Shown one piece after another: positions 1 through 25,488 of a stretch of 25,488 nucleotides of DNA. The position numbers were made by a program, and so were the translations under genes. Location: positions 1 to 25,488 of IMG/VR virus record IMGVR_UViG_3300046536_000664; one strand, 5' to 3'. The notes beneath the pieces are model-generated. The model saw only the letters and a list, made by a program, of their open reading frames with translations, made no database searches and was not told the DNA's origin. Within the stretch, counting starts at the first letter, position 1. Each line of letters begins with the position of its first letter. Source of the DNA: a virus.

Positions 1-762
1 GACGCCGCCCACGCCCGCGATCCGGGCCGCCGCGTTGAAGGTCGAGGAGCCGACGCCGGATGGGACGAAGACGGTCGTGCCCAGGGTGCGGATCGGCGCG
101 CGGGCCAGATCGCCCTTTTCCCACTGCAACAGCCCGATCGCGATGGTCACGTCCACCGGCGTTATCATCGGGTTGATCAGCGAGAACGAAACCACCAGCG
201 TGGCTATCGCCACATCAAGCTCGGCGAACGTCGTCGTGAGCGAAAAGCGCTGCGTGTCCAGTGGCGCGGTGGTCGGGACAAAGGCCGCGACGCGGCCGGC
301 GCTGACGATGTTCGACTGGTTGGCCCGGCCGCCGTTGATGGCGAAATTGACCGACTGCATCCCGGCGAACGAGCCGGCCAGCAGCTTGAGATAACCGCTA
401 TAGGTCCAGGTCTGGCCCGGCACCGTCGCGGTGATGGGGTTGGCGCCGCCGTTGGGCACGAACCGCGCCGAGTTGGCCGTTGGTATCCCGACCAGGCGGA
501 CCGAGAAGTACTCGATCCCATTCTCGACGCCCAGACCGACCGTGATGGAGTCGAAACCCTGCTGGTTGAACCAGTTGTAGCCGGTCGGCATGGCGCCGCC
601 CGCGCCGATCACGCCGGGCACGGCGCCGCCGCCCATGTTGTAGCGGATCAGGTTGAAGGGCTGGTTATCACCGCCCACCGACCGCCCGGTCGCCCGCGCA
701 TACGGGGTGCCATCGGCCGCGCCGATACCGGCGGCGAAGCCGTCGCCACTGACGATCGGCAT
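1..762 (-). CDS. Virion structural protein, probable tail/decoration (C-terminus cut by window edge)
   Basis: I translated the minus strand from an ATG at 762. It stays open for 254 codons to the first base of the window, so the gene is partial and its 3' end is missing. The protein is rich in Gly, Ala, Ser and Thr with alternating hydrophobic residues, as in all-beta virion proteins. The stretch around residues 75-140 (WFNQQGFDSITVGLGVENG, QTWTYSGYLKLLAGSFAG) looks like a carbohydrate-binding jelly roll, a fold common in tail fibres and capsid decorations. The start codon abuts the TAG stop of the upstream gene with no gap, which suggests coupled translation at the end of the late operon. 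The exact role (fibre, decoration, minor tail) cannot be decided from this part. I see no signal peptide or membrane segment. Confidence 0.7.
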   Translation of the reverse strand, partial: MPIVSGDGFAAGIGAADGTPYARATGRSVGGDNQPFNLIRYNMGGGAVPGVIGAGGAMPTGYNWFNQQGFDSITVGLGVENGIEYFSVRLVGIPTANSARFVPNGGANPITATVPGQTWTYSGYLKLLAGSFAGMQSVNFAINGGRANQSNIVSAGRVAAFVPTTAPLDTQRFSLTTTFAELDVAIATLVVSFSLINPMITPVDVTIAIGLLQWEKGDLARAPIRTLGTTVFVPSGVGSSTFNAAARIAGVGGV

Positions 763-1161
763 CTAAGCGCGATCCCTGGCGCGCAGTATCCGGCGCCTGA
801 TTTCCTCCGGTTCGGCGGCGATGCTCACGCCCTCGCGCACCGCCTGGGTGACCGCGTGTTCCATCTCCTGGCGGATCGAGACGGCCTGGGCCGCCCGGCG
901 CCGGGGTGCCAGCACGGCGATCCCCACCGCGTGGGCAATCGGGCCCTGGCGCTCGCGCATCCAGTGTTCGGAATACGCCCTGGCCGCCTCGGGCATCGCG
1001 GCGGACTGGACGCGGGCCATGTGCAGCGCGACCAGCGCCTCGTCATCCGTCGCCGGCTGCGGGAGGTGTGGGGAGACGTGACGCCACAGCGCGCGGATGC
1101 CCTTGACGTCGAGGTCCAGCAGGCATTGGCGGAACAGCGCGCCGTGATCGGCGGCGGCCAT
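763..1161 (-). CDS. Small helical phage protein of unknown function
   Basis: The protein has 132 residues starting at ATG 1161. This start overlaps the TGA of the upstream structural gene in an ATGA, which favours it over the longer in-frame extension that runs antiparallel to that gene. The N-terminal half (DVKGIRALWRHVSPHLPQP, then LHMARVQSA and RAYSEHWMRER) looks like a helical family I remember near tail genes of other phages, with a conserved R-A-Y-S-x-x-W-x-x-E/R core. The C-terminal half is charged (EPEEIRRRILRARDRA) and likely helical. No catalytic motif, cysteine cluster or membrane segment is seen. Its place between two virion protein genes suggests a tail or fibre accessory role, perhaps assembly, but this is only inference. 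Confidence 0.7.
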   Translation of the reverse strand: MAAADHGALFRQCLLDLDVKGIRALWRHVSPHLPQPATDDEALVALHMARVQSAAMPEAARAYSEHWMRERQGPIAHAVGIAVLAPRRRAAQAVSIRQEMEHAVTQAVREGVSIAAEPEEIRRRILRARDRA

Positions 1162-1589
1162 CAGTCGAGCGTGATGGTCGTCGCGGTGGAAATGCGCGGC
1201 GTCACCCCGTTGCCGCAGACGATGTTCGGCGTCACCGTGCCGGACCAGAGATAGGGGGTGGCGCCGCCGCCGGTCTTGCCGCAGGAGAAGAACGTCACGG
1301 TCCCAGCGCCGCCCGTGCCGATCGGGAAGTCGATGTTGGCGACCGGGGAGACGACGCTGCCGGCGACCAGCCAGCCGGCCGTGGTCCGGTTCACGTTCAT
1401 CCGTGCATAGGACGTGTATGCCACCTCGCTGAAGATCTGATTCCCGGCATCGGTCGGGTCGGCGGTGTGCAGCGCCACGGAGATCTGGGTCTGCGGCACG
1501 GAGGCGGCGTTGTCGGCGTAGTTGGCCCACGCCGCCGCGTTGAAGATCAGCGCCAGGATGGCGGTCTCGGTGGCGTCGGAGATCGACAT
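1161..1589 (-). CDS. Phage virion (tail/fibre-type) beta protein, paralogue of the 1609-2004 product
   Basis: The 142-residue protein starts at ATG 1589. It matches by memory a widespread small virion family usually labelled tail fibre or minor tail protein: an N-terminal helix (ILALIFNAAAWANY), then ISVALHTADPTDAG, EVAYTSYARMNVNR, a Gly-rich beta region with VANIDFPIGTGG, and an end in ITPxIx...TITLD style. The core 'ALHTADP...EVAYTSYAR' is the best signature. The next gene upstream (1609-2004) has the same order of elements, so the two look like duplicated subunits or two components of one structure. The gene overlaps the downstream one by 4 bases (ATGA). Role in attachment or decoration is inferred from family naming only. 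Confidence 0.8.
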   Translation of the reverse strand: MSISDATETAILALIFNAAAWANYADNAASVPQTQISVALHTADPTDAGNQIFSEVAYTSYARMNVNRTTAGWLVAGSVVSPVANIDFPIGTGGAGTVTFFSCGKTGGGATPYLWSGTVTPNIVCGNGVTPRISTATTITLD

Positions 1590-1608
1590 CGGGCGGCGAC
1601 CTGTCGGA

Positions 1609-2004
1609 TCAGGCCAGGGTGATGATCAGCGCGCCAGGAGCGAAGACCACGCTGTCACCAGCGTTCAGCGCCCGCGCGGTGGTCAGCGTGCCGTACCAGA
1701 GCATGTTGCCGCCGGTCGCCGCGGCGGTGTCCCAGACCTGAATCCCGCTCATCGTGGCCGAGGACAGGATCGGCCCGAAGGTCAGCGCCGAGGCGTTGGA
1801 GGCGCTGCCGGCCGGCGAGGCGGCCGCGGCCATCAGCAAGGTCTGCCGCGTGATGCCCGAGCCGGTCGCGATCTCGGAGCCGGAAACCGACGAGGGCACG
1901 CCGAGCGAGAGGCCCATCGACCACGCCACCGGGCGGTTCACCACCTGGGCGTTCAGCGAGAAATCGAGCAGCGCTTTCTCAAGGTAAGCGGCGATACCGG
2001 CCAT
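1609..2004 (-). CDS. Phage virion (tail/fibre-type) beta protein
   Basis: The 131-residue protein starts at ATG 2004. An N-terminal helix (AYLEKALLDFSLNA) is followed by SGITRQTLLMAAAASPAGSA, NASALTFGPI, GGNMLWYGTLTTAR and a terminal GDSVVFAPGALIITLA. The pattern (helix, 'ALTF', 'GGN-LWYG-LT', 'GD-V-F-PG-L-ITL') matches the same small virion family as the 1161-1589 product, and the two probably arose by duplication. It follows the glycosyltransferase gene after a 51-base gap, so the glycosyltransferase is embedded among virion genes. It has no cysteine, no signal peptide and no membrane segment, as expected for an assembled virion subunit. Confidence 0.75.
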   Translation of the reverse strand: MAGIAAYLEKALLDFSLNAQVVNRPVAWSMGLSLGVPSSVSGSEIATGSGITRQTLLMAAAASPAGSASNASALTFGPILSSATMSGIQVWDTAAATGGNMLWYGTLTTARALNAGDSVVFAPGALIITLA

Positions 2005-2055
2005 GTGTCGGGTTCCTTCGGATTGGGAGGTGGTTGACGGGTCGAGCCGGTCTGG

Positions 2056-3159
2056 TCAGTCGGCCGCCGCTCGCGGCGGCTCGGCCTCGCGCGGGTCCAG
2101 GGAGATCAGTCGTTTCACCAGGCCGAGGACGATCGGGTCCATCAGTCGTTTCACCAGGCCGAGGACGGTCTCGTGGCTGATATCGGCGATGCAGGCCGCT
2201 GCGTTCGCTTTCTCGGCCTTTTTGCAAGTCGCGATGGTGTCGTGCAGTTGGTGGCACGGCCAGCACGGAACTCGTTTCGGATCGGCGTGCAGCGTGATCG
2301 TGTTGGTCCAGTGCTTCGTGATGTTCTCCGGGCTCGCGTGGCTCAGCAGCACGATCTTCGCCATCGCCTCCATCGCCACGCCCCAGGCGAGCCCGGTATC
2401 GGGCGTGATCACCACGTCGCACTGCTGAAGGGTCGCCAGCGCGCGGCGGATCGGCCAGGGCGGCACCGCCGGATCGGATGACATGGTCGCGTGCAGGCCA
2501 TCGACGGAGCCGTTGAACTCTTTGACGAAGTCCTGCGTCTGGATCGCCATCGCCACGTCGGCCTCGGCGCCGAACATCACGACGGAGACGGGCAGTTCAC
2601 GGACCAGCTTCGCTGTAAGCAGAGGGAGATACGGCCATACTTTGTCGAGGCGAGAACCTGAGACAGCCACACCGACAACATGACGGCGGCCACCAGCGCC
2701 ACGAACCTTGTCCAGCGTCTGGCGGGCGTGCCGCGTTTCATCCTCGGTCGGAAAGAACCGTGGATTGAACTCATGGCGCACCTCGGCGATGTCGTGGACG
2801 AACTCTAAGTAGTTGCGGCCGCAAAACGCGCGTCGCCACGAGGCGGGCCAGTCGAATTGAGTCTGCCCCGGCACCAGCGCGAGCATCGTTTCACAACTGT
2901 GCGAGAGGTTGACCCAGCGGTCGTATTCGGCGCCGCGATGGCGGAAGAACGCCTGCCATTGGTTGCCGTCGCCGGGCAGATCGCCGGGCTCGCGCACGGT
3001 CAGTTTGGCGACGTGCGGATTGTTTTCGAATACGACGTGTTGCGGTCGTTGCGCCATCACCTCGACGTTGTGGGTCTCGGCGAGCAGCGGCAGGATCGAG
3101 GACGCGATCAGGTTGTCGCCGATCCCGCCCAGCCTCACCACAAGAGCCCAGGGTTTCAT
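2056..3159 (-). CDS. GT9-like (heptosyltransferase-type) glycosyltransferase
   Basis: The chosen start is ATG 3159, which overlaps the TGA of the gene before it (ATGA); the frame stays open 40 codons further upstream but that part is antiparallel noise. The 367-residue product begins MKPWALVVRLGGIGDNLIAS, the nucleotide-sugar-transferase opening of ADP-heptose:LPS heptosyltransferase-like proteins. The second Rossmann half carries CDVVITPDTGLAWGVAME and SHASPENITKHWTNT, the acceptor/donor site region of GT9-like proteins, followed by a Cys/His stretch (VPCWPCHQLHDTIATC). Phage versions of this family are common; possible targets are virion proteins, DNA bases or host surface glycans. Its neighbours are virion genes, which slightly favours virion decoration. 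The extreme C-terminus holds an in-frame 12-residue duplication (see repeat 2105-2167). Confidence 0.85.
   Translation of the reverse strand: MKPWALVVRLGGIGDNLIASSILPLLAETHNVEVMAQRPQHVVFENNPHVAKLTVREPGDLPGDGNQWQAFFRHRGAEYDRWVNLSHSCETMLALVPGQTQFDWPASWRRAFCGRNYLEFVHDIAEVRHEFNPRFFPTEDETRHARQTLDKVRGAGGRRHVVGVAVSGSRLDKVWPYLPLLTAKLVRELPVSVVMFGAEADVAMAIQTQDFVKEFNGSVDGLHATMSSDPAVPPWPIRRALATLQQCDVVITPDTGLAWGVAMEAMAKIVLLSHASPENITKHWTNTITLHADPKRVPCWPCHQLHDTIATCKKAEKANAAACIADISHETVLGLVKRLMDPIVLGLVKRLISLDPREAEPPRAAAD
2105..2167. repeat. Tandem direct repeat inside the glycosyltransferase 3' end
   Basis: A 27-base identical sequence occurs at 2105-2131 and 2141-2167, giving a period of 36 bases, exactly 12 codons. 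It encodes the repeated peptide VLGLVKRL twice near the C-terminus. It looks like a recent in-frame duplication. Confidence 0.9.
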
Positions 3160-3362
3160 CCGGGCCGCCTCGGCGCGTAGAGCGAGAGGCCTTCCCAGAA
3201 CGCGCGGGAGGCCTCGGGCAAGGTCAGCCCGTCCGGGATCACCACCTCGCCGGTCGCCACGTTGATGCGCAGGCCGCACGAAAACGTCAGCCAGTCCGTC
3301 ACCGCGAGGGTGGGGTGGGCGTTGAAGACAGGCCCACGAACGATGAATGGATTATCGCTCAC
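3156..3362 (-). CDS. Small phage protein of unknown function (68 aa)
   Basis: The start is GTG 3362, sharing bases with the TGA of the small membrane protein gene upstream (GTGA). The stop at 3156 shares bases with the glycosyltransferase ATG. This double coupling is the main evidence that it is real. The product is about 68 residues, MSDNPFIVRGPVFNAHPTLA followed by a hydrophobic beta-like stretch and a C-terminal PEASRAFWEGLSLYAPRR. The 'LPEASRAFWEGL' part is reminiscent of small phage proteins encoded beside tail/head genes. I recognise no family and see no membrane helix. Confidence 0.65.
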   Translation of the reverse strand: MSDNPFIVRGPVFNAHPTLAVTDWLTFSCGLRINVATGEVVIPDGLTLPEASRAFWEGLSLYAPRRPG

Positions 3363-3535
3363 CAGAGGCGGCCCAGGTGACCGCCGCCCTGCAGGACGAC
3401 CACGAGCAGGAGCACCAGCAGCACCACGACCACGACGCTAAATCCGCCGGGGCCGTAATAATCGCGGCGCCAACCATAAAACCCGCCGCCGCCGAGCAGC
3501 AGCACGAGCAGCAGCACGAGCAGGATCAGGTTCAT
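3359..3535 (-). CDS. Small two-helix membrane protein, DUF3309-like
   Basis: I translated this 58-residue gene by hand from ATG 3535 to TGA 3359. It has two very hydrophobic segments: residues 2-14 (NLILLVLLLVLLL) and residues 33-48 (SVVVVVLLVLLLVVVL). They are separated by a Gly/Tyr-rich hinge with FYGWRRDYYGPGGF. That layout resembles the DUF3309 family of tiny membrane proteins common in alphaproteobacteria. In a phage late operon it could be a holin-like or other lysis accessory, but no lysis gene is directly beside it. It overlaps the next gene by 4 bases (GTGA). The Leu/Val codons are strongly repetitive. Confidence 0.75.
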   Translation of the reverse strand: MNLILLVLLLVLLLGGGGFYGWRRDYYGPGGFSVVVVVLLVLLLVVVLQGGGHLGRLW

Positions 3536-3547
3536 GTCGTCGGCCTC

Positions 3548-4168
3548 CTATCGCGTGGCCAGCTTCTTCGCGATCTCCCTGGCGGCGCCGACCGCGACGT
3601 TCTCGTTGCTGTCGTCGGTCTTGCCAGGCCATGCGAGATAAATGACGCCCACGAAACTCTCGGGATTTGGTGGGATCGGCACCGCGCACCCGCGTTTCAT
3701 TCCGCGTTCGGCCAACCGCCTCGCCAATGGCGATCCGAGGGCGGACAGGTCCAGGCATACCGGGTGCCCCTCCATCACGTCGATCAGCGCTTTGACATCC
3801 GAGGCCGTGACAATGATCGGTAGCCTGCGCGGGGACGGAATGACCGGGCGTTCACCGTCGTGCCGCCGCGCGCCCAGGAACCACTGCGAGTTGCTGGCCA
3901 GATCGACGGCCCAGATCTGAATCAGGTCGGCGTTCGTCTCGCTCGCCAGTTTCGTGAGCGCCTCGGGCACCTCGGCGGTCCGCAACGCGGGCGCGTCGGG
4001 CGTCAGCCACGCCTCGAATAACTCGGTGCGCTTGTCCCAGACGATCCAGCCGGCGAAGGCCAGCGCGGCGAGGCCGGCCAGGGCGAACGCCTTCCACGGG
4101 GTATCGACGAACCGCAGCAGCCGATCGAGGACGCCGTGCAGTCCGCCGGGGGCGCTCTGATCGTTCAT
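3548..4168 (-). CDS. Membrane-anchored phage protein with a GAF-like soluble domain
   Basis: The 206-residue protein starts at ATG 4168. Residues 1-24 are polar, residues about 26-45 (AFALAGLAALAFAGWIVWD) form one transmembrane helix, and the remaining ~160 residues form a soluble domain with alternating strands and helices. This part has ADLIQIWAVDLASNSQWFLG, then a central LPIIVTASDVKALIDVMEG and a late FVGVIYLAWPG; strand-rich 'F-G-V-I-Y-L-W' near the end is typical of GAF-like folds, which I infer rather than recognise. No lysis, toxin or catalytic motif is apparent. The neighbours are a proline-rich small protein and a DUF3309-like membrane protein, so this segment may form a membrane-associated cluster in the late operon. 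Orientation in the membrane is not predictable with confidence. Confidence 0.75.
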   Translation of the reverse strand: MNDQSAPGGLHGVLDRLLRFVDTPWKAFALAGLAALAFAGWIVWDKRTELFEAWLTPDAPALRTAEVPEALTKLASETNADLIQIWAVDLASNSQWFLGARRHDGERPVIPSPRRLPIIVTASDVKALIDVMEGHPVCLDLSALGSPLARRLAERGMKRGCAVPIPPNPESFVGVIYLAWPGKTDDSNENVAVGAAREIAKKLATR

Positions 4169-4193
4169 GAGCCACCCCCGGAGGTCGCGAGGC

Positions 4194-4436
4194 TTACGAG
4201 GCGCCGCCAGCGCCGCTGATGACCACCTCGCCAGGGCCGATGTGATGCACCCGCCCGGCCGGCGGGGCGCCCTCGATCAGGGTCACCCGGCCCTCGTCCT
4301 GGGCCTGTGGCATCGGCGGGTCGGGCTGGGGCGGGTTGGGCGGCGGCGGCGGATCGGGCGGCGGGTCCACCGGCATGATCGGCGGCGGCGGCGGCGGGGG
4401 ATCGTCGGGGTTCGGGTTCGGGTCCGCGTCTGACAT
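4194..4436 (-). CDS. Proline-rich small protein
   Basis: The 80-residue protein starts at ATG 4436 behind a good Shine-Dalgarno sequence (AGGAGGAAC, about 4 bases before the start). Residues 5-46 are almost only Pro, Asp, Asn and Gln (PNPDDPPPPPPP and similar), and residues 50-80 form a compact tail (GRVTLIEGAPPAGRVHHIGP, VVISGAGGAS). An extended acidic polyproline arm with a small folded tail could act as a spacer or adaptor on the virion, but I know no family for it. It sits between the head morphogenesis gene and a membrane protein gene on the same strand. Confidence 0.7.
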   Translation of the reverse strand: MSDADPNPNPDDPPPPPPPIMPVDPPPDPPPPPNPPQPDPPMPQAQDEGRVTLIEGAPPAGRVHHIGPGEVVISGAGGAS

Positions 4437-4450
4437 CGTTGTTCCTCCTG

Positions 4451-5251
4451 TTACTCAAAGCCCTCGATCACCGGGCGCGACGAGCAATGGCAGTTGATTT
4501 CGAAGCCGGGCCACGTCCACTTGCCCTCGAGGAACGCGCCCTGCTCGACTTCATAGATCGGGCCTTTCGCACCAGGGCTGTGCCGCCCGTCGGAAAACGC
4601 CAGATGCTCGGGGCGGAAACGGCCGGGTGCCCGGATGTTGCTGTGCATCCAGACCGCGCGTTTTATTCCGGCCTGCGACTGACGGGCCTTGGTGATCACC
4701 GAGTTCAATTTGAAGGTCTGGTCCCGCGCGATCAGCGTGGCGCGAGCTTTAGGCGCGCCGAACGTCTCGTGCAATTCCTTCGTCAGCGCCTCGAGGTCGT
4801 TGCCCTTCTGGACGTTGCGCATCACGACGCCCTCGATCCGTTGAAGGTGCTGCGCCGGGATCGATTTAATAAGCCCGACATTCTCCACGATCGCCGAGTT
4901 CATGATTGTCTGGATTTGTGGGCTGACCTTGAAGTTGACCGTCCAGCCGGCGTCGTCGAGCAGGCGCTCCATCCGTTGCGTGGTGTGGTCCGCGGATCGG
5001 CCGGTGAACTGGCCGGCGATGTCGGGGGCCATCTCGTCGAAGTTGGACTGCCAGCGCCGGCCGAGTTCCTTCATCGTCGCCATGATCCGGCTGGCCCCGC
5101 GCGGCTCCTCTCGCCAGCGCCGCGACAGCCAGTAGTCGAGCGAATTGTTCATCGCGTCGACCGCGCGCCACAGCCGCGTGCGGTAGACCGCGCCGACCCC
5201 GGCGTTGGGATGCACCGGCGGCAGCACGCGGGGTCTGGGCGGGAGCGCCAT
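4451..5251 (-). CDS. Phage head morphogenesis protein, Mu F / SPP1 gp7-like
   Basis: The 266-residue protein starts at ATG 5251. The N-terminal two thirds are helical, with a long region around residues 100-185 (INSAIVEN-type helix, then IPAQHLQRIEGVVMRNVQKG, LTKELHETFGAPKARATLIA, RDQ). The C-terminal part is diagnostic: RAVWMHSNIRAPGRFRPEHL at about 198-217, followed by a Gly-rich FSDG and a closing PGFEINCHCSSRPV with N253-C254-H255-C256. This W...R..H...G...PG..NC.C order is the Phage_Mu_F / minor head protein signature. Such proteins bind near the portal and help assemble or load the head. Here the gene is separated from the portal gene by eleven other genes, which is unusual, since they are commonly adjacent. 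No toxin domain is fused to its C-terminus; in this genome the extra domains are on the portal instead. Confidence 0.88.
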   Translation of the reverse strand: MALPPRPRVLPPVHPNAGVGAVYRTRLWRAVDAMNNSLDYWLSRRWREEPRGASRIMATMKELGRRWQSNFDEMAPDIAGQFTGRSADHTTQRMERLLDDAGWTVNFKVSPQIQTIMNSAIVENVGLIKSIPAQHLQRIEGVVMRNVQKGNDLEALTKELHETFGAPKARATLIARDQTFKLNSVITKARQSQAGIKRAVWMHSNIRAPGRFRPEHLAFSDGRHSPGAKGPIYEVEQGAFLEGKWTWPGFEINCHCSSRPVIEGFE

Positions 5252-5257
5252 TGATCG

Positions 5258-5779
5258 TTACCCGACCGGGCGGTCGGCCCTGGACGCGGCCACGGCGGCC
5301 GTCGCGGCCCGGTAGTTCGCCGGCCACGCCTCGGGGTGCGGTTTGCCGGGCCGCCAGTTCCGCAGATAGTAATCCCACATCGCGTCTTGCTGGCCGACGG
5401 CGGGCAGCGCGGCGGCGTCGGTGTAGAGCAGAAACCGCGCCATCGCGCAGCCGAGCCGATCGTTCCACGCCATCGCCTCGAAGACCGTCGCCCGGACATA
5501 AGGAATGTCGAGACCGGCGCACAGCTTCACGAGCATCGGCCGCGTGGTCGGGAAACCCATCACCCCCGCGACCCCGCCGCCGCTCTCGAATTGCCAATAG
5601 GATCTGGCGGGCCCGCCGATCTGGCGGCGCTCCTTGAAGCCGGACTCCTGACCGGCGATGGCGAGCAGCGCGACGCGGGCATCATCGCCGACCGACGGGC
5701 ACGGGTCACCGGAGAGCGTCGCGCTCATGTAGGCCAGCGCGGGATCGACCACATCGCGCAGTAGATGATCGGGTGTCAT
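5258..5779 (-). CDS. Lysozyme-like / lytic transglycosylase-like phage protein
   Basis: I take ATG 5779 as the start (173 residues); a TTG two codons upstream is also possible because AGGAG lies only 4 bases before it. The protein has the lysozyme-superfamily pattern LLAIAGQESGFKERRQIGGP with E45 as likely catalytic acid, followed by ARSYWQFESGGGV at 58-70, then a helical body and a conserved end DYYLRNWRPGKPHPEAW. I remember this family in phages of proteobacteria, annotated as lysozyme-like or virion-associated lysin. It would cut peptidoglycan glycan strands, either for DNA entry or for lysis. It has no signal peptide or membrane anchor. It opens the second late block, and the head morphogenesis gene follows after 6 bases. 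Confidence 0.85.
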   Translation of the reverse strand: MTPDHLLRDVVDPALAYMSATLSGDPCPSVGDDARVALLAIAGQESGFKERRQIGGPARSYWQFESGGGVAGVMGFPTTRPMLVKLCAGLDIPYVRATVFEAMAWNDRLGCAMARFLLYTDAAALPAVGQQDAMWDYYLRNWRPGKPHPEAWPANYRAATAAVAASRADRPVG

Positions 5780-5859
5780 GAGCAAGGGTCTCCTGCTTCG
5801 CGGGCCAGCGTGCTATTCGCACGGTACGGGCCGGCGGGCGCGAGACCGCCGTGGCCCCA

Positions 5860-5907
5860 GGCGGGGGTCGACCTCCGACGCCGTGGGTCGGCGGGCCGAC
5901 CCCCGCC
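5860..5907. repeat. 11-base inverted repeat with nested stem
   Basis: GGCGGGGGTCG at 5860-5870 is the exact reverse complement of CGACCCCCGCC at 5897-5907. The 26-base interior can form a smaller stem (CCGAC with GTCGG), so a long cruciform or RNA hairpin is possible. There is no T-tract on either side, so I do not call it an intrinsic terminator. Confidence 0.75.
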
Positions 5908-6027
5908 GCGCCGTTCACTTACTTTTCGGTCAGACCGGGCCGCTCGGACTCGCCAGGGTTGCGCGCCCTCGGATCGTGCAACTCGCCGGCTCGGCCGGGT
6001 CCGGGCCATACAGAACCCGAGGTCGCT

Positions 6028-6045
6028 TTCAAACCCTCGTTTGAA
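6028..6045. repeat. 7-base perfect hairpin TTCAAAC / GTTTGAA
   Basis: TTCAAAC (6028-6034), loop CCTC, GTTTGAA (6039-6045) form a perfect stem in the leader of the plus-strand gene at 6107. It is AT-richer than its surroundings and could be an operator or a leader hairpin. Function is unknown. Confidence 0.7.
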
Positions 6046-6106
6046 CAGTAGGCCGGGCGATCCGGGGCGGTCTAACGTGCTAACAACCACCGAAAGGAGC
6101 CATGAA

Positions 6107-6301
6107 ATGACGCCCAGCGCGATCTACCGCCAACTTGTCCGGTTCGGTTGCCGGGCCTTGTCCACCCACGAGGACGAGGCGGCGCTGCTCGGCACGCCGA
6201 TCAACCTCCTGCCGATGGACGACCTCGAGGCGTTCTTCGAGTTGGTGTTCGGGTTCAGCCCGCGGCGCCTCGCGCCACCCGGGTACCGGACAGGCCGGTA
6301 A
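6107..6301 (+). CDS. Lone plus-strand small protein (64 aa), unknown function
   Basis: The start is ATG 6107, 7 bases after the Shine-Dalgarno AAGGAG (AGGAG at 6095-6099). The product is 64 residues, MTPSAIYRQLVRFGCRALST then an acidic middle (LLPMDDLEAFFELVFGFSPR) and a short basic end. It is the only plus-strand gene inside the minus-strand late region, so it probably has its own promoter in the structured gap upstream, which is the layout of an independently expressed 'moron' gene. The predicted helices DDLEAFFELVFGF and AIYRQLVRFGCRAL suggest a small helical bundle, but I recognise no family. A two-codon frame (ATG AAA TGA at 6102-6110) overlaps its start. Confidence 0.6.
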   Translation: MTPSAIYRQLVRFGCRALSTHEDEAALLGTPINLLPMDDLEAFFELVFGFSPRRLAPPGYRTGR

Positions 6302-6322
6302 GAATTCGCGAGATGCAAGCCT

Positions 6323-6338
6323 CGGGCGTATTCGCCCG
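6323..6338. terminator. Possible bidirectional terminator hairpin
   Basis: CGGGCG (6323-6328), loop TATT, CGCCCG (6333-6338) lies between the ends of convergent genes 6107-6301 (plus) and 6346-6444 (minus). The place suits a shared terminator. There is no T-run after the stem on either strand, so the call rests on position and the stem only. Confidence 0.4.
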
Positions 6339-6345
6339 TCCTGGG

Positions 6346-6444
6346 TCAAGCACAGCGCCGCTTTGCCCATCTCAGCGCCGCCTCGGTCGCGTCCACCGCG
6401 ATCACGGCCAGCACCACGTTCAGCGCGACCAGCCAGACGATCAT
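6346..6444 (-). CDS. 32-residue single-helix membrane peptide
   Basis: The gene starts at ATG 6444, which overlaps the TGA of the preceding gene (ATGA). The product begins MIVWLVALNVVLAVIAVDAT and ends in a basic amphipathic tail (ALRWAKRRCA). Almost all of residues 2-18 is one transmembrane helix. It is the last gene of the run of ten tiny overlapping genes that starts at 8223. Its size and topology fit a holin-, pinholin- or regulatory-type micro-protein, but nothing identifies a function. Confidence 0.6.
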   Translation of the reverse strand: MIVWLVALNVVLAVIAVDATEAALRWAKRRCA

Positions 6445-6623
6445 CGCAGCAGCCACGCCAGCAGCAGGACCAGGGCGACGATGAGGCACTCGACCCAGCG
6501 GCCGCGCGTGCGCCCCGGACCGGATCGGCCACGTCCGGGGTCTATCGTGCAGAACGACGGAGTTGGCTTCTCCGTCAGCCGATCCGGTAACCGGATGTCG
6601 ATGATGTCGCGGTGCTCGGTCAT
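6441..6623 (-). CDS. Small tail-anchored membrane protein (60 aa)
   Basis: The start is ATG 6623, overlapping the stop of the preceding gene. The first ~40 residues are polar (MTEHRDIIDIRLPDRLTEKP, then a Gly/Arg-rich stretch), and the C-terminus is one hydrophobic helix, WVECLIVALVLLLAWLLR, so the protein would be anchored by its tail. It overlaps the downstream membrane peptide gene by 4 bases. The pair of membrane proteins made from one message suggests a joint function such as lysis control; no homologue is recognised. Confidence 0.65.
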   Translation of the reverse strand: MTEHRDIIDIRLPDRLTEKPTPSFCTIDPGRGRSGPGRTRGRWVECLIVALVLLLAWLLR

Positions 6624-6712
6624 TCACCTATCCCAGCCATGCGGGCGAGGATCACGATCCAGCCCAACAGCGACCACCCGAGATAAAATCCACGCCAGAA
6701 GTCGTCGCTCAT
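6620..6712 (-). CDS. 30-residue membrane peptide
   Basis: Hand translation from ATG 6712 to TGA 6620 gives MSDDFWRGFYLGWSLLGWIV followed by ILARMAGIGE. Most of it is one Trp-rich membrane helix. Both ends overlap neighbours by 4 bases (ATGA), which is the main support that it is translated. Tryptophan-rich short helices of this kind occur in many phage small-gene cassettes. No function can be given. Confidence 0.55.
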   Translation of the reverse strand: MSDDFWRGFYLGWSLLGWIVILARMAGIGE

Positions 6713-6846
6713 CGCAGCCGCCAGCGCAGATCGAACGGCCCGAGCGACACGATCCACCGGAAGACCCAGGCTTGCGGCGCGCGGCGCGAGTGCCAGATGA
6801 AGCCGAACATCCAGCAGCCCCAGCCGTTCCAGTTCGCGTCGATCAC
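6709..6846 (-). CDS. 45-residue Trp-rich small protein
   Basis: It starts at GTG 6846, overlapping the TGA of the upstream gene (GTGA), and ends at 6709 overlapping the next ATG. The product has six tryptophans in 45 residues (ANWNGWGCWMFGFIWHSRR and VFRWIVSLGPFDLRWRLR). It is aromatic and basic, with no long continuous membrane helix, so it may lie on a membrane surface. No family is recognised; the overlaps at both ends are the evidence for it being a gene. Confidence 0.55.
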   Translation of the reverse strand: MIDANWNGWGCWMFGFIWHSRRAPQAWVFRWIVSLGPFDLRWRLR

Positions 6847-6989
6847 CGCGTCAGGCTCCCCGCGATCAGGCCGATGCCCAGGAAGATCAGATCATCGAAA
6901 TGGTAGGCCGGTGGCATGAAGGCCGTGGAGGCGATGCCGAGAACCGCCACGGCGAAGCCCAGGATCGCAATCGCGTCGCGGCGGGTCAC
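6843..6989 (-). CDS. 48-residue two-helix membrane protein, holin-like topology
   Basis: I use GTG 6989, overlapping the TGA of the upstream gene (GTGA). The frame continues upstream but the extra residues are Arg/Pro/Gly-rich shadow sequence. The product has a basic N-terminus (TRRDA), a first hydrophobic helix (IAILGFAVAVLGIASTAF), a short loop with PPAYHFDD, and a second helix (LIFLGIGLIAGSL). Two helices with a short polar turn fit a class II holin topology, and a lysozyme-like gene lies just 0.6 kb downstream on the same strand. That link is suggestive only. Confidence 0.6.
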   Translation of the reverse strand: MTRRDAIAILGFAVAVLGIASTAFMPPAYHFDDLIFLGIGLIAGSLTR

Positions 6990-7210
6990 CGGGCCAGCCT
7001 GACCTTGCCGAGCCGGAACCCGGACTCGACGGCCTGGTCCCAATCATCGAGGCCGAGAGCCTCGCAGAACAGCCGCACCGGAGCGCCGATGTCCTTGCTG
7101 GCGGTGTCGATGAGCGGTCCCTCGTCGTGGTCGATGCACCAATACTCGTCCGGCGCCAGCGACTCGGCGGCGGCGGCGACCATCCATTGATACCTGATCC
7201 GCCCGCTCAT
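6986..7210 (-). CDS. Small acidic phage protein, unknown function (74 aa)
   Basis: The start is ATG 7210; an in-frame start six codons upstream would overlap the previous gene's stop region and is less likely. The 74-residue product starts MSGRIRYQWMVAAAAESLAP, has an acidic centre (WCIDHDEGPLIDTASKDIG) and a C-terminal helix (FCEALGLDDWDQAVESGFRL). There is no membrane helix and only two cysteines, well separated. The gene lies in the small-gene cassette 4 bases after a zinc-ribbon gene. I recognise no family. Confidence 0.65.
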   Translation of the reverse strand: MSGRIRYQWMVAAAAESLAPDEYWCIDHDEGPLIDTASKDIGAPVRLFCEALGLDDWDQAVESGFRLGKVRLAR

Positions 7211-7214
7211 GGTG

Positions 7215-7508
7215 CTAGACCGTGCCACCGCGACCGCGCCTGAGATCTTGCCGGATCGTCCTGGCGCGAGACCGCTCGGCCTGCTCGAACTCCTCGCGTA
7301 CCTCGTCCGTGAGAGCGGCTCGCTCGGCGTCCGTCATCGGCACCCAGGCGAGACCGTGCCGGGCGTAGGGAGCGCCGCAGTTCAAGCACAGCGACAGGTC
7401 GCCCTCGGCCGGCGTGGCGCGGTGGCCAGGGTCAAACGGCGCGACGGCATTCGTCTCATAGCCACAGGCGAGGCACAGTCTTGGCGGCTCGCGCGTGACG
7501 TCGCTCAT
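7215..7508 (-). CDS. Zinc-ribbon small protein (97 aa)
   Basis: The start is ATG 7508, overlapping the TGA of the upstream gene. Two CxxC knuckles, CLACGYET at residues 12-19 and CLNCGAPYARHG about 29 residues later, form a likely zinc ribbon. The C-terminal half is a charged helix (DAERAALTDEVREEFEQAER then basic RARTIRQDLRRGR). Such proteins often bind nucleic acid or act as small adaptors. The neighbouring upstream gene also encodes a CxxC/CxxC protein, so two zinc proteins are made side by side. No catalytic residue is seen. Confidence 0.7.
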   Translation of the reverse strand: MSDVTREPPRLCLACGYETNAVAPFDPGHRATPAEGDLSLCLNCGAPYARHGLAWVPMTDAERAALTDEVREEFEQAERSRARTIRQDLRRGRGGTV

Positions 7509-7714
7509 TCCGGCGCGGCCTTCAGCGGCACGCCCAGCCGCCTGCGGGCCTCGGCGTGATGCTCGGGCGGGATGTTCCGCCTGATCCAGTCGCAAGAGGT
7601 GCACCGGGCGGGATCGTCCGGCGGGGACAGCGCGAGGCCGATGACGTGACGCCCGCAGTCGGCGCAGTCGAATTCGGTCCCGCTCAGGGTGCCGTCGGCG
7701 AACGTGTCGCTCAT
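7505..7714 (-). CDS. Zinc-ribbon small protein (69 aa)
   Basis: The gene starts at ATG 7714, overlapping the stop of the Acb2-like gene, and its stop overlaps the next ATG; both overlaps are 4 bases. The product has CADCGRHVIG and CTSCDWIRRN, two CxxC knuckles about 20 residues apart that should bind one zinc. The rest is short: an acidic start (MSDTFADGTLSG) and a helical end (PPEHHAEARRRLGVP). It looks like the many phage zinc-ribbon micro-proteins of unknown role. Confidence 0.7.
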   Translation of the reverse strand: MSDTFADGTLSGTEFDCADCGRHVIGLALSPPDDPARCTSCDWIRRNIPPEHHAEARRRLGVPLKAAPE

Positions 7715-7923
7715 GACGTCGCCGCCCGGCTGTTGCGGTGCGTGCGCAGCCAGAAGATGGCCTGGTCGAAGTTGGTGCGCGCGGTGGACAGCGCCGACGT
7801 GGTCGGCCCCTGCTCGGCGCAGAACCGCATCACCAAGGTCCGCAGCCGGTCGATATCGTCCTCGCCCTGGCGGATGTCCTGCAGGCGGCGGCTGGCCGGA
7901 TCGGCGGGGGCGGGATCGCTCAT
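7711..7923 (-). CDS. Small helical protein resembling the Acb2/Tad1 hairpin family
   Basis: I take ATG 7923 (MSDPAPADPASRR...), preceded by GGAG at about 9 bases; another ATG lies five codons upstream. The 70-residue product is a helical hairpin: IRQGEDDIDRLRTLVMRFC, a short turn EQGPTTS, then ALSTARTNFDQAIFWLRTHR. The second helix resembles the 'SLALT-LE-AMFWA---IAR' segment of small phage proteins annotated as Acb2/Tad1 hairpin domain proteins, some of which bind the cyclic nucleotide signals of CBASS and Thoeris defence. The resemblance is from memory and short, so function as a signal sponge is a hypothesis. Genes on both sides overlap it or lie close, so it is expressed with the late cassette. 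Confidence 0.55.
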   Translation of the reverse strand: MSDPAPADPASRRLQDIRQGEDDIDRLRTLVMRFCAEQGPTTSALSTARTNFDQAIFWLRTHRNSRAATS

Positions 7924-7953
7924 GCGCGCGGGCTCCATGAGGGACGGGGTGGT

Positions 7954-8223
7954 TCAGTACGGCACGGTCGGGTCCGGCGGGTCAATGCCAAGCCGTTCGA
8001 AGAACTCCTCGTTGCCGTCATATCCCTCGTCGGTGTCCAGCGCGATCTCGAGCAGCTTCGTGGCCTCGACCGTACAGGAAAACGGGACCGCGATGGTCGA
8101 CAGCGTGGGGCCGAAACGGTCCCTGTAGCGTTCGCGCGCCTCGCCCCAGGCGAGTATCTGTTCCGCCGTCGGATCGCCGGCCTCGACCTCGCCATCATCG
8201 TCCGCTTCATCAGCCACCGTCAC
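7954..8223 (-). CDS. Acidic small protein directly after the portal fusion (89 aa)
   Basis: It starts at GTG 8223, overlapping the TGA of the giant portal-fusion gene (GTGA), so it is probably translated by coupling. The 89-residue product has an acidic start (ADEADDDGEVEAGD), a helix (TAEQILAWGEARERYRDRFG), a strand-like IAVPFSCTVEA, and an acidic end (ALDTDEGYDGNEEFFERLGI). The composition is strongly acidic. An acidic partner translated right after a multi-domain effector-like protein could be an immunity or chaperone factor, but the sequence does not show this. No family is recognised. Confidence 0.65.
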   Translation of the reverse strand: MTVADEADDDGEVEAGDPTAEQILAWGEARERYRDRFGPTLSTIAVPFSCTVEATKLLEIALDTDEGYDGNEEFFERLGIDPPDPTVPY

Positions 8224-11200
8224 GCCCCTTTCTTGATCGTCGCCCCTCCACGCTCGGCGAGGATATCGTCGAAGTGATCAGTGGTCTTCGGCGCGATGGC
8301 TTTCAATAGCTTTTTGTAGACCTTGCCGTTGGCGCTGCTGGTGAGCGAGACGTATTGCGCGAACATCTCGGCGGTCTGGAAGGCCGGGACTTTATTGTAA
8401 TACGCGACCCCGTGGCCGCTGCCGAAGCGTTCCTTGGTCATCGCGCCGATGAAATCCTGGAACTGCGAGTTGTCGACGTCGACGGCCCTCACCTCGTCGT
8501 AGCGGCCCTCGAAGGTGTAGGACTTGTCTATATCCCGCTGGACATCCGGGACGTGCGCGAGGTCGCCGTGGACCAGCACCTCCATGATCGCCTGTTGCGC
8601 TTTGAGCCTCGGCCCGGCGAACGCCTTCAGGTCGTCCTCGGTCAGGCCGACCTTCTCCGCTTCGTCGGCGAGGTCATAGGCGTTGGTTTTGTATGACAAC
8701 CCTTGCCCTGCTCCTTTCTTGAACTGCCACCTCCTGATCTGCCCCATCAGCGTGTCGGCCTCGCGGGCGCGATCCCCGTCCGCCCGGTACGACGCGTTGT
8801 TCCGGCCGACGCCCCAGCCGGCGCCGTTCCAGTCGATCGCGTGGCCATACTCGTGCCGCCAGGTGCCCGTGTCCTTCAAGCTGTCCATCTTGATTTCGTG
8901 CGGGTAGTTGTAATGCGCGCGGCCCCCCTCCTCGAATTTGACGCGGGTGAGCGGCAGGGTGTTCCGCATCGCCCCCAGCAGTTCCGGCGTGGCGTGCGCC
9001 CACGACCGCTCATGGAAGTCCTTCTCGCTCGCGATCCACTTGTGGCCGCGCTCCTTGATCACGTCGCCGATCTTCTGAGGTAGTTTGCCCTTGTCCGGCT
9101 CGGGCGTCGGTGACGGCTTCGGCTGGGGCTGGGGTTGTGGCTGGGGCCGCGGCGTCGGCGCCGCGTCCTGGCGCCGCCGGGCCGCCCGGTGCGACGAGAA
9201 ATCCGTCTGCCACGCCTGGCCCATGTGGTCGATCAACTGGTTCGCGTACTGCTCGACCTTGCCGTGCAGTTCGCCACCGGCGAGTTGCTTCAGCTTCGCG
9301 ATGGTCTCGAGCGGCGGCGAGTGCTCCTCCAGCGCCCTGGTCACCAGCGCCTTCATTTGCCGCGCGGACGCCCGCTTCGCGACCCAGGCCTCCGGCGCGT
9401 CTGGCACCGTCGCGGCGAAGCTCGTGACATGCGCGTGCAGGCGCGCCTCTTGCTCGCGCCTGTGCGCGTCGGGATCGGGTGGCGGCGGGGCCGGTTCGGG
9501 TGTCCCGCCACCGCCGCCGTCCCGTTTGGTCGCGCGGCCGTGCTGGTGGGCGTCGATCCCGTGCGCCGCGGCGATGTGGTCGATGAGTTGGTTGGCATAG
9601 TCGGCGACCGCGCCGTGCACCTCTTTGCCGGCGAGGTCCTTGATCTTCGCGATGGCGGCGGCCGGGTCGTGGCCCTCCTCCAGCGCCTTGGTGGCGTAGG
9701 CCTTCATGGCCTTGGCCGAGCCCCGCCGCGCGACCCAGGCCTTGTCGGCGTCAGGCACGCGCGTGGCGGCCTCGCGGGTCCGCTCGGTAGCGGCGGCCGG
9801 CGCGGTCTCGCCGCCGCCCGTGGCCGCCCCACCGCCGCCGCCGGAGCCGAACTTGCCGCTCTTGTCGCGCGGGTGATCCGTCTCTTTCCACTCGGCCGCG
9901 TCGGCCGCCAGGACACGTTCGACGTAGTCGTCGACCGGCGCCGTTGCTGTCTCGCCGTCGGCCTCGTCGGGATCATCGCCGCCCAGGGCGTCCTTCGCGG
10001 CCGCCGGTGGCGCCTTGCGGTACTTGTGGTTCTTCGGATCGTCGAAGTCGGTCAGGTTGGCCTTGATCGTATCCGCGCCCTGCACGAACCCCGACACAGC
10101 CCGGTGATTGCCGTTCCTGATGATGTATTTGCCATCCAGCTTCGCGACTTCGATCGGCGGATAGCCGGGCTCCAACGGGCGCAGCTTGTCGGGCTGGATG
10201 GTCCCCTGCCAGGCGTGCAGTTCCCGCACCGGAATGTCTTGCACGCCCTGAACCGGCTTCGCGTTGTAGTTGTTGGACTTCAACTCGCTGTGCAGTTTGG
10301 CGAGTGGCAGCGGGGTCTCCTCGACGATGTCGCTTTTCTTGTGCGGCACGACGCCGGAGCCGAACTGCCAGCCCTCATGCCCAGGGTCGTGCGTGAACGT
10401 GGCCGCCTCGGTGCCTTCCGGGGCCGGCGCGGCTGAGCCACCGCCACCGCCGCCGCCAGCGCCATCGATCTCGCCCAGCGAGTGCGGATGGAACACCGCG
10501 ATCGTCTGCGCCTTGCCGTCGCCGCCGGTCTCGATGATCCCGTCGTGCCCGGCCTTCAGCCACGCCTCGCGCAGGTCCGCGTTCGGCCCGGCGGTGTCGG
10601 TGTATGCCCGCAGCGGCTCGCCGTCCGGCCCGGAAATGGTGCTGCCATCGGGCAGCCTGAACACCGGCGGCTGGAACGTCTTTTTAAGCTCGTCGACCTT
10701 CTTCTCGACGTCGGCCGTGTTGCCGATGAACGGATTGCGAAGGTCCGGCTTCACGCGCAGCTTCGCCTCGCCGAAGTTGTCGCGGCCAGGATGGTCGCCG
10801 GGGAACAGATAGAGGCCAGCGCCCTGCCAGGTCCTGGTGCTGCTTTTCGAGAAGTCGTGACTTCCATCGCCTATCGCCTTCGCCCGCGCCGGGTTGGTGA
10901 AGTGCGTCGCGTCGGGCACCAGTTCCTTCGCCCGGTGGCCCGCCTCGGTCATCGCGGGCCGGTCGTCCGCGCTGGTCTCGTTGCGCGTGTGGCCGCCGCC
11001 GCCAGCGCCGAACTGGCCGTTTTTCGCCCGATCGTGGTCGGACTCGTTCCACTCGTCGGCGGCCTGCGCCGTGTCCGCGGCGGTCGGCATGACCTGGTAG
11101 CGTGAGTTCGGGATCAGCGTCTTGACGCCGCCCATTTCCGTGTGCCGGTTCGCGAACTCGTAGACGCGCGCCCGTGTCGTCGGCCTCCCCGAGAGCGCCT

Positions 11201-13601
11201 GCGCGGACAGCCGCGTGTGGCCGCTGATGACGAAATGCTCGCCGGTGTCCCGGTTGTGGCCGATCTCGGGCAGTTCCGGGTTGTGGTTGAGGTTCTCGAT
11301 GTAGGCCTTGATGCCTTCCTTCGGCACGTAGGGTTGCCCGTAGTTGATCGCGTGGATCGGCACGTCTCGCACCGGCCCGTACTTCGGCGAACGGTTCTTG
11401 GCGCCGCCCAGCACGATCGTGTCCGGCTTGCCGAAGCCGATATCCGACGGGTGGATGATCCTGCCGTAACTGGCCCGATCTTCGTCGGTGTCGGCCCAGG
11501 GGTGGTCGCGCTCCGTCAGCTTTTCCAGCGCCGCGTGCGCGGTCGCTTTTTCCTCCGGCGTGAGCGGATCGTTCCGCCCCTCGCTCGCGCCGTGCGCGGC
11601 CTTGAACTTCCGCTCCTTGCCGGCCGGATGAACGGAGTTGCCGCCGGGGCCGAACTTCCCGCCCTCACCGCGCGGGTGGTCGCCCTCCTTGAACTCATCG
11701 GCGCCCAGCCGGACGTGGCCCCGGTCGCCCTCGCCCAGGTGGACGTGGACCTTGGCGTCGGGATCTTGGGTGACGACTTTGACGTGACTCTCGCCAGCCG
11801 GCAGCGCGGCGGCCTTGTCATCGTCGGTCTGGGGTTTGCCGTCGCGCGAGCCCTTGTTCGGGTCCGGGGGATTTGGCGAGCCGGCCGGCCCCAGCTTGCC
11901 GGGCCCGCTGGCGATCGGCGCGGGTGAGCCCCCGGCGGGCTTGGACAGCCCCGAGGCGTCAGGCGGCGGCCCACCGGAGCCGGAGGGAGGAACACCGCCC
12001 CCTGGTGGGCCGCCCGCGCCGCCGAGTGGATCTGGTTCCTGCTCGGGGGGCGTCGGCGCTGGCGTGGTGAGGTCGAGGCCCTGGTACGGGCTGTCGGACG
12101 CGCCGGCCAGCTTCTGACGGATTTCGTCCGGGCTGAGCACGCCCGCGTTGACGTAGACGGCGTCGAGGTCGGCGTCGGACTTGCGCGCCGTCGCCTCCTC
12201 CTCCTCGCTCATCTCGCGCAGCGGTTCCCAGGCGTGCGTGATGTCGTCGTCGATCTCGCCCCACAGGTCGAGCATCAACACGTTCAGCACGGTCACCAGG
12301 TGGGCGTCGAAGAACGAGGCCTGCTGGGCCCGGATGAACTGGCTCCAGACCTGAAGCTCGCCCTCGCTCGTGGCGTTCAGCCCGGACGGCGAGATACCCA
12401 GCAGCACCACCAGCGGGATGCCCACGGCCGAGGCCATGTGTTCCTGGCTCTGCGCCTGCAGGTGGTCGATCGCGCCCAGCGGCGTGGCCACGTTCTTGAA
12501 GTCCTCGGTGGTCTTATCGAGGATCATCATGTTGTTGTTGTCGCGAAAGTAATTGAACATCTGGGCGCGCATCGCCAGCGTCGCCGCCGCGCCCGAGTTC
12601 AGCACCGCGCCCATGTTGGTCTGCAGCACCGGCGTCGAGAACGAGTGCACCAGATCGGACACCGACTGACGGGTGCGCAGCCAGTTGTCCACGTAGGGTT
12701 TGGCCATCTGCGACAGCGCCAGCCCGGCGAACGAATAGGCCGGCTTCAGCATGTCCGGCATTTCGCGGCCGATGAACGGCAGCACCCGCGTGCGATGGAT
12801 TTCCTTCCCCATCACCCACCACGTCTGCGGCAGATAGAAGCCCTCCCGCAACGGATCGGCGGCGTTGTAATTGTTCGGGTAGCACCACATCGGCTCGACC
12901 ACCCGGATGCCCTTTAGGTCACCCTTTTTGATCATGCGCGGATCGACCGGCAGCGGCAGCTTCATCAGGTCGCGGTCATCGCCCTGGCCGTTGTCGATGT
13001 AGAGGTGAGAGCGCCCGAAGAAGCCGTCGAGCAGCGCCAGCAGCGTGAACTTCTCCTTCAGCTTATGCCGCTTCATGGCGTCTTCGAGTTCGGCGATCCG
13101 GTCGGATTTGTCGTCCTGGCCCTTGGCCTGCAGGCGGAACCAGCGCCGCGTCATGTCCTTGGCGATCGTCTCGCTGATGCGCCGGTATTCGGTGCGCTGG
13201 GCCAGTTCGGCGAGGTAAGGGAACCCCAGCCAGTACATCCCGTCGGTCAGCGCGGCGCCGTAGCCTGATCCGCCGAAGTTGGCCATCGGGTTGTTGAGGT
13301 CGTCCATCGCCATCGGGCGGACGCTCTCGGGCACCACGCCGGGCATCGGCGCGGCGGGACGGAACAGGCGCGTCTGGTCGGCCGGCGTCGCCTCGCGGGT
13401 CGAGTAGAGCCGGAACGGCGTGAGGTCGGTCTCGCCTGGGGTGAGGCCCAGGTCCATCAGCGCCCGATACATCGCCGTCGGGTCCATCGGCGGCGGCGGC
13501 GTGGGCCCGGCCGGCGCCTCGGACGGGGGTGGAGTCAGGCGCGCGGCGTCACGCGCGAGCAAGCCCAGCAGACCACCGAACAGGCTCGTCAGGAGCGCCA
13601 T
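8220..13601 (-). CDS. Portal protein fused to ParB-like, ART-like, ParB-like, repeat and metallopeptidase-like domains
   Basis: One frame of 1793 codons from ATG 13601. Residues 1-510 are a DUF1073-type portal (the family also labelled Acb1-like), with ETIAKDMTRRWFR near 144 and VGIPLVVLLGISPSGLNATS near 393-412. Residues 511-630 are a Pro/Gly-rich linker. Residues ~690-840 are ParB-like with VISGHTRLSAQ (791-801). Residues ~885-1045 look like an ADP-ribosyltransferase of the polyvalent-protein type: H900, GAGLYLF (928-933, Y931), GHDGIIE with E1024, and IAVFHPHSLGEI. Residues ~1085-1190 are a second ParB-like domain with IIRNGNHRAVSG. Two related ~65-residue repeats lie at 1281-1350 and 1399-1462, then a Pro/Gln stretch and a C-terminal zincin-like domain with WRHEYGHAID (HEYGH 1583-1587) and possible third ligand E1745 in AEMFAQYVSL. 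Usual portals of this family are about 450-550 residues. It lies between terminase and the small-gene cassette. Confidence 0.88.
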   Translation of the reverse strand: MALLTSLFGGLLGLLARDAARLTPPPSEAPAGPTPPPPMDPTAMYRALMDLGLTPGETDLTPFRLYSTREATPADQTRLFRPAAPMPGVVPESVRPMAMDDLNNPMANFGGSGYGAALTDGMYWLGFPYLAELAQRTEYRRISETIAKDMTRRWFRLQAKGQDDKSDRIAELEDAMKRHKLKEKFTLLALLDGFFGRSHLYIDNGQGDDRDLMKLPLPVDPRMIKKGDLKGIRVVEPMWCYPNNYNAADPLREGFYLPQTWWVMGKEIHRTRVLPFIGREMPDMLKPAYSFAGLALSQMAKPYVDNWLRTRQSVSDLVHSFSTPVLQTNMGAVLNSGAAATLAMRAQMFNYFRDNNNMMILDKTTEDFKNVATPLGAIDHLQAQSQEHMASAVGIPLVVLLGISPSGLNATSEGELQVWSQFIRAQQASFFDAHLVTVLNVLMLDLWGEIDDDITHAWEPLREMSEEEEATARKSDADLDAVYVNAGVLSPDEIRQKLAGASDSPYQGLDLTTPAPTPPEQEPDPLGGAGGPPGGGVPPSGSGGPPPDASGLSKPAGGSPAPIASGPGKLGPAGSPNPPDPNKGSRDGKPQTDDDKAAALPAGESHVKVVTQDPDAKVHVHLGEGDRGHVRLGADEFKEGDHPRGEGGKFGPGGNSVHPAGKERKFKAAHGASEGRNDPLTPEEKATAHAALEKLTERDHPWADTDEDRASYGRIIHPSDIGFGKPDTIVLGGAKNRSPKYGPVRDVPIHAINYGQPYVPKEGIKAYIENLNHNPELPEIGHNRDTGEHFVISGHTRLSAQALSGRPTTRARVYEFANRHTEMGGVKTLIPNSRYQVMPTAADTAQAADEWNESDHDRAKNGQFGAGGGGHTRNETSADDRPAMTEAGHRAKELVPDATHFTNPARAKAIGDGSHDFSKSSTRTWQGAGLYLFPGDHPGRDNFGEAKLRVKPDLRNPFIGNTADVEKKVDELKKTFQPPVFRLPDGSTISGPDGEPLRAYTDTAGPNADLREAWLKAGHDGIIETGGDGKAQTIAVFHPHSLGEIDGAGGGGGGGSAAPAPEGTEAATFTHDPGHEGWQFGSGVVPHKKSDIVEETPLPLAKLHSELKSNNYNAKPVQGVQDIPVRELHAWQGTIQPDKLRPLEPGYPPIEVAKLDGKYIIRNGNHRAVSGFVQGADTIKANLTDFDDPKNHKYRKAPPAAAKDALGGDDPDEADGETATAPVDDYVERVLAADAAEWKETDHPRDKSGKFGSGGGGGAATGGGETAPAAATERTREAATRVPDADKAWVARRGSAKAMKAYATKALEEGHDPAAAIAKIKDLAGKEVHGAVADYANQLIDHIAAAHGIDAHQHGRATKRDGGGGGTPEPAPPPPDPDAHRREQEARLHAHVTSFAATVPDAPEAWVAKRASARQMKALVTRALEEHSPPLETIAKLKQLAGGELHGKVEQYANQLIDHMGQAWQTDFSSHRAARRRQDAAPTPRPQPQPQPQPKPSPTPEPDKGKLPQKIGDVIKERGHKWIASEKDFHERSWAHATPELLGAMRNTLPLTRVKFEEGGRAHYNYPHEIKMDSLKDTGTWRHEYGHAIDWNGAGWGVGRNNASYRADGDRAREADTLMGQIRRWQFKKGAGQGLSYKTNAYDLADEAEKVGLTEDDLKAFAGPRLKAQQAIMEVLVHGDLAHVPDVQRDIDKSYTFEGRYDEVRAVDVDNSQFQDFIGAMTKERFGSGHGVAYYNKVPAFQTAEMFAQYVSLTSSANGKVYKKLLKAIAPKTTDHFDDILAERGGATIKKGA
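9216..9761 (-). repeat. Pair of ~65-residue coding repeats in the portal fusion
   Basis: Codons for residues 1281-1350 (9761-9552) and 1399-1462 (9407-9216) encode two copies of one module: VPDADKAWVARRGSAKAMKA and VPDAPEAWVAKRASARQMKA, each continuing into KALEE/RALEE, an AKIKDLAG/AKLKQLAG segment and a closing YANQLIDHI/YANQLIDHM. The copies have diverged, so the duplication is old. I do not recognise the module. Confidence 0.85.
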
Positions 13602-13607
13602 GCGACC

Positions 13608-15026
13608 TCAAAACTGGAACGACGGAAGGTTGGCGCCGGGCGGCATGTGAATCCCCAGCTTGCGCATCTCGTCTGGGTCGATCCGCATCGGCGGAAGCTG
13701 GGCCACGGCGTTGTAGGCCCGCGAGGTGGCGTCGGCGTCGTCATCGTGGCCGTTCACGGGCGGGAAGTTCTCGAGTTCGGTGAACCACCGCTCGTTCCAC
13801 CGCCCGCGCAGCACCATGATGTTGCCGACCTCGGCCTGCGAGGAAAACGGGCCGAACCGGGTCACCTTGTCGCCGCTCTCCGGCGATGAGTCGACGATAT
13901 AGCCGGCCAGCATGTGGGTGAGCGCGACGATCTGGGCCACCCCGGCCTGGCCTGGGTCTTTCGGCAGGCTGGTGGTGTTCTCGTAGCCGTCCTGCTGCGC
14001 GTAGTTCAGGATGCGCCGGTTCACCTCGGCGGGCGATCCGCGGAACGCGTCGGCGTGGAGGATGATCCAGCGCCCGTCGTGCATCACGCCGATCTTGACG
14101 CAGGCGGTCCAGTCCGGGTCGTTGCCGTCCTTCTGCTCGGACGAGGCCAGGTCCCAGCCGCGCACGGTTTTGACGCACACCGGCGGGATGTCGACGATCT
14201 GGCACCACGAGCGGTTGAAGTACAGCCCGGCCGACGGCCTGATCTTCCAGTTGCCGTTGAGCAGCCGCTCGCGCTCGACCGAGGGCAGCATCATCAGGTT
14301 GCCGAGGTAGCCGGGGTCGGCGCGCATCAACGCGGGATTGTCGGCCAGCTTGGCGGCCACGAACGTCATGCTCTTGACCGCCTCGACCGGCATCCCGGTC
14401 GCGCGCACCGCCTCGTCGCGGGTGTCGAACCAGACGATCTCGTCGCTGGCGCCGCGGGCGAAGTAACGCACGATCCCCGACCGTTCCGGGATCGGGTAGC
14501 CGGTGCTCTGGTCGATCCACCAGGCGATGAACTCGGCGACCCACGAGCCGGCGTCGGCGTTGCACGTCGCCCGGATGTAGGGCCGCACGCCCGTGGTCGA
14601 GCGGTTCCGGCTCATCAGATAGAAGAACTGGTAACGGGAAAACGACGTCAGTTCGTCGAACAGGATCAGCGCCACCTGAGAGCCGTGCCAGTCCAGCACG
14701 GTGGTGTCGTATTCGAGGTGCGCCAGCTTGACGGTGCCGCCGCCGGGCCAGCGCCAGTCCAGCCGCCCGATCGAGGGCACGCCGCCCGCGTGCGGGTAGA
14801 GTTTCATCGTCTCCGACCACAGCCCGCCCGGCTTGCGCAGGTCGGTGGTGTTGCGCCGGAACGCCACCGCGTCGAAGCCCTGGACACGCTTCACGTGGCG
14901 CAGCGGCTCCAGCAGCAGCGACCATGATTTGCCCGATCCGGCCGAGCCGCCGAATATCCCGATATCCGCCGAACTGGACATGAACGCCTCTTGCGGGCCC
15001 GGCTGCGGCGAGATCACCACCGGCAT
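13608..15026 (-). CDS. terL: Phage terminase large subunit
   Basis: The 472-residue protein starts at ATG 15026. The ATPase half has Walker A GGSAGSGKS (residues 26-34), Walker B ALILFDE (119-125) and a coupling-motif-like ATCNADAGSW near 153. The nuclease half has GWDLASSEQ (290-298) with D292 as a likely metal ligand, and acidic residues near the end (NGHDDDADATSRA). This is the motor that pumps DNA into the head and cuts it at the end of packaging. The length fits the family. It follows the small terminase gene by 2 bases and precedes the portal gene by 6 bases, the usual packaging order. Confidence 0.95.
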   Translation of the reverse strand: MPVVISPQPGPQEAFMSSSADIGIFGGSAGSGKSWSLLLEPLRHVKRVQGFDAVAFRRNTTDLRKPGGLWSETMKLYPHAGGVPSIGRLDWRWPGGGTVKLAHLEYDTTVLDWHGSQVALILFDELTSFSRYQFFYLMSRNRSTTGVRPYIRATCNADAGSWVAEFIAWWIDQSTGYPIPERSGIVRYFARGASDEIVWFDTRDEAVRATGMPVEAVKSMTFVAAKLADNPALMRADPGYLGNLMMLPSVERERLLNGNWKIRPSAGLYFNRSWCQIVDIPPVCVKTVRGWDLASSEQKDGNDPDWTACVKIGVMHDGRWIILHADAFRGSPAEVNRRILNYAQQDGYENTTSLPKDPGQAGVAQIVALTHMLAGYIVDSSPESGDKVTRFGPFSSQAEVGNIMVLRGRWNERWFTELENFPPVNGHDDDADATSRAYNAVAQLPPMRIDPDEMRKLGIHMPPGANLPSFQF

Positions 15027-15028
15027 GG

Positions 15029-15547
15029 TCAGGCGGCGTCCTCGGCCTCGCCCTCGATCGTCGCCGGCTCACGTGGCCCGTCGCGGCCGTTCTCGGGGAT
15101 ATAGAACACGACCTGTTCGCCCGGCGCGACGCCGGCCGCCGTCTGGTCGATCTCGTCGGCGGCGTCCCCGCCGTTGTTGACGCGCCACCGCGGGCCGCCA
15201 TGCACGCCCATCAGATACATCAGCGCGCGCAGCGCCTGGGGCGTCTCGCCCATCGCGATCGTGTGGATCTTGGTGACGTAGCCGGCGAGGCGGCGCTCCT
15301 TGCCGTGGGCCAGTTCCTCGGCGAAGTGCCGGGTCAGCGTTTCCTCGTCGCCGCAGGGCAGATTGCGCTGCTTCATTTCGCGGATGATGGCCTGCTGGGA
15401 GAACCCGCCCATCGTGAGGATTTCGACGAGCAGGCGCCACTCCGGCGAGGGTCGCCACGCGATCCGCCCGCGATCCGCGTCGAGATGGTCGCGCTCGCGG
15501 GACGGCGGCGGCGGCGGCACCGTGTTTGGCCGAGGCGTCAAAGTCAT
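15029..15547 (-). CDS. terS: Probable terminase small subunit
   Basis: The 172-residue protein starts at ATG 15547 after GGAAG. Residues 1-25 are Pro-rich and disordered. Residues ~33-90 form a helical DNA-binding-like region (WRLLVEILTMGGFSQQAIIR with the helix-turn-helix 'SQQAIIREM'), and residues ~75-115 another helical segment for oligomerisation (AEELAHGKERRLAGYVTKIH). The acidic tail ends VVFYIPENGRDG and then Glu/Ala-rich sequence. Position directly before the large terminase is the main evidence; sequences of this subunit diverge fast. It would recognise the packaging start site, which may lie in its own gene or in the 177-base gap upstream. Confidence 0.8.
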   Translation of the reverse strand: MTLTPRPNTVPPPPPSRERDHLDADRGRIAWRPSPEWRLLVEILTMGGFSQQAIIREMKQRNLPCGDEETLTRHFAEELAHGKERRLAGYVTKIHTIAMGETPQALRALMYLMGVHGGPRWRVNNGGDAADEIDQTAAGVAPGEQVVFYIPENGRDGPREPATIEGEAEDAA

Positions 15548-15724
15548 GGAGAATCTTCCGGTTGAATATCTGAGCAGTTGGGCGGAAGCGTTTGGACTTG
15601 CGAATTACTCTCCGACGCCGCCGTGGGCTGTCTTTTTCCACTGGATTTCGCCGCGCGATCGAGCGAATGACCGGCGTTCCTGGGCTGGGCAGCGTGCCCG
15701 CTCGCAATCAAGGGAACACCTGAT
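15548..15724. promoter_or_regulatory. Divergent intergenic region, expected late promoter and possible packaging site
   Basis: These 177 bases separate the divergent small terminase and DUF3489-like genes, so promoters for both are expected. I see no strong -35/-10 pair. A short hairpin GGGCA-GCG-TGCCC lies at 15687-15699, and the region 15580-15650 is less GC-rich than its surroundings. A cos or pac site next to the small terminase is possible but not shown. Confidence 0.4.
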
Positions 15725-16420
15725 ATGAGCACGAAGATCACGATCAGCGACCTGACCTCGGCCGGGCTGCTGGAGGTTTACAATCGCTGGGGGAGCCAGC
15801 ACGTCAAGAAGTTCGAGAATCGCGCCATCGGCGAGCGGCGGGTGGCGGCGCTACTCGCGGAAATGGACGACATGCCGCTGGCGATCGCGATGGGGACCAG
15901 GGAAGAGGCGAACGCGTTTTTCGCGGCGCGGGCGGCGAAGCGGACGAAGCGGGGGAAGGCGGCGACGCCAGCCCCGGTCATCCCCGACAACGACGGCGCT
16001 CCGGTGGTCGACGATCCGGCGGTCGGCGACGATACCTACGAGCGGCGCATGGCCGCCAGTGCCGCCGATCATGAGGCCGCCGAGGCTTTCCCCACCGGGG
16101 CGGGCGAGGCGGCCTTCCAGGCTTTCGTCGACACCGAGGAGGCGAAGGCGGCGGCGGCGCCCTCGGCGAGCCAGCCCGATCCGGCGGCGAAGCCCCGTCG
16201 GATGGCGGGTGTGCCGAAGCCCGGCTCCAAGGGCGGCATCATCGTGGCGCTGCTCAGCCGGGAGCAGGGCGCGACGGTTGACGAACTGATGGCGGCGACC
16301 GGCTGGCAGTCGCACACGACGCGGGCCTATTTCGTCGGCCTGCGCCGGATCGGCCTGCCGGTCGCGCGGGTGAGCAAGGGCGCCTATCGCATCGAGGCGG
16401 CGGTCGATCAGGCGGCCTGA
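15725..16420 (+). CDS. DUF3489-like winged-helix DNA-binding protein
   Basis: The 231-residue protein starts at ATG 15725, with AAGGGA upstream. An N-terminal helical part (LLEVYNRWGSQHVKKFENRA, ERRVAALLAEM) resembles the N-termini of DUF3489-type proteins. Residues ~75-160 are an Ala/Pro-rich linker. Residues 164-225 are a winged-helix module: KPGSKGGIIVALLSREQGAT, VDELMAATGWQSHTTRAYF, then a wing ending SKGAYRIEA. DUF3489 proteins are mostly alphaproteobacterial and phage, of unknown target. It transcribes away from the late operon and could be an early regulator. The same module ends the amidoligase at 18207-19223. The gene ends within a palindrome shared with the convergent methyltransferase gene. 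Confidence 0.85.
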   Translation: MSTKITISDLTSAGLLEVYNRWGSQHVKKFENRAIGERRVAALLAEMDDMPLAIAMGTREEANAFFAARAAKRTKRGKAATPAPVIPDNDGAPVVDDPAVGDDTYERRMAASAADHEAAEAFPTGAGEAAFQAFVDTEEAKAAAAPSASQPDPAAKPRRMAGVPKPGSKGGIIVALLSREQGATVDELMAATGWQSHTTRAYFVGLRRIGLPVARVSKGAYRIEAAVDQAA

Positions 16421-16422
16421 TC
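16406..16422. terminator. 17-base palindrome at the overlap of two convergent gene ends
   Basis: GATCAGG (16406-16412), loop CGG, CCTGATC (16416-16422) form a perfect stem. Both convergent genes end inside it and each ends with the same residues, Val-Asp-Gln-Ala-Ala. It could act as a bidirectional terminator, but neither side has a T-run. Confidence 0.5.
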
Positions 16423-17775
16423 CACCGGGGCCCGCTCGGCGACGACGGCGGCGAAGGGCTTCGGCTCTTCGCCGTTTTCGCTCGTGAGCAGCGCCTCCTG
16501 GCCGGTGAAGTTCTGCCATCTCAGAATTCCGACATCAACGTAGAGTGGGTTGATTTCCAGACAGTGGGCGCTGCGTCCCGTCATCTCAGCGGCGATGCCG
16601 GTCGTGAAGCTGCCCGTGAACGGATCGTAGACGGCCTGGCCTTGGCTGCTGTTGTTTTCGATTGCGCGACGCATGCACTCCACCGGTTTCTGCGTGCCGT
16701 GCCCGGTGCGCGCGTTCTCTCCCTTGCCGTTGCCGATGCCCTGGAAGGTGTTGTTGTTGACCTGCCACAGCGTCGATTGTTTGCGGCCGCCCACGTAGTG
16801 GCCCGGCTTGCCCTTGCGCACGGCGTACCAGCACGGCTCGTGCTGCCAGTGATAGTCCCCGCGCGAGATGGGCGGATGAGGTTTGGCCCAGATGATCTGG
16901 CTCCGCATCACGAAGCCGGCTTTCTCCAGGGACTGCTGCACCGCCGCCGCGTGCAGTCCGGCGTGCCAAACGTAGGCGACGTCGCCGGGGAACAGCCGCC
17001 ACACGTCGGTCCAGTCCACCCGGCCGTCGTTCTCCACCCGGCCGGGAGCGACGTATCCGTTGGTAGTCCACAGGCCCGGCGCGCGGGTGCGCCATTCCGG
17101 GTCGTAGTCCACCCCATAAGGCGGGTCGGTGACCATGAGGTTCGGCCTGACGCCGGCCAGGGCGCGCGTGACGGCCGCGGGGTCGGTGCTGTCGCCACAG
17201 ACCAGGGTGTGCCGCCCGAGCCGCCACCGATCGCCGGGGCGGGACGTCGGGGTATCAGGGACGGGCGGGACCTCGTCGGGATCGGTCAGCCCATCGGGCC
17301 GCAGCAGCTTCTCGATATCATCGGAGCCGAACCCGGTCAGCAGGAGGTTGTAGTCGAGCGCGGCGAGGCGGGCGAGTTCGGCGCGCAGCACCTCGTCGTC
17401 CCAGCCCGCGTTCAGCGCCAGTTGGTTGTCGGCGATGACATAGGCGGCGATCTTCGCCTCGGACCAGCCGCGCGCGAGCATGACCGGCACCTCGGCGTAG
17501 CCGAGCAGGGTGGCGGCGGCGACGCGGGCGTGGCCGGCGATGATGGTGCCGTCCTCGGTGGCGAGGATCGGGATGGTCCAGCCCCACTCCAGCATCGAGA
17601 CGGCGATCTGGTCGATCTGGGCGGGCGAGTGGGTGCGGGCGTTGGCTGAGTAAGCCGTCAGCCGGGCGATCGGCCAGCGCTCGACGTGGTCGGCGGGCCA
17701 GAGCGGTGTGGCGGGCGGGGCGGGGGTGGCGCTACGGCTCGCCCTCGGGCGCCTCGTCGTCGGCTTGCTGGCCAT
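16408..17775 (-). CDS. ParB-like domain fused to beta-class adenine DNA methyltransferase
   Basis: The 455-residue protein starts at ATG 17775. Residues ~30-160 are a ParB-like domain: LTAYSANARTHSPAQIDQI, then GTIIAGHARVAAATLLGY with GHAR at 81-84 and VIADNQLAL near 113-121. The methyltransferase has catalytic motif IV DPPY at 217-220 before SAM-binding motif I at 384-393 (DPFTGSFTTG), the beta-class order also seen in CcrM. Phages use such enzymes to protect DNA from restriction or to alter host methylation. Motif I has Phe where the usual DPFxGSGTT has Gly, an uncommon change that could affect SAM binding. The target recognition region lies between. The gene overlaps the upstream HTH gene by 44 bases, so the two are likely co-transcribed. 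Confidence 0.92.
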   Translation of the reverse strand: MASKPTTRRPRASRSATPAPPATPLWPADHVERWPIARLTAYSANARTHSPAQIDQIAVSMLEWGWTIPILATEDGTIIAGHARVAAATLLGYAEVPVMLARGWSEAKIAAYVIADNQLALNAGWDDEVLRAELARLAALDYNLLLTGFGSDDIEKLLRPDGLTDPDEVPPVPDTPTSRPGDRWRLGRHTLVCGDSTDPAAVTRALAGVRPNLMVTDPPYGVDYDPEWRTRAPGLWTTNGYVAPGRVENDGRVDWTDVWRLFPGDVAYVWHAGLHAAAVQQSLEKAGFVMRSQIIWAKPHPPISRGDYHWQHEPCWYAVRKGKPGHYVGGRKQSTLWQVNNNTFQGIGNGKGENARTGHGTQKPVECMRRAIENNSSQGQAVYDPFTGSFTTGIAAEMTGRSAHCLEINPLYVDVGILRWQNFTGQEALLTSENGEEPKPFAAVVAERAPVDQAA

Positions 17776-18001
17776 CGGTGCCTCCGCGTTGCGGGTTCGG
17801 CGGCGGGCGCTCCAGCACGCGCCCGAGCGCGGCGTGGGCGGTATCCAGTTCGCGCAGCCACGCGGCGAGCGGCGGGTCGATCGGCACCGCGCCCGCGACG
17901 ATCCGGCGGACGCCGCGATCGTTGCGATTGATCCGGCGGGCGAGTTCGGCGCTCGACCACTCGACGCGGGCGAGGATGTCGCGCAGTTCCTGGTGGTCCA
18001 T
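17732..18001 (-). CDS. Small HTH protein, paralogue of the 24789-25061 product
   Basis: I choose ATG 18001 (MDHQELRDILARVEWSSAEL); a GTG six codons upstream lacks a ribosome site. The 89-residue protein has a helix-turn-helix-like core (WSSAELARRINRNDRGVRRI) followed by IDPPLAAWLRELDTAH and a polar Pro-rich tail. The second small HTH protein at 24789-25061 has the same order (WTLGDLARHAKRDGSRVRKM, IDAPLAEWLRAL), so they are paralogues. The family resembles small phage repressor-like or Cro-like proteins. It is divergent from the amidoligase gene and overlaps the methyltransferase gene, so it may control the region containing the palindrome at 18097-18108. Confidence 0.75.
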   Translation of the reverse strand: MDHQELRDILARVEWSSAELARRINRNDRGVRRIVAGAVPIDPPLAAWLRELDTAHAALGRVLERPPPNPQRGGTDGQQADDEAPEGEP

Positions 18002-18096
18002 GTGTGCGGGTATCCCCACGCTCGTAGCGGCCGGCGACGATCACCGGGCCTTCGCCAGTATAAGTGGCACGGCTACTTGCGGGGGGCCAACACTTT

Positions 18097-18108
18097 TATT
18101 CGCGAATA
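18097..18108. promoter_or_regulatory. 12-base perfect palindrome, candidate operator
   Basis: TATTCGCGAATA is its own reverse complement and lies in an AT-richer patch within the 205-base gap between the divergent HTH and amidoligase genes. A perfect palindrome of this size is a fitting site for a dimeric HTH repressor such as the 17732-18001 or 19257-19487 product. Binding is inferred. Confidence 0.5.
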
Positions 18109-18121
18109 CAGCAGATTTAAG

Positions 18122-18150
18122 TTGATCGGCCCGTGACCGTGGAGCATACC
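18122..18150 (+). promoter_or_regulatory. Possible promoter for the amidoligase cassette
   Basis: TTGATC at 18122-18127, 17-base spacer, CATACC at 18145-18150. The -35 is fair and the -10 weak. It lies just after the candidate operator and 57 bases before the amidoligase start. On the other strand, TATACT at 18062-18057 could be a -10 for the HTH gene, without a clear -35. Confidence 0.3.
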
Positions 18151-18206
18151 CCGTTTCAACGAAGCCAGGGCGCGGTGCCCGGCGGACCGGATCAGGGACT
18201 TACCCG

Positions 18207-19223
18207 ATGCTCAACAACACCTACGGCATAGAGATCGAATGCTACCTGCCCGAGGGCGGGACGCAGGCCGGGGCGGCGGCGGCGATCACCGCGCGGCTCG
18301 CCGGGGCCGGCATCTGCCAGGTCGAAAACTACAACCACCAGGTGCGCGGGCACTGGAAGATCGTCACCGACGGATCGCTCGGCGACTACATCCGCGGGAT
18401 GGAGGTGGTCAGCCCGATCCTGACCGGCCAGGAAGGCCTCGACGCGATCACCAAGGTGATGGACGCGATGGCCGACTACGGCTGCACGGTATCCAAGAAA
18501 TGCGGCCTTCACATCCACGTAGGGGTGGCGGGCCAGCCCATCGGATTTTTCCGCTCGCTGACGAAGCTCTACGGCGGGTTCGAGAGGGTGATCGACGCTT
18601 TCATCCCGCCCTCGCGGCGCGGCTCGACCAACGGCTACTGCCGCTCGGTGACGCACCTGGACGCCGCCCAGATCGACCGGGCGGACAGCCTGGACGACTT
18701 GATCCGGCTGATGGGGCGCGCGGGCGATGCCCGGAACTACAAGCTGAACCTGACCGCCTATCGCCGGCATACCACGGTCGAGTTCCGGCACCATACCGGC
18801 ACGGTCGATGCCCGGAAGGCCACGGCCTGGGCGAAGCTTTGCCTAAGGATGGTCGAGGCCGCGAAGGCCGGCCGGGCGCTCGGCCCGGCCTCGGGCGGCG
18901 CCAATCAGGCGAAGCCCGGCTCCAAGAGCCACCTGATCGGCCAGATGATGCGGCGCGCCGACGGGGTCAGCGGGCGCGAGGCGATGGCGGCGGCGGGCTG
19001 GCCCTCGGTATCACTGCCGCAGCAGGCGCGGGCCTGCGGGATGGCCTTCACGACCCGCCGGTTCGGCCGCGAGGTCCGCTACTACGCGGTCGCAGCTACC
19101 ACGACGGGCATCGGCGCGACCCTGGACGGGCTTTTCGAGATGCTCGACTGCCCGGCGGACGAGCGGGACTACTTCCGGGCACGGACGGCGGGGCTTTCGG
19201 GCCCGACCGCCTGGGCCGCCTGA
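18207..19223 (+). CDS. Amidoligase (Amidoligase_2-like) with C-terminal winged-helix module
   Basis: The 338-residue protein starts at ATG 18207 (AGGGA eight bases upstream). It has the amidoligase (COOH-NH2 ligase) motifs in order: YGIEIECY (6-13), WKIVTDGS (50-57), MEVVSP (65-70), CGLHIHVG (99-106), KLNLTAY (179-185) and TVEFRHHTGTVDARK (190-204). This glutamine-synthetase-like family joins an amino group to a carboxylate using ATP, for peptide tags or gamma-glutamyl products. Residues 235-296 (KPGSKSHLIGQMMRRADGVS ... REVRYYAVA) match the winged-helix module at the end of the DUF3489-like protein at 15725, suggesting a DNA-bound or regulatory amidoligase. It is followed by an HTH gene and a gamma-glutamylcyclotransferase gene on the same strand. 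The substrate is unknown. Confidence 0.9.
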   Translation: MLNNTYGIEIECYLPEGGTQAGAAAAITARLAGAGICQVENYNHQVRGHWKIVTDGSLGDYIRGMEVVSPILTGQEGLDAITKVMDAMADYGCTVSKKCGLHIHVGVAGQPIGFFRSLTKLYGGFERVIDAFIPPSRRGSTNGYCRSVTHLDAAQIDRADSLDDLIRLMGRAGDARNYKLNLTAYRRHTTVEFRHHTGTVDARKATAWAKLCLRMVEAAKAGRALGPASGGANQAKPGSKSHLIGQMMRRADGVSGREAMAAAGWPSVSLPQQARACGMAFTTRRFGREVRYYAVAATTTGIGATLDGLFEMLDCPADERDYFRARTAGLSGPTAWAA

Positions 19224-19256
19224 AAAACCAACGCACACCCAACGAGGAGAACGACG

Positions 19257-19487
19257 ATGGCGACGAGAACGATCAAAAAGGGCGACGACGGCGGGCGGAT
19301 GACCGCCGAGCAGCTTCGGGCCTGGCGCGAGCGGATGGGATACTCGGTGACCGACGCCTGCGAGGCGCTCGGGGTCGGCGGGGTCTCGCTCGAGGGCTGG
19401 GAGTCCGGGGTCGAGGTGCCGCGCTACATCGCGCTGGCCTGCGCCGCCCTGGCGCTCGGCATCGGCGGCTACGGCGAGGAGGGCTGA
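19257..19487 (+). CDS. XRE-type helix-turn-helix protein
   Basis: The 76-residue protein starts at ATG 19257 behind GAGGAG. After a basic start (MATRTIKKGDDGGR), residues 15-62 are an XRE-type HTH: MTAEQLRAWRERMGYSVTDA, CEALGVGGVSLEGWESGVEV, PRYIALACAALAL. 'LRAWRERMGYS', 'A-EALGV', 'WE-G' and 'P-YIALAC-AL' are typical for phage XRE proteins. It lies between the amidoligase and the cyclotransferase gene (3-base gap to the latter), so it is part of that cassette. It may regulate the cassette through the upstream palindrome. Confidence 0.85.
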   Translation: MATRTIKKGDDGGRMTAEQLRAWRERMGYSVTDACEALGVGGVSLEGWESGVEVPRYIALACAALALGIGGYGEEG

Positions 19488-19490
19488 GCG

Positions 19491-20015
19491 ATGGCCTACA
19501 TGTGGGCGTATGGATCGAATCTCCACGTCGGCCAGATGGCGCGCCGGTGCCCGGCCGCCATCCTGGTCGGGCGGCTGCGGCGGAAGGATTGGCGGCTGGT
19601 CTTCCGCGGCGTCGCCGACGTGATCCCGGAGCCGGGCGCGGTCTGCTACGGCGGGCTCTGGGACATCACAGAGGAATGCGAGCGGGCGCTCGATATCTAC
19701 GAGGGGGTCGGCTCCGGGCTGTACGACAAGATCTGGGCGCCGATCCGGCTCGACGGCGTCGAGACCGAGATGCTTTTCTATCGGATGCGATCGACCGGGG
19801 TGTTCCCGCCGAGCCGGTCCTATCTGGACGTCATCCGGCAGGGATACTTGCACTTTCGCATGCCGAAGGCGGCGACGACGCTGCTGCGGGCGGCGGTGGC
19901 CGACAGTTGGGATGACAAGCACCCGAGTAACATCGAGCGCCGACGCCACGCCCGGAAGGGCCGGCCGTCGCTGGCGCCCAGGCCCGATCTTCCGCTGCCC
20001 GCCACGACGAGGTAA
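19491..20015 (+). CDS. Gamma-glutamylcyclotransferase-like protein
   Basis: The 174-residue protein starts at ATG 19491. It shows the AIG2/GGCT fold: WAYGSNLHVGQMARRCPAA with YGSN at 7-10, then VGRLRRKDWRLVFRGVADV, PGAVCYGGLWDITEECERAL and DIYEGVGSGLYDK. E71 in YEG is at the place of the catalytic glutamate. Members release 5-oxoproline from gamma-glutamyl-amines or peptides. Next to an amidoligase, it could undo or trim the bond the amidoligase makes. The C-terminal ~35 residues are basic and Pro/Arg-rich (RRRHARKGRPSLAPRP). No membrane segment or signal peptide is seen. Confidence 0.88.
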   Translation: MAYMWAYGSNLHVGQMARRCPAAILVGRLRRKDWRLVFRGVADVIPEPGAVCYGGLWDITEECERALDIYEGVGSGLYDKIWAPIRLDGVETEMLFYRMRSTGVFPPSRSYLDVIRQGYLHFRMPKAATTLLRAAVADSWDDKHPSNIERRRHARKGRPSLAPRPDLPLPATTR

Positions 20016-20091
20016 CGGCACCACCATACCCGGCAATGCCAGTGACCGGGTGCTTGTAGAAATCACACTGGCGACTGAAGGAGTAACGACG

Positions 20092-20370
20092 ATGCGTTTC
20101 ATTGAACTGCACAAGATCACCGCCGACCGGCCGGCGCGGCCCGAGGCATCATCCTACACCGACACCGACGAGCCGGGCGAGCCGGGCGCGGCGGTGGACA
20201 CGGCGGACACGGTGCCCTGCTCGGTGAGCGTCGCGGCGATCCGCTGCTTCTATCCGCGCAAGGACAACCGGGTGGGAACCCGGCTGACCTTCACCGACGG
20301 CGGCGGCTTCGCGGTGACGGAGCCGTACGACGAGGTGGCCCGGCTGCTGACCGCCGCGATCTTTAGCTGA
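20092..20370 (+). CDS. Small FlbD-like beta protein
   Basis: The 92-residue protein starts at ATG 20092 behind AAGGAG. An N-terminal strand (MRFIELHKI) is followed by a poorly ordered acidic region, then a compact beta part: VSVAAIRCFYPRK, VGTRLTFTDGGGFAVTEPYD and a final helix EVARLLTAAIFS. The pattern 'IELHK ... I--F ... GT-LTFTDG--F-V-E-YDEV--L' is like small FlbD-type proteins and many phage small proteins. Function is unknown. A terminator-like hairpin follows its stop codon. Confidence 0.75.
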   Translation: MRFIELHKITADRPARPEASSYTDTDEPGEPGAAVDTADTVPCSVSVAAIRCFYPRKDNRVGTRLTFTDGGGFAVTEPYDEVARLLTAAIFS

Positions 20371-20381
20371 CGCGACCACGG

Positions 20382-20408
20382 GGGCGGCGGTTCACGCCGC
20401 CGCCCTTT
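20382..20408 (+). terminator. Terminator-like hairpin, plus strand
   Basis: GGGCGGCGG (20382-20390), loop TTCACG, CCGCCGCCC (20397-20405) followed by TTT. It lies directly after the FlbD-like gene. The T-run is short, so partial read-through into the next gene is likely. Confidence 0.6.
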
Positions 20409-20424
20409 CGGGAGAAACTCGACG

Positions 20425-20637
20425 ATGAGTCAAACCACCACGGTCCCGACCCCGGAACAAGAGCAACGGGCGAAATGGGATTTACTGCTGCTCGACATCG
20501 AGGCGCGCACCGTCCAGGTCCGCCAGCTAAAGACTTATGAGCCGTGGCGTCTCGCCGCGGCGCTCGCGTCGGCCAGCGCGGTCGCCGGCTCGGCGGTCGC
20601 CGCTCTGATCCTGTGGGTCGGGCATCTGGCCGGCTGA
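20425..20637 (+). CDS. Small tail-anchored membrane protein (70 aa)
   Basis: The start is ATG 20425 behind GGGAGA. The first ~42 residues are polar and helical, probably a coiled coil (PTPEQEQRAKWDLLLLDIEA, RTVQVRQLKTYEPWR). The C-terminus is one membrane helix, LAAALASASAVAGSAVAALILWV. A cytoplasmic helical arm with one C-terminal helix is frequent among phage small membrane proteins. It could be an accessory lysis protein, but no partner gene is near. Confidence 0.7.
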   Translation: MSQTTTVPTPEQEQRAKWDLLLLDIEARTVQVRQLKTYEPWRLAAALASASAVAGSAVAALILWVGHLAG

Positions 20638-20676
20638 CGCCGCCGCCGCTTTTCTCGCATTGTTCCATAACAGGAC

Positions 20677-20705
20677 TTGGACTTAACGAAACGCTGGCCT
20701 ATACG
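20677..20705 (+). promoter_or_regulatory. Candidate sigma-70-type promoter
   Basis: TTGGAC (20677-20682), 17-base spacer, TATACG (20700-20705), in a relatively AT-rich 118-base gap. It lies 51 bases before the zinc-finger gene at 20756. A leader hairpin (CCGGATGGC / GCCACCGG, one bulge, 20716-20735 region) follows. Confidence 0.45.
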
Positions 20706-20755
20706 TCGCTGCACCGGATGGCTTCGCCACCGGCTTCAAATGAGGAGTATATCCC

Positions 20756-21358
20756 ATGATCCCCGCCATCGACCTTTCCATCTTCGACATCGACTTCGAC
20801 CCCGCCGCGACCATCCCCGACGCGGGCGAGGTCGCCGCGATCGTCTGCGGCAAGTGCCACGGCCGCGGTAACTTCGTCGGCTACACCGGCCGGGTGGTCG
20901 GCAAGTGCTTCGCCTGCGGCGGCACCGGGGTGAAGGCCCAGGCGCGCGGCGCGGAGCCGGCCGGGGCGGCGATCGACGTCAGCGCGATCACGGTCTCCTT
21001 CGAGGCGGCGCGGGCGAACGGGATCAAGACCCCGAAGCTGCGGCTGGCGGATTTCATCTTCTCCCGCGCGCCCGATACCGGCGCCAACGCGGGCTCGATT
21101 TACGTCAAGCGGTCCAGGGCCGCGGGCGGCGACTATCTCGGCAAGGTGACGGCGGGCCGGTTCATGCCCTCGCGCGATTGCGACGGGCCGACCGGCGAGG
21201 CGATCGTCGCGGTGGCATCCGATCCCCACAACGCGGCGAAGGCTTACGGGATGCGGACCGGCTCCTGCTCCTGCTGCGGGCGGGAACTCACCAACGGGCT
21301 GTCGATCGACCTGGGGATAGGGCCAATCTGCAGGGGCAAATTTGGGTGGGGAGGCTGA
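20756..21358 (+). CDS. Zinc-finger protein with DnaJ-like and DUF6011-like motifs
   Basis: The 200-residue protein starts at ATG 20756 behind GAGGAG. Residues ~29-60 carry CGKCHGRGNFVGYTGRVVGK and then CFACGGTGV, a CxxCxGxG pair like one half of the DnaJ zinc centre. The middle is basic and strand-rich (AARANGIKTPKLRLADFIF, IYVKRSRAAGGDYLGKVTAG). The end has CSCCGRELTNGLSIDLGIGP then ICRGKFG, the DUF6011 signature CxxCGRxLTxxxSxxxGIGPxCRxK. Two separate zinc modules in one protein suggest nucleic-acid binding. It begins a new transcription unit with a plausible promoter. Confidence 0.85.
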   Translation: MIPAIDLSIFDIDFDPAATIPDAGEVAAIVCGKCHGRGNFVGYTGRVVGKCFACGGTGVKAQARGAEPAGAAIDVSAITVSFEAARANGIKTPKLRLADFIFSRAPDTGANAGSIYVKRSRAAGGDYLGKVTAGRFMPSRDCDGPTGEAIVAVASDPHNAAKAYGMRTGSCSCCGRELTNGLSIDLGIGPICRGKFGWGG

Positions 21359-21360
21359 CC

Positions 21361-21528
21361 ATGAACAACAACGAGGCCTGGGACGAGATGTGTCGCGTGG
21401 CGAGACTCGCCGGCCAATCGGTCGAACTGATCGTCCGGTATGAGCCCCCGTCGCCGTACGCCGGCCGCAAGCTCAGGCTCTTTTACAACGCCGCGACGGA
21501 CGAGCGCGGCCATGAATGGTTGGATTGA
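21361..21528 (+). CDS. Small phage protein (55 aa), unknown function
   Basis: It starts at ATG 21361, 2 bases after the upstream stop, and encodes 55 residues: MNNNEAWDEMCRVARLAGQS then VELIVRYEPPSPYAGRKLRL and a short acidic end. The fold is probably helix followed by strands. I recognise no family. Spacing to the upstream gene supports coupling. Confidence 0.6.
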   Translation: MNNNEAWDEMCRVARLAGQSVELIVRYEPPSPYAGRKLRLFYNAATDERGHEWLD

Positions 21529-21531
21529 CCC

Positions 21532-21570
21532 ATGATTCGTTTCGACCCCGAGGGAGGGCCCACTCCATGA
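21532..21570 (+). other. Possible 12-residue leader peptide overlapping the next start
   Basis: ATG 21532 opens a 12-codon frame (MIRFDPEGGPTP) whose TGA overlaps the ATG at 21567 (ATGA). It also holds the GAGGGAGG ribosome site of the next gene. Coupled-translation leader is possible; chance is equally plausible. Confidence 0.25.
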
Positions 21571-22535
21571 AACTCCCCCCCGGCGGCGCCGCCGAGTTCG
21601 ACCTCCGCGACCTGGGCCGCTGGTCGCCCTCCGTCACCGGGTTCCGCGACGCGATCCAGGCGGGCCGGGTCATGCAACCCGCATCGGGCGATGACCTGAA
21701 GGCGTACGCCGCCAGCGAGCGCGAGGTGTCGATGGTCGTGACGATGGCGCTCGAGGCGGTCCGCGCCGGGCGGGTCATCGACCTCGGCATGCTGCCGAAC
21801 GAGGTGATCGGCGAGTGCGGCCGGCGCGGCGGTTATCTCTGGGACCAGGACGCGCTGGCTCAGCCGTTCGCCGAGCCCTGGATATTCTGCCACGCCTGGA
21901 CGATGAAGGATGGCTCCCCCGACGGTTCGACGGCGCTCTATGTGGTCAACCCGGTCCGGGACGGCGTCGAGATCGTCGAGTTGCAGCCCTGCACGGTGCG
22001 CGGCGCCCACGCCCTCATGATCCACGATCGCGCCATCTTGTTCCACGCGGGCGAGGACAGCGACCCGCGCCGGTATCGTTGCCAGGCCATGCCCAGCCCG
22101 CTCCGGTTCCTGGTGCCGCCGGGCGACCCCTACAACAACGGCCGCGAGCCCTATCACGCGGCCTCGGCGAACGTCCTCGATCCGCTGATGGCGGCGCTGC
22201 TGCTGGTCAACACCGACGGCGTCCGGCGCGAGCGGATCACCCCGGCCGAGAAGCTGAACAAGGCCAGGGCCCGCGCCCGCAAGCCGCCGATCGCGCCGCA
22301 CGAGCGGATCGACTCCCGGCTCTATGTCACGGCGATCATGGCCCGGCTGAACCCGGCGAAGCGGGCTCCGGGCGGCGGGCACCACGCCTCGCCGATCCCG
22401 CATGTCCGGCGCGGCCACTATCGGACTTACGAGAGCGGCCAGCGGTCGTTTATCCGCGACACCCTGGTCGCCGTCACGCCCGAGGCCCGCGCCTCGTTCG
22501 TCGCGAAACGCAGCCATTACGAGGTGAGGTCATGA
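21567..22535 (+). CDS. Conserved-looking phage protein of unknown function (322 aa)
   Basis: The start is ATG 21567 after GAGGGAGG; an earlier in-frame start is not supported by a ribosome site. The 322-residue protein has an N-terminal helical part (LAYAAS-type helices and VVTMALEAVRAGRVIDLGM), a middle alpha/beta part with PWIFCHAWTMKDGSPDG and ALYVVNPVRDGVEIVEL, then a helix LDPLMAALLLVNTDGVRRER and a basic KLNKARARARKPPI. The C-terminus has HHASPIPHVRRGHYRTYESG, then FIRDTLVAV. The 'LLLVNT...KLNKARARARKPPI ... H-RRGH-R---SG' order occurs, as I remember, in phage hypothetical proteins of about this length. No function is assigned. It has no membrane segment. It is coupled to the next gene by ATGA. 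Confidence 0.75.
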   Translation: MKLPPGGAAEFDLRDLGRWSPSVTGFRDAIQAGRVMQPASGDDLKAYAASEREVSMVVTMALEAVRAGRVIDLGMLPNEVIGECGRRGGYLWDQDALAQPFAEPWIFCHAWTMKDGSPDGSTALYVVNPVRDGVEIVELQPCTVRGAHALMIHDRAILFHAGEDSDPRRYRCQAMPSPLRFLVPPGDPYNNGREPYHAASANVLDPLMAALLLVNTDGVRRERITPAEKLNKARARARKPPIAPHERIDSRLYVTAIMARLNPAKRAPGGGHHASPIPHVRRGHYRTYESGQRSFIRDTLVAVTPEARASFVAKRSHYEVRS

Positions 22536-22930
22536 CCGGCGACATCCCCCCGCGCGGTTCGTTCGACTGGTTGGTGACCCACGAGGCCGACGTCGTGATC
22601 CCGAAGCAGCAGCCCGGCGAGCATGCCACCTTGCGGGTCAGCATCGAGGCCCGCGCCCGCGTGGCCCCCAGCCGGGGCTGGGCGGCGGCGATCGTGATCT
22701 GGGGCGTCATGGTCCTGGTCCTGCTCGCGACCTGTCACGCCGGCCACGCGCGCCCGGCGGGGGCCAGCGATGGGCCGTGGGGCCAGGGGGCGATCGGCCA
22801 GCAAGGCTGGTCCACCCCCTTCTGGGGCCAGCAGGCGATCGGCCAGCCCTGGCAGGACGGCAGGACGGCCACGTGCCGGGTCTCGGTCTACCAGGGCGTC
22901 CGGTATGTCCGGTGCGGCCCGCCACGTTGA
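22532..22930 (+). CDS. Single-span membrane protein with Gln/Gly/Trp repeat (132 aa)
   Basis: It starts at ATG 22532, overlapping the stop of the gene before. Residues 1-48 are soluble (VTHEADVVIPKQQPGEHATL, VSIEARARVAPSRG). Residues ~49-68 (WAAAIVIWGVMVLVLLATCH) form one membrane helix. The part beyond it has a two-copy repeat, WGQGAIGQQGW and WGQQAIGQPW, then TCRVSVYQGVRYVRCGP with two cysteines that could form a disulfide outside the cytoplasm. The role is unknown; a phage envelope protein for exclusion or lysis control is possible. Confidence 0.7.
   Translation: MTGDIPPRGSFDWLVTHEADVVIPKQQPGEHATLRVSIEARARVAPSRGWAAAIVIWGVMVLVLLATCHAGHARPAGASDGPWGQGAIGQQGWSTPFWGQQAIGQPWQDGRTATCRVSVYQGVRYVRCGPPR
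22778..22847. repeat. Near-perfect 25-base direct repeat in the membrane protein gene
   Basis: 22778-22802 and 22823-22847 differ at two positions and are 45 bases (15 codons) apart. They encode the repeated WGQ-AIGQ motif. Confidence 0.85.
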
Positions 22931-22943
22931 ATCGGAGCGAACC

Positions 22944-23231
22944 ATGCCACAGCACACTTTCGCGGTCCTGCTGCAGATCACCACCCGAGACCCCCGGCTC
23001 ACCGAGGCGAAGATCAACGCGGCGCTCGCCAGCGGCACGGCGGGCGGGATCGCGGCGATCCGCCACGCGGTCCTCTCCCGGCTGCCGCGGGACGTCGAAC
23101 GCCTGGTCGCGATCATGCCGATCGACCAGTCCCAGGCGCTGATGCTGCTGCACGAGGCGGTCGGCGAACAACTCGGCGCCGATCCGTTCGGCCGGCCGCC
23201 GCCCGACTACGTGCCGCCGACCAATGACTGA
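22944..23231 (+). CDS. Small phage protein (95 aa), unknown function
   Basis: The start is ATG 22944, with CGGAGCG about 6 bases upstream. The 95-residue product is mostly helical: MPQHTFAVLLQITTRDPRLT, EAKINAALASGTAGGIAAIR, HAVLSRLPRDVERLVAIMPI, SQALMLLHEAVGEQLGADPF. The ending is Pro-rich. Nothing identifies a family. Its stop overlaps the start of the zinc-finger gene by 8 bases. Confidence 0.7.
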   Translation: MPQHTFAVLLQITTRDPRLTEAKINAALASGTAGGIAAIRHAVLSRLPRDVERLVAIMPIDQSQALMLLHEAVGEQLGADPFGRPPPDYVPPTND

Positions 23232-23643
23232 CACCGGGGCGGGCGGGCCGCGCTGCCCCTACTGCGGCCTCGCGGCGGTGTGGTACGCCGACAGCGCCCT
23301 GCTCTACCACGGGCGGGACTACGGCCCGGCCTGGGTCTGCCCGCCGTGCGGCGCCTGGGTGGGGGTCCACAAGGGCACCACCAGGCCGCTCGGGCGGTTG
23401 GCCGACGCCGAACTGCGCCGCGCCAAGATGGCGGCGCACGCGGCGTTCGACCCGCTCTGGCAGGCCCGTCAGCACCGCTCGGGGCTCAGCCAGGGCCACG
23501 CCCGCGGCAAGGGGTATAAGTGGCTGGCGGGCGAACTCGGCCTCGCGGCGAAGGACTGCCACATCGGCATGCTCGACGTGGAAACCTGCCACCGGGTGGT
23601 CGCGATCTGCGCGCCTTACCTGAGACCCCGACCCCGTGACTGA
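23224..23643 (+). CDS. DUF3268-like zinc-finger protein
   Basis: The 139-residue protein starts at ATG 23224. It has CPYCGLAAVWYADSALLY, then WVCPPCGAWVGVHKGTTRPL, with two CxxC knuckles, and continues GRLADAELRRAKMAAHAAFD and PLWQ. This order (CPYCG, Y-x-W-x-C-x-x-C-x-A-x-VG-x-H, PLG-LA, LR-AK, H--FD-LW) is the DUF3268 signature found in phage and proteobacteria. The rest is a helical region (YKWLAGELGLAAKDCHIGML, CHRVVAICAPYL). Zinc binding is likely; the target is unknown. Confidence 0.85.
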   Translation: MTDTGAGGPRCPYCGLAAVWYADSALLYHGRDYGPAWVCPPCGAWVGVHKGTTRPLGRLADAELRRAKMAAHAAFDPLWQARQHRSGLSQGHARGKGYKWLAGELGLAAKDCHIGMLDVETCHRVVAICAPYLRPRPRD

Positions 23644-23803
23644 CCAGCAGTTCGCCGATCTCCTGTGGCTCGCGTTCGTCCAGGCCGAGTCCCGTCGCGA
23701 GCATGCGCCGGGGCGCGATCACGCCCGGCTCTGGCTGCGTCGATTACTTTGGAATCTTCGGGCATCGCGGCCGATTACTGTTGCTAAACAAGTCCCGGCA
23801 TAG
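23636..23803 (+). CDS. Small basic protein with GTG start (55 aa)
   Basis: Hand translation from GTG 23636 gives 55 residues: MTDQQFADLLWLAFVQAESR, REHAPGRDHARLWLRRLLWN and a short basic end, to TAG 23803. It overlaps the DUF3268-like gene by 8 bases. The first helix is acidic/hydrophobic, the second basic. No ATG is available and the ribosome site is weak, so the call is tentative. Confidence 0.45.
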   Translation: MTDQQFADLLWLAFVQAESRREHAPGRDHARLWLRRLLWNLRASRPITVAKQVPA

Positions 23804-23862
23804 CACACCCGCCACCGCCGCGGGGCAATCCCCGGCGTCACCTCTGAGGAGAACATCCCACC

Positions 23863-24150
23863 ATGACCCGACTTAAAATTCTCGCCGCGAGCGTCGCGCT
23901 CGCCGCGACCGCCATTATTCCCGCGGCGCCAGCGGTGGCACAACAACAGATCACCACGCTACCGTCCGACCCCGGCGCGTGGTGGTGCGCGAGTAACGGT
24001 CGCACGACCCAGTCGCATTATTGCACGCGCGCGTCTGATCTCAGGACGATCACCTGCACCGACCCGCATCCGAGCTTCCCGCAGCAATGTTACCTGGAGT
24101 TCAAAGGACGCGGCCCGGCCACCTACGTCATTGGAAGTGACCCGCGCTGA
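23863..24150 (+). CDS. Secreted small protein with signal peptide
   Basis: The 95-residue protein starts at ATG 23863 behind GAGGAG. It has a clear Sec signal peptide: basic MTRLK, hydrophobic ILAASVALAATAIIPAA and a cleavage site after PAVA (before QQQITT). The mature ~68 residues have four cysteines (WWCASNGRT, HYCTRASDL, TITCTDPHPS, QQCYLEFKG), probably two disulfides in the periplasm. No known family. It precedes another secreted cysteine peptide gene, forming a pair of exported accessory proteins. Confidence 0.8.
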   Translation: MTRLKILAASVALAATAIIPAAPAVAQQQITTLPSDPGAWWCASNGRTTQSHYCTRASDLRTITCTDPHPSFPQQCYLEFKGRGPATYVIGSDPR

Positions 24151-24246
24151 CAGTCACCGGGCGAAACATGGCCGCGTCAGCGCCATGTCCGCGTGACGCC
24201 TCGCCCCACGTCCGCGCTGATGTGCCGGGGCTCAGGAATACCCACC

Positions 24247-24384
24247 ATGAAAACCACCGTCACCCTGATCGCCTTGTTCCTGCTCTCGCTCGCGGTCATC
24301 CCGCCGAAGGCCGAGGCGTACAACTGCACGACGACGTGCTCCAACTTCGGCAATCAGCGGGTCTGCAATACAAGCTGTTACTGA
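24247..24384 (+). CDS. Tiny secreted cysteine-rich peptide
   Basis: The start is ATG 24247. The 45-residue precursor has a signal peptide (MKTTVTLIALFLLSLAVIPP, then KAEA) and a predicted mature peptide of 21 residues that starts YNCTTTCSNFGNQ and ends CNTSCY, with four cysteines in two CxxxC pairs. The size and disulfide pattern suggest a stable exported micro-peptide. The frame stays open further upstream, but a signal peptide right at this ATG makes the choice firm. No toxin family is recognised. Confidence 0.75.
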   Translation: MKTTVTLIALFLLSLAVIPPKAEAYNCTTTCSNFGNQRVCNTSCY

Positions 24385-24389
24385 CCACC

Positions 24390-24417
24390 GCGCCGGCCGG
24401 GCCTCCCCGGCCGGCGC
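24390..24417. repeat. 12-base perfect hairpin between two genes
   Basis: GCGCCGGCCGGG (24390-24401), loop CCTC, CCCGGCCGGCGC (24406-24417). It lies just after the secreted peptide gene. Very strong stem without T-run; it may be a terminator of the unit or an mRNA-protecting stem. Confidence 0.75.
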
Positions 24418-24436
24418 CTCCGAGGAGCACATCCCC

Positions 24437-24841
24437 GTGGCGCACTACTATTCCCAGCGCACCTGGACTGAGACGATGATCGACCGGCTCGAGACGATGC
24501 ACTGCCTGGAAGGCGCCGACGCGGACGAGATAGCGACGGCCCTCGGGCTGACCGTCGGCGCCGTGGTGAGCCAGATCAGCACGCTCGGGCTGCGCCGGAC
24601 GCCGCAGGCGGTGCTGGCCCGGCGCCAGCGGGGCCAGGGGAGCGCGAAATGGACGATCGCGCGGCGGGCCGATCTGAAGCGGCGCTATTCGGTGCTGGGC
24701 GAGCCGATCGCGGTGATCAGCGCGGCGTTCGACGTCTCGCCGAAGGCGGTCCAATCGCAGGTCGGTTTGCTCGGGCTCCGGCGCCCCGTCAGGTCTCGGC
24801 CGCCGCTTCCGTCCGGGCCTCGGGGGCGTCCTTCGGTTTGA
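24437..24841 (+). CDS. Tandem GcrA-like helix-turn-helix regulator
   Basis: It starts at GTG 24437 behind CGAGGAGC. Of 134 residues, the first half carries WTETMIDRLETMHCLEGADA, DEIATALGLTVGAVVSQIST, LGLRRTP, the pattern of the GcrA DNA-binding domain (W-T---I--L, IA--LG-T--AV---I--LGL). Residues ~73-115 repeat it (WTIARRADLKRRYSVLGEPI, AVISAAFDVSPKAVQSQVGL, LGLRRP). GcrA acts in alphaproteobacteria with sigma-70 at methylated sites; here there are two HTHs and no GcrA C-terminal domain. The end of the gene overlaps the convergent HTH gene by 53 bases. Confidence 0.8.
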   Translation: MAHYYSQRTWTETMIDRLETMHCLEGADADEIATALGLTVGAVVSQISTLGLRRTPQAVLARRQRGQGSAKWTIARRADLKRRYSVLGEPIAVISAAFDVSPKAVQSQVGLLGLRRPVRSRPPLPSGPRGRPSV

Positions 24842-25061
24842 CCGGCGGTTTGGCCAGCAGCCCGTCGAACGCGGCCTGTATCTTCGCCAGCGCGCGCAGC
24901 CACTCGGCCAGCGGCGCGTCGATCTCGCCTGATCCCGACGCCATCTTGCGCACGCGCGATCCGTCGCGCTTCGCGTGGCGGGCGAGATCGCCCAGGGTCC
25001 AGTCGAAGGCCGTGAGGATGGCGTGGAATTCGGTTTTCGTCATCGGCGCGGGATCGGTCAT
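24789..25061 (-). CDS. Small HTH protein, paralogue of the 17732-18001 product
   Basis: The 90-residue protein starts at ATG 25061. The core MTKTEFHAILTAFDWTLGDL, ARHAKRDGSRVRKMASGSG and IDAPLAEWLRALAKIQAAFD matches the protein at 17732-18001 nearly position by position, followed by a polar Pro/Lys/Glu tail. Both genes are on the minus strand at the edges of accessory blocks. It overlaps the GcrA-like gene tail to tail, so the two transcripts would be antisense at their ends. Confidence 0.8.
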   Translation of the reverse strand: MTDPAPMTKTEFHAILTAFDWTLGDLARHAKRDGSRVRKMASGSGEIDAPLAEWLRALAKIQAAFDGLLAKPPVKPKDAPEARTEAAAET

Positions 25062-25106
25062 CCCGCCCCATAACTCGATCGGGCGGGCCCGTCATCAGTC
25101 CGAACG

Positions 25107-25131
25107 GAAAAGGGCGGGCCGTGGCCCGCCC
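25107..25131 (-). terminator. Intrinsic terminator for the 25150-25368 gene
   Basis: Read on the minus strand, GGGCGGGCC-AC-GGCCCGCCC (25131-25112) is followed directly by TTTT. A 9-base perfect stem plus T-run, right after the stop of the minus-strand gene. Confidence 0.8.
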
Positions 25132-25149
25132 CCGTGAGGCTCGCGCCCC

Positions 25150-25368
25150 TCAGTTCAGGATCAAGATCTGCCGGCGCAGGCGGGCGAAGGCCCCGGCGAG
25201 GGCGGCGGCCTCGGCCTCCGTATAGTCGAGAGCGAAGTGCTGCATGCAGTCGAAGGCCAGATCGTCATCGCCGCACTTGGCGAAATAGCCGCGCTGGAAG
25301 TCGAGGCTGGCCCGGCCATTGCCGTCGATGTAGCCGGCGGCGATTTCGTCGAATTCGTTTTGCATCAT
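25150..25368 (-). CDS. Small acidic phage protein (72 aa), unknown function
   Basis: ATG 25368 (or the next ATG, 25365) follows AAGGGA by about 8 bases. The 72-residue protein reads MMQNEFDEIAAGYIDGNGRA, SLDFQRGYFAKCGDDDLAFD, then CMQHFALDYTEAEAAALAGA and FARLRRQILILN. It is helical with an acidic middle. The gene stands alone, with a terminator after it. No family is recognised. Confidence 0.7.
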   Translation of the reverse strand: MMQNEFDEIAAGYIDGNGRASLDFQRGYFAKCGDDDLAFDCMQHFALDYTEAEAAALAGAFARLRRQILILN

Positions 25369-25488
25369 CCAGGTATTCCCTTGGTAATTGACGGCCGGGG
25401 ATCAGCCCCTCGGCCCGGCTCAGTGCTAGGCTGTCCGCCCGCGCGATGCAAGTTTATTAAACGCACTGCCGCGGGCGTTTTTCGCTTC
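25369..25488. promoter_or_regulatory. Upstream region of the last gene, possible minus-strand promoter and leader stem
   Basis: On the minus strand, TTGCAT and TAGCAC are separated by 17 bases around 25450-25425, a weak -35/-10 pair. A GGCC-GGGG / CCCC-GGCC stem at 25393-25415 lies in the leader. Near the edge, an AT-richer patch (AAGTTTATTAAACG) is seen. Confidence 0.35.

Follow-up and report, generated by a model that had tools for sequence, protein, structure and literature searches.

A compact phage cassette pairing a predicted amidoligase with a predicted gamma-glutamyl cyclotransferase

The window, meaning the whole stretch of DNA that was analysed, is a 25,488-base IMG/VR contig (IMGVR_UViG_3300046536_000664). 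An earlier note, made from the letters alone, had described an amidoligase, an XRE regulator and a gamma-glutamyl cyclotransferase (GGCT) lying on one strand of a phage genome. Both parts of that description hold: a terminase large subunit and a portal on the contig give its viral origin, and the three genes are plus-strand open reading frames whose family matches lie above the respective cut-offs. Beyond the three first described, a further conserved gene, the fourth of the cassette, lies at 20092-20370. The relevant features are as follows.

8220-13601, minus strand: portal-containing protein of 1793 aa, with the portal domain in residues 129-481 only
13608-15026, minus strand: terminase large subunit, by sequence match
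15725-16420: DUF3489-domain protein (53.8 bits), resembling the domain inserted in the amidoligase
16408-17775, minus strand: single protein in which a DNA methyltransferase domain comes after a ParB-like N-terminal region
18207-19223, plus strand: Amidoligase_2-family COOH-NH2 ligase of 338 aa, core about residues 1-222 (PF12224, PHROG 2443)
18900-19097, plus strand: winged-helix (DUF3489-like) domain inside the C-terminal part of the amidoligase, residues about 232-297, by similarity to the protein at 15725-16420
19257-19487, plus strand: XRE-type HTH protein of 76 aa (HTH_31 PF13560, 30.9 bits against a cut-off of 27)
19491-20015, plus strand: GGCT (GGCT/AIG2 fold family) of 174 aa, catalytic residue E71, by Pfam, PHROG and human GGCT
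20092-20370, plus strand: small conserved protein of 92 aa with its ATG at 20092 behind GAAGGAG; no named family
20756-21358: DUF6011 protein, in the plus-strand gene run containing the cassette
23224-23643: DUF3268 (zinc-finger-containing) protein, in the same plus-strand gene run

The best terminase match among named phages was to Rhizobium phages (58% identity) and, because these carry the nearest terminase, an alphaproteobacterial host is likely. Outside residues 129-481, the remainder of the portal open reading frame is long and gave no Pfam match. Promoter and terminator scans returned hits at chance level only. A 67-kb relative of the contig, IMGVR_UViG_3300036784_000078 (loci L109 and L177 of the samples described below), carries a related terminase (67% identity) as well as a GGCT of this cassette type (64% identity); as judged from this relative, phage backbone and cassette were probably inherited together.

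The amidoligase matched PF12224 over the whole profile (positions 3-245 of 245) at 118 bits, against a cut-off of 22, with an E-value of 8e-34. Across 63 relatives, residues G7, E9, E11, W50, D55, E66, G100, H102, H104, R137, N181, E192 and R194 were invariant. Sequence searches of the PDB with the amidoligase returned nothing useful, and its AlphaFold2 model (pLDDT 93) was compared with known structures, whereby glutamine synthetase (GS; 5dm3, Z 13.1), YbdK (1r8g, 12.8), GmaS (7cqn, 12.6) and plant glutamate-cysteine ligase (GCL; 2gwc, 11.8) were recovered; with Foldseek, YbdK-type entries ranked first, followed by the depupylase Dop. Sequence and structure prediction together show a predicted GS/YbdK/GCL fold bearing conserved acidic, His, Arg and Asn residues. 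The predicted fold is thus that of the YbdK/GCL/GS superfamily, whereas identity to its members is about 9-14%.

The cyclotransferase scored above the cut-offs for both AIG2_2 (PF13772) and GGACT (PF06094), matched PHROG 2520, annotated as 'gamma-glutamyl cyclotransferase', and aligned with human GGCT (2pn7) at an E-value of 1.4e-7. The YGSN and YEG motifs named in the earlier note are in place at residues 7-10 and 70-72, respectively, with Y7-N10 and Y70-G72 invariant across 24 related proteins. E71 of the second motif aligned with the human glutamate that is a glutamine in PDB 3cry, an entry which we take to be the E98Q mutant of human GGCT. Human GGCT (C7orf24) and the contig's enzyme thus have YGSN and the catalytic glutamate in common, while the two sequences are distant.

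The DUF3489-like insert is placed between the catalytic core of the ligase and its helical tail. Pfam DUF3489 scored 14.6 on the amidoligase, below the cut-off of 29.5, and in the model the insert had a predicted HHH-EE topology with high pLDDT. It is present in the amidoligases of loci L014-L017 and L054, and more weakly in L018, L019, L021 and L028; in the ligase tree, the contig and L014-L018 formed one supported clade (100/97). The HTH protein, a probable transcription regulator by its family match, has homologues in the corresponding cassettes of L014-L017 and, among the 78 viral GGCT loci, in 19. In the contig, only 3 bases separate the HTH stop codon from the GGCT start. The 92-aa protein encoded by the fourth gene carries the conserved motif IRCFYPRK..GTR.TFTDGGGFAVTE.YDEV, with the core CFYPRK..GTR.TFTDGGGFAV, and gave neither a Pfam nor a PHROG match. 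Its homologues were found in 6 of 80 amidoligase loci and 22 of 78 GGCT loci, as against 1 of 80 control loci, and the order ligase, HTH, GGCT, fourth gene was frequent among the GGCT loci (L174-L179, L185 and L190). That the fourth gene might resemble flagellar FlbD was considered; Pfam gave no support, and the likeness is not claimed.

For the linkage counts, three samples were assembled: 80 viral amidoligase loci, 80 terminase control loci drawn from that collection and cut with equal flanks, and 78 viral GGCT loci fetched afresh. When viral contigs were scanned with a single amidoligase or GGCT sequence, no match was obtained, so that alignments were needed as queries, and a mixed GGCT alignment proved too divergent for scanning. 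A GGCT was found in 55/80 amidoligase loci and in 1/80 terminase controls; conversely, an amidoligase was found in 65/78 GGCT loci, some contigs of which overlap the first set. The co-occurrence count proposed in the earlier note thus came out in favour of a conserved linkage. The only positive control, L109, is probably itself a relative of this cassette, because it has a DUF3489-type open reading frame and shares its contig with GGCT locus L177. When ligases were collapsed at 70% identity, GGCT was kept in 38 of 51 clusters. The GGCT gene lay downstream of the ligase and on the same strand in all 56 of 56 cases, including the contig, mostly within a few hundred bases. The E-values together with the recurrent linkage exclude chance. 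That the two genes share an operon through phage mosaicism alone, their products acting on unrelated substrates, is very improbable: either family is also found without the other, and gene order and spacing vary, but mosaicism leaves unaccounted for both a linkage of this frequency over a diverse tree, set against the single control, and the constant downstream, same-strand position of GGCT in the amidoligase set.

Annotated pairs of the two enzymes were found in Ca. Heliusvirales NatCom_20922 (gut), Bacillus phage 035JT001, Geobacillus phage GR1, C75C1, ctwe8250 and Terrisporobacter phage TPDSL_ph1, while in Arthrobacter phages the ligase is partnered by a GATase instead of GGCT. Like the contig, the two-enzyme Bacillus, Geobacillus, Terrisporobacter and Ca. 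Heliusvirales phages have only amidoligase(s) and GGCT, close by on one strand; the contig adds the DUF3489-like ligase insert, the HTH gene and the fourth small gene. In phage C75C1 (L010:7603-8499), the annotated GGCT has 298 aa, and its N-terminal stretch is like the class-II GATase-like protein of L007; this would make it an apparent GATase-GGCT fusion, encoded downstream of the amidoligase. Locus L004 (Porphyromonas gingivalis phage019b) has an amidoligase with the small partner protein described below, without GGCT, amid head and tail genes and beside a HicA/HicB pair.

Iyer 2009 and Hardies 2013 are reportedly the sources named for a 'peptidoglycan modification' cassette of the phiEco32/RIO-1/LUZ24 type. 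The gene set has been described in RIO-1-like and LUZ24-like phages, phiEco32 and others, and modification of peptidoglycan against superinfection or as preparation for lysis was proposed (PMC5498523, PMC11253131, PMC11945000, PMC11318856), superinfection exclusion or peptidoglycan change being put forward as the role of the cassette in PMC5498523 and PMC11945000. The earlier note had pointed, rightly, to comparative genomic work by Iyer, Aravind and colleagues linking the two families; PMC11253131, PMC11318856 and PMC10580990 cite Iyer 2009 for the phiEco32 cassette. An amidoligase together with a GATase is described for OM43 phages (PMC10580990). The literature found on phage amidoligase cassettes reported no enzyme assay, measured substrate or superinfection test.

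As in these cassettes, Amidoligase_2 and GGCT lie in one tailed-phage region of the contig. Family searches placed the amidoligase, GGCT, GATase and COOH-NH2 ligase of phiEco32 all inside 7 kb. Both phiEco32 and ctwe8250 have COOH-NH2_lig (PF14395) and GATase_6 (PF13522), whereas neither family gave a match in the 25.5-kb contig, which is possibly a fragment. The cassette idea is therefore already published, and the contig's clade is a variant with extra features; what is new in it is an unusual, DNA-binding-like winged-helix domain carried within the ligase, along with the conserved HTH and fourth small genes.

A different partner was found beside many other amidoligases. In 55/80 viral loci and 59/80 bacterial-genome loci, against 0/80 controls, the gene directly 3' of the ligase codes for an unnamed protein of some 78 aa; the profile was refined on the loci counted, which may flatter its recall and leaves the control zero unaffected. 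Examples lie at L020:3009-3242, L024:5838-6071 and L019:5266-5493, with more than 50 further loci. The protein is absent from the contig and from most of its clade. No Pfam match was obtained, and 1 of 38 members gave a weak PHROG/NCBIfam match (E 0.0055 and 0.0062). Its predicted fold, from an alignment in which two rows from the phage collection were left out, is a compact beta-alpha-alpha-alpha-beta arrangement (pLDDT 91). The model had no match in the PDB (best Foldseek E-value 2.8; no VIA match at a Z of 2 or more), and E-values below 0.001 were reached for two unnamed viral models only. Among 133 non-redundant amidoligases, sequence relatedness being uncorrected, presence of the small protein correlated negatively with that of GATase and of the DUF3489 insert.

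The same 133 amidoligases include 12 with a GATase-II and 39 with the small protein that have no GGCT, and 38 that have the small protein and neither GGCT nor GATase. The proposal in the earlier note that the ligase adds and the cyclotransferase removes gamma-glutamyl groups is reasonable by family chemistry; since so many amidoligases (12/133 and 39/133) have no GGCT, removal by this enzyme is not obligatory, and from the 38 it follows that such systems can do without gamma-glutamyl removal. A broader scheme would make the phage amidoligases a dedicated modification system whose commonest partner is the small protein, acting as substrate, carrier or adaptor; this partner would be swapped for GATase-II in some lineages and for the ligase-borne winged-helix domain in that of the contig, with the cyclotransferase erasing the bond made. 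We regard that scheme as speculative and on balance doubtful.

It is reasonably probable that the locus belongs, as a compact form, to the modification cassettes of amidoligase and cyclotransferase already known from phages, in which the ligase would form and GGCT would trim gamma-glutamyl-type amides, a changed host surface being the likeliest benefit. By analogy, gamma-glutamyl ligation followed by removal as 5-oxoproline is plausible chemistry, while the substrate and the benefit to the phage are our inferences. In ligases of the GS and GCL type, ATP serves to activate a carboxylate, which is then linked to an amine. The phage ligase would likewise couple a carboxylate to an amine at the expense of ATP, the carboxylate being most likely the gamma-carboxyl of glutamate, since most structural relatives of the ligase use this group, and the amine belonging to a substrate of host or phage in the cytosol; a cell-wall peptide precursor would be the most likely bearer of this amine, or else another small peptide or amine. 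The substrate of GGCT is a gamma-glutamyl amide with a free alpha-amine, from which 5-oxoproline is produced; the type of product expected of the ligase thus matches the need of the cyclotransferase, and making and removal would fit one substrate pool. The phage GGCT may accordingly split gamma-glutamyl amides that bear a free alpha-amine, freeing 5-oxoproline, and so trim, reset or recycle that pool, with the HTH protein as a probable regulator of the plus-strand operon. In intact peptidoglycan stems the amine of glutamate is acylated and GGCT cannot act. Because this amine is not free, a target in the cell wall would have to be a precursor, a fragment that is free or undergoing recycling, or else a newly made glutamyl branch. 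The altered surface would most likely serve superinfection exclusion or preparation for lysis.

The structural neighbours of the ligase also bear on a metabolite route, whereby the ligase would make a small gamma-glutamyl compound (gamma-Glu-Cys, a gamma-glutamylamine or the like) and GGCT would degrade gamma-glutamyl compounds or glutathione pieces of the host, feeding glutamate or amine metabolism or the redox balance. YbdK, GCL and GmaS all produce small gamma-glutamyl compounds, and the closest GGCT of solved structure, that of humans, acts on gamma-glutamyl amino acids; such a route, however, poorly explains the ATP-grasp protein and second COOH-NH2 ligase of fuller cassettes, as well as the winged-helix insert in the ligase, and we hold it to be possible but unlikely. 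The Foldseek match to Dop, a Pup deamidase/depupylase of the same fold, indicates that the superfamily has protein substrates, and the small protein encoded after the ligase at 55/80 viral loci might function as a substrate or carrier. Both observations suit a protein-directed writer and eraser, in which the ligase would gamma-glutamylate (or otherwise amidate) a host or phage protein and GGCT would reverse this, in the service of takeover or anti-defence; a host-protein target of this kind was among the ideas of the earlier note. Against it, the contig and most of its clade have no such small protein, the substrates of human GGCT are small gamma-glutamyl amino acids, and in reading the loci we noticed no association with defence genes; modification of a protein is accordingly judged quite unlikely.

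Modification of a cytosolic substrate, most likely a cell-wall peptide precursor or another small peptide or amine, is the reading that we prefer for the contig. Cassettes of this kind occur widely in phages and have been cited as cell-wall modifiers since 2009; the strong, directional linkage of ligase and cyclotransferase offers a clean two-enzyme system for testing, and the partner of about 78 aa is a concrete candidate for a substrate or adaptor.
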